Shown here in pieces: positions 1 to 64,000 of a stretch of 64,000 bases of DNA. Location of the stretch: the NCBI RefSeq assembly GCF_900105395.1, contig NZ_LT629775.1, forward strand, positions 1,364,001-1,428,000, read 5' to 3'. Position 1 is the stretch's first letter. Every line of letters begins with the position of its first letter. The DNA comes from Streptomyces sp. TLI_053 (GTDB lineage Bacteria; Actinomycetota; Actinomycetes; Streptomycetales; Streptomycetaceae). The position numbers and the translations under genes were made by a program. The notes beneath the pieces were generated by a model. The model ran no database searches and was not told the DNA's origin. It saw nothing but the letters and a program-made list of their open reading frames with translations.

Positions 1-1
1 G

Positions 2-712
2 CTGGCCTCCTGGTCGGCCGCGGACGGCCCGGTCCAGCGGCACAACGACTACGTGCACTACGAGAGCGACGCGATCGGCGCGATCCTGCGCAAGCCGCTG
101 CTCGGCGCCGTCGCGGCGCTGCTCGCCGAGGCCGAGGAGACCCGGATCTTCCAGGCCACCCTCATCTACAAGCCCCCGGTGCCGGGCGAGCCCAGCAACC
201 AGGTGCCGTGGCACTTCGACAAGCACTACTGGCAGACCTCCTCCTCGGACCGGATGCTGACCGCCTTCCTGCCGTTCCACGACTGCGGCGAGGAGAACGG
301 CACCATCACCATGGTCGACGGCAGCCACCGCTGGAAGGAGCTTCCCTCGGGGGAGGACTCCACCCGGCACTTCGCCGAGCGCGACAACTCCGAGCTGGAC
401 TCCATCCTGGACGCCAACGCGGAGTACAACGGCACCGAGGTCCGCAAGATCCCGATGATCATCCCGCGCGGGCACGTCAGCTTCCACCACTGCCGCACGT
501 ACCACGGCAGCGGCCCCAACCTGGCCTCCTACCCGCGCCGGGCGGTGTCGCTGCACCTCCAGGACGGCGGCAACGCGTACCAGGCCGCCACCCGGCCCGA
601 CGGCGGGCCGGTGGTCTACAACCACGACGTGCTGGTCCGCCGCACCCCCGACGGCCGGCCCGACTACGCCGACCCGGACTTCTGCCCGACCGTCTGGCGG
701 GGAGCGCTGTGA
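2..712 (+). CDS. PhyH-family Fe(II)/2-oxoglutarate dioxygenase, 5' truncated by window edge
   Basis: The reading frame is open from base 2, so the gene begins upstream of the window; the first in-frame GTG (53) lies inside the conserved region and is not a convincing start. The visible 236 residues carry the double-stranded beta-helix hallmarks of the phytanoyl-CoA dioxygenase family: the HxD iron ligands in WHFDKHYW (codons near 212-220), the stretch GTITMVDGSHRW, and the distal iron ligand in YHGSGPN (near 502). Such enzymes hydroxylate or otherwise oxidise small molecules using 2-oxoglutarate and O2. The stop overlaps the next start (GTGA), so it is translationally coupled to the E1 alpha subunit. 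The substrate cannot be read from the sequence; a biosynthetic cluster continuing upstream is likely. Confidence 0.85.
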   Translation: MASWSAADGPVQRHNDYVHYESDAIGAILRKPLLGAVAALLAEAEETRIFQATLIYKPPVPGEPSNQVPWHFDKHYWQTSSSDRMLTAFLPFHDCGEENGTITMVDGSHRWKELPSGEDSTRHFAERDNSELDSILDANAEYNGTEVRKIPMIIPRGHVSFHHCRTYHGSGPNLASYPRRAVSLHLQDGGNAYQAATRPDGGPVVYNHDVLVRRTPDGRPDYADPDFCPTVWRGAL

Positions 713-1809
713 CGCCTGGGGCTCCCGCCGGCACCGCGCCCGTGACCGCGCCCGCCGTCCCGTCGGCCGATGCCGCCCCGTCCGCCGACGTCCCGCCCGC
801 CGACGCCCCTTCGGCCGATGCCCCGCCCGTCGTGGCGGCGCTCGACACGCCCGAGCGGCGGTACCGGATGCTGCGGCTGATCCGCTCCTTCGAGGAGCGG
901 GCCCTCGGGCTGGTCAAGTCCGGGGTGATCACCGGCGGCATCCACCCCTACATCGGGCAGGAGGCCGTCGCGGTCGGCGTCTGCGCCGCGCTCGGCACGG
1001 GCGACCGGCTCGCCTCCACCCACCGGGGCCACGGCCATGTGCTGGCCCGGGGCCTCGACCCGGCCCGGCTGCTGGCCGAGCTCGCCGGTCGGGTCGGCGG
1101 GTCCAACCGGGGCCGGGGCGGCTCGATGCACGCCGCCGACCTGCGGCTGGGCATCCTCGGCGCCAACGGCATCGTCGGCGCCGGCGCCCCGATCGCGGTC
1201 GGCGCCGCCTGGGCCGACCGGCAGGCCGGTTCGGACGCGGTCGCGGTGGCGTTCTTCGGCGACGGCGCGCTCAACCAGGGCGTGCTGCTGGAGTCGCTCA
1301 ACCTGGCCGCGATGTGGCGGCTGCCGGTGCTCTTCGTCTGCGAGAACAACGGCTACGCCACCACCCTGCCGGCCGGCACCGCGGTGGCGGGCAGCGCGGT
1401 CGGCCGGGCCGCCGCCTTCGGCATCCCGGCCACCGAGGTGGACGGCATGGACACCGAGGCGGTGCGGGCCGCCGCCGAGGAGGCCGTCGCCCACGCCCGG
1501 AACGGCGGCGGACCGAGCTTCCTGGAATGCCGCACCTACCGGTTCGAGGGCCACCACACCATGGAACGGCTGATGAAGCTGCACTACCGCACCACCGAGG
1601 AGGTGGCCGCCTGGCGCGAACGCGACCCGCTCCCCCGGGCCGCCACCGCGCTCGGCACCGGGCGCGCCGCCGCCCTGGACGCCGAGGTCGCCGCCGAACT
1701 CGCGGCGGCCGAGGAGTTCGCGCTCGCCTCGCCGCACCCCGACCCGGCCGGCGCCGCCGACCACCTGTACGCCTCCGGCCTGCGGCCCCGGGCGGGGGCG
1801 GTCGTATGA
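709..1809 (+). CDS. ThDP-dependent 2-oxoacid dehydrogenase E1 component, alpha subunit
   Basis: 366 aa. The GTG at 709 overlaps the upstream TGA, and the first ~45 residues are an Ala/Pro/Asp-rich low-complexity leader before the conserved core. The thiamine diphosphate motif is intact: GDG at residues 184-186 and NN at 213-214, the classical GDG-x25-27-NN spacing. GGSMH and the E1-alpha pattern GHGHVLARG are also present. The family (pyruvate, acetoin or branched-chain dehydrogenase E1 alpha) decarboxylates a 2-oxoacid and passes the acyl group to a lipoyl E2. It works as an alpha2beta2 heterotetramer with the next gene. No E2 or E3 gene follows, so it may borrow a housekeeping E2 or act as a stand-alone decarboxylase or carboligase within a specialised pathway. 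Confidence 0.9.
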   Translation: MTPGAPAGTAPVTAPAVPSADAAPSADVPPADAPSADAPPVVAALDTPERRYRMLRLIRSFEERALGLVKSGVITGGIHPYIGQEAVAVGVCAALGTGDRLASTHRGHGHVLARGLDPARLLAELAGRVGGSNRGRGGSMHAADLRLGILGANGIVGAGAPIAVGAAWADRQAGSDAVAVAFFGDGALNQGVLLESLNLAAMWRLPVLFVCENNGYATTLPAGTAVAGSAVGRAAAFGIPATEVDGMDTEAVRAAAEEAVAHARNGGGPSFLECRTYRFEGHHTMERLMKLHYRTTEEVAAWRERDPLPRAATALGTGRAAALDAEVAAELAAAEEFALASPHPDPAGAADHLYASGLRPRAGAVV

Positions 1810-2765
1810 GACTGTCGTACACCAAGGCGCTCAACCGGGCGCTGGCCGACGAACTGGACGCCGACCCCTCGGTCTGCGTGTTCGGCGAGGACATCGGCGC
1901 CGGGATGGCCGGGCCCACGCTCGGGCTGCTGGACCGGTTCGGGTCGGAGCGGATCGTCGACACCCCGCTCTCCGAGCAGGCGTTCACCGCGATGGCGGTC
2001 GGTGCGGCGCTGGCCGGGCGGCGGCCGGTGCTGGAGTTCCAGATCCCGTCCCTGCTGTTCCTGGTCTTCGAGCAACTCGTCAACCAGGCACACAAGTTCT
2101 CGCTGATGAGCGGCGGGCAGGCGGGCGTCCCGCTCACCTGTCTGGTCCCCGGCTCCGGCTCCCGGACCGGCTGGGCCGGCCAGCACTCGGACCACCCCTA
2201 CAGCCTGTTCGCGCACTCGGGGGTGAAGACCGTCGTCCCGGCCACGCCGACCGACGCCTACGGGCTGCTCCGCTCGGCGATCCAGGACCCCGACCCGGTG
2301 GTGGTGTTCGCCCCGGCCGCCGCGCTGCCGGTCCGCGAGACCGTCACCTGGGACCTCGTCCCGGTGCCGCTCGGCCGGGCCCGGGTGCACCGGGCGGGAA
2401 CCGACGTCACCCTGGTCGCGGTCGGGCACCTGGTGCACGACGCCCTGGCGGTGGCGGAGGAACTCGCCGGCGAGATCTCGGTCGAGGTGCTCGACCCGCG
2501 CACGCTGTACCCGTTCGACTGGGCCGCGCTGGGCGAGTCGCTGGAGCGCACCGGGCGGCTCGTGGTGATCGACGACTCCAACCGCAGCTGCGGGATCGGC
2601 GCGGAGGTACTGGCCACCGCCGCCGAGGAGTTCCGGCTCACCGCCCCGCCCCGCCGGATCACCCGCCCGGACGGCACGGTGCTGCCGTTCGCCCCCGCGC
2701 TGGACCGGGCGCTGCAGCCGGAGCGGGAGCAGCTGCGGCACGCGCTGCGCGCCGTCATGAAGTAG
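1806..2765 (+). CDS. ThDP-dependent 2-oxoacid dehydrogenase E1 component, beta subunit
   Basis: 319 aa. The start is an ATG overlapping the alpha-subunit stop (ATGA). Transketolase pyrimidine-binding domain at roughly residues 1-175 (FGEDIG, then DTPLSEQAF with the catalytic Glu that activates ThDP, EFQ and GQHSDHPYS) and transketolase C-terminal domain at about 190-310 (VEVLDPRTLYPFD). The length is normal for E1 beta (~320-330). It completes the heterotetramer encoded with the previous gene. It is the last gene of the operon, since a strong hairpin follows within 30 bp and the next gene lies on the opposite strand. Confidence 0.9.
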   Translation: MRLSYTKALNRALADELDADPSVCVFGEDIGAGMAGPTLGLLDRFGSERIVDTPLSEQAFTAMAVGAALAGRRPVLEFQIPSLLFLVFEQLVNQAHKFSLMSGGQAGVPLTCLVPGSGSRTGWAGQHSDHPYSLFAHSGVKTVVPATPTDAYGLLRSAIQDPDPVVVFAPAAALPVRETVTWDLVPVPLGRARVHRAGTDVTLVAVGHLVHDALAVAEELAGEISVEVLDPRTLYPFDWAALGESLERTGRLVVIDDSNRSCGIGAEVLATAAEEFRLTAPPRRITRPDGTVLPFAPALDRALQPEREQLRHALRAVMK

Positions 2766-2793
2766 GTCCCGCGACAACCGGGAGAACACCCTC

Positions 2794-2820
2794 CGGGGGC
2801 GGCCGCCGCGGCCGCCCCCG
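2794..2820. terminator. bidirectional hairpin terminator
   Basis: A perfect inverted repeat with 13-bp arms (2794-2806 and 2808-2820, beginning CGGGGGCGGCCGC) around one central base. It lies 28 bp after the E1 beta stop, between converging genes. No T-run follows, as is usual in actinomycetes. Confidence 0.75.
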
Positions 2821-2943
2821 GTCGGCGTTCGGTCGGCGTTCGGTCGGCGTTCGGTCGGCGTTCGGTGCCCCGGCCGGTCTACGGCCGGGGCACCGGTTCG
2901 GACGGCCGGGGCACCGGTTCGGACGGCCGGGGCGCCGGTTCAG
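2821..2943. repeat. two adjacent short tandem repeats
   Basis: 2821-2864 is an 11-bp unit (GTCGGCGTTCG) repeated four times without change. 2881-2943 is a 21-bp unit repeated three times; the last copy runs into the stop codon of the leftward acyltransferase gene (2940-2942). No coding function is apparent. Confidence 0.9.
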
Positions 2944-4298
2944 AGCACCTTCGGCACGGCCGCGAGCAGCGCCGGGAGCGGGTCGGACGCGTCCCGGTAG
3001 CGGTGCAGGACCGCCCGGCCGTCCGTCCCGCGCAGCCGGGCGGCCAGCCGGGCGGGGACCACCAGTGTGGTGAGGAGTCCGGTGCCGCCGAAGCCCTCCA
3101 CGCTCCACGAGACCCACGGCAGCGGATAGTTGGCGGTCGGGCTGAAGAACACCGGCCGCTGCCCCTGGAAGCTGGCCTCGTAGAGGCCGAAGCGGCTCCA
3201 GTTGGAGAAGCTGAACCGGCGGTGCTGCGGGTCGAAACCGAGCGGCACGCACCCGGCCAGCCCGGGGCGGCCCAGCTCGGCCAGGAAGCGCAGGTTGGAG
3301 CGCAGGTTGAGGTGCTCCTCGGCGTAGTCCCGCACGGCGGTGCGCAGCGCCCCGGCGAGGACGCCGGGGCCGTCGGCGGGCGTGTACGGCAGGTGGATGT
3401 CGCCGAGCAGGTTGCCGATCAGGGTGTCCGGCAGGCCGAGCGGGCGTCGGACGTTCACCGGGACGGTGAGCCAGCGGGTCTCCGGGTCGCCGTCCAACTC
3501 CCTGACGGTGTGCACGACATGGGCGCAGACGGCGTCACCGGCGGAGACCTTGGTGCCGGCCGCCGCGCCGAACTCCTCGCGCATCCGGGCGATCTCGTCG
3601 TCCCCGAAGTAGAGCTGCACGGTCCGGTTGGCGCGCGGCCCGGCCGCCACCTCGCGGTCCAGCAGCAGGCGTTCGGCGTCCCCGGGCACCCGGAAGCCGG
3701 GCCGTCCGCTGTCCTCGGCGGGCAGCACCCGGTCGAGCAGCGCGTCCTGGTCCTCGACGAGTTCGGCCACCGGCAGCTCCTCGCCCTCGACCGCCGCCGA
3801 CCAGGCGCGCAGCAGCAGGGCGAAGCTCTGCAGGTCGCCGATCGCGTGGTGCCAGGAGCAGCCGAGCACGGTGCCGCCGTCGCCGGTGCGGGTGACCCGG
3901 ACGCCGAACAGCGGCCCGTCGCCGGTCCGGGCGGCCCGGGCGTCCAGCGGGTCGACGTGCTGGGCGCCGGGCGCGGTGACCCGTCCCATCGACTCGGCGA
4001 GGGTGCCGTCGACCCGGTAACTCACCATCGGCACACCGGAGTCGTCGCAGACGGCTTCCAACACCCCGTCCACGGTGCGCAGTCGGCCGGCGAACACCGG
4101 GATCCGCTCCAGCGCCCGGGCCAGCCCGGCGGCGAGCCGCTCCTCGTCCAGGGCCCGGTCGAAGAACAGCACGACCGAGACGGAGAGGTCGGCGAGCATC
4201 GTGTCGACGAGGCCGCAGCGGAGCACCGTCCCGGGCGCGACGCCGGCTCTGACCGTTCGGGTGTCGCGCAACTGCGGCCAGACGCTCAATGGATCCAT
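2940..4298 (-). CDS. BAHD-like acyltransferase (HXXXD family)
   Basis: 452 aa, the usual length for BAHD or single condensation-type acyltransferases. The catalytic motif HHAIGD (HxxxD) sits in SWHHAIGDLQSF. The C-terminal half carries NWSRFGLYEASF, the position of the DFGWG structural motif in plant BAHD enzymes. The N-terminal VVLFFDRALDEERL...IPVFAGRL also fits the fold. These enzymes transfer an acyl group from an acyl-CoA to an alcohol or amine. The ATG at 4298 was chosen because the text upstream is low complexity; the ATG at 4200 would cut a conserved strand. The gene is monocistronic, facing the E1 operon and divergent from the FHA exporter. The acyl donor and acceptor are unknown. 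Confidence 0.7.
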   Translation of the reverse strand: MDPLSVWPQLRDTRTVRAGVAPGTVLRCGLVDTMLADLSVSVVLFFDRALDEERLAAGLARALERIPVFAGRLRTVDGVLEAVCDDSGVPMVSYRVDGTLAESMGRVTAPGAQHVDPLDARAARTGDGPLFGVRVTRTGDGGTVLGCSWHHAIGDLQSFALLLRAWSAAVEGEELPVAELVEDQDALLDRVLPAEDSGRPGFRVPGDAERLLLDREVAAGPRANRTVQLYFGDDEIARMREEFGAAAGTKVSAGDAVCAHVVHTVRELDGDPETRWLTVPVNVRRPLGLPDTLIGNLLGDIHLPYTPADGPGVLAGALRTAVRDYAEEHLNLRSNLRFLAELGRPGLAGCVPLGFDPQHRRFSFSNWSRFGLYEASFQGQRPVFFSPTANYPLPWVSWSVEGFGGTGLLTTLVVPARLAARLRGTDGRAVLHRYRDASDPLPALLAAVPKVL

Positions 4299-4539
4299 CC
4301 CGGGGCTCGCGTGGCGTGTCGTACGGAGGGCCCCGACGACCGTACAGATCTCCCCGAACGATAGGGCAGTACCCGGGCGGCAATCCAGTGGTCCAGTCCA
4401 ATTGCGTGGCATCGGCCCGACCGGCCGGGCCGCGCCCCGGGCGACCGGGCCGGGCGGGCGCCGCGTGACCGGGCCGGGCGGGCGCCACCCATGCCGCGTG
4501 ACCGGGCCGGGCGGGCGCCACCCGGCTAGACTCCGAAGC
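4299..4539. promoter_or_regulatory. divergent intergenic region with repeats and a leaderless-type promoter
   Basis: This 241-bp gap between divergent genes holds three near-identical copies of GACCGGGCCGGGCGGGCGCC (from 4443, 4467 and 4500). A TAGACT -10 box at 4527-4532 ends 7 nt before the ATG at 4540. That spacing puts the transcription start at or beside the start codon, so the FHA exporter mRNA is probably leaderless; no ribosome-binding site is visible. Confidence 0.5.
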
Positions 4540-6918
4540 ATGGGAGAGCGCCCGGGCGCGCCCGGCGCGCCGCCCCTGGTCCTCGTCACCGACACGGATT
4601 CGCAGCTGCTCGATCCGCGCCGGGCGTACCACGTCGGCCGCGACCCGACCAGCGAGATCGTCCTCGACGACCCCCGGGTCTCCTGGCACCACGCCGTACT
4701 GCACACCACCGCCGACCACTGGCAGCTGGAGGACGTCGGCAGTACCAACGGCACCTTCGCCGACAGTCGCCGGATCCGGTCCGAGGAGGTCGGCCCCGGC
4801 ACCAGGCTGCGGTTCGGCGACGCGGCGGACGGGCCGTCCGCCACCTTCGCGGGCCTGCCCGCCGCCGCCCCGGCCGAGCGGCCCTCGCTCGTCGCACCGG
4901 CCGTCTCCGGCACCTTCCGCCGCCCCAGCGCCGTGCTCAGGCTGCCCGGCCGGACGGTGCGGATCGGGCGGGCCCCCGACAACGACCTGGTGCTGGAGGA
5001 CCTCGTGGTCTCCCGGCACCACGCCGAACTGCGCACCCTGCCCGACGGCGGCCACGAGATCGTCGACCTGGGCAGCCACAACGGCACCTACCTCAACGGC
5101 AGCCCGGTCCAGCGGTCCCCGGTCGGCCCGGCGGACATCGTCGGCATCGGCCACTTCGCGCTCTGCCTCTCCGGCGACGAACTCGTCGAGTACACCGACA
5201 CCGGGGAGGTCTCGCTCAATGTGCAGAACCTGGTCGTACGGGTCGGCTCCGACCGGCGGGTGCTGCTCGACGACGTCTCCTTCCCGCTCGCCGAGAAGGC
5301 CCTGCTCGCCGTGGCCGGCCCCAGCGGCGCCGGCAAGTCCACCCTGCTGAACGCGCTCACCGGGCTGCGCCCGGCCGACGAGGGCACCGTGCTGTACGAC
5401 GGCCGCGACCTCTACCGCGACTACGCCGAGCTTCGCCGCCGGATCGGCCTGGTGCCGCAGGACGACATCCTGCACACCCAGCTCACCGTCCGGCGGGCGC
5501 TCTCCTACGCCGCCGAACTGCGCTTCCCCGGTGACACCGCCAAGGGGGAACGGGAGGCCAGGGTCTCCGAGGTGATCCACGAACTCGGCCTGGACGCCCG
5601 CGCCGACCTGGTGATCTCCAGTCTCTCCGGCGGCCAGCGCAAACGCGTCAGCGTCGCCCTCGAACTGCTCACCAAACCCTCGCTGCTCTTCCTCGACGAA
5701 CCCACCTCCGGCCTGGACCCGGGCATGGAACGCTCGGTGATGCAGATGCTGCGCGGCCTGGCCGACGACGGACGCACCGTCGTCGTGGTCACCCACAGTG
5801 TGCTCAGTCTCGACGTCTGCGACCGGCTCCTGGTGCTCGCGCCCGGCGGCCGCACCGCCTACTACGGCCCGCCCGACGAGGCCCTGCCGTTCTTCGGCTT
5901 CACCGAGTGGCCGCAGGCCTTCGAGGCGTTCGAGAACGAGGACCACGCGGCCTGGCAGCGCCGGTTCCGGGAGTCGCCCCAGTACGAGCGGTACGTCGCC
6001 GCCGAGGCGCTGCCGCCCGCGCGGCCGGTCCCGGTGGCCGCTCCCGGGGCGGCGCAGGCCGCCGCCGGCATCGGCCCGGAGCAGCCGCAGGGCTGGTTCG
6101 CCCAGCTGGGCACACTGATCCGCCGCTACACGGCGGTGCTCGCCGCGGACCGGCTGTTCCTGACCGTGATGATCGCCCTGCCGTTCCTGATCGGCGTGAT
6201 GTGCCGGGCGATGGCGGGCAGCCGGCTCTCCTCCGACAACGCGCTGAACTGCCTGCTCACGCTCTGCATCGGCGGCCTGCTCACCGGCTCGGCCAACGCG
6301 GTGCGCGAGATCGTCAAGGAACGGCCGATCTACCAGCGGGAACGTGTGGTCGGGCTGTCCCGCTCGGCCTATCTGGTCTCCAAGGTGGTGGTGCTCGGCA
6401 CGATCACGGTGGTGCAGGCCGCCGTCCTGACGGTGGTCGGCCTGGCCGGCGTCGATCTCAGCCCCACCCTGGCCAACGGGGTGACGGTGCACAGCGGCGT
6501 ACTGCTGCCACCACTGGCCGAGCTGATCATCGCGGTGGCGCTGCTGTCCTTCTCCGCGATGATGCTCGGCCTGCTGGTGTCCGCGCTGGTCCGCAAGGAG
6601 GAGGCGACGATGCCGCTGCTGGTGCTGCTCTCCGTGGTGCAGATCGTGTTCAGCGGCGCCATGCTGAAGCTGCACGGCGTGCCCGGCCTGGAGCAGTTCT
6701 CCTGGCTGGTGCCGTCCCGCTGGGGCCTGTCCGCGATGGCCCGCACCGTCGACCTGCACACCGTGCTGCCGACCGCGATCACGGCGGACCCGATGTTCCG
6801 GCAGGACCGGGCCGGCTGGCTGCTGTCGCTGGGCCTGCTGGTCGGGCTCGCGGTGCTGCTGGCCGTCGCCGTGCTCGCCCTGCTGCGCCGGCAGGAGCCG
6901 GCGATCATGCGGAAGTGA
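4540..6918 (+). CDS. FHA domain ABC exporter, ABCG-type (Rv1747-like)
   Basis: 792 aa. Two forkhead-associated phosphothreonine-binding domains come first, near residues 25-90 (VGRDPTS..VSWHH..STNGTF) and 130-200 (IGRAPDN..VSRHHAEL..SHNGTY). An ATPase domain follows (Walker A GPSGAGKST 260-268, signature LSGGQRKR from 362, Walker B LLFLDEP 382-388, switch His 419). The C-terminal ABC2 membrane domain (~540-780) has about six hydrophobic segments. The order matches mycobacterial Rv1747, whose FHA domains bind the kinase PknF and which exports envelope glycolipids. A Ser/Thr kinase lies two genes downstream on the same strand, so phosphorylation-dependent control of export is likely. The substrate is unknown. 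Confidence 0.9.
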   Translation: MGERPGAPGAPPLVLVTDTDSQLLDPRRAYHVGRDPTSEIVLDDPRVSWHHAVLHTTADHWQLEDVGSTNGTFADSRRIRSEEVGPGTRLRFGDAADGPSATFAGLPAAAPAERPSLVAPAVSGTFRRPSAVLRLPGRTVRIGRAPDNDLVLEDLVVSRHHAELRTLPDGGHEIVDLGSHNGTYLNGSPVQRSPVGPADIVGIGHFALCLSGDELVEYTDTGEVSLNVQNLVVRVGSDRRVLLDDVSFPLAEKALLAVAGPSGAGKSTLLNALTGLRPADEGTVLYDGRDLYRDYAELRRRIGLVPQDDILHTQLTVRRALSYAAELRFPGDTAKGEREARVSEVIHELGLDARADLVISSLSGGQRKRVSVALELLTKPSLLFLDEPTSGLDPGMERSVMQMLRGLADDGRTVVVVTHSVLSLDVCDRLLVLAPGGRTAYYGPPDEALPFFGFTEWPQAFEAFENEDHAAWQRRFRESPQYERYVAAEALPPARPVPVAAPGAAQAAAGIGPEQPQGWFAQLGTLIRRYTAVLAADRLFLTVMIALPFLIGVMCRAMAGSRLSSDNALNCLLTLCIGGLLTGSANAVREIVKERPIYQRERVVGLSRSAYLVSKVVVLGTITVVQAAVLTVVGLAGVDLSPTLANGVTVHSGVLLPPLAELIIAVALLSFSAMMLGLLVSALVRKEEATMPLLVLLSVVQIVFSGAMLKLHGVPGLEQFSWLVPSRWGLSAMARTVDLHTVLPTAITADPMFRQDRAGWLLSLGLLVGLAVLLAVAVLALLRRQEPAIMRK

Positions 6919-7042
6919 CCCGACCGATGCCCCCGACCGACGCCCCGACCGTTGCCCGACCGATGCCCCGACCGACGCCCCGACCGATGCGACCCCGCGG
7001 AAGTGGACCAGCGGAAGCGACCCTGCGGAAGTGACCCTGCCG
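6919..7042. repeat. short-unit repeat spacer between exporter and next gene
   Basis: 6920-6991 is built of about six 11-12-bp units of the type CCGACCGATGCC/CCGACCGACGCC. Then GCGGAAG recurs three times at 14-bp intervals (6997, 7011, 7025). The last copy and its flank copy the exporter's own 3' end (GCGGAAGTGACC), suggesting local duplication. Confidence 0.8.
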
Positions 7043-7633
7043 ATGGACGAGTTCGGGTTCCGCCCCACCCATGTGGCCCCGCCCGACGGCCTGCCCAGCT
7101 GGGCCGCCCCGGACCCGGCGCAACCCGCGTCCCCGCTGGACCCGCTGCTGCCGCTGCAACTGCTCGGCCGGGCCGGTGACTGGGCCCAGGTGCTCTGCTC
7201 CAACGGCTGGACCACCTGGGTCGACGGCCGGCTGCTCCTCTCGCTCCCCGGGGTCCCGCCCACCGCCACCGGCCCGCCGGCCCGCACCGCCGACCCGCGC
7301 CCCGCGCTCGCCGAGGCGGAGGGCGGCCTGGCCCGCTACCGCTCGCTGCTGGAGGACCTCGCCGCCGGCGGCGTGGACCTGGAGACCTTCCGGGACCGGA
7401 CGCGCGGCCTGCGGATCGGGCTGGTCGTCGACGGCGAGCGGCTCTGGGTGTTCGACCCGGTGCACGACCGCTGGTCCTACTGCGACGGCCTCCAGCTCCA
7501 CACCTACGCCGTCGGCGACCGGCCGCGGCTCCCCGACAGCGGGAGGCCGGCCGCCCCGGCGCCGAACGCCGCAGCCCCGAACGCCGGGCCGCCGCCGGAC
7601 GCCGGCGAGCCCACCCGACTGGTGGAGCCGTGA
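7043..7633 (+). CDS. hypothetical protein, SH3-like N-terminus, in kinase/exporter operon
   Basis: 196 aa from the ATG at 7043; a GTG at 7031 would add four residues, but the GGAA upstream fits 7043 better. The N-terminal part (LPLQLLGRAGDWAQVLCSNG, then TTWVDGRLL) resembles a bacterial SH3-type fold. The middle (ARYRSLLEDLAAGGVDLETF) is helical, followed by a beta-rich stretch (LVVDGERLWVFDPVHDRWSY). The C-terminus is Pro/Ala rich. There is no signal peptide or membrane segment. Its stop overlaps the kinase start (GTGA), so it is made together with the kinase and may be an adaptor or substrate. The function is not recognised. Confidence 0.75.
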   Translation: MDEFGFRPTHVAPPDGLPSWAAPDPAQPASPLDPLLPLQLLGRAGDWAQVLCSNGWTTWVDGRLLLSLPGVPPTATGPPARTADPRPALAEAEGGLARYRSLLEDLAAGGVDLETFRDRTRGLRIGLVVDGERLWVFDPVHDRWSYCDGLQLHTYAVGDRPRLPDSGRPAAPAPNAAAPNAGPPPDAGEPTRLVEP

Positions 7634-8865
7634 GCACGCCCCCGGAACCGCCACCCGGCGAGCAGCCGCCCGCCGGGCCGCCGCCTGCCCCGGAACCGCC
7701 CGCCGAGCCGTCCCCGCACCCCGCCACCGCCGCGCGGGCCACCCGGGTGCCCGACGCCGGTCCCACCGCGGCGGCCGCTCCCGCCGGGCCCGCCCCCCTG
7801 CCCTGGCCCGACCTCCCGGCGGACCCCGACGACGACGCCCTCGCGCTGCCGAGCCTGCCCGCCGGCCTGGTCGGACGGCGGGTCGCCGGGTACCGGCTGG
7901 AGGCGGAGATCGGCCGCGGCGGCATGGCCGTCGTCTACCGGGCCAAGGACCTGCGGCTGGGCCGGACCGTCGCGGTCAAACTGCTCGCCCCCGAGCTCGC
8001 CCGCAACGAGGTGTTCCGGCGCCGTTTCATCCACGAGTCGCAGGTCGCCGCCGCGATCGACCACCCGCACATCATCCCCGTGTTCGAGGCGGGCGAGGCG
8101 GACGGCATCCTCTTCATCGCGATGCGCTACGTCGAGCGCGGCGACCTGCGCGGCCTCATCGCCCGGGGCGGCCCCTTCCCGGTCGAGCGGGCCGCCGGGC
8201 TCGCCCTGCAGATCGCGTCCGCGCTGGACGCCGCGCACGACCACGACCTGGTCCACCGGGACGTCAAACCCGGCAATGTGCTCGTCGCCCCCGGTACCGA
8301 CAGCGAGCACCCGGAACACCTCTACCTCGCCGACTTCGGCCTCACCAAGAAGTCCCTGTCGCTGAGCGGCCTGACCGGCGTCGGCCAGATCGTCGGCACC
8401 CTCGACTACGCCGCGCCCGAGCAGATCTCGGGACGCCCGCTGGACGGCAGCTGCGACCAGTACGGCCTCGGCTGCGTGGTGTTCGAGATGCTCTCCGGAG
8501 CGCCGCCGTTCCGCCGGGAGAGCGACCTCGCGCTGCTCTGGGCCCACCTCAACGACCCGCCGCCCACCGTGCGCGAGCACCGGCCGGACCTGCCGTCCGC
8601 CGTGGACGAGGTGGTCGGCCGGGCCCTGGCCAAGACCCCCGAGGAACGGTTCGCCAGCTGCCTGCAGTTCGTCGCCGAGCTGCGCGCGGCGGCCACCGTC
8701 ACCCCGGCCGGCGGCCCTCCCGGCGCCCAGTGGGGCACGGCCGGCCCACCGACCCAGGTCGTCCCCGCCGCCGTACCCCCGTTCGGCGCCACCCCCGGCG
8801 TCCCCGACCCGCCCCCCTGGGCCCTCCCGGCCGTCCGCCCGCCCGGCCCCTCCCACTGGCGGTGA
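7630..8865 (+). CDS. soluble Ser/Thr protein kinase (PknB-type catalytic domain)
   Basis: 411 aa, GTG start overlapping the upstream TGA. A Pro/Ala-rich leader (~80 aa) precedes a complete Hanks-type kinase domain (~85-345): Gly loop IGRGGMAVVY (94-103), catalytic Lys117 in VAVKLL, HRDVKPGN with Asp211, DFG with Asp235, and AAPEQ of the activation segment. The tail is Pro/Ala rich. Unlike PknB or PknF it has no transmembrane helix or PASTA repeats, so it should be cytosolic. The activation loop has several Ser/Thr residues (KKSLSLSGLTGVGQIVGT) for autophosphorylation. The FHA exporter two genes upstream is the obvious partner. Confidence 0.93.
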   Translation: MSTPPEPPPGEQPPAGPPPAPEPPAEPSPHPATAARATRVPDAGPTAAAAPAGPAPLPWPDLPADPDDDALALPSLPAGLVGRRVAGYRLEAEIGRGGMAVVYRAKDLRLGRTVAVKLLAPELARNEVFRRRFIHESQVAAAIDHPHIIPVFEAGEADGILFIAMRYVERGDLRGLIARGGPFPVERAAGLALQIASALDAAHDHDLVHRDVKPGNVLVAPGTDSEHPEHLYLADFGLTKKSLSLSGLTGVGQIVGTLDYAAPEQISGRPLDGSCDQYGLGCVVFEMLSGAPPFRRESDLALLWAHLNDPPPTVREHRPDLPSAVDEVVGRALAKTPEERFASCLQFVAELRAAATVTPAGGPPGAQWGTAGPPTQVVPAAVPPFGATPGVPDPPPWALPAVRPPGPSHWR

Positions 8866-8955
8866 CGCTCCGCCGGGCGACGGCAGCGGCCGTTGTCGGT
8901 CCGGTCTGCTTCGATGGCGTCGACAGCGAGGACGGCAGCACGCAGGGGAGCGCTC

Positions 8956-9360
8956 GTGGGCACGTGGGGCAGTGGGAACTTCGAGAGCGACGCGGCGCTG
9001 GACCACCTGTCGGCCGTCGTCGGCCGCCTCGTCGAGGAGGTCGCCGAGGCGATGGCCGGCGACCCGGTCGAGCTCGAACCCGACGAGTACTGGGGCGTCG
9101 CCGTACCGTGCAACCTGGAGCTCCTGCACGTCCTCGCCCAGGCCGGCCACACCGCCGGCGAGCTGCCGAAGGCCGAGGTGGTCGAGGGCTGGAAGGAGAC
9201 CTTCCTGGCCGTCTGGGAGCGCAGCATCGACGGTCTGGGCCCCAAGCCCGCGTACAAGGCGGAGCGCCGGGAGGTCCTGCACCGCACCTTCGACCGGTTG
9301 GCCGCCGCCGCGCGCCGGGAGGCCGCCGACCGGGACGGCGAGGAGTACGAGGAGGGCTAG
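8956..9360 (+). CDS. DUF4259 family protein
   Basis: 134 aa, GTG at 8956 with GGGGAG 7 nt upstream. The opening GTWGSGNFESDAALD is the hallmark of DUF4259 (usual form MGTWGxGxFxxDxAxD). It is an acidic, helical, soluble protein of unknown role. Its TAG stop sits in a palindromic CTAG shared with the stop codon of the converging streptophobe gene. Confidence 0.8.
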   Translation: MGTWGSGNFESDAALDHLSAVVGRLVEEVAEAMAGDPVELEPDEYWGVAVPCNLELLHVLAQAGHTAGELPKAEVVEGWKETFLAVWERSIDGLGPKPAYKAERREVLHRTFDRLAAAARREAADRDGEEYEEG

Positions 9361-10718
9361 CCGGTCTCGCCGCGCCGTGGCAGCCGGGCGGCGGCGAGGG
9401 CGCCCAGGGCGCCCGTCAGCAGCCCCCAGCCGGCGGCGAGCGGCACGGTGATCCAGAGCACCGGGTCGAGCGTGAGCGTGCCGCCGGTCAGGGCGGCGGC
9501 CGGGCCGACCGGGCCCGCCTCCTGGCCGAGGACGGAGCCGAGCAGGTCGCCCAGACCGCCCTCACCGAGGCCCACCCCGAGGACCGAGAGGCCGTAGTCG
9601 GCGGAGATCCTGGTCCACACGCCGACCAGCAGCACGGTGACGGCCGCAGCGGCCGCCAGCCGCACCGCGTGCTGCCACAGCCGGACCCCGCGCGGTGCGC
9701 GGTGCGCGGCGAACACCCCGGCGGCGAGCATCAGCACGGCGGCCGCCGGGAGCAACCACCAGGCGCGGGCGTTCTGTTCGGCGAGCGTGCCGAGGCTGAC
9801 CGTGCCCTCCTGGCCCTCGCCGACGCGCAGCACGGCGGCCAGCGACTTGGGCACGGGCAGTCCGATCGCGCCGACCAGATGGCCGTTCCACTCGCCGCCG
9901 AGACCGACGCCGAAGGCGAGCCAGACCAGGTTGGGCAGGGCGAGCAGGGCGACGGCGGCGACCTCGCGGGCGTTCCCGTTCACCGCGGCGGTGACGATCG
10001 CGGCCACCACCCCCAGCACCACGCACCCGAGCAGGACCAGCAGCATGGCGAACCCGGCCGGGCGCACGGCCTGTTGGAAGGGCACCAGGGAGCGCGGCAG
10101 CGGGGCCCGGCGGGAGACGGCGAAGGTCGCGGCCAGCACCACCAGCAGCCAGAGCAGCCCGAGGCCGAGGGTGGACGCCGGCTCCGCGTGGAAGCCCACC
10201 TCGGGCTCGATCCCGAGCGCGCCGCCGAGCTGCTCGACCAGCCCGCCACCGAGCGGTACCGGGAAGGTGTGCCGGGCCGCGACGCAGAGCAGGGCCAGGG
10301 CGACCAGCCAGACCACCGCCGTCCGGGCGGCCCGGCCGAGCAGCTCCCGGCCGCCCGCGACCGCGCGGAACCGCAGTTGGCGCAGGAACACCTCGGCCAC
10401 GGCCAGCGCGCCGACCAGGCTCACGGACAGCGGCATCGCGACGATCCCGGCATCGACGGAGGCGAAGAAACCCGCCCCGCCGTCGAGGCCGACCGAGCCC
10501 CCGACCGCGAGGGCGAGGGTGGCGGCGAGCACGTACGGGAAGCCCCCGCCGGGCAGGTCGTTCGCCCCCGCCGCCCAGAGGCCGAGCGCGGCGACGGCCG
10601 CCATCGCGGCGAATCCGGCCAGGACGACCGCCACCGCGTCCAGCCAGCCGCGCAGCGCCCCGGGTGGTCCGGCCGCCGCGGTGCGGGCCGGCCCGCTCGA
10701 ACGGGCCTGCTGGTGCAT
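9357..10718 (-). CDS. streptophobe family integral membrane protein
   Basis: 453 aa. The ATG at 10718 is preceded by GGGAGG at good spacing, which excludes the longer upstream frame. The protein is almost wholly hydrophobic, with about ten predicted membrane segments, beginning with WLDAVAVVLAGFAAM and ending with a short Arg tail. The pattern AVGGSVGLDGGAGFFA...LPLSVSLVGAL and the RAVAGGRELLGRAARTAV stretch match the streptomycete 'streptophobe' family, which has no known function and often sits near kinase and DUF6777 genes, as here. It is divergent from the DUF6777 gene and converges on DUF4259, overlapping it by 4 bp. Confidence 0.75.
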   Translation of the reverse strand: MHQQARSSGPARTAAAGPPGALRGWLDAVAVVLAGFAAMAAVAALGLWAAGANDLPGGGFPYVLAATLALAVGGSVGLDGGAGFFASVDAGIVAMPLSVSLVGALAVAEVFLRQLRFRAVAGGRELLGRAARTAVVWLVALALLCVAARHTFPVPLGGGLVEQLGGALGIEPEVGFHAEPASTLGLGLLWLLVVLAATFAVSRRAPLPRSLVPFQQAVRPAGFAMLLVLLGCVVLGVVAAIVTAAVNGNAREVAAVALLALPNLVWLAFGVGLGGEWNGHLVGAIGLPVPKSLAAVLRVGEGQEGTVSLGTLAEQNARAWWLLPAAAVLMLAAGVFAAHRAPRGVRLWQHAVRLAAAAAVTVLLVGVWTRISADYGLSVLGVGLGEGGLGDLLGSVLGQEAGPVGPAAALTGGTLTLDPVLWITVPLAAGWGLLTGALGALAAARLPRRGETG

Positions 10719-10962
10719 ACGGCCTCCCTGTCGGCTCGGTCTCCCCCGTGCGTCCGGCTCCGGCCCCCACGCCTGCGACCAGGGTGGCCCAGGACCGGCC
10801 CGCCCGCCTGTCCGCCTGTCCGCCCACCGGTCCCGTCGCCCCACGCCGCCCCACGCCGCCCCGCCCCGCCCCGCCACGCCCGCCGATCACGCCCGCCGTT
10901 CCCGTCGGCCGCCCGCTGCTGTTGCGACGGACCGGCACCCGGGGCAGAAATGGATCCCAGTG

Positions 10963-10977
10963 GCAGGAGCCTCCTGC
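10963..10977. promoter_or_regulatory. inverted repeat upstream of DUF6777 gene
   Basis: GCAGGAG-C-CTCCTGC is a perfect 7-bp inverted repeat, 41 bp before the DUF6777 ATG in the 299-bp divergent spacer. The rest of the spacer (10719-10960) is C-rich with short GTCCGCCT and CCCCACGCCG repeats and shows no gene. Confidence 0.35.
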
Positions 10978-11017
10978 GCCGGCCGGGTGGACCGGCCGCC
11001 TGCGAAACGGAGCCTCG

Positions 11018-12499
11018 ATGAGTTCCCAACCGCCTTCGTCCGGGCCGCCCCTCGGCCCGCCCTCCGGACCGCCGTCCGGCCCGCTCTCCGGGCCGCCCTC
11101 GGGCGGCCGCTCCGGTCCGCCCGGTCCCCCGTCCGGCCCGGCCTCCGGCGGAGCCGGCGGACCGTCCGGCGGCGGCGGACCGGGCGGCTCGTCCGGCGGA
11201 CCGGGCGGGGGGCGTCCGACGCCGTGGTGGCGCTCCGGCCGGAAGGCCGCCCTGGTGGCCGGCACCGCCGCGCTGGCCGTGGTGGCGGCGGTGCTGATCG
11301 TCAACAACAACAGCGGCGGTGGCGGCAGCAGCGACACCACCGTGCCGACCGCGAACGAGGTCGCGCTGCAGGGTCCGCAGGACCCGGGCCCGGCGCCGTT
11401 CACCCCGTCGGTCCAGACGGAGGCCGTGCAGGCCCCCGCCCCGGCACCGGCCACGGCGACCGCCACCCGAACGGCCGGTGCCACGGCCACCGCGAGCACC
11501 GGCCTGCACAACGTCGAGGGGACGTCGGCCGGCGTCTACGGCGGGACGATGAACAAGCCGAGCTGCGACGTGGAGCGGCTGATCTCGATCACTTCGACCG
11601 GCGACACCGGCCGGGCCTGGGCCTCGGCCCAGGGCATCGAGCAGTCCGCCGTCCCCGGCTACCTGCGGTCGCTGACCTCGGCGTACCTGCGGGTGGACAC
11701 CCGGGTGACCAATCACAGCTACCAGGGCGGCGCGGCCGTCGCCTACCAGTCCGTGCTCCAGGCCGGCACCGCGGTGCTGGTCGACGCGCAGGGCGTGCCG
11801 CGGGTGCGCTGCGGCTGCGGCAACCCGCTGAAGGCACCGACGCTGGTCTCGGACGCCAAGTACGTCGGCAAGCCGTGGACCGGCTTCCAGCCGAGCACAG
11901 TGATCATCGTGGTCGCCGCGCCCCGGCCGGTGACCGAGATCGTCCTCGTGGACATCGTGACCGGCGGTTGGTTCGCGCGGGTGACGGGGCAGATCAAGGT
12001 CGTCGACAAGGAGGTCCGGGAGCCGCGAGGTCCGCTGGCACCCGGTGTGCCGCCCGCCACCTCCTGGCCGTCCGCCTCGTCGAGCCCGTCGAACTCGGGC
12101 TCCACCTCCGCCTCGACCTCGTCCTCGGCGTCGACCTCGGGAAGCACGTCCACCTCGGGTTCGCCGTCCGGCTCGACCTCCGGTTCCAGCGGGCCGTCCA
12201 GCAGCCCGGCGACCGCGTCGGCCTCGGGCGCGACCTCCTCGGGTGCCACGTCCTCCGGGGCCACGTCCTCGGGTGCGACCTCCTCGTCCGCCTCGGCCGG
12301 TACCTCGACCAGTGGCTCCACCGAGTCGGCGACCTCGAAGCCGACGGTGACCTCCACCCCGGCCGCCACCACGACGACCACGAAGACGGCCGCGTCCACC
12401 ACCTCGGCCCAGCAGCCGGCGACGGCCACGGCGACCTGCGCCACCACCGCGCCGTCCACCCTGCCGCCCTGCCCCACGGTCACGGACACCACCGGCTGA
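11018..12499 (+). CDS. DUF6777 domain membrane-anchored protein with Ser/Thr-rich tail
   Basis: 493 aa, ATG at 11018 with GGAG 5 nt upstream. A Gly/Pro/Ser-rich cytoplasmic region (1-73) precedes one membrane helix (77-95), placing the rest outside. The conserved domain (~105-330) opens with NEVALQGPQDPGPAPFTPSV and includes YGGT, C-D-x-E, DTRVTNHSYQGGAA, SVLQAGTAVLVD and VRCGCGNPL, the DUF6777 pattern. Residues ~340-493 are a Ser/Thr/Ala stalk with SGATS repeats. DUF6777 genes commonly neighbour Ser/Thr kinases, which fits this block. The two Cys in CGCG are conserved and may pair. Function unknown. Confidence 0.75.
   Translation: MSSQPPSSGPPLGPPSGPPSGPLSGPPSGGRSGPPGPPSGPASGGAGGPSGGGGPGGSSGGPGGGRPTPWWRSGRKAALVAGTAALAVVAAVLIVNNNSGGGGSSDTTVPTANEVALQGPQDPGPAPFTPSVQTEAVQAPAPAPATATATRTAGATATASTGLHNVEGTSAGVYGGTMNKPSCDVERLISITSTGDTGRAWASAQGIEQSAVPGYLRSLTSAYLRVDTRVTNHSYQGGAAVAYQSVLQAGTAVLVDAQGVPRVRCGCGNPLKAPTLVSDAKYVGKPWTGFQPSTVIIVVAAPRPVTEIVLVDIVTGGWFARVTGQIKVVDKEVREPRGPLAPGVPPATSWPSASSSPSNSGSTSASTSSSASTSGSTSTSGSPSGSTSGSSGPSSSPATASASGATSSGATSSGATSSGATSSSASAGTSTSGSTESATSKPTVTSTPAATTTTTKTAASTTSAQQPATATATCATTAPSTLPPCPTVTDTTG
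12224..12283 (+). repeat. 15-bp coding repeat (SGATS) in DUF6777 stalk
   Basis: Four consecutive 15-bp units of the type TCGGGTGCCACGTCC encode SGATS four times in frame. Synonymous differences between units indicate some age. Confidence 0.85.
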
Positions 12500-12509
12500 T
12501 CCGACCGGC

Positions 12510-12542
12510 CGGACCGGCCGGGGTGTCACCCCGGCCGGTCCG
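12510..12542. terminator. bidirectional hairpin terminator
   Basis: Perfect 16-bp arms (12510-12525 and 12527-12542; core GGACCGGCCGGGGTG) around one base, between the converging DUF6777 and phosphatase-fold genes. Confidence 0.75.
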
Positions 12543-12597
12543 CACCCCGGTGCCGTCCGGCACCGGCACCCGGCCGCCCGGCGCACGCGGCCCCGCC

Positions 12598-13587
12598 TCA
12601 GCCGGTGACGGCCAGCTCCGCGACCACCGCGCGGTGGTCGGCGCCCCGCACCCGGTGCTCCGTCACCGACACGGCGCGCAGCGCCTCCCCGTGCAGTACG
12701 TGGTCGATCTGGATCACCGGCCGCAGTCCGGGGACGTAGGTGTTCGACTCCGGCCAGGTGGGCGCGGCACCCCGGCCCAGCTCCGCGTGGGTGTCGGTGA
12801 GGCCGGTGTCGAGCAGGGCGCGCATCGGCGTGTGGTCGAGCGTCGCATTGAAGTCACCCAGCAGGACGGCGTTGCGGGTGGCACCGGCCACCGCCGCCCG
12901 CAGTCCGTCGAAGTCCTCCGACCAGCGTCCGGAGTCGCCCAGCGGGTAGTAGGTGTGCACGGCCGTCAGCCGGACGGTCCGACCGCCGACCGTCACCTCG
13001 GCCGCGATCTGCTCCCGGGCCGCCTCCGAGGCCGAGCCGTCGAGCGGCGTCAGCGGGAGCCGCGAGTAGATCGCGGTGTCCCGGCCGGGCCTCAGCTCCC
13101 GGTGCGGCAGCACCTCGGCGATGCCCGCCCGGTCCAGCCGCGCGACCGCGCCCGGCCCCAACTCCTCCATCGCGAGGACGTCGACACGCTGTTCGCGCAC
13201 CAGCCGGACGATCTCGTCGGCATCGGCCTGCCCCACCCAGGCGTTGCTGGTGGCGAGCCGCAGCCGGGGCGCGTCGGCCGCCGGAGCCGCGCCGCCGTCC
13301 GGCACCAGCCTCGGGACCAGCCAGAAGAGCTGCACCGCCGCCAGGACACCGGCGACCGCCGCCGCCCACCACGAGCGGACCGCCAGCAGCACGCCGAGCG
13401 CGAGCACGCCGCCCAGCGCCGCGTACGGCACCAGCACCACGGCGAGCGCGAGCGGCGTCCCGTCGTCCCACCCGCCGAAGCGGACCGTCAGCAGGGCCGC
13501 CGACAGCGCCGACACCGCCCAGCCGGACCACTCCAGCACCCGCCGCACCCACACCCACCAGCGTGCCCGCTCCACCGGCTTCCCCAC
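12598..13587 (-). CDS. membrane endonuclease/exonuclease/phosphatase-fold protein
   Basis: 329 aa. Three N-terminal membrane segments (about residues 15-90) place the catalytic domain outside the cell. The EEP fold motifs are present in order: ATSNAW, MEE (metal-binding Glu), VHTYYP, GDFNA (Asp/Asn pair), IDHVL and GADHRAV (catalytic Asp-His). This is the family of secreted DNases, sphingomyelinases and phosphatases; the TM-plus-EEP layout is common in streptomycetes. The substrate is unknown. It stands alone between a shared terminator and the divergent surface-protein gene. Confidence 0.85.
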   Translation of the reverse strand: MGKPVERARWWVWVRRVLEWSGWAVSALSAALLTVRFGGWDDGTPLALAVVLVPYAALGGVLALGVLLAVRSWWAAAVAGVLAAVQLFWLVPRLVPDGGAAPAADAPRLRLATSNAWVGQADADEIVRLVREQRVDVLAMEELGPGAVARLDRAGIAEVLPHRELRPGRDTAIYSRLPLTPLDGSASEAAREQIAAEVTVGGRTVRLTAVHTYYPLGDSGRWSEDFDGLRAAVAGATRNAVLLGDFNATLDHTPMRALLDTGLTDTHAELGRGAAPTWPESNTYVPGLRPVIQIDHVLHGEALRAVSVTEHRVRGADHRAVVAELAVTG

Positions 13588-13734
13588 CCCTCGCTCCAGC
13601 CCCTCGCCTCTGCCTCAGGACGCGCCCGTCCGTGGCGCGGTTCCGCACCGCTCCCTGCCCTGGCCTGCGGCGTCGAGCCGCCCCGCCTTCGCCCGGAGCC
13701 CCGGGCACTGAGCTGATGAGGTGATCGCTCCCGC

Positions 13735-16137
13735 GTGTCCGGAGCGCACGGTCCGGAGACCGCGCGAGGGTGGGACGGACCTGCCCCGATCCGATCGCCC
13801 GTTGTGAGGCAACCCGTGGTTCATCGACCCTCCCCGCACCGCAGACGTCTCTACGCCCTGTGCGCCGCGGTCCCGCTGGCGGCGGGGCTGGCGGCCCCGT
13901 TCGCCCTGGACCGGGCCTTCGCGGCGCCGGACCTGCCGCAGCGGCAGACGGCGGTCCGCGGGGCCGGCACCCAGCGGCCGATCGGTCCCGACCCGGTGCT
14001 CGACCTGCTGACCCACGGCAATCTGACGATGGCGTCGAACTCGGTCCTGACCTGTGACGACAGCGACGGATCGGTCTGCAACGACACCGAGGGCACCAAC
14101 AACGGCCGCACCAAGTACGTCAAGACCGACCCGAACGCGCCGGGGAACAACGCGTCCTCGGCCCAGCTGGTCGTCCCGGCCGGGGCGGAGGTGCTCTCCG
14201 CCCGGCTGTACTGGCAGTTCAACCCGACCAACACCAGCAACGCCGGCGGCACCTCGGGGGACATCAACAAGGGCAACACGGTGTCCTGGAAGGTCCCGGG
14301 CGGCACCTCGTACGAGCAGGTCACCGCCGACACCTACGACTGGTTCGACCAGCAGGTCGGCGGCAACCCGCCCGAGCCGCTGCTGGCCGGGGCCGGCGTG
14401 AAGGACGTCACCGCCCAGGTGAAGGCCGCGGGCGCGGGCAGCTACACCGTCGCGGACATCCAGGCGTGCGCCGGGCGCTCCTCCGCGCAGAACTTCGGCG
14501 GCAACAACGTGGGCTGCTGGGGCGGCTGGTCACTCGTGGTCGCCTACCGGGACCAGGCCGACCCGCTGCGCTACCTCCAGGTCTGGGACGGCTTCCAGCT
14601 GCTGCGCTCCCCCGACAACCTGGCGACGCTCACCCTCGCGGGCATCCGCACCCCGGCCACCGCCCCGCCGGCCACCATGGGCGTCACCGTCGGCGACGGC
14701 GACGTGCCGATCTCGGGCGACGAGCTGCTGGTCGGCTCCGCGACCGACAACCTGACCCTGCTGCCGATGCCCGGCCCCGCCGGTGTCGTCACCGACAACG
14801 CCTTCACCAGCCGGATCGACCGGGTCGCCGCCGACGGCACCGGCAGCAACACCACGACCCGCGACCCCGCGCCGGTCAACAACTACGGCTACGACGCCCG
14901 GACGATCGACGTCACCGGAAAGATCCCCGCCGACGCCACCCAGGCCGTGCTGCGGATCAACGGCGCCGGCGACGCACTGCACCCGCAGGCCGTCTGGCTC
15001 GCCGTCGACGCCCTCGAACCGGACCTGCAGATCACCAAGGCCAACACCCCGGCCGGTACCACCGACAACAACCCGCCCGGCAACGTCTCCCCCGGCGACA
15101 GCATCACCTACACCTTCACCGTCGCCAACCGGCACGCCGACGGCGGCACCACCGACCTCGACACCGCCACCGGCATCACCGTCACCGACCGCCTGCCCGC
15201 CGGCACCACCTTCGTCGCGGGCTCCAACCCCTCCTGCAGCGCCGCCGGGCAGACCGTCACCTGCCAGGTCGCCGACCTCGCCCCGGGTGCGAGCACCGAC
15301 ATCGCCTTCCGGGCCACCGTCGACCCGGCGGCCACCGGCGGAACCGTGCTGGACGACAGCGCGAGCCTGACCTTCCGGGGCAACCAGACCCGGCGCGAGC
15401 AGACCCGCACCAGCAACACGGTGCGCAACACCGTGGTCGAAACCCCGGTCTACTCGATCGCGAAGACCGCCACCCCGACCTCCACCACCCCGGGCCGGAC
15501 CGTCGGCTACCGGATCGAGGTCACCAACACCGGCCGTGTCGCCGCCCCCGGCGTCAGCCTCGACGACAACCTCGCCGACGTGCTCTCCCGGGCCGACTAC
15601 AACGGTGACGCCGTCACCGACCTGGGCTCCGTCACCGTCACCGGCAGCACCCTGCACTGGACCGGGGACCTGCCGGTCGGCGGGAGCGCCACCATCACCT
15701 ACTCGGTGACCGTGCACAGTTCGCTCACCACCGACACGGCCCTCGGCAACACCGTCACCTCCGCCACGTACCGCAACAACTGCCCGCCCGGCGAGGGCGA
15801 CGCCCGCTGCCGCGCCGACGTCACGGTGACCGTCCCCACGCCGTCGCCGTCCCCCACGACCTCGCCCTCACCGACGGCGTCCCCGTCCCCGACGGCTTCC
15901 CCGACGGCTTCCCCGACCGCTTCCCCGACCGCGTCGCCCAGCCCCACCGCGTCCCCTTCCCCCACGGCGACGCACGGCCACGGCCACCGGCCCACCGCCG
16001 GGCCGACGCACTCCCCCGGGCCTGACGGGAAACTGCCCGACACCGGCTCCGGCGCGCTCCCGGTGCTCGCCCTCGGCGCGCTCGGCTGCCTGATGACCGG
16101 CCTGCTCGTCCTGCGCACCCGGGGCCGCCGACACTAG
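13735..16137 (+). CDS. LPDTG cell-wall-anchored protein with DUF11-type repeats
   Basis: 800 aa from the GTG at 13735, with GAGGTGA 10 nt upstream (GTG at 13804 is an alternative). A signal peptide ends near LDRAFA. Residues ~85-430 are a beta-rich exodomain with several Cys ([28 protein letters not shown]). Two DUF11/isopeptide-type beta-sandwiches follow at ~435-545 and ~570-690. A PSPTASP-type wall-spanning stalk leads to the sortase signal LPDTG (767-771), a hydrophobic helix and an Arg tail. Sortase should link it to peptidoglycan; no sortase gene lies in this window. Similar proteins act in adhesion or aerial surface structure, but the role here is inferred only. Confidence 0.85.
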
Positions 16138-16165
16138 GCTCCCGCCCCGTCCTCGGACAACGACC

Positions 16166-16212
16166 GACAGCGAGCCCGTGCCGGGCGGAAGGCCCGGCAC
16201 GGGCTCGCTGTC
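16166..16212. terminator. very strong bidirectional terminator
   Basis: Perfect 21-bp arms (16166-16186 and 16192-16212) around the loop GGAAG, between the converging LPDTG and LCP genes. It is the longest perfect stem I found in the window. Confidence 0.85.
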
Positions 16213-16231
16213 ATGGGACGGCGCCTCGGGT

Positions 16232-17575
16232 TCAGTCCACGCAGGGGATGCCCCCGGCCTTCACCGCGGGGCCCTGCATGGGAAGGTCGGGCGTCGGCTC
16301 GGCAGTGGGTCCGGTCGACGGGGCCTCCGATGATGCGGACGGGCTCCCGGCGCGTGGGGAGTGCGTGGAGCGGGGCGCGGCCGGAGTCGTCGTCCGGGGG
16401 GCGACGGGCGCCGCGAACGCCGCCGGTACGACGGGCGCGACCTGCTCTCCGGAGGCGGAGGGCGCGGCCTCCGGTGGGACCTCGTGGCCGAACAGCTGCT
16501 TGACGATCCGCTTGATCTGGACCGGGTCGACGGTGTTGACCTCCTGACCGCCGATGTTCTTGAACCCGGTGATCGGCAGCGTGTTGAACTCCACATTGCC
16601 ACCGGTCAGGTTGGGCGCCTGCTGGGCGAAGTCCAGGACGTTCCAACGGTCGTCGATGACGACGTCCTTCTTCACCGCGTCGAACAGCCGCTGGAGCCGG
16701 CCGAGGTCGCCGACCACGCCGTCCTGCTTCAACTTGTAGACGACGGAGGAGATGAAGGCCTGCTGCCGGTGGGTCCGGTCCAGGTCACCGTTCTTGAGGT
16801 GATGGCGCTGACGGACGAACGACAGTGCCTGCCGGGCGTCGAGCGAGCTGACACCGGCCGGGAGCCGCAGCCCCGTCCCGCCGCCCTCGCGGGTCTCCGT
16901 CCGGGCCACGATCGGGTCGTCGACCGGGTTGTTGAGGCAGACCTGGATCGGCTCGACGGCCTTGGCGATGTCGTAGAAGCCGATCAGGTTCACCTCCGCG
17001 AAGTGGTCGATCGGGATGTCCAGGAAGGACTGGACGGTCTGGACGGTCGCGGCCCGCCCGGCTTCCCGGCTCTGCCGTTCCAGCTCCGGCTTCGACAGCC
17101 CCTTGCCGCTCAGCTTCTGCTCGGCGGCGCCCTTGGCGATGCCGTACGCCTCCTTGATCTTGTGCATCTTCCCGTCCGCGCCGACGGTCTGCACGTAGTC
17201 GTCGCGCGGGACGGACAGCGCCGTCACCTTGCCCCCGTTCGCCGGTATGTGCAGGACGATCAGTGCGTTGGTGTTGTACCCGCCGATCTCGCTGGAGCCG
17301 GCGTGCAGTTCCTCCTCGACGAACTCCTTCGGCAGATCGTTGCCGTCCATGTCCTTGCGGCTGTCGAGGCCGATGAGCAGCAGGTTGACGGACTTGTCGA
17401 GGTGCGGCGGCGCGTTCTTCCGGGCCTCGGTGAGCGCGCCCGACTTCACCATGCCGCTGTCGAGCTGCCGGTACTCGTACCAGACCAGGCCGCTCGTGCC
17501 GAGGACGACCACCGAGAGGGTGCCGGCGAGCACCCGGCCGACGACGGTCAACGGCCCGGTGCGGGGCTCAGCCAT
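16232..17575 (-). CDS. LytR-CpsA-Psr (LCP) family cell-wall ligase
   Basis: 447 aa. The ATG at 17575 has GGAGG 7 nt upstream. One N-terminal membrane helix (~10-33) is followed by the extracellular LCP domain: LLLIGLDSR (conserved Asp71, Arg73), ALSVPRDDYV, and FVRQRHHLKNGDLDRTHRQQ with the polyprenyl-phosphate-binding Arg cluster. Members transfer teichoic acids, arabinogalactan or other glycopolymers from lipid carriers to peptidoglycan. The Pro/Ala/Ser-rich C-terminus ends in PCVD. It overlaps the upstream DUF6542-type gene by 8 bp, so the two form an operon. Confidence 0.92.
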   Translation of the reverse strand: MAEPRTGPLTVVGRVLAGTLSVVVLGTSGLVWYEYRQLDSGMVKSGALTEARKNAPPHLDKSVNLLLIGLDSRKDMDGNDLPKEFVEEELHAGSSEIGGYNTNALIVLHIPANGGKVTALSVPRDDYVQTVGADGKMHKIKEAYGIAKGAAEQKLSGKGLSKPELERQSREAGRAATVQTVQSFLDIPIDHFAEVNLIGFYDIAKAVEPIQVCLNNPVDDPIVARTETREGGGTGLRLPAGVSSLDARQALSFVRQRHHLKNGDLDRTHRQQAFISSVVYKLKQDGVVGDLGRLQRLFDAVKKDVVIDDRWNVLDFAQQAPNLTGGNVEFNTLPITGFKNIGGQEVNTVDPVQIKRIVKQLFGHEVPPEAAPSASGEQVAPVVPAAFAAPVAPRTTTPAAPRSTHSPRAGSPSASSEAPSTGPTAEPTPDLPMQGPAVKAGGIPCVD

Positions 17576-18194
17576 GACGACGCCTCCGGTCAGCGGTCCG
17601 GCCGGCGGGGACCGCGGCCGGGGTGGGGGTGGGGGTGACCCGGGCCGGGCCGGGGGCCGGAACCGTACGTGGGCGCGGGCTCGGGACCCGGCTCGCGCTC
17701 CCAACCCCGCTCCCGGCCCCGCTCCCGCTTGCGGTCGCGGTCGCGGTCGGGCGGGTGCGGGCCGACCGGGCCGCGAGGGCCGCTCGTCCGGCGACCACCG
17801 ACAGCGCCACGACCAGGGCCAGCGCCATCACCGGGAAGGCGTCGACCACCCAGCGCACCGCCGCCGAGGCGAGCGCCTTGCCCTGTGCGGCATCGGATCC
17901 GGCGTCGGATGCGGTGGCGGTGGCCCAGGCGGTGCCGACCCTGGCGACCAGGACCACGGGCGGCGCGGCGATGACGACCCACCAGCGCCCGGGGCGGGTG
18001 CAGCGGGCCGCCGCGACGCCGGTTCCCAGAACGGCACCAACGGCGAGGAGCGGACCGCCGCCGTTCCCGGTCAGCTCCCCGGCGACCGCGCCGGCCAGCG
18101 GCAGCCCGGTCGCGGCCAGCAGGACCACCGCCGTGCCACCGGGGCGGGGCGGCGGGGCCGATCCTCCCGCGCCTCTCGCGTGTTGCCCGACCAT
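17568..18194 (-). CDS. DUF6542-type small membrane protein
   Basis: 208 aa from the ATG at 18194, which follows a G/A-rich stretch serving as ribosome-binding site. Four hydrophobic segments occur within residues ~20-160 (TAVVLLAATGLPLAGAVAGE, LLAVGAVLGTGVAAA, WWVVIAAPPVVLVARVG and a fourth near AFPVMALALVVALSVVAG). A low-complexity Ser/Gly/Pro/Arg tail follows. The arrangement matches DUF6542 proteins that precede LCP or sugar genes in streptomycetes. Function unknown; coupling to the LCP ligase suggests an envelope role. Confidence 0.65.
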   Translation of the reverse strand: MVGQHARGAGGSAPPPRPGGTAVVLLAATGLPLAGAVAGELTGNGGGPLLAVGAVLGTGVAAARCTRPGRWWVVIAAPPVVLVARVGTAWATATASDAGSDAAQGKALASAAVRWVVDAFPVMALALVVALSVVAGRAALAARSARTRPTATATASGSGAGSGVGSASRVPSPRPRTVPAPGPARVTPTPTPAAVPAGRTADRRRRHG

Positions 18195-18231
18195 TCCCCA
18201 CACCCCTTCCGTGGTGCCCCTCCGGTGAACT

Positions 18232-18247
18232 TCTACAATGCTGTAGA
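18232..18247. promoter_or_regulatory. palindromic operator upstream of DUF6542-LCP operon
   Basis: TCTACA-ATGC-TGTAGA is a perfect 6-bp inverted repeat in the only AT-rich stretch of the 18195-18396 gap, 38 bp before the leftward ATG. It resembles the CTACA/TGTAG half-sites of BlaI/CopY-type repressors. No such regulator is encoded next to it. Confidence 0.45.
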
Positions 18248-18396
18248 GCAAGAGTGCAGCATACAAACCCGTCCCCGCGAATTCACCCCGGCCTCACCCG
18301 CCACCTCACCACCACGGTGTCTCCCGGCCGGGAAAACGGCAGGTCAGGGGCGGCTAGGATGAACACGAACCGGGCGGAACGAACAGAAGGACCATC

Positions 18397-18591
18397 ATGT
18401 TCGAGCACCTCAAGAACCTCGCCGACAAGGCCACCGACCTCGCCCGCGAGCACAGCGGAGCCGTCACCCAGGGCCTGGACAAGGTCGCCGGGATCGTCGA
18501 CGACAGGACGGACGGCAAGTACAGCGGGCACATCGAGACCGCCACGGGCAAGGCGAAGGACTTCGTCAACGGCCTGGACGAGCCCAAGTAA
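18397..18591 (+). CDS. MT0933/Rv0909-type antitoxin-like small protein
   Basis: 64 aa, ATG with AAGGA upstream and a TAGGAT -10-like box at 18355-18360. The sequence MFEHLKNLADKATDLA...VDDRTDGKYSGHI...GKAKDFV matches the small helical antitoxin family PF14013 (mycobacterial Rv0909). No partner toxin gene lies beside it, since the next gene is galE on the other strand. In streptomycetes this family usually occurs as an orphan, so an antitoxin role here is doubtful. Confidence 0.75.
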   Translation: MFEHLKNLADKATDLAREHSGAVTQGLDKVAGIVDDRTDGKYSGHIETATGKAKDFVNGLDEPK

Positions 18592-18619
18592 CGCCCGGCG
18601 CGGACCGTCCCCGCCCGGA

Positions 18620-18642
18620 CCCCGGACCGGCCGGGTCCGGGG
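18620..18642. terminator. bidirectional hairpin terminator
   Basis: CCCCGGACC-GGCCG-GGTCCGGGG, between the converging antitoxin-like and galE genes. Confidence 0.65.
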
Positions 18643-18668
18643 CGGGACGGGCCGCGCTCGGCCGGCCG

Positions 18669-19697
18669 TCAGACGGTCGTGGCCAGGCGCTCGATCCAGC
18701 GGGCGCGCCACGCGAGCGCGTCCCGGACGCCCTCCGCGATGCTCCGGCGCGGCTCCCAGCCGAGCAGTTCGCGCGCCGCCGTCACGTCGCTGTAGCAGCC
18801 GAGCACGTCCCCGGGGCGCGGCTCCGCCTCCCGGACGTCCAGCTTCTCGCCGATCGCCTGCTCGAAGGCCTCGACCAGCTCGCGGACCGTGGTGCCGTCA
18901 CCGGTACCGATGTTGACGACCCGATAGCGGTCCTCGGCCCCGGGCCGGACCACCTCGTCGAACCGGACCAGCGCGGCGACGTGGGCGTCGGCGACGTCCT
19001 GGACGTGGATGTAGTCCCGGATCCCCGAGCCGTCCCGGGTGTCCCAGTCGACACCGGTGATGGTGAACGGGGTACCGCTGACGTGCGCCTCGATCAGCTT
19101 GCCGAGCGCGTGGCTCGGCGCGAGGTCCTGGAGACCGGTCCGCAGCCGCGGGTCGGCGCCGATCGGGTTGAAGTAGCGCAGCGCGACGACCCGCGTCCCG
19201 TCGGCGTCGGCCCCCCGGGTCCAGTCCTGGAGCACCTGCTCCATCATCTGCTTGGTGCGCGCGTACGGGCTGCTCCCGTCGACCGGGCAGCTCTCGTCGA
19301 CCCGGCCGGTCGGGGTGGGGCGGTAGATGGAGGCGGAGCTGCTGAAGACCACCCGGGTGCAGCCGTTGCGCTGGAGCGACTCCAGCAGTTCGACGGTCTT
19401 GCCGACGTTCTCCCGGTAGTAGAACAGCGGGCGCGCGACCGACTCGGGGACGACGATCCGGGCGGCGCAGTGCAGCGTCGCGTCGATGTCGGGGTGCTCC
19501 GCGAAGATCCGGTCGACCAGCGCCGGGTCCGCGATGTCCCCCCGGTAGAACTCCCGGCCCTCGACGAACTCGGCCCGGCCCTTGGAGAGGTCGTCGAGGA
19601 CGACCGGGGTGATGCCCGCGTCCAGCAACGCGGACGCCACGGTGCTTCCGATGAATCCTGCCCCGCCGGTGATCAGTACCTTTCGCACGATCCGCAT
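18669..19697 (-). CDS. galE: UDP-glucose 4-epimerase
   Basis: 342 aa, the usual GalE length. The ATG at 19697 has GAGGGAG upstream and puts the Rossmann motif GGAGFIGS at residues 11-18. The short-chain dehydrogenase catalytic residues are present: SSSAS (119-123) and YxxxK at Tyr145-Lys149 (SPYARTKQ). LRYFNPIGADP and DGSGIRDYIHVQDVADAH are characteristic of GalE. It interconverts UDP-glucose and UDP-galactose with bound NAD, feeding galactose use and surface glycans. It lies alone, which fits a role in envelope polysaccharide rather than a gal operon. Confidence 0.92.
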   Translation of the reverse strand: MRIVRKVLITGGAGFIGSTVASALLDAGITPVVLDDLSKGRAEFVEGREFYRGDIADPALVDRIFAEHPDIDATLHCAARIVVPESVARPLFYYRENVGKTVELLESLQRNGCTRVVFSSSASIYRPTPTGRVDESCPVDGSSPYARTKQMMEQVLQDWTRGADADGTRVVALRYFNPIGADPRLRTGLQDLAPSHALGKLIEAHVSGTPFTITGVDWDTRDGSGIRDYIHVQDVADAHVAALVRFDEVVRPGAEDRYRVVNIGTGDGTTVRELVEAFEQAIGEKLDVREAEPRPGDVLGCYSDVTAARELLGWEPRRSIAEGVRDALAWRARWIERLATTV

Positions 19698-19851
19698 GCT
19701 CCCTCGCCTCATGACGGACGCCCCGTGACGCCCGTTGCGGGGAGGACGAGCAGTTCGCACCCGGTGGTTCCCGGCGGCGGATCGCCGGGGTGCCGCCGGG
19801 CCGGGGTCGACTCGGGGACGGCGACTGGGGAACGGCGGGCCCTGCGGACCG

Positions 19852-19925
19852 GGAACGGCGGCTCAGGAACGGCGGGCCCGGCGGCGCAGGAACGGCGGCT
19901 CAGGAACGGCGGGCCCGGCGGCGCA
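19852..19925. repeat. perfect 37-bp tandem duplication at a gene 3' end
   Basis: Two identical 37-bp units (19852-19888 and 19889-19925), with a partial third copy just upstream (~19829). The second unit contains the stop codon and last codons (RRRARRS) of the leftward membrane protein gene, so the repeat copies the gene's end into the spacer. Confidence 0.9.
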
Positions 19926-20601
19926 GGACGAGGCCGGTGGCGACCAGGGCGACTGCGACCACGGCGGTGCCCACGGCGGCCCAGGTGCCGAGATCGGACC
20001 CGTCGGACCCGTCGGACCCGTCCGCTCGGGCGGCGGCCGCAGTGGCGTCGGAGGCGGAGGCGGCACCCGGCGGGGTCCGGGTGGCGGCGGGGTCGGGAGC
20101 CGTGCCCGCCGCCGTCGGCCGGACCGTGGGACCGTGGGTACCCGGACCTGCCGTGCCCGGACCCACCGTGCCGGGACCCGCCGTGCCCGGACCGGTGGGC
20201 GTCGGCAGCGTCGGGTCGGAGATCACCGCCGTCTCGACGTCGAGTTCGCGCTCACCGTGCCCGAGCGAGGGGAACGCGCAGTCCACCACGATCCGCCAGT
20301 GCCCGGCCGGCAGGAACTCCCGTGTGGTGTAGGTACCCGGCCGCCCCGGCACGGCGACCAGCCGCCACGGTCCGGCCGCCCGGCCGTCGGCGGAGGTGGC
20401 GGAGAGCGTCCCGGCGAACTGCTCGGTGACCGGGTCGTGGTCGTTCTCCCAGGTGGCGACGGTGGTCACGTGCCCGCCGTCCTGGCCGGACACCTCCAGG
20501 TGGACGGTGTCCCCGTGCGCGGCGGCGGGGACTGCGGCGGGGGCGAGCACGACCGCCCCGGCGAGGGCCAGAGCGGCGAGGGACTGACGGGTGCGGGACA
20601 T
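19900..20601 (-). CDS. secreted, C-terminally membrane-anchored protein of unknown function
   Basis: 233 aa, ATG at 20601 with AGGAAG upstream. A signal peptide (ALAGAVVLAPAAVPAAA) is followed by HGDTVHLEVSGQDGGHVTTV and a beta-sandwich domain with one internal Cys (VDCAFPSLGHGE), somewhat like FixH/YtkA or CopC-type domains. Then comes a PGTxGPGT-rich stalk, a C-terminal membrane helix (WAAVGTAVVAVALVATG) and an Arg-rich tail. The histidines near the mature N-terminus could bind metal, but I see no firm family match. It lies 105 bp downstream of the zinc protease gene, with a terminator-like hairpin in between. Confidence 0.7.
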   Translation of the reverse strand: MSRTRQSLAALALAGAVVLAPAAVPAAAHGDTVHLEVSGQDGGHVTTVATWENDHDPVTEQFAGTLSATSADGRAAGPWRLVAVPGRPGTYTTREFLPAGHWRIVVDCAFPSLGHGERELDVETAVISDPTLPTPTGPGTAGPGTVGPGTAGPGTHGPTVRPTAAGTAPDPAATRTPPGAASASDATAAAARADGSDGSDGSDLGTWAAVGTAVVAVALVATGLVLRRRARRS

Positions 20602-20629
20602 CGCGGGTCTTCCTGGTGAAGTCGAACGG

Positions 20630-20672
20630 GCCGGGTGCGGCCGCCACTGCGTCAGCGGCGGCCGCACCCGGC
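20630..20672. terminator. hairpin terminator after the zinc protease gene
   Basis: Perfect 16-bp arms (20630-20645 and 20657-20672; GCCGGGTGCGGCCGCC) with an 11-nt loop, in the gap after the leftward protease gene. Confidence 0.75.
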
Positions 20673-20706
20673 TCGGGTCCGGGGATCGGGGGTCGAACCC
20701 CGGACG

Positions 20707-23085
20707 TCAGGTGGTCTTCTGCAGGTTCCAGCTCTGGTAGGTCTGGCCGTTCGGCTTCTGCAGCTCCAGCAGCCAACCGCCGTAGTACCAGCGCTTGCCG
20801 ACACCGAGGACGAGCTCGGAACCGTCGGCGGTCAGGACGACCGCACCGCCGGCGGAGGTGACCCGCCACTTCTGCCCGGCCGCGTCCGAGCAGGGGCGCT
20901 GCGCGACGTACTGTCCGGCGACCGGGTTGCCGCCGAGCTGCAGGCACTTCTCCGAGCGGACGGACTTGATCCGCAGCGTGCCCGCGCCGCTGTCCTCGAA
21001 GGTCCACTTCTGGTTGGCGTAACCGGTGCGCTGGTAGGCGATGGCCACCGTGCCGTCGTTGAGCGAGCTGCCCCAGAGGTCGGCGGCCTGGCCGGTGAGG
21101 CCGTTCAGCAGGCTGTAGCGGGTCCCGGGCTGCGGCTTCCCGGCGTCGGCGGCCGTGCGGAAGGAGGCCGCGCGACCCGGCTTGGAGACCGCTCCGGCGG
21201 CGTCCCGGACGGCCACCGCGACGGAGTAGGCGGTGTCGGGCGCGAGCCGGACCACGCCGACCACGGTCGCCCGGACGGTGCCGATCGTCTGGCCGTTCAG
21301 CAGCACGTCGTACCCGTTCGCGCCCTTCACCGCGGGCCAGCTCAACACGGCCGAGGTCTGGGTGACCTGACTGACCGTCATGGCCGGGCCGGTGCCGCCG
21401 GTGGGTGAGGCGGTCGGGGTCGGGGTCGGGCTCGGGGTGGTCGATCCGGTGGGACTCGGCGTACCGGTGGAGGTCGGGGTGCCGGTCGGCGTCGGGGTAC
21501 CGGTGCCGGTCGGAGAGCCGGTCGGGCTCGGGGTGCCGGTCGGGCTCGCGGTCGGCGAGGCGCTGTTGGTGGCGGTCGGCCCCGCGGTGGGCGAACCGGT
21601 CGCGGTCGGCGTGCCGGTGGGCGTCGGGGTGCCGCCGGTCGCGGTGGGCGACGGGCTGCGGGTCGGCGAGTTCGTCGGGGTGGGCGAGCCGGTCGGGCTC
21701 TTCGTCGGGTCGGGCGTCGGCCCGGTGCCGCCGCCGGCGATCAGGAAGCGGTTGTTGGCGACGTTCCAGTGGGTGGCGAGGTAGCTGCCCGGCGCCGGGT
21801 CGGTGTGGTAGTAGTCGTCGTGCCGGCAGTCCAGGCGCATGTCACTGGCGTTGTCCGGGCAGACCGTGCGCATCGCCGGGTAGTACGGGGTGTCCGAGTA
21901 GCACATGATGTCCCACTCGTCGACGCAGTGGCCGCCCTTGCTGGAGTTGGGCGCGCTGTTGCTCACCGCGCCCAGGTTGTGGCCGAGTTCGTGCGCGGCG
22001 GTGTGGCCGCCCCAGCAGCCCGAGTCCGTCCGGCCGTAGGAGGGGCCGAAGTTGCTCAGGTTGTCCTGGCCGGGCCGCTCGTCGCCGGCGAAGGTGCCGA
22101 TGCCGCAGTACACCTTGGCGTCGGCGAAGATCATGTACTTGCGGTCCTTGCGGTTGAGGCCCTGGGCCGCGATCGCACGGTTGCTGGTGTTGAAGTCGGC
22201 CATCTCCGCGTCGGACACCTGGATGTTCAACACCGAGGCGGAGCAGTCGGATTCGGTGACGAACCGGACGTGCCGGACACCACCCGTCTCCTGGGCGCTC
22301 GCGTTGTAGATGACGTCGACGTCGGCGGCCCACTTCTTGAAGGAGGCCAGGTACTGGGCGAACCGGTCGTTGCCCGGGGTGTGCGCGTAGACCACCTGGA
22401 CCCGGTTGCCGGCACTGCCGTCGCCCTCGCAGACGACGCCCTGGCCGCCGGCGGCGGGCGCGGCGGCGACCGCCTGGTCACCGGCCGCGTCGGCCAGCAG
22501 CGTCTTGGTCGCCGCGTCCAGGACCGGCATCGAACCCTTCACCAGGTCCGCGGCGGTGGGCGGTTGGGCATCGGCCGGGGGCGTCAGCGGGGCCGGCTGG
22601 GCGACGGCGGCGGCCACCGGCGGGACGTCCTTGCGGATGTCCACGTCCTTCGGCGGCGCGTCCGGGCCGTGGCTGCACAGCTCGCCGCCGGTCACCTCCA
22701 GCGAACCGGCGCAGCGGTCGCCGGCGGGCAGGTTCAGTCCGGCGTAGACCAGGCCGCGTTCGGGCTGGTCCTTGGGTATCTCCTTGATCGGCGCGGCCTT
22801 CTGGTCGCGCTTCGGCCCGGGGGCCCTGGTGGCGTTCTCGGCGGTGCCGGTCTCGCCCGTGCCGTCGTCGGCGATCGTGCCCGCCATGGCACCGCCCACC
22901 CCGTCGGCCGAACCCGCCACCGCGCTCGCCGCGGCGGTGTCGTGCACCGCGGACGACTCCATGGCGGTGCTGATGCCCAGCGCGCCCGCGACCAGTCCGG
23001 CCGCGACCGCCAGTGAGATCAGTGCCGTGCGCTTGCCCGTCCGTCGACGCCGCCGACGGCGGAGCTCCGTGCTCCGGTGCCCCAT
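20707..23085 (-). CDS. secreted zinc metalloprotease with FN3 and ricin-type lectin domains
   Basis: 792 aa; the ATG at 23085 follows GAGAGGAG at 7 nt. An Arg-rich start and hydrophobic segment (~18-36) form the signal anchor. A pro-region precedes the catalytic domain with HTAAHELGHNLG (His365, Glu366, His369) and a Met-turn DIMCY (Met394), a zincin/metzincin pattern. A PTGTPT-type linker (~458-563), an FN3 domain (~567-645) and a ricin-B carbohydrate-binding domain (~656-790, QKWTFEDSG, CLQLGG, QSWNLQ) follow. It probably degrades polymer-bound protein outside the cell. The canonical third metzincin ligand (HExxHxxGxxH/D) is Ser375, so another residue must serve. Confidence 0.88.
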   Translation of the reverse strand: MGHRSTELRRRRRRRTGKRTALISLAVAAGLVAGALGISTAMESSAVHDTAAASAVAGSADGVGGAMAGTIADDGTGETGTAENATRAPGPKRDQKAAPIKEIPKDQPERGLVYAGLNLPAGDRCAGSLEVTGGELCSHGPDAPPKDVDIRKDVPPVAAAVAQPAPLTPPADAQPPTAADLVKGSMPVLDAATKTLLADAAGDQAVAAAPAAGGQGVVCEGDGSAGNRVQVVYAHTPGNDRFAQYLASFKKWAADVDVIYNASAQETGGVRHVRFVTESDCSASVLNIQVSDAEMADFNTSNRAIAAQGLNRKDRKYMIFADAKVYCGIGTFAGDERPGQDNLSNFGPSYGRTDSGCWGGHTAAHELGHNLGAVSNSAPNSSKGGHCVDEWDIMCYSDTPYYPAMRTVCPDNASDMRLDCRHDDYYHTDPAPGSYLATHWNVANNRFLIAGGGTGPTPDPTKSPTGSPTPTNSPTRSPSPTATGGTPTPTGTPTATGSPTAGPTATNSASPTASPTGTPSPTGSPTGTGTPTPTGTPTSTGTPSPTGSTTPSPTPTPTASPTGGTGPAMTVSQVTQTSAVLSWPAVKGANGYDVLLNGQTIGTVRATVVGVVRLAPDTAYSVAVAVRDAAGAVSKPGRAASFRTAADAGKPQPGTRYSLLNGLTGQAADLWGSSLNDGTVAIAYQRTGYANQKWTFEDSGAGTLRIKSVRSEKCLQLGGNPVAGQYVAQRPCSDAAGQKWRVTSAGGAVVLTADGSELVLGVGKRWYYGGWLLELQKPNGQTYQSWNLQKTT

Positions 23086-23300
23086 CGGGTGACTCCTCTC
23101 CTCGTGCGAGGGTCCGGCCACCGCTCGGGGTGATGGCCTGAACCTTCCGACACTCCGGAGACCGGCCCGGGCGGGCCGGATAACAAAAACCTCTTTTCGA
23201 AATTCGCGCGGGCGGACGAGGGCGTCCGGCCGGGACTCGAGGCGCGGTCGGTGACACGTCGTCGGCGCCCCGCCCGGGGGCCGGTGCGCGCCTCGGGACC

Positions 23301-23400
23301 GGCAGGACTCCCTCGTGAGCGGCAGGACGCCCTCGGAAGCAGCAGGGGCGCCCTCGTAGCGGTAGGACGCCCTTGTGAGCGGCAGGACGCCCTCGGGACC
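23301..23400. repeat. 20-bp tandem repeat array, five copies
   Basis: Five exactly spaced 20-bp units based on GGCAGGACGCCCTCGTGAGC occupy 23301-23400, with a weak sixth before them. They lie within the 327-bp gap 23086-23412 and stop 12 bp short of the next leftward gene's stop codon. The other end of the gap (23178-23205) is AT-rich and contains TTTTCGAAATTC, probably the protease promoter. Confidence 0.9.
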
Positions 23401-23412
23401 AGCGAGCCCGTC

Positions 23413-23949
23413 TCAGGCCGCGACGTCGAGCCGCTGCGGGGCGAGACCGAGGCTGCCCTGCCGGTGCAGCGCGGCGAGGCCCGCCGCGAGCTGCCCCGGA
23501 TCACCCGCCAGCCAGTACCGGAGCGCGGCCGACAGGGCGGCGCTCGCCGGGCCGATCCGCAGACCGGTCACCGCCGTGATCCGCTCGCCGACCAGCGGGA
23601 GCAGATCGGCGACCGGCGCCGGCAGCCAGAGGGTGACCGCGCACGGCGCCGGCCGGGCCAGCACCCGCAGCAGCCGCAGCACGTCCGCGTCCCCCGGGCC
23701 CGGCCCCGGCGCCGCCTCGGGCCCTGACGCGGCCCCGGCCCCGGCCCCGATCCCCTGGGCGACGGGCAGCACCGTCGGCTCCGGCCGGGCCGGGAACAGC
23801 GGGAGGACGTGCAGACTGGGGACGACGTCGATCAGCCCGTCCGCCGCGACGTCGGACATGTCGGCGCCGTGTCCACGCGCGAGTTCACGCAGCAGGGCCC
23901 GTTCGGCGGCCGCGATCCTGACGGTCAGCATGACTTCTTCGCAGTCCAT
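23413..23949 (-). CDS. hypothetical protein downstream of ribosome-stasis factor
   Basis: 178 aa from the ATG at 23949 (GGGAAC upstream; ATG 23931 is possible). The N-terminus MLTVRIAAAERALLRELARG resembles a short strand-helix DNA-binding or coiled element. The middle is Pro/Ala/Gly rich (GIGAGAGAASGPEAAPGPGP), and the C-terminal half is Leu/Ala-rich helix (VADLLPLVGERITAVTGLRI). I do not recognise the family. It follows the HPF-like gene by 88 bp on the same strand and may belong to the same stress-induced transcript. Confidence 0.6.
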   Translation of the reverse strand: MDCEEVMLTVRIAAAERALLRELARGHGADMSDVAADGLIDVVPSLHVLPLFPARPEPTVLPVAQGIGAGAGAASGPEAAPGPGPGDADVLRLLRVLARPAPCAVTLWLPAPVADLLPLVGERITAVTGLRIGPASAALSAALRYWLAGDPGQLAAGLAALHRQGSLGLAPQRLDVAA

Positions 23950-24037
23950 GGTCCCAGTTCCCCGTCCAGAGCGTGAGGGTGTGCTCGTCCGTTGTCGGTC
24001 GTGTACCGGTCAGCCCTTGCCGATCATTACCTGCCCG

Positions 24038-24817
24038 TCAGTAGGGGTCCGCTATCGGCGTGATCAAGCCATAGTGGCCGTCGTAGCGGCGGTACAGGAT
24101 CCGGCCGCGCCCGTCACCGGGATCGGTGTGGAAGACGAAGGGCCAGCAGGTCAGCCAGAGTTGGCGGGCCGCTTCGAGGACGTCCAGCCGGGAAGCCGGG
24201 TGCGCGCTCTCCGTCAGTGGCAGCCCCGAGCTGCCGAGCCGGGCCGTGGAGTGGGCCCGTACCAGCCGGAATCCCCCGCTCGCGGGTGTCCGGTGGACCA
24301 CGCTGTCCTGGCCGGTGAGCACGTCCGAGAAGAGGTGGAACCGGTAGTCGAGGGCCAGCATCTCGCGCACCGCCTGCTCGGGCGTGTGCCGGACCAGGAG
24401 CACCGACTTCCGCCGGACGATCCGCCGTTCGGCGAGCGGCCGCGGCGCGTACTGGGGACGGTAGGAGCTCTCGTACGCCGTCGCCAGCCCGATGTCGCCG
24501 AGCTCGCGCAGCCGGACGGCGCGCCCGGCGAGAGTGCCGAGCGCCAGGTCGACCGCCTCCCGGACGGTCACCGCCGCCAGTTCCACCCGGACCCGCCCCA
24601 CGCCCGCCAGGTCCAGCGCGGCCTGGGCGACGGCGGGCCTGGTCACCGACCGGTCCCGCGGCCGGGTGAGCCGCAGCCGGGCGGTGTGCGCGTCCGGCCC
24701 GAGGTCCGCGATCAGCGCCAGGCACCGGCTCCGGGCGTACTCCGCGTCCTCGCGGGGCAGTTCGCCCCGGATCTCCACCCGGACGTCGAGGGCGGGCCGG
24801 TGGCGCAGACGGGTCAT
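24038..24817 (-). CDS. RafS/HPF-like ribosome-associated stasis factor with two S30AE C-terminal domains
   Basis: 259 aa. The ATG at 24817 has AGGAGG upstream. An N-terminal S30AE-like domain (~8-110) is followed by two copies of the HPF C-terminal dimerisation domain. The first is at ~130-190 (IVRRKSVLLVRHTPEQAVREM, HLFSDVLTGQDSVVHR), the second at ~205-256 (WPFVFHTDPGDGRGRILYRR). Length and double tail match mycobacterial RafS, a DosR-controlled factor that stabilises ribosomes in hypoxic stasis. The OsdR/DevR-like palindrome just upstream supports the same logic here. Confidence 0.8.
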   Translation of the reverse strand: MTRLRHRPALDVRVEIRGELPREDAEYARSRCLALIADLGPDAHTARLRLTRPRDRSVTRPAVAQAALDLAGVGRVRVELAAVTVREAVDLALGTLAGRAVRLRELGDIGLATAYESSYRPQYAPRPLAERRIVRRKSVLLVRHTPEQAVREMLALDYRFHLFSDVLTGQDSVVHRTPASGGFRLVRAHSTARLGSSGLPLTESAHPASRLDVLEAARQLWLTCWPFVFHTDPGDGRGRILYRRYDGHYGLITPIADPY

Positions 24818-24872
24818 CAGGGGATCCTCCTCGGTTCGGCACCATGCTGGACCCGTGCACGCCCTCCCGCCG

Positions 24873-24888
24873 AGGGCCGAAAGGCCCT
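24873..24888. promoter_or_regulatory. OsdR/DevR (DosR-like) operator candidate
   Basis: AGGGCC-GAAA-GGCCCT is a perfect 6-bp inverted repeat 55 bp upstream of the ribosome-stasis gene. From memory it matches 14 of 16 positions of the S. coelicolor OsdR consensus AGGGCCGATCGGCCCT. Confidence 0.5.
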
Positions 24889-25248
24889 GCCCACCAGGCA
24901 GGACGACCCGGGCGGACCCGAACGGTCCGCCCCCCGGGCGGGGTCGCCGACGGCCGTCCGGACGGCCCCATCGGGACGCCACGCGTACACCTTGAGGACA
25001 CTCCACCGATGGGGTGATCAACCCGGGTACGGCGCAACGCTCACGGGACCGGCGCGTTTCCCATGGCGTGCGCCCTCTGGCAGCGGCGCGCGCGGGGTCC
25101 GCGTCGACCGGCCCCCGGAACCCGGCGGTCGCGGCGGCGGCTCCGGTGGTACCGCAACGCCGGGCCGTTCGACCGGTCCGACACCGACCGGTCGCGCCGG
25201 ACCGTCCCACCGGTCCGTTCCCCGGTCCATCTGGTGAGAGGTGATGTC
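24889..25248. promoter_or_regulatory. gene-free divergent spacer upstream of the P450-terpene synthase gene
   Basis: No convincing gene. Two further perfect inverted repeats are present: GGGCGGACC-CGAAC-GGTCCGCCC (24910-24932) and the 16-bp palindrome GGCCGTCCGGACGGCC (24952-24967). A TTGAGG at ~24992 could be a -35 box for the rightward gene. GAGAGG at ~25236-25241 is the ribosome-binding site that selects ATG 25249. Confidence 0.45.
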
Positions 25249-28200
25249 ATGATCCTGACGAACGAGACCCGCAGACCGCCCGCCCCGCCGAGAACCCCCC
25301 CGGCAGGGCCCCGCCGAGCGGTCGTTCCCCCGCTCGCCCCCGGCGCACTGCCCGGGCTCGGCCACGCCCCGGCCCTGCTGCGGGACCCGCTCGGCTTCCT
25401 CGGCTCCCTCTCCCGGTACGGCGACGTGGTCCGGATCCGCCTCGGCCCGCGCACCGTCTGCGTCGTCACCGACGCCGGCCTCGTGCACACGCTGCTCGTC
25501 GCGCTCGCCCACGACTGCCCCCGCGGCGCCGTCCAGGACACCCTGAGGACGGCTTTCGGGGACGGCCTGCTGATGTCCGAGGGCCGCGCCCACCGCGACC
25601 GCCGCCGGATCATCCAGCCCGCCTTCGGCCCGGACCGGATGGCCGACTACCTGGCCGTCATGCACCGGGTCACCGAGGAGCGGGCCGACCGCTGGCGCCC
25701 CGGCCAGGTCCTCGACGTGGCCAAGGAGATGAACCACCTCGCGCTGGAGATCGTCACCCGCGCGCTCTTCGACGCCCGGCTGAGCGAGGACGCCACCCTC
25801 GCCTTCCACCGCGCCCTGCCCGACCTGGTGAAGGGACAGATCGTCCAGTCCCTCTACCCGCACCCGGCGCTCGCCCGGCTGCCACTGCCGGTGAACCGGC
25901 GCTTCGACGCCGCCGTCCGGGTGCTCAACCGCGTCGTCGACCAGGCCGTCAACGGCACCGCGCCCGGCGGCCGGTACGGCGCGCGCGGCGGACCGGCCGA
26001 GCACGGCGGACCCGGCGGACCCGGCGGACCGGCTTTGCGCGGCGGGCCGGTCGGGCCTGGCGCCGGTGCGGCCGGGGGCGGCTGCCCGATGACCGGGGGC
26101 GGGGCCCGGCGCACCGGCCTGCCCGCCCTGCTGCGGGCCGCCGTCGACCCCGCCACCGGACGGCCGCTCACCGAGGCGGACGTCCGCTCCGAGGCGATCA
26201 CCATGTTCGGCGCCGGCACCGAGACCGTCTCCACCACGCTGACCTGGCTGATCGACGAACTGGTCCGGCACCCCCACATCGAGGCCCGCGTCCTGGCCGA
26301 ACTGGACGAGCACCTCCCGGCCGGGACGGTGCCCACCCCGGAGGCGCTCGCCCGACTCGCCTACACCCGTGCCGTCACCCAGGAGGTGGTCCGGCTGCAC
26401 GCGCCGAACGCCTTCCTGATGCGCACCGCGCGCGTCCCGGTCACGCTCGGCGCCTACCGGATCCCGGCCGGCACCGAACTGCTCTACAGCCTCACCGCGA
26501 TCCACCGCGACCCCGCCCTCCACCCGGACCCGCTCCGGTTCGACCCCGACCGCTGGTACGACCCCGACGGGACCGGGGGAACGGGCACCGGCGGTACCGC
26601 CGCGGCCCGGCAGGCCTTCCTCCCGTTCGGCGCCGGCAAGCACAAGTGCATCGGCGAGGCCTTCGCCTGGGCCGAGTTGACCGTGGCGGCCGCCGCCGTC
26701 CTGCGGCGCTGGCACCCGACGGCCGTCCCCGACGGGCGGGCCCGCGAGGTCGTCTGGACGACCGTCCAGGCCCAGGGCCTGCGGGTGCGGCTCACGCCGC
26801 GCGGCGGAAGCCGGGCGCCGCACGCCCCCGGCTCGCGCCGCACCCCGGCGCCGGGCGGCCGGGACGACGCGCCGGCCCGGTGCCTGCCGATCGCCGGGCC
26901 GCGCCGCTCGACCCTGCTGCCCGCACGGTCGACGGTGCTGCCCGGCCGGTCGGCCCGGTCCGCTCCCGGCCGGTCGTACCCGGCGGCGCTGCACACCACC
27001 GCGCTGCGGACCGCCGCCCGGACGGTCGCCCGCACGGCTTCGCGGGCCACCGATCCGCGTACCTCCGACTCGCGCGCCCCCGACTCGCGCACCTCCGATC
27101 CACGTGCCTCCGGTCCACGCGCCCACGACCCGCGTACCTCCGACTCGCGCGCCACGGAGGCGCGCAGCGTCTCGCGCAACGCCGACCGAACGGGCCCGCG
27201 CCCTCGCGGCGCCGGCAGCGAGCCCCTCGCGCCTGGGCCGGGCACCGCTCGGCGCCTCGTCCTCCTCGGACCCGTAACGGCCGTCCCCCGGCCCGCGCCG
27301 TCCCCCCGAACCACGCCGCGGGCCCGACCGGCGGGCCGCACCGGCACGGCCCGCCGTCCGCTCCTCCGGCCCGGCACCGAATTGGCCCGAACCCCGGCCG
27401 AACTCACCGCCGCCACCGCCCGGCACGACGACTGGGCGCTCGCCCACGGCCTGCTCGCCCCGGCCGACCTCGCCCGCTACCAGTCGTTCGCGCTGCCCGA
27501 GCTGATCGGCCACGCCTACCCCCGCGCCCGCGGCGCGGAACTGGACCTGCTGATCGACATCCTGGGCTGGTTCACCATCCTCGACGACCGCTTCGACGGC
27601 CCGCCGGGACGGGACCCCGCCACGGCCCGCGCCGTCGTCGCACCGCTGCTCGCCGTCGTGGCCGGCCGCCCCGTCCCGGCTGGCGGCCCCCAGCCCCACC
27701 TGGTCGACGCCTGGCGGGAACTGTGGCAGCGCCAGACCGCCCCCATGTCACCGGAGTGGCGCCGACGCACCGCCGACGAATGGCGCTCCTGCCTGGAGAC
27801 CTTCCTCGCCGAGACCGCCCACCGCGCCGCGTGCACCCACCCCGACCTCGCCGAGACCGTCCGGCTGCGCCGCCACGCCAGCTGCCTCTATCCGTTCATG
27901 GGCATACTGGAGCACGTCCACGGCGGCGAGGCACCGGCCGCCCTGCACCGGGACCCGGCGCTGCACCGCCTGCGCGCGAACACCGCCGATGCGGCGACGC
28001 TGATCAACGACCTGTACTCGGCCGACCGGGAGGAACGCCAGCAGGTCGCGGCCTTCAACACCGTGCTCACGCTGCAACGGGTCCGCGGCTGCACCCGGGC
28101 GCGGGCGGTGCGGTCCGTCGGCACGAGGATCGCCCGGCTGACCGCGGAGAGCGAGTCGCTGCGCCGCCGGCTGCTGCTCCGTCACCCGGAGGGCGGCTGG

Positions 28201-28290
28201 TACCTCCACGGCACCCGGGAACTCGTCGAGGGCGTCCACGCGTGGACCAGCACCAGCCGGCGCTACACCGGCGGGGACGCCGCGCGCTGA
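25249..28290 (+). CDS. fused cytochrome P450 - class I terpene synthase
   Basis: 1013 aa in one uninterrupted frame. The P450 part (~28-517) has I-helix GAGTET (321-326), ExxR (Glu379-Arg382) and heme motif FGAGKHKCIGE (Cys467). A Gly/Pro-rich insertion (~237-287) sits before the I helix. Residues ~518-705 are an Arg/Pro/Ser/Asp linker with TSDSRA-type repeats. The C-terminal ~706-1013 is a class I terpene cyclase: aspartate motif DDRFD (779-783), pyrophosphate-sensor Arg874 exactly 46 residues before the NSE triad NDLYSADRE (Asn920, Ser924, Glu928), and RY at 1005-1006. Every catalytic residue is intact in both halves. The inferred role is to cyclise a prenyl diphosphate and oxidise the product within one polypeptide. 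No ferredoxin, reductase or prenyl synthase lies beside it. Substrate and product are unknown. Confidence 0.9.
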   Translation: MILTNETRRPPAPPRTPPAGPRRAVVPPLAPGALPGLGHAPALLRDPLGFLGSLSRYGDVVRIRLGPRTVCVVTDAGLVHTLLVALAHDCPRGAVQDTLRTAFGDGLLMSEGRAHRDRRRIIQPAFGPDRMADYLAVMHRVTEERADRWRPGQVLDVAKEMNHLALEIVTRALFDARLSEDATLAFHRALPDLVKGQIVQSLYPHPALARLPLPVNRRFDAAVRVLNRVVDQAVNGTAPGGRYGARGGPAEHGGPGGPGGPALRGGPVGPGAGAAGGGCPMTGGGARRTGLPALLRAAVDPATGRPLTEADVRSEAITMFGAGTETVSTTLTWLIDELVRHPHIEARVLAELDEHLPAGTVPTPEALARLAYTRAVTQEVVRLHAPNAFLMRTARVPVTLGAYRIPAGTELLYSLTAIHRDPALHPDPLRFDPDRWYDPDGTGGTGTGGTAAARQAFLPFGAGKHKCIGEAFAWAELTVAAAAVLRRWHPTAVPDGRAREVVWTTVQAQGLRVRLTPRGGSRAPHAPGSRRTPAPGGRDDAPARCLPIAGPRRSTLLPARSTVLPGRSARSAPGRSYPAALHTTALRTAARTVARTASRATDPRTSDSRAPDSRTSDPRASGPRAHDPRTSDSRATEARSVSRNADRTGPRPRGAGSEPLAPGPGTARRLVLLGPVTAVPRPAPSPRTTPRARPAGRTGTARRPLLRPGTELARTPAELTAATARHDDWALAHGLLAPADLARYQSFALPELIGHAYPRARGAELDLLIDILGWFTILDDRFDGPPGRDPATARAVVAPLLAVVAGRPVPAGGPQPHLVDAWRELWQRQTAPMSPEWRRRTADEWRSCLETFLAETAHRAACTHPDLAETVRLRRHASCLYPFMGILEHVHGGEAPAALHRDPALHRLRANTADAATLINDLYSADREERQQVAAFNTVLTLQRVRGCTRARAVRSVGTRIARLTAESESLRRRLLLRHPEGGWYLHGTRELVEGVHAWTSTSRRYTGGDAAR

Positions 28291-28306
28291 TCCCGGGCGG
28301 GCCGGG

Positions 28307-28513
28307 TCACTTCCGGTCGCCGAGGGCGAACAGCAGCAGGACGAAGCCGGCGAACAGGTGCGTGGCGAAGATGTAGATGCCCGCCCGGATCAGCATCGCC
28401 CGACGCCGGGCCTTCTCCTCCAGCGTCGCCCGCCGGCCCGTGGTGCCGTCGTCGCCCGCGGCACCGCTACCGGGTGCGGTGCCGTCGTGGCCGGTGGTGC
28501 CGTCCGGGCTCAT
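28307..28513 (-). CDS. DUF6126-type small membrane protein
   Basis: 68 aa: a Gly/Asp/Thr-rich N-terminus, then RRRAMLIRAGIYIFATHLFA and FVLLLFALG, a single membrane helix with a Lys end. It matches the short streptomycete DUF6126 proteins that follow ArsR-type regulators. Its ATG overlaps the ArsR stop (ATGA), so the pair is co-transcribed. It converges on the P450-terpene synthase gene with 16 bp between stops. Confidence 0.7.
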   Translation of the reverse strand: MSPDGTTGHDGTAPGSGAAGDDGTTGRRATLEEKARRRAMLIRAGIYIFATHLFAGFVLLLFALGDRK

Positions 28514-28866
28514 CGGTGGCCCGCCGGGGTCGCGGGGGTCTCGGGCCCGCGCAGCTCGCCGAGCAGCGCGTCCTGGTCGGTGATCAGCTCGGTCAGGATC
28601 CGCCGGGCGGCCCGCAGCAGTTCGGCGACGTCCGGTGTGCTGAGGGCGTAGACGACCGTGTTGCCCTCGCGGGTCGCGGTCACCAGCTGGGTACGGCGCA
28701 GGACGGACAACTGCTGGGAGAGATTGGACGGCTCGATCCTGATCTCGGCCAGCAGCTCGCGCACCGGTCGCGGTCCGTTCTGGAGCAGTTCCAGGACGCG
28801 GATACGGACCGGGTGTCCGAGCGTGCGGAAGAACTCCGCTTTCGCCTGGTAGAGCGGGACCGGCAT
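28510..28866 (-). CDS. ArsR-family winged-helix transcriptional regulator
   Basis: 118 aa; the ATG at 28866 has GGAGAG upstream. The winged helix spans ~10-90: ATLGHPV-like FRTLGHPVRIRVLELLQ, recognition helix IEPSNLSQQLSVLRR, and wing TREGNTVVYAL. No metal-binding Cys pair (ELCVCDL) is present in helix 3 (VRELLAEIRIE), so it is not a classical metal sensor and may answer to another signal. It is coupled to the DUF6126 gene. Confidence 0.88.
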   Translation of the reverse strand: MPVPLYQAKAEFFRTLGHPVRIRVLELLQNGPRPVRELLAEIRIEPSNLSQQLSVLRRTQLVTATREGNTVVYALSTPDVAELLRAARRILTELITDQDALLGELRGPETPATPAGHR

Positions 28867-29040
28867 CGTCCGTTCTCTCCTGCGGGTCGGGGACGGGCTC
28901 GTTGGCCGCCGGGCGGCGTGAAGCATCATCCTTGCGGATGAAGATTTCTTCAAGTCGTCATCACCGAACACGGAAAGCGGATGCAGAGCGGCGGGAAAGC
29001 CGGGGGACGCCGAGGGGCCGACAGCCGCGGGGAGGCAACA

Positions 29041-29075
29041 GTGCGGGCCCGGGACCGTTGGCCCCGGGCCCGCAC
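29041..29075. terminator. hairpin terminator after small secreted protein gene
   Basis: GTGCGGGCCCGGG (29041-29053) pairs perfectly with CCCGGGCCCGCAC (29063-29075) around a 9-nt loop, 21 bp after the leftward stop at 29097. Confidence 0.75.
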
Positions 29076-29096
29076 CGCCCTACCGGGCGCGCGTCA

Positions 29097-29567
29097 TCAA
29101 CACGGCACCACGACGTCGACGGTCACCGGAACGGGACCCCACGGGTAGGCGGAGGCACTGAAGCTGCCGTGCACGGTGGAACCGCACGGAACGGTGCCGC
29201 CGACGCCACGCACCTGCACGGTGCTGGCAGTGAAGCGGGTGTACCCGCTGACCGAGCCGAGCGACGCGCCGCCGACGACCTGGCCGGACAGGCCGGTGAT
29301 CAGCTCGACGGTCTGCGGCCACGGGGTGCCGGGGCTCGGCGGGCCGGCCAGGCTGATCTGCCCGTACAGCTGGACGTTGTCACCGGTGATCTCGGCGCAC
29401 ACCCGGGTCGACAGACCGGCCTGCAGGCCGGAGGCACCGCAGGTGGTGGTGGTGCCGATGATGCCCGTGGTGGCGGTCTGGGCGGCACTCGCCTCGGCCG
29501 GCACGGCCAGCAGGGCAGCCGCGCCGACGATCCCGGCCGCGGTCAGGGTGAGTCGGTTCATCCGCAT
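29097..29567 (-). CDS. small secreted protein, function unknown
   Basis: 156 aa, ATG at 29567 preceded by GAGGAGGAG. The signal peptide (LTAAGIVGAAALLAVPAEASA) is followed by a Thr/Gly/Val-rich, apparently all-beta mature domain with four Cys (TTCGA, RVCAE, VPCGS and C-terminal VVVPC), probably two disulfides. No catalytic motif or known family is evident. An 11-bp palindrome lies 45 bp upstream in an AT-rich promoter region, so it is probably specifically regulated. Confidence 0.75.
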   Translation of the reverse strand: MRMNRLTLTAAGIVGAAALLAVPAEASAAQTATTGIIGTTTTCGASGLQAGLSTRVCAEITGDNVQLYGQISLAGPPSPGTPWPQTVELITGLSGQVVGGASLGSVSGYTRFTASTVQVRGVGGTVPCGSTVHGSFSASAYPWGPVPVTVDVVVPC

Positions 29568-29611
29568 GTCCGCTCCTCCTCTTCTCTCTTTGACTGCAAG
29601 GAATCAACATG

Positions 29612-29637
29612 GCCACATGTGACATTTCACATGTGGC
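29612..29637. promoter_or_regulatory. 26-bp operator palindrome
   Basis: GCCACATGTGA-CATT-TCACATGTGGC is a perfect 11-bp inverted repeat with a 4-bp spacer, in an unusually AT-rich 170-bp stretch upstream of the small secreted protein gene. Nearby TCGATGGCGTGA occurs twice as a direct repeat (29719-29730 and 29741-29752). Confidence 0.65.
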
Positions 29638-29756
29638 ATGTCGTAAGACTTTCATGCGATTCCAATGCAAGAAAGGGCCAAGATCAGAACAGTTGATGAT
29701 CAGACTGGAAACTGGCCTTCGATGGCGTGATTCTCAGCCCTCGATGGCGTGAATCA

Positions 29757-30584
29757 CTACTCGCCCAACGGCACTCGGCCGGCACTCAGCCGCTGGGCGC
29801 TCTCGATCGCCATGTCCATGAACGCGAGGGCGTCGGCCCGCCGGGTCAACGGGTTCGGATAGCGGGAGCGCCCCCGTCCGCCGTCCCGGATCCGCAGGCA
29901 CTCGTCCACGATCCGGTACCAGCGCTCGTCGAACACCGCCCGGGCGTACTCGCCCGCCCCGCGCTTCGAGGCGATCCGCCCGGTCGCCAGCGTGAAGTGC
30001 GCGCGGCTCACCCCGAGCACGCCGTGGGCCGGGCCGGCCCCGTCCAGAAGGGCCAACCCCGCCCGCGAGGCCAGCCGCGAGGAACGCCGCCGCCACGGGC
30101 GCCAGTAGTCCTCCAGACTCCCGGCCGTCCACACCGCGAGCTCCCCCGGCGCGGTGTCGATCATCAGCTCCTGGGCCCGTGGACCACAGAGCGTGACGCC
30201 GTGCCGCGCCAGGGTGTGCCAGAGCACCGGCGTGCGGTCGGTTCTCACCCGGTGCCGGACCGTCCCCCCGAGCACCTGCGGTCCCGGCGCCGCCTGGGTG
30301 GGCGGGCCCGCGAGTTCGTGCCAGGTCAGATAGGGGCCGTCGAACGCGGGGCGCGGATAGCGGGCCGCCAGCCGGGCGTGCGCGCGCTCCAGCCCCGCGA
30401 GCTGCGCCGCCGTCACCGGATCGGCGGACACGGCCACGAAGTCGATGTCGCTCCGCGCCGGGTGGAAGTCCCCCAGCGCGGCCGAACCGACCACGTAGAG
30501 GCCCTCGACCAGCCCGGGTGCGGCGGCGTCGACCAGGGTCAGGTAGGCGTCGGCGATCTCGTGTACGAGAGGGTGCACAGTCAC
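29757..30584 (-). CDS. aminoglycoside-adenylyltransferase-like nucleotidyltransferase
   Basis: 275 aa, GTG start at 30584 with a weak ribosome-binding site. The polymerase-beta-type nucleotidyltransferase motif is complete: YVVGSAALGDF, then SDIDFVAV with the two metal-binding Asp (GS-x10-DxD). The C-terminal half (~160-250) is helical, like the DUF4111 domain of AadA-type enzymes. It could adenylylate a small alcohol such as an aminoglycoside. Many streptomycete members are uncharacterised, so resistance should not be assumed. Confidence 0.8.
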   Translation of the reverse strand: MTVHPLVHEIADAYLTLVDAAAPGLVEGLYVVGSAALGDFHPARSDIDFVAVSADPVTAAQLAGLERAHARLAARYPRPAFDGPYLTWHELAGPPTQAAPGPQVLGGTVRHRVRTDRTPVLWHTLARHGVTLCGPRAQELMIDTAPGELAVWTAGSLEDYWRPWRRRSSRLASRAGLALLDGAGPAHGVLGVSRAHFTLATGRIASKRGAGEYARAVFDERWYRIVDECLRIRDGGRGRSRYPNPLTRRADALAFMDMAIESAQRLSAGRVPLGE

Positions 30585-30944
30585 GGCGGCAAGCCTGCCA
30601 TCCGGATGACCCTCCGTGTCCGCTCGTTTCCGCTAAGGATCGGCGCGTGTTGGTCAGCTGTGCACCCTCTTCGCGCCACCCTCACTCCCTTTTGCGCCAC
30701 CCCCTCGCCACCCTCGCCACCCGCGCCACCCCGGGTGGGAGCGGGCGGACAGGCTCTGCGGGGGCCGGCCGACCGGGGCGGCGGGGGCAGCCGGCCGGGC
30801 GGCGAGCGCCGGTGGACGGGGGCGGGTGCGCGCGGATGCCGAAGGCACGGGCGTAGGCACGGGCGTAGGCACGGGCCTCGGGTGCAGGCGGGACTCAGCG
30901 GGCGTGCGGGAGCCGGAGCGTGCGGGCCCAGGGACGGACGGGCC
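30585..30944. other. gene-free low-complexity stretch
   Basis: No supported gene. 30670-30740 is a run of GCCACCC-type units, and 30848-30882 repeats GGCACGGGCGTA two to three times. Codon bias is absent in all frames. Confidence 0.6.
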
Positions 30945-31070
30945 GGGCAGGCTCAGGAGCGGGCAGGCTCAGGAGCGGGCGGGCTCAGGAGCGGGCGAGC
31001 TCAGGAGCGGGCGAGCTCAGGAGCGGGCAGGCTCAGGAGCGGGCGAGCCGGGCCGGGCAGGCTCAGGGCC
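30945..31070. repeat. 16-bp minisatellite array
   Basis: Six exactly phased 16-bp units (GGGCAGGCTCAGGAGC with G/A changes at two positions) occupy 30945-31040, followed by a 14-bp and a degenerate 16-bp unit to 31070. The last copies enter the stop region of the leftward GH3 gene (stop at 31063). Since 16 is not a multiple of 3, it is not a coding repeat. Confidence 0.92.
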
Positions 31071-32379
31071 GACTGAAGGAAGTGCGGAGGGTGTCCACGC
31101 GGCCGACGGCGCTGCTGAACTCCCCGGCGTCCAGACGGCCACTGTCGAGGGCGACCGCGATGGCCTCCGCGGCGGCGTCTCCCTGCTGGACGTCGCGGGC
31201 GGAGCACAGCAGGAGGTCCATGCCCGCCAGGGCCGCGGCGACCGCCCGCTCCCCGGTGTCCCCGAAGGCGGCGAGAGCACCGGCCTCCAGGGCATCGGTG
31301 ACGGTCACCCCGCGGAATCCGAGGCGCCGACGCAGCTCGCCCTGGACGACGGCGCCGGACAGTCCGGCCGGGCGCTCGGCGTCGAGGGCCGGATAGACCG
31401 CCCAGGAGGCCATCACCAGCCGGACCCCGCCGGCGATGGCGGCACGGTAGGGCTCCTCGCCCCGTGCCCGGAGCTCGGCCAGCGGGACCGGCAGGACGAC
31501 CGGGCGTTCGTCGGTGTTCTCGTCACGGGCCGCGGCGCCGAGACCGGGGAAGTGCTTGGCGGTGGCGGCGACCCCCAGCTGCTGCTGGGCGGCGAGGAAG
31601 GCGGTGGCCGACTCGGCGACCGCCTCGGGATTCCCGCCGTAGGAGCGCTCGAAGTGGTCGATGAAGTTGTCCGGTGCGTCGAAGACGTCGAGTACCGGCG
31701 CGAGGTTGACGTTCAGGCCCGCGTCGATCAGGGTGCCTGCCGCTCCCGCGCCGGACCGGGCCGCGTCCCCGGCCGGATCGGCGGCCGCGCCGGTCTGCCG
31801 GGCCGAGCGGACGGGCTCCCCGGGCAGCCGCCGGACCTTCCCGCCCTCCTGGTCGGTCATCAGCAACAGCGGTGCGCCGGAGGGCGATTCCTGCGCCGCG
31901 CCCTTCAGTATCTGCATGGCCACCCGGAGTTGCTCGGGCGAGGGAGCGTTCTCCTTGAACAGGATGACACCGGCGGCGCGGCCCGCCCGGATGGTGTCGA
32001 GCAGTTCCGGCGGAGGGGTGTCGCCGCGGTAGGAGTAGACGATCCGACGGCCGGCGAGCCGGAGCGACGCGGCGGTGGGCGCAGCGGTGGGCACGGTGGT
32101 GCTCCTTCCGGTGGGAGTCGGGTTCCCCGGGGTCGTCCCGACCCCGTCGGTGTCGCCGGCGGCGCGGGTCGCAGTGCCCGTGCCCGGGTCGACGGGCCCG
32201 GTCGGCCGGTCGGGTGGCGCCTGTACCGCCACCGGCGCGACCGGGCCGAGCCCTGTCGCCGGACCCACCGCCGCCAGCAGCAGTACCAGGAGCGCGAAGC
32301 GGACCCGTCGGCGGGACGTCCGACGGGTGCTGCGGCGTGACGGGCGGGGCATGGGGCCTCCACGGCGGGGCGTCGACAT
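31063..32379 (-). CDS. secreted glycoside hydrolase family 3 (NagZ-like)
   Basis: 438 aa; the ATG at 32379 has GAGGGAGG upstream (an ATG at 32352 is also in frame). An Arg-rich start plus hydrophobic stretch (26-47) acts as signal sequence, then a Pro/Thr-rich linker to ~105. The GH3 barrel includes LLLMTDQEGG (172-180), NVNLAPVLDV, AKHFPG (274-279) and the nucleophile Asp362 in GVTVTDALEAG. In NagZ the loop after KHFPG carries the acid/base Asp-x-His; here it reads RDENTDE without His, so the mechanism or activity may differ. Likely beta-N-acetylglucosaminidase of wall or chitin fragments. Confidence 0.85.
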   Translation of the reverse strand: MSTPRRGGPMPRPSRRSTRRTSRRRVRFALLVLLLAAVGPATGLGPVAPVAVQAPPDRPTGPVDPGTGTATRAAGDTDGVGTTPGNPTPTGRSTTVPTAAPTAASLRLAGRRIVYSYRGDTPPPELLDTIRAGRAAGVILFKENAPSPEQLRVAMQILKGAAQESPSGAPLLLMTDQEGGKVRRLPGEPVRSARQTGAAADPAGDAARSGAGAAGTLIDAGLNVNLAPVLDVFDAPDNFIDHFERSYGGNPEAVAESATAFLAAQQQLGVAATAKHFPGLGAAARDENTDERPVVLPVPLAELRARGEEPYRAAIAGGVRLVMASWAVYPALDAERPAGLSGAVVQGELRRRLGFRGVTVTDALEAGALAAFGDTGERAVAAALAGMDLLLCSARDVQQGDAAAEAIAVALDSGRLDAGEFSSAVGRVDTLRTSFSRP

Positions 32380-32611
32380 CCGGCCTCCCTCGGTCGGTCG
32401 GGATCCGGGCCGGGCGGGATCCGGACCGGGCGGGCGGGCCGGTCGGGTCAGGCGGGTCGGGCGGGCGGGTCGGCCCGGTTTGGTCGGGTCGGGCGGGTCG
32501 CCCCGGGAACGGCCAGGATCGTCGATCGGTGCGCGGGAGTCGACGGGTTCGACCGCGGACACGCCGCCGGTGCCGCGGACCCCGCGACCGGACGGCGTAA
32601 CAGCAGCAGCC

Positions 32612-34231
32612 TCACCCCGGGCACGGTGGTCCCGCCTCCCGGAGCAGCCGTCCGAGGACGGCGACGCCCTCCTCGATCTCGCCCGGTGTGCCGGCCCCGT
32701 ACCCGAGGACCAGTCCCGGCGGGTGCGGCAGCCGGGCGTGCCAGGACAGCGGGTGCACCTTCACCCCGTGGGCCAGCGCCGCCGTCGCGAGCTCGGTGTC
32801 GGTGCAGGGCAGACCGTCGGGGAAGGTGAGCATGAGGTGCAGCCCGGCCGCCGCGCCGTGGACCGCGGCACCGGGCAGGTGGGCGGCGAGGGCGGCCGTC
32901 GTGGCATCGCGTCGGCGCCGGTGGCGGGTGCGCTGCAGCCGGAGGTGGCGCTCCAGGGCGCCCGATTCCATCAGGTGGGCGAGGACCAGCTGCGGGAGTG
33001 CGGCGTTGCCGAGGTCGCTGAGCCGTTTCGCGTCGACCAGGGAATCCCGGTATCGGGCGGGGGCGAGCACCCATCCGGTGCGCAGCGCGGGGGCGAGCAG
33101 CTTGGAGACGCTGCCGAGGTAGACGACCTGCTCGGGGAGGACACCGCGCAGGGCGGGCACGGGCGGGCGGTCGTAGCGGTGTTCGGCGTCGTAGTCGTCC
33201 TCGATCACGAGCCCGCCGTCGGCCGCCCATTGGAGCAGTTCGCGGCGTCGGGCGCCGCCGAGTACGACGCCGGTCGGGAACTGGTGGGCCGGCGTCAGCA
33301 GCACGGCCCGGGCGCCGACGGCGCGCAGCGCGTCCACCCGGATGCCGTCCGCGTCGACGGGGACGGGCGGGGTGGCGGTGATCCGGTGACCGAGGTGCTG
33401 CCGGGTGCCGAGGGAGCCCGGGTCCTCGACGGCGACCACGTCCAGGCCGTCCGCACGCAACACCTCACCGACGAGGGCGAGCGCCTGGGCCGCCCCGGCG
33501 ACGACGAGAACCTCCCCGGGATCGGCGCGGATGCCGCGGTTGCGGGCCAGCCAGTCGGCGACGGCGCGGCGCAGGGCCGGGGTGCCACGCGGGTCGCCGT
33601 AGCCGAAGTCCGGTGCGGCGAGGTCGCGCAGGACGGCGCGTTCGGCGCGCAGCCAGGCGGTACGGGGGAAGGCGGCGAGGTCGGGGACGCCGGGGGTGAG
33701 GTCGATCCGGGCGGGGGCGGTGCGGAGGGAGTCGAAGACGGTCGTGGCGGGTGCGCCGTCGAACGGCGAGGCGGGCGCGGGGGTGGTGCGGGCGGGTCCG
33801 GGGCGGGCGGGTCCGGGGCCGGTACCGGCGGGGTGTGTGCCGGCGGGGCGGGGGGCCGGCGGGCGGGTGGTCGTGGGCCGGGGCGGCGGCACGGTCTCCG
33901 GGGCGAACTGGTCGACCACGACGGTGCCGCCCCGGCCCAGGCCCGCGATCCTCCCCTCCTCGGTGAGGCGGCGGTAGGCCTCGGTCACCACGCCGCGCGA
34001 GACCCGCAGGTCGGCGGCGAGCACCCGGGTGGCGGGCAGCCGGCTGCCGACGGGGAGCCGGCCGTCATCGATCGCCGCCCGGAGCCGGCGCGCCAGCCAG
34101 TCCGCGAGTCCACCGGCGGGCGCCTGCCCGGGGTCGAGCTGGAGAAAGTCCGCACCCGCCGTTCTGGACCTGTCGATCGAATGATCATTGGACCTGTGCA
34201 CCGGTCCATTGTGCCGGGAGGGTGAAGACAT
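32612..34231 (-). CDS. MocR/PdxR-family regulator (GntR helix-turn-helix fused to PLP aminotransferase)
   Basis: 539 aa. An N-terminal GntR winged helix (~45-105; LRAAIDDGRLPVGSRLPATR, VSRGVVTEAYRRL) is followed by a Pro-rich linker and a fold-type I aminotransferase domain (~180-530) with FGYGDPRGTPALR, EDDYDAEHRYD and PLP-lysine SVSK. Such proteins regulate vitamin B6 or amino-acid genes using the PLP domain as sensor. The first ATG (34231) overlaps the divergent methyltransferase ATG as CATG and has a poor ribosome-binding site, so the true start may be the GTG at 34201. The spacer palindromes are probably its operator. Confidence 0.88.
   Translation of the reverse strand: MSSPSRHNGPVHRSNDHSIDRSRTAGADFLQLDPGQAPAGGLADWLARRLRAAIDDGRLPVGSRLPATRVLAADLRVSRGVVTEAYRRLTEEGRIAGLGRGGTVVVDQFAPETVPPPRPTTTRPPAPRPAGTHPAGTGPGPARPGPARTTPAPASPFDGAPATTVFDSLRTAPARIDLTPGVPDLAAFPRTAWLRAERAVLRDLAAPDFGYGDPRGTPALRRAVADWLARNRGIRADPGEVLVVAGAAQALALVGEVLRADGLDVVAVEDPGSLGTRQHLGHRITATPPVPVDADGIRVDALRAVGARAVLLTPAHQFPTGVVLGGARRRELLQWAADGGLVIEDDYDAEHRYDRPPVPALRGVLPEQVVYLGSVSKLLAPALRTGWVLAPARYRDSLVDAKRLSDLGNAALPQLVLAHLMESGALERHLRLQRTRHRRRRDATTAALAAHLPGAAVHGAAAGLHLMLTFPDGLPCTDTELATAALAHGVKVHPLSWHARLPHPPGLVLGYGAGTPGEIEEGVAVLGRLLREAGPPCPG
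34165..34211. promoter_or_regulatory. probable MocR operator region
   Basis: TGGACCTGT occurs as a direct repeat at 34165 and 34189 (24 bp apart). The second copy also forms TGGACC-8 bp-GGTCCA (34189-34208). Between them AATGATCATT (34180-34189) is a perfect 10-bp palindrome. Phased direct and inverted half-sites are typical of MocR-type regulators. Confidence 0.5.
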
Positions 34232-35153
34232 GACGACCACCAGCGCATCGGCCGACACCACCGCGATCGCTTCCCCTTCGGCCCCTTCCCCTGCGGCCCC
34301 TTCCCCTGCGACTCCTTCCCTTTCGACTGCTTCCCCGGCGCACCCCGACCGGGCCTATGTGCACGGCTACTCCCCCGCCGAGGCCCGCCGCCTGGGCGAT
34401 CAGGCCGACAGCCTCGCCGGGCTGCTGCACGCCGGCACGGTGTACCCGCCGGGCAGCAGGGTCCTGGAGGCCGGCTGCGGGGTCGGCGCCCAGACGGTGC
34501 ACCTGCTGGAGTCCAGCCCGGGGCTGCTGCTGACGGCCGCCGACATCTCCGCCGACTCGCTGGCCCGGGCCCGGGCCCGGGTCGCGGAACAGCTGCCGGA
34601 GGCCCAGGTCTCCTGGCACCACGGCGATCTGCACCGACTCCCGTTCCCCGACGGTTCGTTCGACCACCTCTTCCTCTGCTTCGTCCTGGAACACCTCGCC
34701 GACCCGGCGGCCGCGCTGACGGCACTGCGCCGGGTGCTGCGCCCGGGCGGCACCGTCACGGTGATCGAGGGCGACCACGGCTCGGCGTTCTTCCACCCCC
34801 GCGGCGAGGCCGCGCAGCGCGTCGTCGGCCACCTGGTCCGGCTCCAGGCGGACGGCGGCGGGGACGGCCTGATCGGACGGCGGCTGTACCCGCTGCTCAC
34901 CGGGGCCGGGTTCCGCGACGTCTCGGTCGCCCCGCGCACGATGTACGTGGACGGCGGCCGCCCCGAACTGGCCGAGGGGTTCACCCGGCGCACCTTCGTC
35001 GCGATGGTCGAGGCGGTCCGCGCCGACGCGCTCGCGGCCGGCCTCGACACGGCCGACGACTTCGACCGCGGCGTCGCCGAGCTGCGCCGCACGGCCGAGC
35101 CGGACGGGTCGTTCCACTACACGTTCTTCAAGGCGGTGGCGGTCGGTCCGTGA
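34230..35153 (+). CDS. SAM-dependent methyltransferase
   Basis: 307 aa; the ATG at 34230 has a good GGGAGGG upstream. After a Ser/Pro/Ala-rich leader (~40 aa), the class I methyltransferase core shows motif I VLEAGCGVGAQT, an acidic strand TAADIS, GDLHRLPFPDGSFDH and VLEHLADP, followed by RRVLRPGGTVTVIEGDHG. It resembles UbiE/small-molecule methyltransferases. The shared divergent spacer with the MocR regulator suggests it is a MocR target. Substrate unknown. Confidence 0.88.
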   Translation: MTTTSASADTTAIASPSAPSPAAPSPATPSLSTASPAHPDRAYVHGYSPAEARRLGDQADSLAGLLHAGTVYPPGSRVLEAGCGVGAQTVHLLESSPGLLLTAADISADSLARARARVAEQLPEAQVSWHHGDLHRLPFPDGSFDHLFLCFVLEHLADPAAALTALRRVLRPGGTVTVIEGDHGSAFFHPRGEAAQRVVGHLVRLQADGGGDGLIGRRLYPLLTGAGFRDVSVAPRTMYVDGGRPELAEGFTRRTFVAMVEAVRADALAAGLDTADDFDRGVAELRRTAEPDGSFHYTFFKAVAVGP

Positions 35154-35175
35154 CCGGCCGTCGGGTGCGGCCCGA

Positions 35176-35682
35176 TCATTCGGGGTCGTCCCCGAGGGTG
35201 CCGAGGAGGGTGCGCAGGGCGGCGACGAAGTCGGCGGTCCTCGGCTCGTCGAGGTCGCCCAGGATCCGGCGCTCGGTCGCCAGGTGGTCCGGCAGGGCGC
35301 GGTCGATCAGGGCGTAGCCCTCCTCGGTGAGCTCGACCTCGCGGCTCCGGCCGTCGGAACCGCTGGGGGTGCGCGTGACCAGGCCGCGCGCCTCCAGCCG
35401 GTCGAGGCGCTGGCTGATCGCCCCGGAGGTGACCATCGCCGACTGCATCAGCAGGGTCGGGGTGAGCCGGTACGGCGGGCCGCTGCGGCGCAGGGTGGCG
35501 AGCACGTCGAAGGAGGCGAAGTCGAGGTCGTGCCGGGCGAAGGTCTCCTTCAGCTCGGCGTCGACCAGTCGGGACAGCCGCTTGAGGCGGCCGATCACCT
35601 CCATCGGCGAGACATCCAGGTCGGGGCGCTCGGCACCCCACTGCTGCACGATCCGGTCCACATGATCCACGCGGTCTGCCAT
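35176..35682 (-). CDS. MarR-family regulator of the divergent DMT exporter
   Basis: 168 aa. MarR winged helix: LKETFARHDLDFASFDVLAT, recognition region SGAISQRLDRLEARGLVTR, and wing SGSDGRSREVELTEEG. The start ATG is preceded by TAGGGT six bases away, implying a leaderless mRNA. It is paralogous to the MarR gene at 47750-48421 (both begin with an ERPDLDVSP-type segment). Operators with the CTTAGYGSTRAG motif lie in the spacer to the divergent exporter, so it should repress both genes until a ligand binds. Confidence 0.9.
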   Translation of the reverse strand: MADRVDHVDRIVQQWGAERPDLDVSPMEVIGRLKRLSRLVDAELKETFARHDLDFASFDVLATLRRSGPPYRLTPTLLMQSAMVTSGAISQRLDRLEARGLVTRTPSGSDGRSREVELTEEGYALIDRALPDHLATERRILGDLDEPRTADFVAALRTLLGTLGDDPE

Positions 35683-35702
35683 GCCCCCACCCTAAACGAT
35701 GC

Positions 35703-35791
35703 CTTAGCGGTGAGATACCTCACAGCACCCGCCCCTCGGACTGACCTTGCGAAGATGCCTTAGCGCTGAGATATATTGGCTTAGTGCTAAG
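35703..35791. promoter_or_regulatory. MarR operators and leaderless promoter of DMT exporter
   Basis: Three copies of a 12-bp motif: CTTAGCGGTGAG (35703), CTTAGCGCTGAG (35759) and CTTAGTGCTAAG (35780, near-perfect palindrome). The last two are 21 bp apart, about two helical turns. The third overlaps the exporter's GTG start (35784). Promoter: TTGCGA (35747-35752), 19 bp, TATATT (35772-35777), then six bases to GTG. Confidence 0.7.
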
Positions 35792-36731
35792 GAATCGACT
35801 CGCCATCGTGCTGCTGACCGCCCTGGCCCCCGCCATCTGGGGCTCCACCTACCTCGTCACCACCGAACTGCTGCCGCCGGGACGCCCGCTGCTCGCCGGC
35901 GTGCTCCGCGCCCTGCCCGCCGGACTGCTGCTGATCGCCCTCACCCGCCGCCTGCCGACCGGCAGTTGGTGGTGGCGCTCGCTCGTCCTCGGCGCCCTGA
36001 ACATCGGTGCCTTCTTCGCCCTCCTCTTCGTCGCCGCCTACCGTCTTCCCGGCGGGGTCGCCGCCACCGTCGGCGCCGTACAACCGCTGATCGCCGCCGG
36101 CCTGTCGGCCGCCCTGCTCGGCGACCGGCTCTCCCCGCGCACCCTCCTCTCCGGCATAGCCGGGGTGGCCGGCGTCAGCCTGCTCGTCCTGCGTGCCGGC
36201 GCCCAGTTGGACGCCCTCGGCATCGTGGCCGCGCTCGGCGGCGCGGTGGTCATGGCGACCGGCGTCGTCCTCTCCAAGCGCTGGACCTCACCGGCGCCGC
36301 TGCTCGCCACCACCGGATGGCAGCTCACCGCCGGCGGCCTGCTGCTGCTCCCGGTCGCCCTCCTGGTCGAGGGACCGCCCCCGTCCCACCTCACCGGCGC
36401 CAACCTGCTCGGCTACGGCTATCTGAGCCTCATCGGCGCGGCCGTCGCCTACGCGCTCTGGTTCCGCGGCATCCGCGCCCTCCCTCCGACCTCCGTCACC
36501 TTCCTCGGACTGCTCAGCCCCGTGGTCGCCACCGCCCTCGGCTGGCTGGTCCTCGGCCAGGACCTCTCGCCCGTGCAGGCCCTCGGCGCGCTGATCGTGC
36601 TCGGCTCCCTCGTCGCCGCCCAGACCCAGCGCCCGCGCACCCCGTCGAGGACGGTGACGGCCCCGCCCGTCGGCGTACCCTCCGACCACAGCGGTCGACC
36701 GGCCGACGACCGCACCCGCCAGTCCGTCTGA
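35784..36731 (+). CDS. EamA/DMT-superfamily exporter
   Basis: 315 aa, ten hydrophobic segments in two EamA repeats: LAPAIWGSTYLVTTELLPPG and LLAGVLRALPAGLLLIAL in the first, then LLATTGWQLTAGGLLLLPVA and SLIGAAVAYALWFRGIRALP in the second. It probably exports a metabolite or toxic amphipath by proton antiport. The start GTG lies six bases after the -10 box, inside an operator. It is paralogous to the exporter at 46647-47702. It is followed by an SDR gene 66 bp downstream on the same strand, perhaps co-transcribed. Confidence 0.88.
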   Translation: MLRNRLAIVLLTALAPAIWGSTYLVTTELLPPGRPLLAGVLRALPAGLLLIALTRRLPTGSWWWRSLVLGALNIGAFFALLFVAAYRLPGGVAATVGAVQPLIAAGLSAALLGDRLSPRTLLSGIAGVAGVSLLVLRAGAQLDALGIVAALGGAVVMATGVVLSKRWTSPAPLLATTGWQLTAGGLLLLPVALLVEGPPPSHLTGANLLGYGYLSLIGAAVAYALWFRGIRALPPTSVTFLGLLSPVVATALGWLVLGQDLSPVQALGALIVLGSLVAAQTQRPRTPSRTVTAPPVGVPSDHSGRPADDRTRQSV

Positions 36732-36797
36732 CCGAGCGCCCGCGTCACCTCCGTCCCGCCGTTCCGATCCGTTCGACCCACCCGAGGAGAACCGCCC

Positions 36798-37436
36798 ATG
36801 AACATCACCGTCTTCGGCGCCACCGGCAACGTCGGCAGCCGGGTCGTGGCCGAGGCCGTCGCCCGCGGCCACCACGTCACCGCCGTGCTGCGCGACCCGC
36901 ACCGCCCGCACACGCTCCCCGCCACCGTCCGGATCGCCACCGGGGACGCCCGCGACCCCGAGGACGTCCGCCGCCTCGCCGCCGACCAGGACCTGCTGGT
37001 CACGGCCACCCGCCCGGCCCCCGGGCGGGAGGACGAACTGGCCGTCGCCACCAAGGGTCTGCTCGCCGGACTGGCCGGCACCGGCGTCCGACTCCTGGTC
37101 GTCGGCGGCGCCGGAAGCCTCACCGTGCCCGGTGGCGACGGCGTCACCCTCGCCGACTCCCGGGACTTCCCCGCCGCCCTGCTGCCCATCGCCAACGCCT
37201 GCGGCGAGCAGTTCTCCCTCTACCTCGCCGAGACCGAGGTCGACTGGACCTACCTCAGCCCCTCCGCCCTGCTCGCCCCGGGCGAGCGCACCGGACTCTT
37301 CCGGCTCGGCCGCGACGAACTCCTCGTCGCCCCCGACGGCACCTCGACCATCTCCATGGAGGACCTCGCCGTCGCCCTCCTCGACGAGGCCGAGCGGCCC
37401 GCGCACCGCCGCGTCCGCTTCACCGCCGGCTACTGA
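36798..37436 (+). CDS. NAD(P)-binding SDR/NmrA-like protein (YwnB type)
   Basis: 212 aa, ATG with GAGGAG upstream. The N-terminal nucleotide-binding motif FGATGNVGSRVV (GxxGxxG) is followed by GDARDPEDV and a region VVGGAGSLTVPGG, typical of atypical SDR_a5 proteins. YLSPSALLAPGERTGLFRLG matches YwnB-like members. The classical YxxxK catalytic pair is absent, so it may sense redox state or act as a flavin/NADPH reductase. It lies downstream of the DMT exporter and before a strong terminator. Confidence 0.85.
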   Translation: MNITVFGATGNVGSRVVAEAVARGHHVTAVLRDPHRPHTLPATVRIATGDARDPEDVRRLAADQDLLVTATRPAPGREDELAVATKGLLAGLAGTGVRLLVVGGAGSLTVPGGDGVTLADSRDFPAALLPIANACGEQFSLYLAETEVDWTYLSPSALLAPGERTGLFRLGRDELLVAPDGTSTISMEDLAVALLDEAERPAHRRVRFTAGY

Positions 37437-37468
37437 GTGCCGTCCACCAGCATGCCTCCCCCCGCCCG

Positions 37469-37518
37469 CTCCGCCCGAAACACCCCATCACCGACACGGT
37501 GGTGTGTTTCGGGCGGAG
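37469..37518. terminator. strong hairpin terminator
   Basis: CTCCGCCCGAAACAC pairs with GTGTTTCGGGCGGAG (15 bp). An inner CATCACCG/CGGTGGTG stem continues across a small bulge to an ACA loop. It lies 33 bp after the SDR stop. Confidence 0.85.
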
Positions 37519-37670
37519 TCGTGTGACGACACGTCAACTACTGGACGAGGCCGTCACTCCGGAGGACGGCCGGCTGCACCGGGCCACCGGTTCGGGGTGG
37601 TGCAGGCACCACCGGAAAGACGGGTGCGCACCTGATCGACCACGATCGATCCGACCGTCAGGATCGTGCC

Positions 37671-39305
37671 ATGACCACACGAGACCTGACCCGTACCAGC
37701 ACCCCCAGCACAGGTACCTCCGCCACCGGTACCTCCACGACCGGCGCCCCCACCAGCGGAGCCTTGGCCCGCCGCGTCCGCCGAACCGGGCCCGGCCGGC
37801 GCACCGCCGCGCTGCTCACCCTCCTCGCCCTCGCCTCCACCACCGGCACCGCCGGTGCCGTCGCGGCGCCCACCGGGGCGGCCGCCGCCGTCCCCACCCG
37901 CTACGCCCACCAGCAACTCACCTGGCAGACCTGTGCGGAGGAGGCCACGCTGGAGTGCACCACCATGACCGCACCCAGGGACTGGCACCACCCGGGCCGC
38001 GGCCCGGACATCACCGTCGCGGTCTCCCGGCACCGCGCGACCGATCCGGCCCGGCGGATCGGCACCCTGCTCACGGCCGCGGGCGGCCCCGGCGGCGAGG
38101 GGCTGCTCCGCCCGGCCGACCACGTGCGCAACGCACCCGCCCTCGGCGCCTCCTACGACATCATCGGGTTCGACCAGCGCGGCGTCGGCCACAGCACCCG
38201 GGCCGTCTGTCGGACCACCGAGGAGCTCCGCTCCTTCTTCGCCGGGGACTTCCGCGACGACACGCCGGCCGACCGTGCCCGCGTGATCGCCGGCTCCGCC
38301 GCCTTCGCCGCCGACTGCGAGCAGCGCAGCGGCGGCCTGCTGCCCTTCCTGACCACCGAGCAGACCGCCCGGGACATCGACCTGCTGCGCGCCCTCCTCG
38401 GCGAGCGCCGGATCAGCTACTACGGACCCTCCTACGCCACGATGATCGGCGCCTACTACGCGACGCTCTTCCCGCACCGGATCGAGCGGATGGTGCTGGA
38501 CAGCAACATCGGCTTCGACGACACCTGGGAGCGGTTCCAGTCGGGCCAGCCGATGAGCTTCCAGCGGCGCTTCGAGGAGGACTTCCTGCCGTGGCTCGCC
38601 GCCCGCGACGGCGTCTACCACTACGGCACCACCCCCGCCGAGGCGAAGGCCCACTGGGAGGCCCGTCGCGCCGCACTCCACGAGCACCCGATCGTCGACG
38701 GCCGGCTCACCCTCGGCCCGAACCAGCTGGACAACGGCACCATCCAGGGCATCTACCGCGAGAGCAACGGCTTCGCCCAGCTGGCCACCGCGCTGACCGC
38801 ACTCGACGACTGGCCGGGCGCCGACCCGGCCGCCCGCACCACTGCCCGGCGGGTCTTCGGCGACTACCTCGGCCCGGGGTTCCTGGCCGAGTACTTCGCC
38901 GTCACCTGCAGCGACACCCCCTGGGACCGCGACCTCTCCCACTGGGCCGCCCGGGGCACCGAGAACACCGCCCGCTGGCCGCTGGTCGGGGCCCGCACCC
39001 TCGCCTTCGCCGCCGTCTGCGCCTCCTGGCCGACCCCGACCGCGCCCCGGGTCCGGGTCACCGGCGCGGGCCTGCCCCCCACCCTGATGCTCAACTCGGT
39101 GCACGACCCCGCCACGTACTACGAAGCCGCCCTCTCCGCCCACCGAGCCCTGAGCGGCTCCCGCCTGGTGACCGTCACCGGCAACGGCGACCACGGCCAG
39201 TACCCGGGCCCCAATGCCTGCGTCCGCAACGTCGTCGAGTCCTACCTGCTGACCGGCGCGGCCCCCGCCGACGACCTCACCTGCCCCTCCCCCACGACAT
39301 CCTGA
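37671..39305 (+). CDS. secreted alpha/beta hydrolase, S33 tripeptidyl-aminopeptidase type
   Basis: 544 aa with a Thr/Ser-rich start, a signal peptide (TAALLTLLALASTTGTAGAVA) and a mature hydrolase of the Streptomyces SlpE/Tap group. GGPGGEGLL supplies the oxyanion-hole region. The nucleophile elbow is YYGPSYATMIG (usually GGSYGT), the acid is in NSVHDPATYY and the catalytic His in GNGDHGQY. Cys pairs (WQTCAEEATLECTT, PNACVRN..DLTC) match exported S33 peptidases. It probably removes short peptides from secreted proteins or peptide nutrients. It stands alone. Confidence 0.87.
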   Translation: MTTRDLTRTSTPSTGTSATGTSTTGAPTSGALARRVRRTGPGRRTAALLTLLALASTTGTAGAVAAPTGAAAAVPTRYAHQQLTWQTCAEEATLECTTMTAPRDWHHPGRGPDITVAVSRHRATDPARRIGTLLTAAGGPGGEGLLRPADHVRNAPALGASYDIIGFDQRGVGHSTRAVCRTTEELRSFFAGDFRDDTPADRARVIAGSAAFAADCEQRSGGLLPFLTTEQTARDIDLLRALLGERRISYYGPSYATMIGAYYATLFPHRIERMVLDSNIGFDDTWERFQSGQPMSFQRRFEEDFLPWLAARDGVYHYGTTPAEAKAHWEARRAALHEHPIVDGRLTLGPNQLDNGTIQGIYRESNGFAQLATALTALDDWPGADPAARTTARRVFGDYLGPGFLAEYFAVTCSDTPWDRDLSHWAARGTENTARWPLVGARTLAFAAVCASWPTPTAPRVRVTGAGLPPTLMLNSVHDPATYYEAALSAHRALSGSRLVTVTGNGDHGQYPGPNACVRNVVESYLLTGAAPADDLTCPSPTTS

Positions 39306-39476
39306 AGGGCGGGACGCGTGGCACGGCCGACCACGGAACGCCCCGCCGCCGGGTCTCCCCCCGGAGGACCCGGCGACGGCGCGCACGGCGGGTGCGGGCG
39401 GCGGCCCGCCGGTTCAGGGACTCAGGCGCTCAAGGGCGAGCGGCCCGGGCGTCCAGGGGCTGAGGCGATCGGGGAC

Positions 39477-39842
39477 TCAGGGGCGGTCCAGGGTGATGGA
39501 GTTGATCGGGGTGAGGTCGGCGTAGACGCCAGCCTGGGCGGCGATGTCGTAGCCGCAACCCCCGCCGTTGGAGCGGGTGCACAGGTGGGCATGGGCGCCG
39601 CCGGACTGGTTGTTGAGCACCCAGTGCCAGCCGTACTGGTTGTGGAGGTTGTGGGGGCCGTAGCTGTAGAAGACATCGGTCGGCGGCCGGCTGGTGTCGG
39701 AGTCCTGGGGGTAGATGCAGACAGCCCCGTACGGACACCCGTCCCAGGAACCGTCGGCCGCCTGGGCGCCGGAGCTCCCCATCGTGGTGACGGCGGCCGC
39801 CGCGAGGGCGAGCGCGGCGAAGGTGTGCATGATCTTGCGCAT
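39477..39842 (-). CDS. small secreted peptidase-inhibitor I36-like protein
   Basis: 121 aa; the ATG at 39842 has GGGAGAG upstream. A signal peptide (MHTFAALALAAAAVTTMG..AQA) precedes a Cys-rich domain starting WDGCPYGAVCIYP, the signature of the streptomycete I36/beta-gamma-crystallin-like family, and continuing NNQSGGAHAHLC and GCGYDIAAQAG. Family members such as SMI inhibit metalloproteases. Here the function is inferred, but a zinc metallopeptidase gene lies directly upstream on the same strand. Confidence 0.7.
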   Translation of the reverse strand: MRKIMHTFAALALAAAAVTTMGSSGAQAADGSWDGCPYGAVCIYPQDSDTSRPPTDVFYSYGPHNLHNQYGWHWVLNNQSGGAHAHLCTRSNGGGCGYDIAAQAGVYADLTPINSITLDRP

Positions 39843-39921
39843 GGTGGTTCTCTCCCATTTGCCGGTCCGGCCCGGATTCGGCCGGTGTTCAGCAGCGTAG
39901 GAAGCCACCGCCCGCAGCGGT

Positions 39922-39939
39922 CCCTGACATATGACAGGG
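39922..39939. promoter_or_regulatory. palindromic promoter element
   Basis: CCCTGACATATGACAGGG is an 18-bp palindrome with a single mismatched pair (A/A) flanking CATATG, about 80 bp upstream of the I36-like gene. Confidence 0.4.
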
Positions 39940-40031
39940 TGGCGCGGGGCCGGGCCTCACGACACGGAGCGCGCCACCGGCGGCGCACCAGCGGCGGCGC
40001 ACGATGGGCGACGCACGACCGGGAGCACGGG

Positions 40032-40934
40032 TCAGCTCGACGTCGCGAAGGTGTCGCAGCGGGCCGGGTCGCCGAAGCGGTAGCCGGCGGTGAACCAGGC
40101 CTTGCGCTGGTCCGAGGAGCCGTGGGTCCAGGTGTCCGGGTCGATCCGGCCGGTGGACTGCTTCTGGATCCGGTCGTCACCGACGGCCGCCGCCGCGTCC
40201 AGTCCCTGGGCGATGTCCTGATCGGTCAGGGTGCGGATCAGCGGCCGACCGGTGGACGCCTGCGGGGTGGTGGTGGCGTGGTGGGCCCAGACACCGGCGT
40301 AGCAGTCCGCCTGGAGTTCGAGCTTCACCGAGGCGCTGTTGGCACCCTGCCGGTCGCGGCCGACCTTCTGCATGGTGCCGGTCAGGTTCTGGATGTGGTG
40401 TCCGTACTCGTGCGCGACGACATAGGCCTCGGCGAACGGGCCCCCGGAAGCGCCGAAGCGGGTGGCCAGCTCGTCGAAGAAGCCGAGGTCGAAGTAGGCC
40501 CGCCGGTCGGCCGGGCAGTAGAACGGGCCGACCGCCGAGCTCGCCGCGCCGCAGCCGGTGGACACCCGCCCGGTGAACAGGACCGTCTCGGCGGGGCGGT
40601 AGGCCACCCCGGACCGGGGCAACTGACCACCCCAGTAGTCCTGGAGACTGTTGGTGACGGCGACGATCCGGCAGTCCTGACGGCTGTTGGCGTCGGCACC
40701 GGTCCGGCAGACCTGTTGCACCTCACCCGCCGTGGTACCCCGGCCGGACCCGGCGCCCGTGTCTCCTCCGCTGTCGGAGAGCCCGAGGACGCTCGGGTCG
40801 ACACCGAAGAGCACCGCGATCAGGACGGCGATCAGACCGGCCGCACCACCCCCGACAGCGACCTTCCCGCCGGGGATGCGGCGCCGGTCGTCGACCTGCG
40901 AGGTGTCGAGGTCGCCCTGATCGTCGAACTGCAT
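40032..40934 (-). CDS. YpfJ-type neutral zinc metallopeptidase, membrane-anchored
   Basis: 300 aa. An N-terminal cytoplasmic segment [18 protein letters not shown] is followed by one membrane helix ([20 protein letters not shown]). The exterior catalytic domain has [16 protein letters not shown], then [13 protein letters not shown] (HExxH) and [13 protein letters not shown] with the third ligand Glu, the pattern of the YpfJ/PF04228 family. Two Cys (QVCRTG, QDCRIV) may pair. The role is poorly known; the domain faces outward. It lies 190 bp upstream of the possible inhibitor gene on the same strand. Confidence 0.88.
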
Positions 40935-41212
40935 GCCTGCCGTCCCTGGTGGTGCCGACGGCGCCCGTAGACGCCGCGCGACCGGCCGCGGCCGCCACGC
41001 CACGCTAACCGCTCACCCGTCACCTCCGAGGAAGGACGCGCAGGTCAGAGGCGGTTCTCCGCCCTCCCCGGGCGGAGCACCGCCGAACGGGCCGAACGGG
41101 CCGAACCGGGCACCGCCACCACCCGCCCACCATCTGCCGACCGCGCGCCCAGCAGCTTCCCACCACCTGCCCACCATCTGCCCACCGCTCGCCCACCACC
41201 AGGCCGACGGTG

Positions 41213-41246
41213 CCGCCGGACCCACCCGTAGGCGGGTCCGGCGGCC
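41213..41246. terminator. hairpin terminator of EF-G paralogue
   Basis: GCCGCCGGACCC (41213-41224) pairs with GGGTCCGGCGGC (41235-41246) around a 10-nt loop, 8 bp past the leftward stop. The spacer 41035-41210 also carries CCCACCATCTGCC and GAACGGGCC repeats. Confidence 0.8.
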
Positions 41247-41253
41247 GACCCGC

Positions 41254-43428
41254 CTACCGGGCGGCGGCCGGTGCCGGGGCGTACCCGGCCGGACGAGTGG
41301 TGAACGTGCCCCGGCCCTGGGTACGGCTGCGCAGGGCGGTGGCGTAGCCGAACAGCTCGGCCAGCGGCACGACCGCCGTCACCGAAGCCGTCGCACCGTG
41401 CGGGTCCGAACCCTGGACCCGCCCCCGGCGGGCGGCGAGGTCACCGAGGACGCCGCCCACCGCCTCCTGCGGCACCGTCACCGTCACCTCGACGACCGGC
41501 TCCAGCAGCACCACCCGGCAGGCGCGCAGCGCGTCGCGGAGCGCCGTCCGCCCGGCGGTGCGGAAGGCGAGGTCCGAGGAGTCCTTGGTGTGGGTGGCCC
41601 CGTCGGTCAGGGTGACCCGCAGGCCGGTGACCGGGTGGCCGCCCAACGGGCCCTCGGCGAGCGCGTCCCGGCAGCCCGCCTCGACCGCCTGGACGTACTC
41701 CTTCGGTACCCGCCCGCCGGTCACGGTGGACGCGAACACGAAGCCCCCGCCCTCCTGCGCGCCGACCGGCCCGTCCAGCGGCGCCACGTCGATCACGACC
41801 TGGGCGAACTGGCCGGCGCCGCCGTCCTGCTTGACGTGACGGTGGACGTGACCGGTGACTCCGCGTTCGACCGTCTCCCGAAGGGCGACCTGCGGGCGGC
41901 CGACGGTCACCTCCAGACCGTTGTGATCACGGCGGATCTTCTCCACCGCCACCTCCAGGTGCAGTTCACCCAGGCCCGAGAGCACCCGCTGCCCGGTCTC
42001 CGGATCGGTCCGGACGACCAGCGACGGGTCCTCCTCCGCCAGCCGGGCCAGCGCGACCGCCAGCCGGTCGGTGTCCACCGAGCGCCGCGCCTCGACCGCG
42101 ACCGTCACCACCGGCTCGGCGGTGACGGGCGGTTCGAGGACCAGCGGCGCGCCGGGCGCGCACAACGTGGCGCCCGTGCGCGCGGCCTTGACCCCGATCA
42201 CCGCGACGATGTCCCCGGCGACCGCCGAGTCCGTCTCGGTGTGGCTGTCGGCCTGCACCCGCAGGATCCGGGCGATCCGTTCGGTACGACCGGTCGTGGC
42301 GTCCAGCACGGTGTCCCCCTTACGCAGCGTTCCGGTGTAGAGGCGCAGATAGGTCAGTCGGCCGGAGGCGGTGACGTTCACCTTGAACACCAGCGCGGTG
42401 AGCGGACCGGCGGGATCGGCGGCCCGCTCCACCTCCGCGCCCTCCGCGCCCTCGGCACCCTCCGCACTCTCCGCACTCTCCGCACCCACGGAGGATCCGC
42501 GCACCGCGGGGACGTCCAGCGGTGAGGGCAGGTAGGCCGTGACGGCTGCCAGCAGCGGTTCGACACCTCGGTTGCGGTAGGCCGATCCGCACAGCACGAC
42601 CACGGCCTCTCCGCTACGGGTGAAGTCCCGCAGCGCGGCGGCCAGGGTCGCGGTGGAGAGTGCAGAGTGCTCGTAGTACTCCTCCAGTGCGGCCGGATGG
42701 AGCCCAGCCACGGCCTCGTCCAGCCGTCGGCGCCGGTGCTCGGCCTCGGCCCGGAGCTCCTCCGGCACCGGCACTTCCCGCAGGCCGTCCCGTCCTGGGC
42801 CGTCGTCCCAGGTCAGAGCACGCATTGTCAGCAGGTCGACGACGCCGATGAAGTCGCCCTCCCGCCCGACGGGCAGTTGGACGGCGAGCGGGACCGGGTG
42901 CAGCCGTTCCCGGATCGAGGCGACGGCCGCGTCGAGATCGGCTCCGGCCCGGTCCATCTTGTTGACGAAGGCGATCCGGGGCACGCCGTGCCGGTCGGCC
43001 TGGCGCCAGACGCTCTCGCTCTGCGGCTCCACCCCGGCGACGGCGTCGAACACCGCGACCGCTCCGTCCAGCACCCGCAGCGAGCGTTCGACCTCGTCGG
43101 CGAAGTCGACGTGTCCGGGGGTGTCGATGAGGTTGATCCGGTGGCCGTCCCAGAGGCAGCTGACGGCGGCGGCGAAAATGGTGATGCCGCGTTCGCGCTC
43201 CTGCGGGTGGCAGTCGGTGACGGTGGTCCCGTCGTGGACCTCGCCGCGCTTGTGGGTCTCGCCGGCCAGGAAGAGGATCCGCTCGGTGACGGTGGTCTTG
43301 CCCGCGTCCACGTGGGCCAGGATGCCCAGGTTGCGGACGGTGTTGATGCCGGCCAGGACGGCGGCGGCAGCAGCGGTGCTGGTGGTGGTGGTGACGGCGG
43401 TGTGCGTACGGCGGACGTCGGTGCGCAT
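41254..43428 (-). CDS. elongation factor G paralogue
   Basis: 724 aa. The ATG at 43428 gives a ~20-residue Thr/Ala extension before the GTPase domain: G1 AHVDAGKTT (38-46), switch RERGITI, G3 DTPGH (102-106), G4 NKMD (156-159). Domains II-V follow, including domain [17 protein letters not shown] and a TetM/EF-G-like C-terminus. An Ala/Glu/Ser-rich insertion ([15 protein letters not shown]) lies between the GTPase domain and domain II. It is not beside rpsL/rpsG/tuf, so it is the second, non-essential EF-G found in streptomycetes rather than the housekeeping one. It may act in ribosome recycling, stress or antibiotic tolerance. It is monocistronic. Confidence 0.9.
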
Positions 43429-44105
43429 GGCCCGGTGCCTTTCGAGGTGGAACGAGGTGCTGGGGGCAGCGCGATTGCGGCGACGACGTACCCGGCCGGG
43501 CCGGCCCGCCCCGTCCGGTCCACCCCACGAACCCACCCCCGCCCCTCCCAGCCCGGCCCGGCCCGGCCCGGCCCGGCCCGGCCCGGTCACCACGATCAAC
43601 ATGATCGATCTGATCGACGTGATCGACACGGGGACGGCGGTGGTCGAGCACCCGATGACGGCACCCGGGGCACCCGGGGGCCTGGGAACCCACAGGCAGA
43701 AGAAGAAGAAGAAGGAGGAGAGCAGCAGAGCCGGAAGGGCGGCGGACGACCGGAGGAGTGACCCGAGGTCAGCGGTGCGTCGCGCGGATCCGGTGCCGGC
43801 CGCGCAGCGGGCACCGGAGGAACGAGGACACCAGGATCACCTCGAACCGGGACGAGGGGACGACGGCAGCGGTGCGGTGTCGCACGACCGATCCTCCCTC
43901 GGCTCATCACGGCGCGCGCACCGCCACCGGAACCACGGCGGTGCGTCTCTGGCTGCCGAGTGTAGGGAGCGGACCGCCTCCGGGTCACGTGGTTTTCCCG
44001 TTCCCCCCTCGCGCCGGCCCTCGGCGCACCGGCCTTGTGACGAAAGTGTCCTGATCGTGCAACAGCACCGCGTACGCACCGACCGGGGCGCCTAGGCTCC
44101 GCCGC
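43429..44105. other. 677-bp gene-free divergent spacer with simple repeats
   Basis: No gene with coding bias. 43551-43585 is a pentanucleotide run (GCCCG x7). GATC occurs at 43594, 43603, 43612 and 43621 in exact 9-bp phase, with an extra one at 43607. 43696-43725 is a purine run (GAAGAAG type). A TAGGCT box (44093-44098) ends seven bases before the GNAT ATG, suggesting a leaderless start. Confidence 0.65.
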
Positions 44106-44891
44106 ATGAGTCTCTCAACTGCCGACGTCGTCGCCGCCGGTGCGGCCTGGGTGTGGAAACCGGACGACGCCGAGGTGGTCGAGACCGCCGAGTACACGAT
44201 CCTGCGACTGCCCGAGCATGTCGCCTTCGACCTCTCGGTGGTCTCCTTCACCCCGGCCGGTCCACTCCCGACGGCCGTCGAAGCGGTCCTCGACCGGGCC
44301 CGCGCCTTCGGGCCGCCGATCCTGGACTGGCAGGTGCCGGTCGGCTCCCCCGCCGGCCTGGCCGCCGAACTCGCCTCGCGGGGAGGGCGGGTGAAGCTCG
44401 GCCTGGAACTTCTGGCCGCGGACCTGAGTGGGGGCGCGCCCCCACTGCGGCCGCCGACGGTGGACATCTCGCTCCGCTGGGCGACGGACCCGGCGACAGC
44501 GCGGGACGCGGCGGCGATCGAGGTCACCGGGTTCGGCGGCGCGCTCCCGCCCGAGCAGCGGATCGAAGCGACCGCGGCGAGGGTCGCGAAGGCCTTCCCG
44601 GCCGGCGAGGGCGGCACGGTCGTCGCCCATGTGGACGGTGAACCGGCCGGCTGCGGCGGCGTGTCGATCGTGGACGGGGTCGCACGGCTGACGGGCGGCG
44701 TGGTCGCGCCGCCGTGGCGGGGCCGGGGCGTGTACCGGGCATTGCTCGCCGCCCGGCTCTCCTACGCGGCGACGCACGGGGCGACCATGGCCCTGGTCAA
44801 GGCCAACAGCACCACGTCCGGCCCGATCCTGCGCAGAAGCGGCTTCACCGCCTTCGGGCCGGAACCGGTCTACGCCGTCCCCCTGCACTGA
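44106..44891 (+). CDS. GNAT-family acetyltransferase
   Basis: 261 aa. The C-terminal half (~125-255) has the acetyl-CoA-binding motif APPWRGRGVYRALLAARL (R/Q-x-x-G-x-G/A), preceded by strands VVAHVDGEPAGCGGVSI and followed by NSTTSGPILRRSGF. The N-terminal half is a degenerate GNAT-like domain without the motif, so this is a tandem-GNAT protein. Substrate unknown. It is probably translated from a leaderless mRNA. Confidence 0.87.
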   Translation: MSLSTADVVAAGAAWVWKPDDAEVVETAEYTILRLPEHVAFDLSVVSFTPAGPLPTAVEAVLDRARAFGPPILDWQVPVGSPAGLAAELASRGGRVKLGLELLAADLSGGAPPLRPPTVDISLRWATDPATARDAAAIEVTGFGGALPPEQRIEATAARVAKAFPAGEGGTVVAHVDGEPAGCGGVSIVDGVARLTGGVVAPPWRGRGVYRALLAARLSYAATHGATMALVKANSTTSGPILRRSGFTAFGPEPVYAVPLH

Positions 44892-44926
44892 GACCCCGCA
44901 GCGCAGCACCGTCCCCGAACCCCTGC

Positions 44927-44958
44927 GGACGGACCCGCCCCCGGACGGACCCGCCCCC
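44927..44958. repeat. 16-bp direct tandem repeat, two copies
   Basis: GGACGGACCCGCCCCC is present twice in direct succession in the 181-bp gap after the GNAT gene. No gene is seen in that gap. Confidence 0.85.
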
Positions 44959-45072
44959 GGAAGGAACCGTCCCGCTCCTCCCGCACGTCGAAGGGCGTGT
45001 GCGTACGCACCGGCCGCCCACCGCAGCCGTGCGGAGTCGTCGGTGTCGGAGGAATCCGGGGAGGCTCTCCAG

Positions 45073-45384
45073 GTGTTGATCCCACTCGTCCTGCTGGTCG
45101 CCGGTGTCGGCCTGGTCCTCGTGGGCGCCGACAAGCTGAACGGCGCCGAACCCACCTGCTACGGCCGGCCCATGTCACCCGGCGAGATCTGCCACGTCCA
45201 GGTGAAGGGCTCGTTCGGTGAGGGCATGCCGGAACCTCACGACACCACCTACCAGGAGCAGTTGGACAGCATGACCAGCGGTGGCTGGACGGCGATCGGC
45301 TTCGGAGTCGTCCTGCTGGCACTCGCGGCCGTGATCATGATCTCCTGGACCGTCGCCGCCGCCCGGCGGGACCGGGAGTACTGA
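45073..45384 (+). CDS. small two-helix membrane protein
   Basis: 103 aa from the GTG at 45073, chosen because GGGGAGG lies 9 nt upstream (a GTG at 45043 would add ten residues without a site). Helix 1 is LIPLVLLVAGVGLVLVG. An exterior loop contains a Cys pair and the conserved-looking CYGRPMSPGEIC. Helix 2 is AIGFGVVLLALAAVIMI. It belongs to a common streptomycete group of unknown function with the MSPGD/E-x-C motif. Confidence 0.7.
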   Translation: MLIPLVLLVAGVGLVLVGADKLNGAEPTCYGRPMSPGEICHVQVKGSFGEGMPEPHDTTYQEQLDSMTSGGWTAIGFGVVLLALAAVIMISWTVAAARRDREY

Positions 45385-45477
45385 GGCGCGACGCACTCCG
45401 TCCTCACCCTCCACCCGCCAGGCCCGCGCCGCACCCCACCGCATCGCCCAGGCCGAATCCCACCGGCCGCATCGCGC

Positions 45478-45521
45478 CCGGCCGCTCCTCCGGGGACATC
45501 ACTCCCCGCAGGAGCGGCCGG
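45478..45521. terminator. bidirectional hairpin terminator
   Basis: An 18-bp stem with one mismatch (45478-45495 and 45504-45521) and loop ACATCACT, between converging genes. Confidence 0.8.
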
Positions 45522-45550
45522 ACCGACCAGACCGGACCGGTCCGCGCCCG

Positions 45551-46450
45551 TCAGCCCTTGGCGGCCGCGTACGCGGTCTCGGCGGAGAAGCCCCAGCCCG
45601 GGGCTTCGTCCCAGGGCACCAGCAGTTCGTCGTCCGTGGCGTAGACGTACCCGGCGCCCCGGGTGAACGCGGCGTCGAGGGCGGTGCGCATCGCGGCCCG
45701 GTCCGGGGTGTCGTACACCAGGTGCCAGAAGGCCGTGCCGCTGGCGTCGAGGGTCGCGCCGGAGTAGTAGCCCGCCGTGGGGTTGAAGACGTTGCCGCCC
45801 AGCCAGGCGCCGGTGTAGTCGTCGTAGTCGCCCTCGAAGGTCACGAAGACGTCGGCCGTACGGTGACCGGGTTCGAGGTAGCAGTCGGCGACGGCGGTTC
45901 CCGGGTTGTTCACCACCAGGTCCTGGGCCTGCGGGGCGACGGCGTAGACGGTCTCCTGGACGTAGCGGCGCAGGTCCGCGTAGTAGTCGCGGGCACTGTC
46001 GCCAGGGCCGCAGTCGCGCCCGGTCTGGTCGAAGAAGATGCCGTCGACGTGCAGCCGGTGGTCGGCCGTCCTCAGGTAGTTGTCGACGACCGCGCGGACG
46101 GCGGACTGCGGGAGCGAACCGTGGCCCGTGTCGACGTAGCCCAGCACCCGGGTGGCGGTGCCGTGCGCGGTGACCCCGGCACGCAGCGCGTCGGCCTGCG
46201 CCTGCCAGGCCGCGTCGAAGGGGGCGTAGCCGTTGGACGGGTTGAGGACGACGATCGACGGTGCCGGGCGGGCGCCCGCCGCGGCGACCAGCATGGCCTC
46301 GCCGGGCAGGACGTAGGCCGGCACGGCGACCTCCAGACCGTGGGGTCTTTCGGTGGTCGCCGCGTCGGCCCCGCCGGGGGACGCCAGCGCGGCCGCGGTG
46401 AGCGCCACGCCGGCCAGCAGGACGGGCAGGGTCTTGGTGAACGAACGCAT
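45551..46450 (-). CDS. secreted spherulation-specific family 4 protein
   Basis: 299 aa; the ATG at 46450 has AAGGGA upstream and opens a signal peptide (LPVLLAGVALTAAALASPGGADA). The mature part has VAVPAYVLPGEA, SIVVLNPSNGYAP, VLGYVDTGHGS and HVDGIFFDQTG, the conserved blocks of the spherulin-4 family, a TIM-barrel fold related to glycoside hydrolases. The acidic residues of the family are kept (YVDT, GIFFD). It probably acts on extracellular polysaccharide. It follows the DMT exporter gene by ~196 bp on the same strand but has its own site. Confidence 0.85.
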   Translation of the reverse strand: MRSFTKTLPVLLAGVALTAAALASPGGADAATTERPHGLEVAVPAYVLPGEAMLVAAAGARPAPSIVVLNPSNGYAPFDAAWQAQADALRAGVTAHGTATRVLGYVDTGHGSLPQSAVRAVVDNYLRTADHRLHVDGIFFDQTGRDCGPGDSARDYYADLRRYVQETVYAVAPQAQDLVVNNPGTAVADCYLEPGHRTADVFVTFEGDYDDYTGAWLGGNVFNPTAGYYSGATLDASGTAFWHLVYDTPDRAAMRTALDAAFTRGAGYVYATDDELLVPWDEAPGWGFSAETAYAAAKG

Positions 46451-46646
46451 CGGGTCCCTTGCTCGCAGAAGACAGGAAAGCCGGAGAGGGCTCCCCCGCG
46501 GCGCCCGGGCACGGTCGGTCCAGCCCCTCGCGCCCCGTCCCCTCCACCCGCCCCGGCCGGGTCGGGCGCTCCCATTCCTACCGGTCCGATCCGCCCCTGG
46601 TGGCCAACTTTCGGTGAACGCAAGGAAGTTCGAGCAAGCACCGACG

Positions 46647-47702
46647 TCACTCGGAATCTCTCCGAGCACTCCTGCCCCATCCGTCCCCAGCGCCACTGCC
46701 CCCACCGGCGCCGCTCCCAGCCCCTCCGGCGCCCCCTCCGACCGCCCTTCCGACCACGCCCGCCGCCACGCCACGCCCGGACGGGCCGCCTCCGAGGCCG
46801 GCCTCCGAATCACCCCCTGAACCACCCCCTGAACCACGCCCCCGACCACCCCCCGAACCGGGCCGCGGGCGGCCGAGCGCGACCCCCGCCAGGACCAGCA
46901 GCAGCCCGGCGACCTGCGGCGGGCCGAGCCCCTCGCCCGCCACCACGGTGCCGAGCAGCACGCCGGTCAGCGGATTGAGCAGCCCCAGCAGCCCGACCGT
47001 GCCCGCCGGCAGCCGGCGCAGGCCCGCGAACCAGGCGGCGAAGGCCAGCGCGGTCGCCACCACCGCGACATAGCCGAAGGCCGCCGACTCCCGCCCGGTG
47101 GGCACCACGGGCGGGCCCTCGACCAACACGGCCAGGGGCAGCAGGACCAGTCCGCCCGCCAGCAGTTGCCAGGCGGTGGTGGCGAGGACGTCCGCCCCCT
47201 CCCGCCAGCGGGCGGCGAGGACGTAACCGAGCGAGGAGACCAGCATCGCCGCCGCCGAGGCGGCCAGGCCCGGCAGGCTGACCGGTTCGCTCCTGGCCAG
47301 CAGCATCAGCCCGACGCCGGCCAGGCCGACCAGGGCTCCGAGCAGGTGCGCCCGGGCGGGGCGGGCGGCGGTCAGCACCCAGGCCAGGAGCAGCATCGCG
47401 AGCGGCGAGGCCGCCATCACGGTGGAGGCGACGCTGGTGGCCAGGGACTGCGAGGCGACGTAGAGCAGGACGAAGAATCCCGCCGTGTTGAGCAGCCCGA
47501 GGACGGCCGTGCGCCACCACCAGGCTCCCCGCGGCCGACGCGGGCGCAGCGCGAACAGGAGCAGTCCGGCGGGCAGGGCCCGCAGGGCGGCCCCCCAGAG
47601 CGGGCGGTCCGCCGGGAGGAACTCGCGGGTGACGTAGTAGTTCGCGCCCCACGCCACCGGCGCGACGGCGGTCAGCAGCACCCATCGAAAACTTGCTTCC
47701 AT
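46647..47702 (-). CDS. EamA/DMT-superfamily exporter with Gly-rich tail
   Basis: 351 aa: ten hydrophobic segments (WVLLTAVAPVAWGANYYVTR, RALPAGLLLFAL, WWWRTAVLGLLNTAGFF and so on) with two EamA repeats, then an ~70-residue Gly/Ser/Ala/Arg tail (GSGGGRGRGSGGGSGGDSEA) absent from its paralogue at 35784-36731. The ATG at 47702 lies seven bases after a TATATT -10 box on the minus strand and within a CTTCCATGGAAG palindrome, so the mRNA is probably leaderless and repressor-controlled. It is divergent from its MarR regulator. Confidence 0.88.
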   Translation of the reverse strand: MEASFRWVLLTAVAPVAWGANYYVTREFLPADRPLWGAALRALPAGLLLFALRPRRPRGAWWWRTAVLGLLNTAGFFVLLYVASQSLATSVASTVMAASPLAMLLLAWVLTAARPARAHLLGALVGLAGVGLMLLARSEPVSLPGLAASAAAMLVSSLGYVLAARWREGADVLATTAWQLLAGGLVLLPLAVLVEGPPVVPTGRESAAFGYVAVVATALAFAAWFAGLRRLPAGTVGLLGLLNPLTGVLLGTVVAGEGLGPPQVAGLLLVLAGVALGRPRPGSGGGRGRGSGGGSGGDSEAGLGGGPSGRGVAAGVVGRAVGGGAGGAGSGAGGGSGAGDGWGRSARRDSE

Positions 47703-47743
47703 GGAAGCCAATATACCTTCCATGGAAGCTATAGCGTTAGGAT
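47696..47743. promoter_or_regulatory. paired MarR operators and divergent leaderless promoters
   Basis: CTTCCATGGAAG, a perfect 12-bp palindrome, occurs at 47696-47707 and again at 47717-47728, 21 bp apart. The first copy contains the exporter start codon. Between them lies AATATA (47710-47715), the minus-strand TATATT -10 box. TAGGAT (47738-47743) ends six bases before the MarR ATG. Confidence 0.8.
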
Positions 47744-47749
47744 GGAGCC

Positions 47750-48421
47750 ATGGCACCCACGCCCACCGACTCCGACCACGGCCCCAGCACCCCTGCGGCC
47801 ACCGGTCCCGCGGCCACCATCCCCTCGGGCGCCCCCGCGCACACCGGCCGCGCGGCCTCCGACCGTGCAGGCCAGGACCGTACGGCCCGGGACCGTACGG
47901 CCCCCGACCATGTGGCCACCATCCAGGCCGAGTGGCGCCGGGAGCGTCCCGACCTGGACGTCTCCCCGCAGGCGGTGATCGGACGCCTGCACCGGCTGTC
48001 CGGCCGGCTGACCGAGGAACTCTGCCTGGTCTACGGCCGCTACGGCCTCGGCGAGGGCGAGTTCGACGTGCTCGCCGCACTCCGCCGGGCGGGCGCACCG
48101 TTCGAACGGGCACCCGGGGAGCTCGCCGCCCGCACCATGGTCACCACCGGCGCCATGACCAAGCGCATCGACCGGCTGGAACGGGCCGGTCTGGTCACCC
48201 GCCGCCGCAGCGAGGCGGACGGCCGGGGCCGCGTGGTGGCACTCACCGAGGCCGGCCGACGGCTGTTCGACGAGGCCTTCACGGCACACATGCGCAACGA
48301 GCACCGCCTGCTGAGCGTCCTCACCCCCGAAGAGGCGGCCGCCCTGGAGACCCTCCTGACCGCTTGGCAGCGCCGGCTCGACCACCCCGAACCGCCCCCG
48401 GCCGGACACCCGGAGCCCTGA
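47750..48421 (+). CDS. MarR-family regulator of the divergent DMT exporter
   Basis: 223 aa. An Ala/Pro/Thr-rich N-terminal extension (~55 aa, containing ARDRTAPDHVATIQAEW) precedes a MarR domain closely related to the regulator at 35176-35682: RRERPDLDVSPQAVIGRLHR, TTGAMTKRIDRLERAGLVTR, wing SEADGRGRVVALTEAG. It starts six bases after TAGGAT (leaderless). It should bind the CTTCCATGGAAG pair to repress itself and the exporter. Confidence 0.88.
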   Translation: MAPTPTDSDHGPSTPAATGPAATIPSGAPAHTGRAASDRAGQDRTARDRTAPDHVATIQAEWRRERPDLDVSPQAVIGRLHRLSGRLTEELCLVYGRYGLGEGEFDVLAALRRAGAPFERAPGELAARTMVTTGAMTKRIDRLERAGLVTRRRSEADGRGRVVALTEAGRRLFDEAFTAHMRNEHRLLSVLTPEEAAALETLLTAWQRRLDHPEPPPAGHPEP

Positions 48422-48666
48422 CCCGGCGTCCCGGCGGCCCGGCGTCCCTGCGGTCATCGGGCCCCCGGGACCGCCGACAGGGCCGAGGGTGCCGGGCCCC
48501 CGCCGCTGGGCGGCCGCCCGGGAACGTGTGCGGACCGCCGTGCCGCCCCGGGACGGTGCCCGACAGGTGAGAGCAGGCCGCATCGCCGGTCCGCTGCCGC
48601 AAAATGCCCGCGAACCGTCGGGCACACGTTCTAGGCTGCCTTCCACCCCTGGAGCGAGGAGGCACC

Positions 48667-48921
48667 TTGACGGTCGAGCACTTCACGCTGATCTGCGACA
48701 ACGTGCCCAACGACGTGGTTCTGACCGACTTCGGACCCCGGGTGATCGAGGTCGTGAAGGTGCTCCGCCGGCGCACGGAGCTCGGCCTGTGGCAGAGCAG
48801 GTCGCTCCTGGACCGTCTTCCGGCGACCGTCCTCGAGGACGTGTCGCAGGAGAGGGCCGAAGCCACGGTCCGTGAACTCCTCGCCGTGGGGGCCAAGGCC
48901 GAAGTACGGGAACAGAGATAG
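48667..48921 (+). CDS. L7/L12 C-terminal-domain-like small protein, TTG start
   Basis: 84 aa from the TTG at 48667, which has GAGGAGG five bases upstream; the only ATG in frame lies 63 bp earlier without a site. DFGPRVIEVVKVLRRRTELG..QSRSLLDRLPATV..DVSQERAEATVRELLAVGAKAEV follows the ribosomal L7/L12 C-terminal domain, but the dimerising N-terminal domain is missing. Such stand-alone domains may bind translation factors. TAGGCT at 48633-48638 is a likely -10 box. The upstream gap 48422-48632 has no gene. Confidence 0.75.
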   Translation: MTVEHFTLICDNVPNDVVLTDFGPRVIEVVKVLRRRTELGLWQSRSLLDRLPATVLEDVSQERAEATVRELLAVGAKAEVREQR

Positions 48922-49031
48922 CCGCCGAACGCATGCGTGGCGGAGCCGAAGGGGAGGGAGCGGCTGTGAACGAGCCTCGTCACCTCGGCGCTCCGCCGCC
49001 CTCATCACCCCGACGACTCAAGGGCGGGTAC

Positions 49032-49847
49032 ATGTCCGAGTTCTCCGTGCGGGACTTCTACGACCGGTTGGCCGGTGACTACCACCTGATGTTCCGGGAC
49101 TGGGACGCGAGCGTGGCGCACCAGGCCGGGGTGCTGGGCGAGTTGGTCCGCCAGGGTCTCGGGCCCGGGCCGCAGCGGGTGCTCGACTGCTCGTGCGGGA
49201 TCGGTACCCAGGCGATCGGGCTGGCCGCGGCCGGGCATCGGGTGGTCGGCGGCGACCTCAGTCCGGTCGCCGCCGCCCGCGCCTCGGCCGAGGCGGCGGC
49301 CCGGGGCGGCCGGGTTCCGGCCGTTGCGGCGGACATGCGCCGACTGCCCTTCGCGGACCGGGCCTTCGACGCGATCGTCTGCGCGGACAACTCGCTGCCG
49401 CACCTGCTCTCCGGCGAGGACGTCCGGACGGCGCTCCTCGGCATGGGGCGGGTCCTCCGGGAGGACGGACTGCTGATGGTCACCGTCCGGGACTACGACG
49501 AGGCCCGGCGGGCCTGACCCACCACGACGCCTCCGCAGGTCTCGGGGACGAGTGCGGGAAAGGTGATCACCTTCCAGCTCTGGCACTGGCACGAGGACGG
49601 TGAGCGCTACGACCTGGAGCACTTCCAGCTCGTTCCCGCGGGAGGCACCTGGGACGTCCGGGTCCGCCGGACCACCTACTGGGCGCTGACGCGCTCGCAG
49701 TTGACGGAGTTCGTGGCCGGGGCCGGTTTCACCGACATCACCTGGCACAGCCCGGAGTCCAGCGGCTACTACCAACCGGTACTCACCGCCCGGAGCGGCG
49801 GCCCGGACGGCGGTTCCGTTCCCCCCGCGCGCTTCGTGCGGCCGTGA
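49032..49847 (+). pseudogene. SAM methyltransferase interrupted by an in-frame TGA
   Basis: The frame from ATG 49032 encodes a class I methyltransferase (YDRLAGDYHLMFRDWD, VLDCSCGIGTQAIGLA, DLSPVAAARA, DNSLPHLL, LLMVTVRDYDEARRA) and stops at TGA 49515-49517. The same frame then continues to 49847 as PTTTPPQVSG..VITFQLWHWHEDGERYDLEHFQL..WALTRSQLTEFVAGAGFTDI, the expected C-terminal half of this family. One codon change (CGA to TGA would suffice) therefore separates the halves. Either it is a recent nonsense mutant or the TGA (followed by C) is read through. Codon bias is unchanged across the stop. Confidence 0.8.
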
Positions 49848-49849
49848 CC

Positions 49850-49925
49850 GGCCGAACGGACCCACGGCCGAACGGACCCACCGCCGAACCGACCCGCAGG
49901 CGAACCGAACCACGGCCGAACGACC
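49850..49925. repeat. 16-bp tandem repeat, four and a half copies
   Basis: Units of GGCCGAACGGACCCAC at 49850, 49866, 49882, 49898 and a partial unit at 49914. The first two are identical and later ones diverge. It lies in the 166-bp gap after the broken methyltransferase. Confidence 0.88.
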
Positions 49926-50013
49926 TCCTGAGCCGGCGGCCCCGGGCAGGCGGCCCCCGGCAGGCGGGGAAATCCGGATGATCCGCCCGGATCCCGCACG
50001 ATAGTGTCGTCGG

Positions 50014-50715
50014 ATGCCGAAACGGACCTGGGAACTCGTACTGCTCGGTGGCGCCTCCGGCGTCGGGAAGAGCGTGGCGGCCGCACGGATCGCGGCGGCG
50101 ACCGGCGCGTTCGTGGTCGAGTTCGACGACGTGGTCGCCGCCGTCCAGGAGCTCACCACCGCCGAACAGCACCCGGCACTGCACCATTTCGACGGGCCCG
50201 ACGCACCCGGGCGCCCCGAGGACGTGTGGGCCCCCGGGCACGTCCTGGAGCTCCAGATCGCCACCGCCGAGGCCCTGGAACCGGCCGCGCTCGGTGCGGT
50301 GCGCAACCGGCTGACCGTCCCCGTCCCGGCCGTGATCGAGGGCGACTACCTCACCCCCGCCGTCTGCGCGCGGGCCGTCGCCCTCGGGAGGGCGACGGGC
50401 CGGGACGTCCGGGCGGTGTTCCTGCACGAGGGCGACGCGGACCGGATCGCCGCCAACTACGCGGCGCGCGAACCGGCGAGCGGCGACCAGACGGGCCGCG
50501 CCGAGGTCGGTGCCCGGTACTCGCGCTGGCTCGCCGACAAGGCCCGCCGGCACGCGCTCCCGGTGGTCGACTGCCGTCCGTGGAGCACGCTCGCCGATCG
50601 CCTGGACGCGGCACTGGACGGAGCACTGGACGCGGCTCCGAAGACAACTCCGAGGACAACTCCGAGGACGACCCCGGACACGGCTCCGGACGTCGCTCCG
50701 ACCGGCACACCCTGA
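50014..50715 (+). CDS. P-loop kinase-like ATPase of unknown substrate
   Basis: 233 aa. Walker A GGASGVGKS (12-20) opens an AAA/2-phosphoglycerate-kinase-like fold, with FDDVVAAVQ, VIEGDYLTP (Walker B-type Asp) and a conserved ALPVVDCRPWSTL near the end. The C-terminal ~35 residues are Thr/Pro/Asp low complexity. TAGTGT (50002-50007) ends six bases before the ATG, so the mRNA is probably leaderless. The fold phosphorylates small molecules or nucleotides; this group in actinomycetes is uncharacterised. Confidence 0.7.
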   Translation: MPKRTWELVLLGGASGVGKSVAAARIAAATGAFVVEFDDVVAAVQELTTAEQHPALHHFDGPDAPGRPEDVWAPGHVLELQIATAEALEPAALGAVRNRLTVPVPAVIEGDYLTPAVCARAVALGRATGRDVRAVFLHEGDADRIAANYAAREPASGDQTGRAEVGARYSRWLADKARRHALPVVDCRPWSTLADRLDAALDGALDAAPKTTPRTTPRTTPDTAPDVAPTGTP

Positions 50716-50819
50716 CCGACGCCTCGGCGGCAGGAGCGGCGTACCCTCGCGGGAGGCGCCGTGGCCCGGACGGACCGCCGTGGTCCGGGGGACACCGCCC
50801 GTCCTGGCATGATCGCCGT

Positions 50820-51551
50820 ATGAACGACCGAATCATTGCCGCCTGTGACGGGGCGGCCAAGGGAAACCCGGGCCCGGCGGCCTGGGCCTACGTGGTGGCG
50901 GACAGCGCCGGGGTGCCGCAGCGCTGGCAGGCCGGACCGCTGGGGCACAGCACCAACAACGTGGGCGAACTCACGGCGCTGGAGCGGCTGCTGGCCGCCA
51001 CGGACGCCGCCGTTCCGCTGGAGGTGCGGCTGGACAGCACCTACACCCGTGATTCGGTCACCAAGTGGCTGAAGGGCTGGAAGCGCAACGGCTGGAAGAC
51101 CGCCGCGGGCAAGCCGGTCGCCAACCAGGAGCTGATCCAGCGGATCGACGAGCTGCTCGACGGGCGGGACGTCACCTTCGTCTACGTGCCCGCCCACCAG
51201 GTCGACGGCGACCCCCTGAACGCCGTCGCCGACAAGGCCGCCAGCGACGCCGCCCGCACCCAGGAGGCCGCCGGCGGAACGGCCGCCGACCTCCCCGTGC
51301 CGGACCCGGCCGCGAGCGGCCCGGCCCGCGGCGGAGCCTCGCGCGGGGGTGCGGCCAGGACCGGCACCCGAAGCGCGGGTGCCGCCTCCCCGGCCGCCGC
51401 GAAGCGCCGGTCCTCGGGCAGCGCTCCGACGCTGTCCGCGCGCTTCCCCGGCACCTGCCCGTGCTCGCGGCCCTACGCCAAGGGGGACAAGATCACCAAG
51501 GTGGGCGGCAGTTGGGGCCACCCCGAGTGCGCGACGGCCGCGCAGGACTGA
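50820..51551 (+). CDS. rnhA: ribonuclease H-fold protein with C-terminal Cys/His extension
   Basis: 243 aa. The RNase HI core (~1-145) has the catalytic DEDD set: Asp10 (ACDGAAKGNPG), Glu50 (NNVGEL), Asp72 (RLDSTY), Asp138 (AVADKAAS), plus a basic handle KWLKGWKRNGWKT. An Ala/Gly/Arg linker leads to a C-terminal segment PGTCPCSRPYAKGDKI, ending WGHPEC, which could hold a metal. The function would be removal of RNA from RNA-DNA hybrids. CATGAT (50808-50813) six bases before the ATG suggests a leaderless mRNA. Confidence 0.87.
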   Translation: MNDRIIAACDGAAKGNPGPAAWAYVVADSAGVPQRWQAGPLGHSTNNVGELTALERLLAATDAAVPLEVRLDSTYTRDSVTKWLKGWKRNGWKTAAGKPVANQELIQRIDELLDGRDVTFVYVPAHQVDGDPLNAVADKAASDAARTQEAAGGTAADLPVPDPAASGPARGGASRGGAARTGTRSAGAASPAAAKRRSSGSAPTLSARFPGTCPCSRPYAKGDKITKVGGSWGHPECATAAQD

Positions 51552-51557
51552 ACTCCC

Positions 51558-51608
51558 GCGCCCGGGCCGCCCCAGGGGTTGCCGAAGGATCCTTGACGGC
51601 CCGGGCGC
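51558..51608. terminator. bidirectional terminator-like hairpin
   Basis: GCGCCCGGGCCG (51558-51569) and CGGCCCGGGCGC (51597-51608) pair perfectly across a 27-nt loop, between the converging RNase H and small membrane protein genes. Confidence 0.6.
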
Positions 51609-51609
51609 C

Positions 51610-51936
51610 TCAGGCGCCGTCCGCCGTCCGCCGCTCCGAGCGGCGGGCCCGGAGCCAGCCGAGGGCGGCGACCAGTCCGACCGTGCCGCCGACGCCGATC
51701 TTCACGGCGCCCTTGGCGACCAGCCAACCGAGGCCGGGAGCCGTCCAGCCCAGCCCGTGCAGCACGAGGAGTATCACCAGCGCGCCGCAGACGGCGGCGA
51801 GCACGGTGACCAGCACGGCCGCGCCGGTGGACAGTTCGCGCTCCTCCGGCTCCGACGCGCGGTCCCCGGCCGTCAGCACCCGGGCTTCCGGCGCCGGGGC
51901 TTCCGGCGCCGGATCGTTCGTTCCCCCAGTGTTCAT
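51610..51936 (-). CDS. small two-helix membrane protein
   Basis: 108 aa: an acidic Pro/Glu-rich N-terminus, then AAVLVTVLAAVCGALVILLVL and AVKIGVGGTVGLVAALGWL as two membrane helices and an Arg-rich end. On the minus strand TAGACT ends six bases before the ATG, so it is probably leaderless. No family recognised. Confidence 0.65.
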   Translation of the reverse strand: MNTGGTNDPAPEAPAPEARVLTAGDRASEPEERELSTGAAVLVTVLAAVCGALVILLVLHGLGWTAPGLGWLVAKGAVKIGVGGTVGLVAALGWLRARRSERRTADGA

Positions 51937-52044
51937 GGGGTGAGTCTAACGACGGGCCGACCCGCCCGGTCCCCGCCGATCGGCGCCTCCCTCCGCGTCC
52001 GGCCCCCGCCGATCGACCCCTCCTCCTCGAGGACTCCCCCGCCG

Positions 52045-52428
52045 TCAGCGCCGGGCGTGGTGGGTGTCCCCGGCGTGCTCGCCGGTCTCCCGGTCGGGAA
52101 AGCTGACGGCGAGGGTGACCCGGTACTCGAAGACGTCGTCGCGATGGCCGGGGACACGTGCCCAGGCCAGCGAGTGCACCTCGGCCTCCGGCGCCTGCCG
52201 GCACCAGGCGGCGGCCTCCTCCAGGGCGCGGGCCGCCGAACGCCCGGTGCACACCACCGCGGTGTACGCGGCCACCGCGAGGTCCCCTCCGCTCCGGCCG
52301 CCCCGGGACGCGGCCCGGACGGCGGCCGCCGCGTGGGTGAGGTCGCGGGCCAGGTCGTCGACGACTCTCGGCGGCGCGGGCAGCGCGGCCGGGGCCTCGA
52401 CCACGGTCTCCGGCAGGTTGGTGCTCAT
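52045..52428 (-). CDS. hypothetical soluble protein
   Basis: 127 aa, ATG at 52428 with GGAGG eight bases upstream. An Ala-rich helical first half (VVDDLARDLTHAAAAVRAAS, VVCTGRSAARALEEAAAWC) is followed by a beta-type stretch DVFEYRVTLAVSFPDRETGE and an HHARR end. No signal peptide, membrane helix or known motif. It is single-gene, divergent from the lipoprotein gene. Confidence 0.65.
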   Translation of the reverse strand: MSTNLPETVVEAPAALPAPPRVVDDLARDLTHAAAAVRAASRGGRSGGDLAVAAYTAVVCTGRSAARALEEAAAWCRQAPEAEVHSLAWARVPGHRDDVFEYRVTLAVSFPDRETGEHAGDTHHARR

Positions 52429-52903
52429 TGTCAGGGCCTCCGTCCCTCAGGTGTCCCACTGGTCGCGCGACCCGCCCCGTCCCGGGATCCGCCTGATCAC
52501 CGGCTCAGGATGACGGGCCGCCGTTCCTGGCATGACCACTTTCACCAGAACGTCACCCGTCCGGGGAAGACGCCCTCCGGTCCTCGACAGCGACCCGACC
52601 GCACTGGTATGGAGGGGTTCCGCATCCGGCCTGGTCAGTCGCTCGGCCGAGGGCGCCGCCGGGAGCCCGGCCGCACGTGCGCGTACCACCCCCGTGCCCC
52701 GGACCGCCGTCCCGACCCCCGGAGGCGCCGGCTCCGCGCCCGCGACGGGCTGTCCCGGCGCCCGTGGCCCGGCGGTCTCCGCTCCCGTGACCGGGTTGTC
52801 CAACTCCCGTAGCCGGAACGGGAAATATCGGCCCGTTCCCGGCCGTAGGATCCTGCCACCACGCAGTCCGCCGCACCGGTGGACGACCATCGGAGGGGGT
52901 TCC

Positions 52904-53650
52904 ATGGACCGAAGGACACCGATCACGCCCCGCACCCGGATCACGTCGGGCCGCCGGTACGCCTGGCTGCCGGCGCTGGCCCTCGCGGCCGTCGCGGTGG
53001 CCGGCTGCTCCTCCTCGGGCGGCGGATCCACCGCGGCCTCCGCGCCGCCGAGCACCGCCGGCAGCACCACGGCCCCCGGTACCGGCACCACGCCCGGCAC
53101 CACACCCGGCACCGCGAACAGCCCGGCGGCCACCAGCCCCGCCGCACCGCCCTCGGCCGCCCCCACCCCCGCGTCCCCGGCCGCCACCACCCCGGCCGCC
53201 ACCACCCCGGCCGGTACCACCCCGGCCGGTACCACCAAGCGCCCCGCGGACGCCTGCACCCTCCTCACCTCCCCGCAGGTCGTGGCCGCCGTCGGTACCG
53301 CCGGCCCGTTCAACGGCACCCACCCCGACAAGGTGGACGGCAAGGAAGTCTGGGGTTGCACCTGGGGCTCCCGGCAGTCCTACGCCCACATCCGGGAGAC
53401 CTCCCCCACCGTCCTCGCCGCACTGAGGACCAACCCGGACTACACGCTCACCCCGCTCCCGGGCGTGGGCGAGGAGGCCTACCTGGTCCAGCGCAAGGAC
53501 GGCTACCGGCCCGAGGTGTACTTCGTCTCCTCCGGACGCCTCTACTCCGTCGAGGTGGTCAAGGACCGGGGCCCGAACGACGAGGCCAACGCCCCGGCCG
53601 AGGCGGCGGCGGCGAGCGGGCTGGCGCTCGCCCTGTCCAAGCTGGTCTAG
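52904..53650 (+). CDS. DUF3558-type lipoprotein
   Basis: 248 aa, ATG with GGAGGGGG upstream. A lipoprotein signal ends at VAVAGC (Cys35). A Thr/Pro/Ala-rich stalk (~36-110, with PAATTPAGTT repeats) leads to a DUF3558-like domain: DACTLLTSPQVVAAVG, WGCTWGS with a paired Cys, LPGVGEEAYLVQ and YFVSSGRLYSVEV. It is anchored outside on the membrane. Function unknown. Confidence 0.82.
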   Translation: MDRRTPITPRTRITSGRRYAWLPALALAAVAVAGCSSSGGGSTAASAPPSTAGSTTAPGTGTTPGTTPGTANSPAATSPAAPPSAAPTPASPAATTPAATTPAGTTPAGTTKRPADACTLLTSPQVVAAVGTAGPFNGTHPDKVDGKEVWGCTWGSRQSYAHIRETSPTVLAALRTNPDYTLTPLPGVGEEAYLVQRKDGYRPEVYFVSSGRLYSVEVVKDRGPNDEANAPAEAAAASGLALALSKLV

Positions 53651-53843
53651 CCGGCGTCAGGGCCGGCCGGGAGCGGACCAACGCCTCCGGCCTACGCAGT
53701 TCGGGTGAAGGTCCGTCCACCGACCGATGCGGCGAGCACCCGGCACCATAGTCTCGGTGACGGACCGTCACCGCCACCACCCGGATGCCCGCGGTCCGTT
53801 CGCAGCCGCGGGAACGCGGCTCTCCGGAAGGGCCATCGGCACC

Positions 53844-55004
53844 ATGACACACACATCGGACGGACACGTGGCGGCGACCGGCGGGCAGGCAGGGACGACC
53901 GCCGGGCACGCAGGGACGACCGCCGGGCCCTCCCGCCGCGAGCTCCTGAGGATCGGCCTCGGGGTCGCGGTGGGGGCGGGGGCGATCACTGCGGGCGCCC
54001 CGGCGGCGGTCGCCAACGGTCCGTACGACCCGACCGCTCCGACGATCACGGTCAAGGTGAAGAACCTCAGCGGCCCGGCCGAGACCGGGCGGTTCGGGGC
54101 ACCGTGGACGGACCTGGGCATCCCCGTCCGCTGCCCCGACGGCTCCATGCTCTTCGTCTGCGGCGACACCTTCGGCGGCGACCGGGTCCCCGAACCCGAT
54201 TGGAACGCCCCGGTCGGCCTGCGGTCCGGCAGCGCGGACCTCGGCAACCTCCGCATCGACGACGTCGTCCGCGGCGCCCACGGCATCAGCCTCGTAGAGG
54301 AACCGCACAACCCGGTCGGCAACGACTTCACGACCGCGATCCCGTCCGACGCCTTCGTCGTCGACGGGGTGATGTACATGCACCTCATGCGCGGCGTCAT
54401 CTACGACACCCACCACACCGACTTCTGGCGCTCCACGGACAACGGCAACACCTGGGAGTACCTCTGCCAGTGGCCGGGGGACCTGCACGGCGGACAGTTC
54501 CAGCAGAAGACCTACGCCGTGGCCGACGACGGCTACTGCTACGTGCTGTCCACGGTCTTCGACCGTGACGTGCAGTCGGGCATGCTGCTGCACCGGGTGC
54601 GCCAGGACCGCCTCGGCGACCCCGACGCCTACGAGCCGTGGGGCTACGACGGCGGCTGGCGGTGGGGCGCGTCCCCGACCTCGGTGTTCGGCACCCGCAA
54701 GTGGGGCGAGCTGTGCTTCCGCGCCATGGACGGCAAGTACGTCCTCACCTGGCTCAACACGGACCCGCTGTCGATCAGGGCGATGGTCTTCCCGCTCCCG
54801 ACCTCCGACCTGACCAGGACGCCGGAGCAGACCATGGTCCTGCCCTGCGCCCCGGGCCAGGAGGTCGCCAACCTGGTCGCCGCCCCGTACGGCGGCTTCG
54901 TCGTCCCCGGCTCCACGTTCGGCAACTTCCACATCGTCGTCAGCCAGTGGTACGACCCGACGAACTACCGGATCATGCAGTACCGCAGCGCCCTGCTGTC
55001 CTGA
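53844..55004 (+). CDS. Tat-exported DUF4185 protein
   Basis: 386 aa. After an N-terminal segment with a GTTAGHAGTTAG repeat comes a twin-arginine signal SRRELLRIGLGVAVGAGA (Arg31-Arg32) and an Ala-x-Ala site near PAAVA. The mature part is a beta-propeller-like DUF4185 domain (WTDLGIPVRCPDGSMLFVCG, FWRSTDNGNTWEYL, YVLTWLNTDPLSIRAMVF, PTNYRIMQYRS). DUF4185 proteins resemble secreted glycan-acting five-bladed propellers. Tat export implies folding, perhaps with a cofactor, before export. Confidence 0.82.
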   Translation: MTHTSDGHVAATGGQAGTTAGHAGTTAGPSRRELLRIGLGVAVGAGAITAGAPAAVANGPYDPTAPTITVKVKNLSGPAETGRFGAPWTDLGIPVRCPDGSMLFVCGDTFGGDRVPEPDWNAPVGLRSGSADLGNLRIDDVVRGAHGISLVEEPHNPVGNDFTTAIPSDAFVVDGVMYMHLMRGVIYDTHHTDFWRSTDNGNTWEYLCQWPGDLHGGQFQQKTYAVADDGYCYVLSTVFDRDVQSGMLLHRVRQDRLGDPDAYEPWGYDGGWRWGASPTSVFGTRKWGELCFRAMDGKYVLTWLNTDPLSIRAMVFPLPTSDLTRTPEQTMVLPCAPGQEVANLVAAPYGGFVVPGSTFGNFHIVVSQWYDPTNYRIMQYRSALLS

Positions 55005-55180
55005 CCGGGGACCGGGCACCGCGTCCCGCCCGGGGCGCCGCCGCCCGGCGCAGTGCGTTCCCCCCGGGGCGTGAACGGAACGGGCTCCGGGGTTCGGGCG
55101 GATGCGGGTGCGGCGCGGGCGTTCGCAGAATGACGCCACGGCGCCGCAGCCGTACTCCCCCGACAGCCGAGGCGAATCGC

Positions 55181-56920
55181 ATGAGCCGATCCCACCCGCC
55201 CGCCCGTTCCACCGGACCGCAGCCCGCCGGACCGCACCCGGAACCGATACCCCCGGGCCCGATGTCCCGGGGCCCGGTCCCCGGGCGCTCGGCGTCCCGG
55301 GGCCCGACCTCCCCGCCACCGGGCCCCGCGGCGCCGCCGGCCGGCCCCCGGCGCAGGCTCACCGGGGCGGCCCTGCTCTCCGGATTCGCACTGCTCGCCC
55401 CGGCCCTCGCCGCCGGTGCGCTCGGCGGCGCGGCCCCCGCCCGGGCCGACAGCCCGACCGTCTCGGTCAACACGATGCGCACCGCCTGGGACGCCAACGA
55501 ACCCGGCCTCGCGCCCGCCCAGGTGTCCGGCTCCGACTTCGGCCGCCGCTGGTCGACCGCCGTCGACGGCGCGGTGTACGCCCAACCGCTGGTGGCCGGC
55601 TCGACCGTGGTGGTGGCGACCTCGACCAACCACGTCTACGGCGTCAACGCGGCGGACGGGAAGATCCTCTGGCAACGCGCGCTCGGCACCCCGGTGGCGT
55701 CCTCCAGCGCCTGCCTCTCCCCGGGCACCGGCATCATCTCGACCCCGGTCTACGACAAGGCCACCAAGACCGTCTACCTGGTGAGCAAGTCCAGCGAGGG
55801 CGGTGCGCACTTCTCGGTGCACGCCCTGGACGCCACCACCGGCACCTCGCGCAGCGGCTGGCCGGTCACCGTCGCGGGCTCGCCGGTGAACAGCCCGGGG
55901 GTGGCGTTCAATCCGAACAGTTCCGCGCAGCGGGCCGGACTGCTGCTGCTCGACGGCGCGGTCTACTTCGGCTTCGCCTCGGACTGCGGGATCGGCACCT
56001 ACGTCGGCACGGTCGCGGGCGTCAACACCAGCACCCGCAAACTCACCCTCTGGTCCACCGAGTCCGGCTCCGCCTCGCAGAACGCGGGCGTCTGGATGAG
56101 CGGCGGCGGCCTGGTCTCGGACGGCTCCGGGCGGATCTTCATCGCGACCGGCAACGGCGCGGGCGAGGGCTCCTCGCCGCTGAAGGGCCCGGGCGACAAA
56201 CCCGGCGGCCACTTCGCCGAGTCCGTCGTCCGGCTGGGCGTCAACAGCGACGGCAGCCTCGCCCCGCGGGACTTCTTCAGCCCCACCAACAACCGCGAGA
56301 TGGACCACGGCGACGTGGACCTCGGCTCCGGCGGACCGGTCGCCCTGCCGTCCGGTTTCGGCAACGCCGCGCACCCGCACCTCATGGTGCAGGTGGGCAA
56401 GGACGGCCGGATCTTCCTGCTCGACCGGGACAAGCTCGGCGGCATGGGCCAGGGCCCCAACGGCACGGACGGCGTGGTCGGCACCACCGGCCCGTTCAAG
56501 GGCGTCTGGGGCCACGCGGGCGTCTGGGGCGGCGACGGCGGCTACGTCTATCTGACGGAGAACTACGGTTCGCTGCGCGCCCTGAAGTACTCGGTCAACA
56601 GTGCCGGGAACCCCCAGCTGACCAGTGCCGCGACCAGCCCCGAGGGCTTCGGCTACGCCTCCGGCTCCCCCGTCGTCACCTCCAACGGGACGGCGGCCGG
56701 TTCGGCCCTGGTGTGGTCGGTCTACTCGGGCACCGGACCGGGCGGCCAGAACGGCGAACTGCGGGTCTACGACGCGCTTCCGGTCAACGGCTCGCTCAAA
56801 CTGCGGCGCAGCTTCGCACTCGGCACGGTGACCAGGTTCTCCGTCCCGGCGACGGACGGCGGACGGGTGTTCGTCGGCACCAAGGACGGCCACCTGGTGG
56901 CCTTCGGCCGGTCCACCTGA
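55181..56920 (+). CDS. exported PQQ-type beta-propeller protein
   Basis: 579 aa; the ATG at 55181 has GAGGCGA upstream. A Pro-rich start and hydrophobic segment (~60-90, ending APARA) form the export signal. The mature part consists of propeller blades of the PQQ-enzyme type (YAQPLVAGSTVVVATSTNHV, NAADGKILWQRALGTPVAS, YVYLTENYGSLRALKY, GGRVFVGTKDGHLVAFGRS), with Cys in SSACLSPGTG and FASDCGIGTY. It lies 386 bp upstream of pqqA on the same strand. It could be a PQQ-dependent dehydrogenase, but the adjacent-Cys ring and Asp base of quinoprotein alcohol dehydrogenases are not evident, so a structural propeller is also possible. Confidence 0.78.
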   Translation: MSRSHPPARSTGPQPAGPHPEPIPPGPMSRGPVPGRSASRGPTSPPPGPAAPPAGPRRRLTGAALLSGFALLAPALAAGALGGAAPARADSPTVSVNTMRTAWDANEPGLAPAQVSGSDFGRRWSTAVDGAVYAQPLVAGSTVVVATSTNHVYGVNAADGKILWQRALGTPVASSSACLSPGTGIISTPVYDKATKTVYLVSKSSEGGAHFSVHALDATTGTSRSGWPVTVAGSPVNSPGVAFNPNSSAQRAGLLLLDGAVYFGFASDCGIGTYVGTVAGVNTSTRKLTLWSTESGSASQNAGVWMSGGGLVSDGSGRIFIATGNGAGEGSSPLKGPGDKPGGHFAESVVRLGVNSDGSLAPRDFFSPTNNREMDHGDVDLGSGGPVALPSGFGNAAHPHLMVQVGKDGRIFLLDRDKLGGMGQGPNGTDGVVGTTGPFKGVWGHAGVWGGDGGYVYLTENYGSLRALKYSVNSAGNPQLTSAATSPEGFGYASGSPVVTSNGTAAGSALVWSVYSGTGPGGQNGELRVYDALPVNGSLKLRRSFALGTVTRFSVPATDGGRVFVGTKDGHLVAFGRST

Positions 56921-57306
56921 GCCCGTGGTCCGTCCGGACCGCCGTGCCGCCCGGGCCACCGCTCCACCTGGGCCACCTGGGCCACCTGAGCCGGTGGAAC
57001 ACACGCCGCACTCCGGCACATCCCGCCCGGAACACCCCGTCCCGCCCTGACCGGAACTGCCCGCCGCACCCCGACACACCCCGTGACGCCCACTCGACAC
57101 GGCACTGCCGGACCGGCACACTCGACACCGGTTTCCCTCCCGGGCCCCGCCCGGGTGCGGAGTCCGTCGCGTCACCCGTTCGCTCGCGAATGTCACACGA
57201 TCGCACGGTTCGGACCGGCGGGCGGACCCGGTGGCTCGTAGCGTCCTGCTCCAAGGGCCGCCGGACCCCGACCCCCACCCCCACTTCACCGAGGAGGGCA
57301 ACTCCC
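56921..57306. promoter_or_regulatory. spacer upstream of the pqq operon
   Basis: 386 bp without a gene. GGGCCACCT-type 9-bp units repeat at ~56954-56990. TTCGC-TC-GCGAA (57179-57190) is an inverted repeat and possible operator. CCCGGGCCCCGCCCGGG (~57140) can form a hairpin that may terminate the upstream gene. GAGGAGG at 57291-57297 is the pqqA ribosome-binding site. Confidence 0.45.
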
Positions 57307-57462
57307 ATGAAGTCCACGCTCGCGCCCCAGCTGCCCGTCACCACCGCCACCGTCGCGCCGGCCGCTCCGGCCGCCGCCAAGCCCACCTGGTCCGCCCCGT
57401 CGGTGGAGTGCCACCGCACCGGCGCCGAGGTCACCGCGTACGCCGCGCGGACCACTCGGTGA
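57307..57462 (+). CDS. pqqA: PQQ precursor peptide PqqA, long form
   Basis: 51 aa. The C-terminal part PSVECHRTGAEVTAYAA carries the Glu-x3-Tyr pair (Glu41, Tyr45) that PqqE cross-links and from which PQQ is made. The usual PqqA is ~23-30 residues; here a ~28-residue Ala/Pro/Thr leader is added, and a Cys35 lies near the core. ATG with GAGGAGG nine bases upstream. The stop overlaps the pqqC start (GTGA). It is ribosomally made and is consumed as the substrate of the pathway. Confidence 0.9.
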   Translation: MKSTLAPQLPVTTATVAPAAPAAAKPTWSAPSVECHRTGAEVTAYAARTTR

Positions 57463-58226
57463 CCCAGGCTTCCACCACCGCGTCGACCCGCGACGAGTTC
57501 GCGGCCAGGCTGTACGGCCTGCGGGAACGGTACTGGGACACCCACCCGTTCCATCTGCGCCTGCACTCCGGTGGCTGCACGCCACCGGAGTTGCGGCGCT
57601 GGGTCGCCAACCGCTGGTACTACCAGCTGTGCCTGACCCGGAAGAACGCCGCGATCATCGCCAACTGCCCGCTCCCGGAGGTCCGTCGGGAGTGGACCCG
57701 GCGACTCGGCCAGCAGGACGGGCCGCAGGAGGGCGAGGGCGGGCTGGCCGACTGGCTGGTGCTCGCCGAGGCCGTCGGCCTGGACCGCGCCGAGGTCCTG
57801 GACGAACGGCACGTGGCGCGCGGTGTGCGCTTCGCCGTCGACGGCTACCTGCACTTCTGCCAGACCCGGCCGTGGACCGAGGGCGTCGCGGCCGCGCTGA
57901 CCGAGATGTTCTCGCCCGACCACATGGCCGAGCGGGTGATCGCCTGGCAGAAGCACTACGACTGGATCGACCCGGCCGGCTACGCCTACTTCGAGCACCG
58001 GATCCCCGACGCGCGCCGGGACAGCGCCCGGACGCTCGACGTGGTGCTGGACCACTGCGTGACGGCCGAGCAGCAGCACGCCGCGGTGTCGGCGCTCGCC
58101 TTCAAGTGCGAGGTGCTGCGGGCGATGCTCGACGCGGTCGACTACGGCCCGGAGACCGCCGCCACCACCGCCACCACCGGGGCCACCGCCGCCGGAACCC
58201 CGGTGCCCGCCGGGGCCGGCCGGTGA
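57459..58226 (+). CDS. pqqC: pyrroloquinoline-quinone synthase PqqC
   Basis: 255 aa, GTG start overlapping the pqqA stop. The all-helical PqqC/TenA-like fold is clear: HPFHLRLHSGGCTPPELRRW, ANRWYYQLCLTRKNAAIIAN, EMFSPDHMAERVIAWQKHY, and YAYFEHRIPDARRDS near the end. It performs the last step, the ring closure and eight-electron oxidation of AHQQ to PQQ. The C-terminal ~20 residues are Ala/Thr low complexity. Coupled to pqqDE by another GTGA overlap. Confidence 0.95.
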   Translation: MTQASTTASTRDEFAARLYGLRERYWDTHPFHLRLHSGGCTPPELRRWVANRWYYQLCLTRKNAAIIANCPLPEVRREWTRRLGQQDGPQEGEGGLADWLVLAEAVGLDRAEVLDERHVARGVRFAVDGYLHFCQTRPWTEGVAAALTEMFSPDHMAERVIAWQKHYDWIDPAGYAYFEHRIPDARRDSARTLDVVLDHCVTAEQQHAAVSALAFKCEVLRAMLDAVDYGPETAATTATTGATAAGTPVPAGAGR

Positions 58227-59713
58227 ACGCCGCACCCGCCGCCGCGGCCCCCGGGCTGCGGCGCGGGGTGCGGCTGGTCCACGACCCGGTCCGGCAACAG
58301 GCCGCCCTGCTCTACCCGGAGGGCGTGCTGCTGCTCAACGGGACCGCCGCGGCCGTGCTCCGGCACTGCGACGGACGGCGCGACGTCGCCGGGGTCACCG
58401 CCCGGCTGGCCGAGGAGTACGAGGGCGTGGACGCCGGTCAGGTGCTCGCCCTGCTGGCCGACCTCGCCGAACGGCGGCTGCTCGCCCTCGACGGCACCGG
58501 CGGCCCGGCCGATCCGCAGCCGGCCGCCGGCCTGCCCGGGGCCGCGGCCGGCAAGCGCGCGCCCGCCCCCCTCGGTCTGGTCGCCGAACTCACCCACCGG
58601 TGCCCGCTGCAGTGCCACTACTGCGCCAACCCGGTCGAACTCGTCCGGCAGCGGAACGAACTGGACACCGGGCAGTGGCTGCGGGTGCTCGACCAGGCGC
58701 GCGGGCTCGGTGTGCTCCAGGTCCACCTCACCGGTGGCGAGCCGCTGCTCCGCCGCGATCTGGCGACCATCGTCGCGCACGCCCGCGATCTGGGCCTCTA
58801 CACCAATCTGATCACCAGCGGCCTGCCGCTGGACGGCCCCCGGGCCGCCGAACTCGTCGCGGCCGGGCTGGACCACGTGCAACTGTCCGTCCAGGACGCC
58901 GACCCGCGGCAGGCCGACAGCATCGCCGGGCTGACCCGGCTCAAGGGCCCCACCGGGCACGAGCGCAAGCTCGCCGCGGCCGCCCTGCTCACCGCCGCCG
59001 GGCTGCCGCTCACCGTCAACGCCGTGCTGCACCGCGCCAACGTCGGGCGCCTCGGCGAGATCGCCGACCTCGCGGTCGGGCTCGGCGCCGACCGGGTGGA
59101 GCTCGCGCACACCCAGTTCTACGGCTGGGCCTGGGTCAACCGGGCCCACCTCGCGCCGAGCGACGAGCAGGTCCGGCAGGCCGAACAGGACGTCGCCGCC
59201 GCCCGCGCGCGGCACGGCGACCGGATCGAGATCACCCATGTCGTCGCCGACCACCACAGCGGCACCGCCAAACCGTGCATGAACGGCTGGGGCAACGAGC
59301 AGTTGGTGGTCGCTCCCGACGGCGCCGTGCTGCCCTGCCTGGCCGCCGCCCAACTGCCCGGGCTTCGGCTGCCGAACGCGGTCACCGACGGACTGGCCGC
59401 GAGCTGGCACGACTCGCCGGCGTTCAACCGCTACCGCGGCACCGACTGGATGCCCGAACCGTGCCGCAGCTGCGACCTGCGCGAGCAGGACTTCGGCGGC
59501 TGCCGCTGCCAGGCCTTCCAGTTCACCGGCGACGCGGGCGTCACCGACCCCGCGTGCCGGCTCTCCCCGCAGCACCACCTGGTGCACGCGCCGGACCCGG
59601 AGGCCGGTCCGGCCCCCCGGGCGCGCCGGTTCACCGCGCCCGTCCCCCCGGTGCCGTCGGTCCCGGCCGTCCCGGCGCCGACGCCCGACCCGTCCGTGCC
59701 GGGCCCGGCGTGA
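58223..59713 (+). CDS. pqqDE: PqqD-PqqE fusion (peptide chaperone plus radical SAM enzyme)
   Basis: 496 aa. The N-terminal PqqD domain (~10-92: VRLVHDPVRQQAALLYPEGV, LNGTAAAVLRHCDG, LLADLAERRLLAL) presents PqqA to the enzyme. After a Pro/Ala linker, the PqqE radical SAM core has CPLQCHYC (Cys127, 131, 134) and HLTGGEPLLRRDL. The SPASM auxiliary-cluster Cys follow (KPCMNGWGNEQ, VLPCLAA, CRSCDLREQDFGGCRCQ). It forms the Glu-Tyr C-C bond in PqqA. A Pro/Val-rich tail of ~40 residues follows. D-E fusion is known in some bacteria and secures stoichiometry. Confidence 0.95.
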   Translation: MNAAPAAAAPGLRRGVRLVHDPVRQQAALLYPEGVLLLNGTAAAVLRHCDGRRDVAGVTARLAEEYEGVDAGQVLALLADLAERRLLALDGTGGPADPQPAAGLPGAAAGKRAPAPLGLVAELTHRCPLQCHYCANPVELVRQRNELDTGQWLRVLDQARGLGVLQVHLTGGEPLLRRDLATIVAHARDLGLYTNLITSGLPLDGPRAAELVAAGLDHVQLSVQDADPRQADSIAGLTRLKGPTGHERKLAAAALLTAAGLPLTVNAVLHRANVGRLGEIADLAVGLGADRVELAHTQFYGWAWVNRAHLAPSDEQVRQAEQDVAAARARHGDRIEITHVVADHHSGTAKPCMNGWGNEQLVVAPDGAVLPCLAAAQLPGLRLPNAVTDGLAASWHDSPAFNRYRGTDWMPEPCRSCDLREQDFGGCRCQAFQFTGDAGVTDPACRLSPQHHLVHAPDPEAGPAPRARRFTAPVPPVPSVPAVPAPTPDPSVPGPA

Positions 59714-59750
59714 GCGCCCCCGGCCCCGGACCCGTCCCTCGGAGCACGCA

Positions 59751-60707
59751 CTGAAGATCCGGATCCTCGGCACCGCCGCCGGCGGCGGCCTGCCCCAGTG
59801 GAACTGCGGCTGCGCGGGCTGCGCCACCGCCCGCCGCACCGGTACCGCCCGCAGTCAGGACTGCCTCGCGGTCAGCGCCGACGGCGCCGCCTGGTACCTG
59901 GTCAACGCCTCCCCCGACCTGCGGTCCCAGTTGCTCGCCACCCCCGAGCTGGCGCCCCCGCCCGGCACCCGGGACACCCCGCTCCGCGGCGTCCTGCTGA
60001 CCAGCGGCGAACTCGACCACACCCTGGGCCTGGTGACCCTGCGCGAGGCCGCCGGGCTGACCGTGCACGCGACCGCTCCGGTCCGGACCGCGCTGCACGA
60101 GGCGTTCCCGGTCGGCCCGCTGCTCGCCCCCTACACCGAGGCGCGCTGGCACACCGTCGTCCCGGGGGAGCCGGTCGAGCTGGCCGGCGGGCTGGTGGCC
60201 GAACCGCTGGCCCTCGGCGGCAAGCGCCCCCGGTACGCCGCCGATCTGGCCGCCCTCCCGGCGGGCGAACGTGCCGGGGAACCGGCCGGGGAACGTGCCG
60301 GGGAACCGGCCGGCGCGCGAACGGACTGGGTGATCGGCTACCGCTTCACCGAGACCGGCGGCCGCGCCCGCGCCGTCTACGCCCCCGGACTGGCCGCGTG
60401 GACGCCCGCCGTCGACCGGGCGGTGGCCGACGCGGACGTGGTGATCCTGGACGGCACCTTCGCGACGGACGAGGAGCTCGCCGAGCGCACCGGCGGCGCC
60501 CGGGGCTCGCGCGGCATGGGACACCTGGCGGTCGCCGACTCGCTCCCCCACCTGTCCGGCCGGCCCGGCCCGCGCTACCTCTACACCCACCTCAACAACA
60601 CCAACCCGCTGGCCCACCGGGGTTCGCCGGAGGCGATCGCGCTGGCCCCGGCGCTGGCGGCGGCCGGCGCGGCCGTGGCCGAGGACGGGATGCTCCTGGA
60701 GCTCTGA
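59751..60707 (+). CDS. pqqB: PqqB metallo-hydrolase-fold protein with a CTG start
   Basis: 318 aa. No ATG, GTG or TTG lies in frame before 59931, yet the frame from CTG 59751 reads KIRILGTAAGGGLPQWNCGC, exactly where PqqB proteins begin. GGAG six bases upstream supports CTG initiation. The metallo-beta-lactamase fold has LTSGELDHTLGLVTLREA, RGMGHLAVADS and YLYTHLNNTNPL. PqqB is needed for PQQ formation, probably as a hydroxylase of the tyrosine precursor. A 24-bp duplication (60267-60314) inserts two ERAGEPAG units in a surface loop, making it ~15 residues longer than usual. Confidence 0.9.
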   Translation: MKIRILGTAAGGGLPQWNCGCAGCATARRTGTARSQDCLAVSADGAAWYLVNASPDLRSQLLATPELAPPPGTRDTPLRGVLLTSGELDHTLGLVTLREAAGLTVHATAPVRTALHEAFPVGPLLAPYTEARWHTVVPGEPVELAGGLVAEPLALGGKRPRYAADLAALPAGERAGEPAGERAGEPAGARTDWVIGYRFTETGGRARAVYAPGLAAWTPAVDRAVADADVVILDGTFATDEELAERTGGARGSRGMGHLAVADSLPHLSGRPGPRYLYTHLNNTNPLAHRGSPEAIALAPALAAAGAAVAEDGMLLEL

Positions 60708-60764
60708 AGCGCGGCCCGTCCTGCCCCGCCCCGGCCGCGTGTGACCGTGTCCGGTCGAACCGCT

Positions 60765-60789
60765 CCACCGTCCGTTCACCGAACGGTGG
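60765..60789. terminator. hairpin after the pqq operon
   Basis: CCACCGT (60765-60771) pairs with ACGGTGG (60783-60789), and the loop contains a further CCGTTC/GAA pairing. It lies 58 bp after pqqB. Confidence 0.5.
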
Positions 60790-60823
60790 CGCCCGGTACT
60801 GCCCCGGGCCACCGGGGACCTGT

Positions 60824-60863
60824 CAGATCGTCGTGATACTAATCATTCGGGTGATGAGATCTG
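60824..60863. promoter_or_regulatory. AT-rich promoter region of the transglycosylase gene
   Basis: CAGATC (60824-60829) and GATCTG (60858-60863) form an inverted repeat around an AT-rich core TGATACTAATCATT, unusual for this genome. It is the likely promoter/operator about 100 bp upstream of ATG 60939. Confidence 0.45.
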
Positions 60864-60938
60864 TCATGCACCGGCAGGCACGATGGTGACAGCCTGTCCG
60901 TTCCCAGGGGACCGGACGGTGACGGGGAGGGGCAGAGC

Positions 60939-62525
60939 ATGGTGACCAGGAGCGGCACGGCCACGCGAGGCGACGGCGGAGCCACGGGGACGGAGCGACG
61001 GACCGGTCGGACGACCGGCCGCCGGCTGCGGCTCGGCAAGCGGCTCACCGGCATGCTGGCGGTCTTCACCGCCCTCGCGGCGCTGACCGGCTCCCAGGTG
61101 ACCGGCCTCCGGCTCGCCCCGGCCGCCGCGGCCGAGCCCGTTCCCGACCGGCCCAGCGGCAGCGCAGCCCCGGTCCCGGGCCTCGGCGCCGACGGCACCG
61201 CCACCCCGTTCGGCACCGGTGCCACCCCGCTCCCGGGCATCCTCGGCACCGCGCCGGTCGACGGCGGCGGCACCCTGCCGCTCACCCAGCCGCCGCTCGC
61301 GCCGCTCACCTCGCCGTTCGCCGATCCGCTGCGCTCCGGGCCGGCCCTGCCGGAGACGGTGTTCGCCGCCTACCGCAAGGCCGAGGCCGCGCTGCTCCTG
61401 CGCTCCCCCGGCTGCCACCTGCCCTGGCAGCTGCTCGCCGCGATCGGCGAGGTCGAGTCCGGCCAGGCCGGCCGCGGCGCGGTCGACGCCGGCGGGACGA
61501 CGTTCCGTCCGATCCTCGGCCCGGCCTTGAACGGCGCCGGCTTCGCGGCGATCGGTGACACCGACGGCGGCCGCTTCGACGGCGACACCCAGTGGGACCG
61601 CGCCGTCGGGCCGATGCAGTTCATCCCGTCCACCTGGGCCTCCTGGGGCGTGGACGCCAACGGGGACGGCAAGGCCGACCCGAACAACGTCTTCGACGCC
61701 GCCGAGGCGGCCGGCCGGTACCTGTGCGCGGGCGGCCGCGACCTCTCCGACCCGGCCCAGCTGGACCGGGCGATCCTCGGCTACAACCACTCCGCCGAGT
61801 ACCTGCGCACGGTCCGGAACTGGATGGCCCACTTCGGCACCGGCAGCCCGGTCACCACCCCGAACCGCCCCGGCACCCCGAGCCCGCTGACGCCGCAGCT
61901 CCCGGTCGCACCGGTGGCGCCGCTCGTCCCGACCGCCCCGCCGGCCCCGATCCTGCCGACCCCTGGCACGACGCCCGCGCCGACGCCGGGCCAGAACACG
62001 GCTCCGACGACGCCCGGCACCCCGAGCACCACGCCGACCGTCCCGGGCACCACCCCGTCGGGCGAGCCCTCGCCGAGCGCGACGCCCTCCGGCACCCCCT
62101 CGCCCTCCGCGTCCGCCTCGCCGTCCGCCGAACCGAGCGGCACCCCGAGCGGCACGCCCACCGCCCCCGTCACCACGCCGTCCGGGAGCCCGAGCCCCAG
62201 CGCGACCGCGACCCCGACGACAACCCCCACCACGACGCCGACCGGCACCCCGTCGACGACGCCGACCGCCACGCCGACGGCGACGCCCACGGGCACCCCG
62301 ACCAGCTGCCCCGCCCCGACCGGCACGCCGACCGCGACCGCGAGCCCCTCCGCGACGCCGTCCGGCAGCCCGTCGGCCGGCCCCTCGGTGACCCCGAGCG
62401 CGACGGCGACCCCGAGCGCCCCGGGCTGCCCCACCCCCACCCCGTCGGACACCCCGTCCGCGACCGTCACCCCGAGCGCCACGACCTCCCCGTCCGCCGC
62501 GCCGTCCCCTTCGGCCCAGCAGTAG
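60939..62525 (+). CDS. secreted lytic transglycosylase with long Pro/Ser/Thr tail
   Basis: 528 aa; ATG with GGGGAGG at 8 nt. The signal sequence is ~33-65. The MltB-type SLT domain (~138-290) has LLAAIGEVESGQAGRG (catalytic Glu173), GPALNGAGFAAIGDTDGG, VGPMQFIPSTWASWG and DPNNVFDAAEAAGRYLC. It cleaves peptidoglycan glycan strands to 1,6-anhydro ends. Residues ~300-528 are a PSPSATPSGTPTxT low-complexity tail, probably wall-spanning or glycosylated, with two Cys (SCPAPTG, PGCPTP) but no LPxTG. Confidence 0.9.
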   Translation: MVTRSGTATRGDGGATGTERRTGRTTGRRLRLGKRLTGMLAVFTALAALTGSQVTGLRLAPAAAAEPVPDRPSGSAAPVPGLGADGTATPFGTGATPLPGILGTAPVDGGGTLPLTQPPLAPLTSPFADPLRSGPALPETVFAAYRKAEAALLLRSPGCHLPWQLLAAIGEVESGQAGRGAVDAGGTTFRPILGPALNGAGFAAIGDTDGGRFDGDTQWDRAVGPMQFIPSTWASWGVDANGDGKADPNNVFDAAEAAGRYLCAGGRDLSDPAQLDRAILGYNHSAEYLRTVRNWMAHFGTGSPVTTPNRPGTPSPLTPQLPVAPVAPLVPTAPPAPILPTPGTTPAPTPGQNTAPTTPGTPSTTPTVPGTTPSGEPSPSATPSGTPSPSASASPSAEPSGTPSGTPTAPVTTPSGSPSPSATATPTTTPTTTPTGTPSTTPTATPTATPTGTPTSCPAPTGTPTATASPSATPSGSPSAGPSVTPSATATPSAPGCPTPTPSDTPSATVTPSATTSPSAAPSPSAQQ

Positions 62526-62596
62526 CCCGACCACGCTCCCCCTTCCCCGGTCGAGGACTCGGGCGGGCGGGGTGCGGCAGCAGTGGAGCGAGACCC

Positions 62597-62624
62597 GAGG
62601 GCCCGGCACGACCGCCGGGCCCTC
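62597..62624. terminator. hairpin terminator
   Basis: GAGGGCCCGGC-ACGACC-GCCGGGCCCTC, perfect 11-bp stem, 72 bp after the transglycosylase stop. Confidence 0.85.
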
Positions 62625-62669
62625 GTCGTGCACGCGCACCCCTGGATCGTCAGTCGTCACACTGATTGG

Positions 62670-63326
62670 ATGAGCCGCATGTTCGACAAGCACTCGATAG
62701 ACACCCCCTGGGGCGCGTCCGTGTTCGGCGCCGCGAGCGTGGACGCCACACCGGACCTGGCCCGGGTCCGGGTGGCGATCGCGGAGACACGACCCAAGCC
62801 GGCCGAGGCGTTCGAGGCCACCCGGGGCGGGGTCAACCGGATCCGGGAGGTCCTGCGCGGCCACGGGATCCCCGATACGGCGGTCTCGACCTCCCGGCTG
62901 GACCTGAAGTCCTCCTGGGACTACGGCAACGAGCGCACGTTCCTCGGCTACGAGTGCACCGCCTCGTTCGTGATCGAGCTGCGCGAGCTCGATCTGCTGG
63001 AGTCCGTGCTCGTCGATGTCGTCGAGGCCGGGGCGAACCAGGTCGACGGTGTCGAGTTCGACGTGAGTACCAAGAAGGAGCTGCGCGCACAGGCACGCAC
63101 CGCCGCCGTGACGGCCGCACGGGAGAAGGCGGAGCTGTACGCCGGGGCCGCCCAGGTCCGGCTCGGTCCCGTCGTCCACATCAAGGACGTGGACTCCGAG
63201 CAACTGCAGAGCAGTTACCGCAGTCACCGCGGCAGCGGGGGCGGCGACGGCGACGGCGACCTGACACCGGGAAGGATCAGTGTCACCGCGGGCGTGGTCG
63301 TCGGCTTCGCGCTCATCGGGGGCTGA
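62670..63326 (+). CDS. SIMPL-domain protein (DUF541)
   Basis: 218 aa from the ATG at 62670 (ATG 62679 also possible). The SIMPL pattern is clear: VFGAASVDATPDLARVRVAI, IREVLRGHGIPDTAVSTSRL, GYECTASFVIELREL, ANQVDGVEFDVSTKKELR, AREKAELYAGAA. It lacks the usual signal peptide and is probably cytoplasmic. It has a Gly/Asp-rich loop (RGSGGGDGDGD) near the end. The family's role is uncertain; the mammalian namesake binds an IRAK pathway protein. Confidence 0.87.
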   Translation: MSRMFDKHSIDTPWGASVFGAASVDATPDLARVRVAIAETRPKPAEAFEATRGGVNRIREVLRGHGIPDTAVSTSRLDLKSSWDYGNERTFLGYECTASFVIELRELDLLESVLVDVVEAGANQVDGVEFDVSTKKELRAQARTAAVTAAREKAELYAGAAQVRLGPVVHIKDVDSEQLQSSYRSHRGSGGGDGDGDLTPGRISVTAGVVVGFALIGG

Positions 63327-63590
63327 CCGCGCCCGCCCGGGGCACGGTGCCCGACCGCGCGTACCGCCGGGCACCGCGACCCGTCGAGCGTGACCGGGCG
63401 GTCAGCGCCCGGCCCGCCGCGGGTGTCACCGTCCGTCCCGTCCCCGACCTCGTCGGCGCCGGACTCGATCGCGATGTCCTGGACCACGGTGGCGACGGCC
63501 GTTCTCCCTGCCGGTGGTGATGACTGACGGTCCGTCGCGATCGAACGGAACCCGCAGCCGACCGAAACGGGACGGGACCGGACGGACGGA

Positions 63591-63908
63591 TCAGGCGGCG
63601 TCCGGGCCGGGGTCCGGGCCGGGGACCGCCTCGTCGGTACCGGCGGGGCCGCCGTCCGTCCGGCCGGGGGCCCGGCCGGACGGGGGGAAGGCCGCGATGA
63701 GCGTGGTGGTCACCGCGAGGCCGAAGTTCCCGGCGTTGACCGCGGTGGCTCCGGCGAGAGTCATGGCGATTCCGGCGATCGCGCCCGACAGGGCGAGTCC
63801 GGTGAGCCGGACGGTTCGGCCGGCGAGCCGGCCGCGGAGCCGGCGGCCTTGGGTCCGCCCGGCCGGCCGCCGCGGACCGCGGCCGGTCGAGGGTGTCTGC
63901 TGGTGCAC
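63591..63908 (-). CDS. small membrane protein
   Basis: 105 aa, GTG start at 63908 with GGAGGAGGG seven bases upstream. An Arg/Gly-rich N-terminus (HQQTPSTGRGPRRPAGRTQG) precedes hydrophobic segments LTGLALSGAIAGIAMTLAGA and AGNFGLAVTTTLIAAF, then an acidic Pro/Gly tail. No family recognised. The gap 63327-63590 before it holds no gene. The last 60 bases of the window are AT-richer and probably carry its promoter. Confidence 0.65.
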   Translation of the reverse strand: MHQQTPSTGRGPRRPAGRTQGRRLRGRLAGRTVRLTGLALSGAIAGIAMTLAGATAVNAGNFGLAVTTTLIAAFPPSGRAPGRTDGGPAGTDEAVPGPDPGPDAA

Positions 63909-64000
63909 GCGAAGCCCTCCTCCCGTGCGGCCCGGCCCGCCGGCCGAACCGCCGTTCTCCGAGACCTCGGAATATCGACATCCGATTCGATTCCGGAAAT

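Follow-up and report, generated by a model that had tools for sequence, protein, structure and literature searches.

Is a cytochrome P450 that shares one chain with a terpene synthase a natural enzyme, and if so, from what did it arise and what would it do? The question is raised by a single open frame on the + strand, 25249-28290, of the window, that is, the whole stretch of 64,000 nucleotides that was analysed. The frame runs through 1013 codons without a stop and consists of a P450, a linker and a class I terpene synthase. An earlier note on this DNA had described it as uninterrupted, with no stop that would end the P450 alone and with both domains complete. On the one hand, this description holds, since no stop stands in frame and all motifs named in that note are present and invariant across 18 aligned orthologues (G321-T326 with E325, E379/R382, C467, D779/D780/D783, R874, N920/S924/E928 and R1005/Y1006). 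On the other hand, the linker, given there as about 190 residues, is indeed present and rich in disorder-promoting residues, but domain anchors set its length at 204. The features of the frame are as follows.

25249..26802, + strand: cytochrome P450 domain with N-terminal leader, aa 1-518 (Pfam p450, 8.6e-67; 3dbg, E 3.8e-62; invariant motifs)
25951..26118, + strand: Gly/Pro-rich low-complexity insert in the P450, aa 235-290, 56 residues here, with one Cys in GGGCPMTGG
26647-26649, + strand: heme-ligand Cys467, invariant in 18 orthologues
26803..27414, + strand: interdomain linker by domain anchors (aa 519-722), with a high content of Arg, Ala, Pro and Thr and one Cys
27050..27150, + strand: imperfect tandem repeat in the linker, unit of 15 nt (5 residues), about 6.7 copies (Tandem Repeats Finder, 70% matches)
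27415..28287, + strand: class I terpene synthase domain, aa 723-1013 (Pfam Terpene_syn_C_2, 3.5e-34; invariant motifs)
27583-27597, + strand: DDRFD motif of the synthase domain
28006-28032, + strand: NDLYSADRE motif of the synthase domain
within 27415..28287, + strand: RY motif of the synthase domain, aa 1005-1006
28288..28290, + strand: stop codon of the fused gene

The first half is a cytochrome P450 by its Pfam match, the heme-ligand Cys in FxxGxxxC, the ExxR motif (E379-R382) and the I-helix motif. Its nearest solved relative is 3dbg, which, together with 3el3, we take to be CYP170A1, albaflavenone synthase (the title of the PDB file reads 'putative cytochrome P450'). The score against the NCBIfam family of that type (NF051859, bifunctional albaflavenone synthase) was 299.2 bits against a cut-off of 700, and that against the pentalenene oxygenase equivalog was 274.9 bits against a cut-off of 800. 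We also considered a second synthase site inside the P450, like that of CYP170A1. The DDNGD of 3dbg, presumably the DDxxD of that site, is aligned with VDPATGR in the window protein, and this candidate was rejected since the aligned stretch has no DDxxD. The low-complexity insert measures 12-56 residues among the 18 orthologues, the longest being that of the window, and 11 residues lie between the aligned parts of 3dbg.

The second half carries by sequence what defines a bacterial class I terpene synthase, namely the Terpene_syn_C_2 match, DDxxD, the NSE triad, the sensor Arg and RY. The closest solved structures are those of pentalenene and avermitilol synthases, and the NCBIfam equivalogs scored below their cut-offs (pentalenene synthase, 105.4 of 675 bits; isoafricanol synthase, 152.2 of 500 bits). 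Up to a Pfam E-value of 0.001, p450 and Terpene_syn_C_2 were the only matches on the chain, with neither a reductase nor a ferredoxin domain, so that the protein does not belong to the self-sufficient P450s, which carry such a domain on the same chain. An AlphaFold model computed with 10 sequences had a mean pLDDT of 42.1 and a pTM of 0.34. Its confidence was low almost throughout the P450 and the linker and rose only in the synthase; such a model is too poor to show any contact between the domains.

We place the start of the fused gene at ATG 25249, on the basis of conservation among the orthologues. The upstream features are the following.

25031..25059, + strand: conserved block GGCGCAACG-N8-ACCGGCGCGTTT, about 190 nt before the start codon, from the alignment upstream of 18 fused genes
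25236..25241, + strand: probable ribosome-binding site GAGAGG, 7 nt from ATG 25249, present in 17 of 18 orthologues

A start at the in-frame ATG 25063, inside the conserved upstream block, was rejected, as its distance keeps the frame in just 7 of the 18 orthologues. The element ACCGGCGCGTTT is found exactly upstream of 14 of the 18 fused genes and GCGCAACG upstream of 17. In its own genome the block has one exact copy only (25031-25059), and two more places match with 3 mismatches, against one in a reversed-pattern control. Considering this conservation, the block is a possible promoter or operator, that is, a candidate site of a regulator or sigma factor. The divergent neighbouring frame at 24041-25210 on the - strand encodes a ribosomal S30AE C-terminal domain. 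Because its listed 5' part covers the conserved block, this frame probably starts further inside than listed. On the other side lies an aminoglycoside-nucleotidyltransferase-like gene (29760-30584, - strand), whose NTP_transf_2 and AadA_C matches are both barely above the cut-off.

To what extent the fusion is shared was examined with the synthase piece in 70 sampled genomes of the genus, which we take to be Kitasatospora; 23 of these genomes hold a close orthologue at 62-100% identity. A wider search of 394 genomes of the family gave 24 matches, 23 of them inside the genus. Sequence was taken for 20 places; G035, a distant relative with 38% identity, was not counted and G031 covers the synthase only, which together with the window leaves 19 complete loci. 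In 18 of these 19 the P450 and synthase are in one frame, encoding proteins of 793-1013 residues, and the remaining one (G034) is the sole complete Kitasatospora locus in which the two are separate. Four of the 23 genomes (G031, G044, G045 and G048), where the contig starts 18-114 bases before the synthase match, are left out of this count. One stop flagged inside the synthase matches of each of G004 and G027 was judged by its coordinates to be the terminal stop of the gene. Roughly one in four of the Kitasatospora genomes sampled thus carries the fusion, and its recurrence in one frame in related genomes and in more than one assembly is what marks a natural fusion. In 84,980 species genomes, a pattern scan that reaches close P450 relatives only gave 22 loci, of which 13 are fused and 6 are separate; the other 3 (L054, L060 and L074) are truncated by contig ends. 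These loci largely repeat the Kitasatospora genomes above and are not added to the count; some are recorded as Kitasatospora purpeofusca, K. xanthocidica or K. aureofaciens, and many are called Streptomyces. On plasmids, none of 524 matching records had one place covering 80% of the query, and all five regions that were inspected hold separate genes. Draft assemblies (L016, L025, L027, L028, L054 and L060) break in or near the GC-rich linker, and the fusion may therefore be under-annotated in public genomes.

The linkers between common anchors differ in length in every one of the 18 fused genes (28, 30, 46, 48, 50, 59, 60, 62, 63, 67, 77, 82, 85, 89, 93, 95, 204 and 209 residues), and all of them keep the frame. 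An open frame by itself is weak evidence for fusion in a GC-rich genome, because 46% of 2000 dinucleotide-shuffled copies of the window linker were also free of in-frame stops. If nothing had required an intact frame, however, it would probably not have survived so many changes in length. When the window is compared with K. purpeofusca, the differences in the linker fall at the three codon positions as 23/18/61 (p 8.6e-8), with a dN/dS of 0.30, equal to that of the P450 domain. For three further close pairs, with 46-81 codons, the linker dN/dS was 0.56-0.69 and the third-position excess was not significant. We consider that the comparison across genomes puts the shared frame above chance, because 18 of 19 loci are fused, 18 different lengths are all in frame and the third positions are in excess against K. 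purpeofusca. The linkers have a high content of disorder-promoting residues (mean TOP-IDP of 0.22-0.40 against 0.07-0.12 for the domains) and are not alignable among the orthologues.

Based on these comparisons, the protein is likely a bifunctional terpenoid enzyme, whose synthase would cyclise a prenyl diphosphate and whose P450, tethered on the same chain, would oxidise the product. We infer cyclisation, oxidation and the presence of a single polypeptide in the cell from the sequences. Translation would give a single chain of about 109 kDa. The substrate of its synthase domain would most likely be farnesyl diphosphate, with DDRFD and the NSE motif binding Mg2+, and the cyclised product would leave the synthase before being oxidised by the tethered P450. 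This order of cyclisation and oxidation, as well as the substrate, is proposed because for each half the closest characterised relatives belong to sesquiterpene pathways, although these relatives are distant and all below the NCBIfam cut-offs. Electrons for the P450 would come from a ferredoxin and a ferredoxin reductase encoded elsewhere. Among eight neighbouring genes of the window (20710-34261, two of them without any Pfam match, the small gene just downstream not included), Pfam found neither a prenyltransferase nor a ferredoxin, and four ferredoxin-type Fer4_13 matches lie elsewhere in the genome.

The earlier note had suggested that the fusion either channels the intermediate or holds the two steps at fixed stoichiometry. 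The first suggestion was not borne out, as linkers that range from 28 to 209 residues and cannot be aligned do not point to a fixed channel. Because their length varies so widely, a flexible tether appears likelier than a rigid tunnel; it would fix a 1:1 ratio and raise the local concentration of the hydrophobic intermediate. Fixed stoichiometry is plausible, but the unfused relatives, whose genes overlap by 4 nt, are probably already near-equal in translation. For the same reason, covalent joining should add closeness more than stoichiometry.

A more far-reaching form of this proposal starts from the cysteines of the flexible parts. Thirteen of the 18 linkers hold a single Cys, which stands in C-P-[FVIL] in 11 (in the strict form R-C-P-[FVIL]-[TS] in 8) and in RCLPI in 2 (the window and K. 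purpeofusca). Pro follows 11 of these 13 Cys against 18% Pro overall, although chance is understated here as the sequences are related. Four orthologues, including the window, have GCP[FM] in the P450 insert, and 3 of 18 have neither a linker Cys nor the insert motif. It is conceivable, though on balance rather doubtful, that the tether swings and delivers a volatile sesquiterpene to the oxidase of the same chain with little loss, that the Cys-Pro motif of linker or insert provides heme- or redox-related control or docking, and that this is the first known natural covalent pair of a P450 and a class I terpene synthase.

The tethered, bifunctional enzyme has to be weighed against four other explanations. 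The strongest of them is that the fusion is translated and that a host protease then cuts the linker, giving two separate working enzymes like those of the unfused relatives. The window linker, being long, 19% Arg and without conserved fold-like sequence, would suit such a cut, and the relatives do work as separate genes. However, the shortest linkers have 28 and 30 residues, and there is no common linker motif fit to be a cleavage site, apart from the Cys-Pro motif of some. We regard this processing as unlikely. The calculated size of the short-linker orthologues is about 87-88 kDa, against about 109 kDa for the window protein.

According to another explanation, these are effectively two genes, internal initiation supplies some or all of the synthase, and high G+C has left the two in one frame as a by-product. 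The stop-free shuffled linkers would agree with this, as would the in-frame GTG 563 and TTG 712 of the window linker and a start codon just inside the synthase core in some orthologues; in A2-31 and K. xanthocidica, which have no start in the linker, an ATG or GTG lies just beyond the conserved Trp of the synthase. Yet 18 different linker lengths are all in frame, and the separate relatives have their two genes in different frames in 6 of 6 cases. Moreover, none of the 18 linkers has an in-frame ATG, and 6 of them (CB01881, A2-31, K. aureofaciens CPD02, K. xanthocidica, NRRL S-350 and G018) have no in-frame ATG, GTG or TTG. Internal initiation as the main route to the synthase is thus improbable.

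It is slightly less probable still that only one domain has its textbook role while the synthase or the P450 serves as a structural or regulatory partner, considering that the catalytic motifs of both are invariant in 18 orthologues and that dN/dS was 0.14-0.30 for both domains in three close pairs (in the fourth, MJM8645 with MAA19, 0.27 for the P450 and 0.65 for the synthase). An error of sequencing or assembly where two genes meet, to which the GC-rich repeats of the linker and the contig starts near the synthase match in 4 of 23 genomes of the genus might point, is ruled out by the agreement of 18 genomes, some in one or few contigs, unless all 18 assemblies share the error.

With the bifunctional enzyme as the preferred reading, its origin can be sought among the separate relatives. 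Six such pairs were found, in ST-888 (G034), Streptomyces SBT349, S. montanisoli, NRRL F-5126, S. fuscigenes and S. inusitatus, with 56-68% identity in the best segment. All six have the P450 first and then the synthase, in different frames, with an overlap of 4 nt (ATGA or GTGA) between the P450 stop and the synthase start. The statement of the earlier note that bacteria usually keep the two apart agrees with these distinct genes. In addition, the P450 tail and the synthase leader of the separate pairs together are about as long as the shorter linkers. A branch with support 100/99 sets all 18 fused proteins apart in the P450 tree (26 rows), with ST-888 as their neighbour (88/91). The synthase tree (25 rows) is compatible with a single origin, but only 34% of its bootstrap trees recover it, too few to establish it. 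An ArsR-type regulator and a GH3 gene flank all 17 other fused loci, a MocR-type regulator flanks 15 of 17 and a metalloprotease 12 of 17, and none of these flanks occurs at five separate pairs, ST-888 included. Of the nine flank queries in this comparison, those at 24038 and near 28302 were in a wrong frame and are left out. Because of the well-supported P450 branch, the shared flanks and the overlapping pairs of the same order in 6 of 6 relatives, we consider that the fusion probably arose once from a coupled overlapping pair and was then inherited vertically. The ST-888 pair may be a secondary split of the fused gene. This locus (G034, also L050 and L068), separate and without the flanks of the window, comes under the record name Saccharothrix sp. 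ST-888, which is at odds with its kinship in the genus. The own genome of the window also has another terpene synthase adjoining a P450 (G000:C1:9698685-9701706; L002, L004), on the same strand and in different frames, with the synthase first.

To the earlier note our study adds that the fusion is conserved in the genus, that it probably has a single origin and that its likely parent is an overlapping pair of the same order. It outlines how overlapping genes likely gave rise to a fused enzyme, and suggests that part of Kitasatospora makes an uncharacterised product, probably a sesquiterpenoid. Metabolic engineers join terpenoid enzymes of consecutive steps to improve yield. The natural fusion, with linkers of 28-209 residues, and its unfused sister pairs offer a ready comparison between covalent joining and overlapping genes.

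The earlier note had known of no characterised bacterial example with this order of domains, and we too found no report of a bacterial P450-terpene synthase fusion, and so no earlier description of the one-chain arrangement, in the open-access literature, a scope that lies outside most subscription journals and all preprints. In the main texts of PMC7192455, PMC10563020, PMC12298776, PMC10055836, PMC7369989 and PMC10992849, term searches showed no passage on such a fusion. Several known systems resemble it in part. CYP170A1, the nearest solved relative of the P450 domain, likewise oxidises a sesquiterpene and is also called bifunctional; it is a single P450 with a second, farnesene synthase, site (PMC10992849). 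That site lies inside its P450, whereas the window protein has its synthase as a class I domain apart from the P450. The P450 half is near pentalenene oxygenase too, but far below the equivalog cut-off. Pentalenene, avermitilol, cucumene and isoafricanol synthases share the class I family and motifs with the synthase half, but are stand-alone proteins and too distant for its product to be deduced. The pairs of SBT349, S. montanisoli, NRRL F-5126, S. fuscigenes, S. inusitatus and ST-888 have the same order, but remain two genes with a 4-nt overlap. In P450-reductase fusions such as CYP102A1, the electron supply is on the same chain, and the partner domain differs from the terpene synthase found here. 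EutB is likewise an actinobacterial class I synthase fused to another domain, but this terpene cyclase has a truncated HMBPP reductase, not a P450, as its partner (PMC11574762). The fungal chimeric prenyltransferase-terpene synthases carry out consecutive steps on one chain (PMC10563020), as is proposed here, but with other partner domains.
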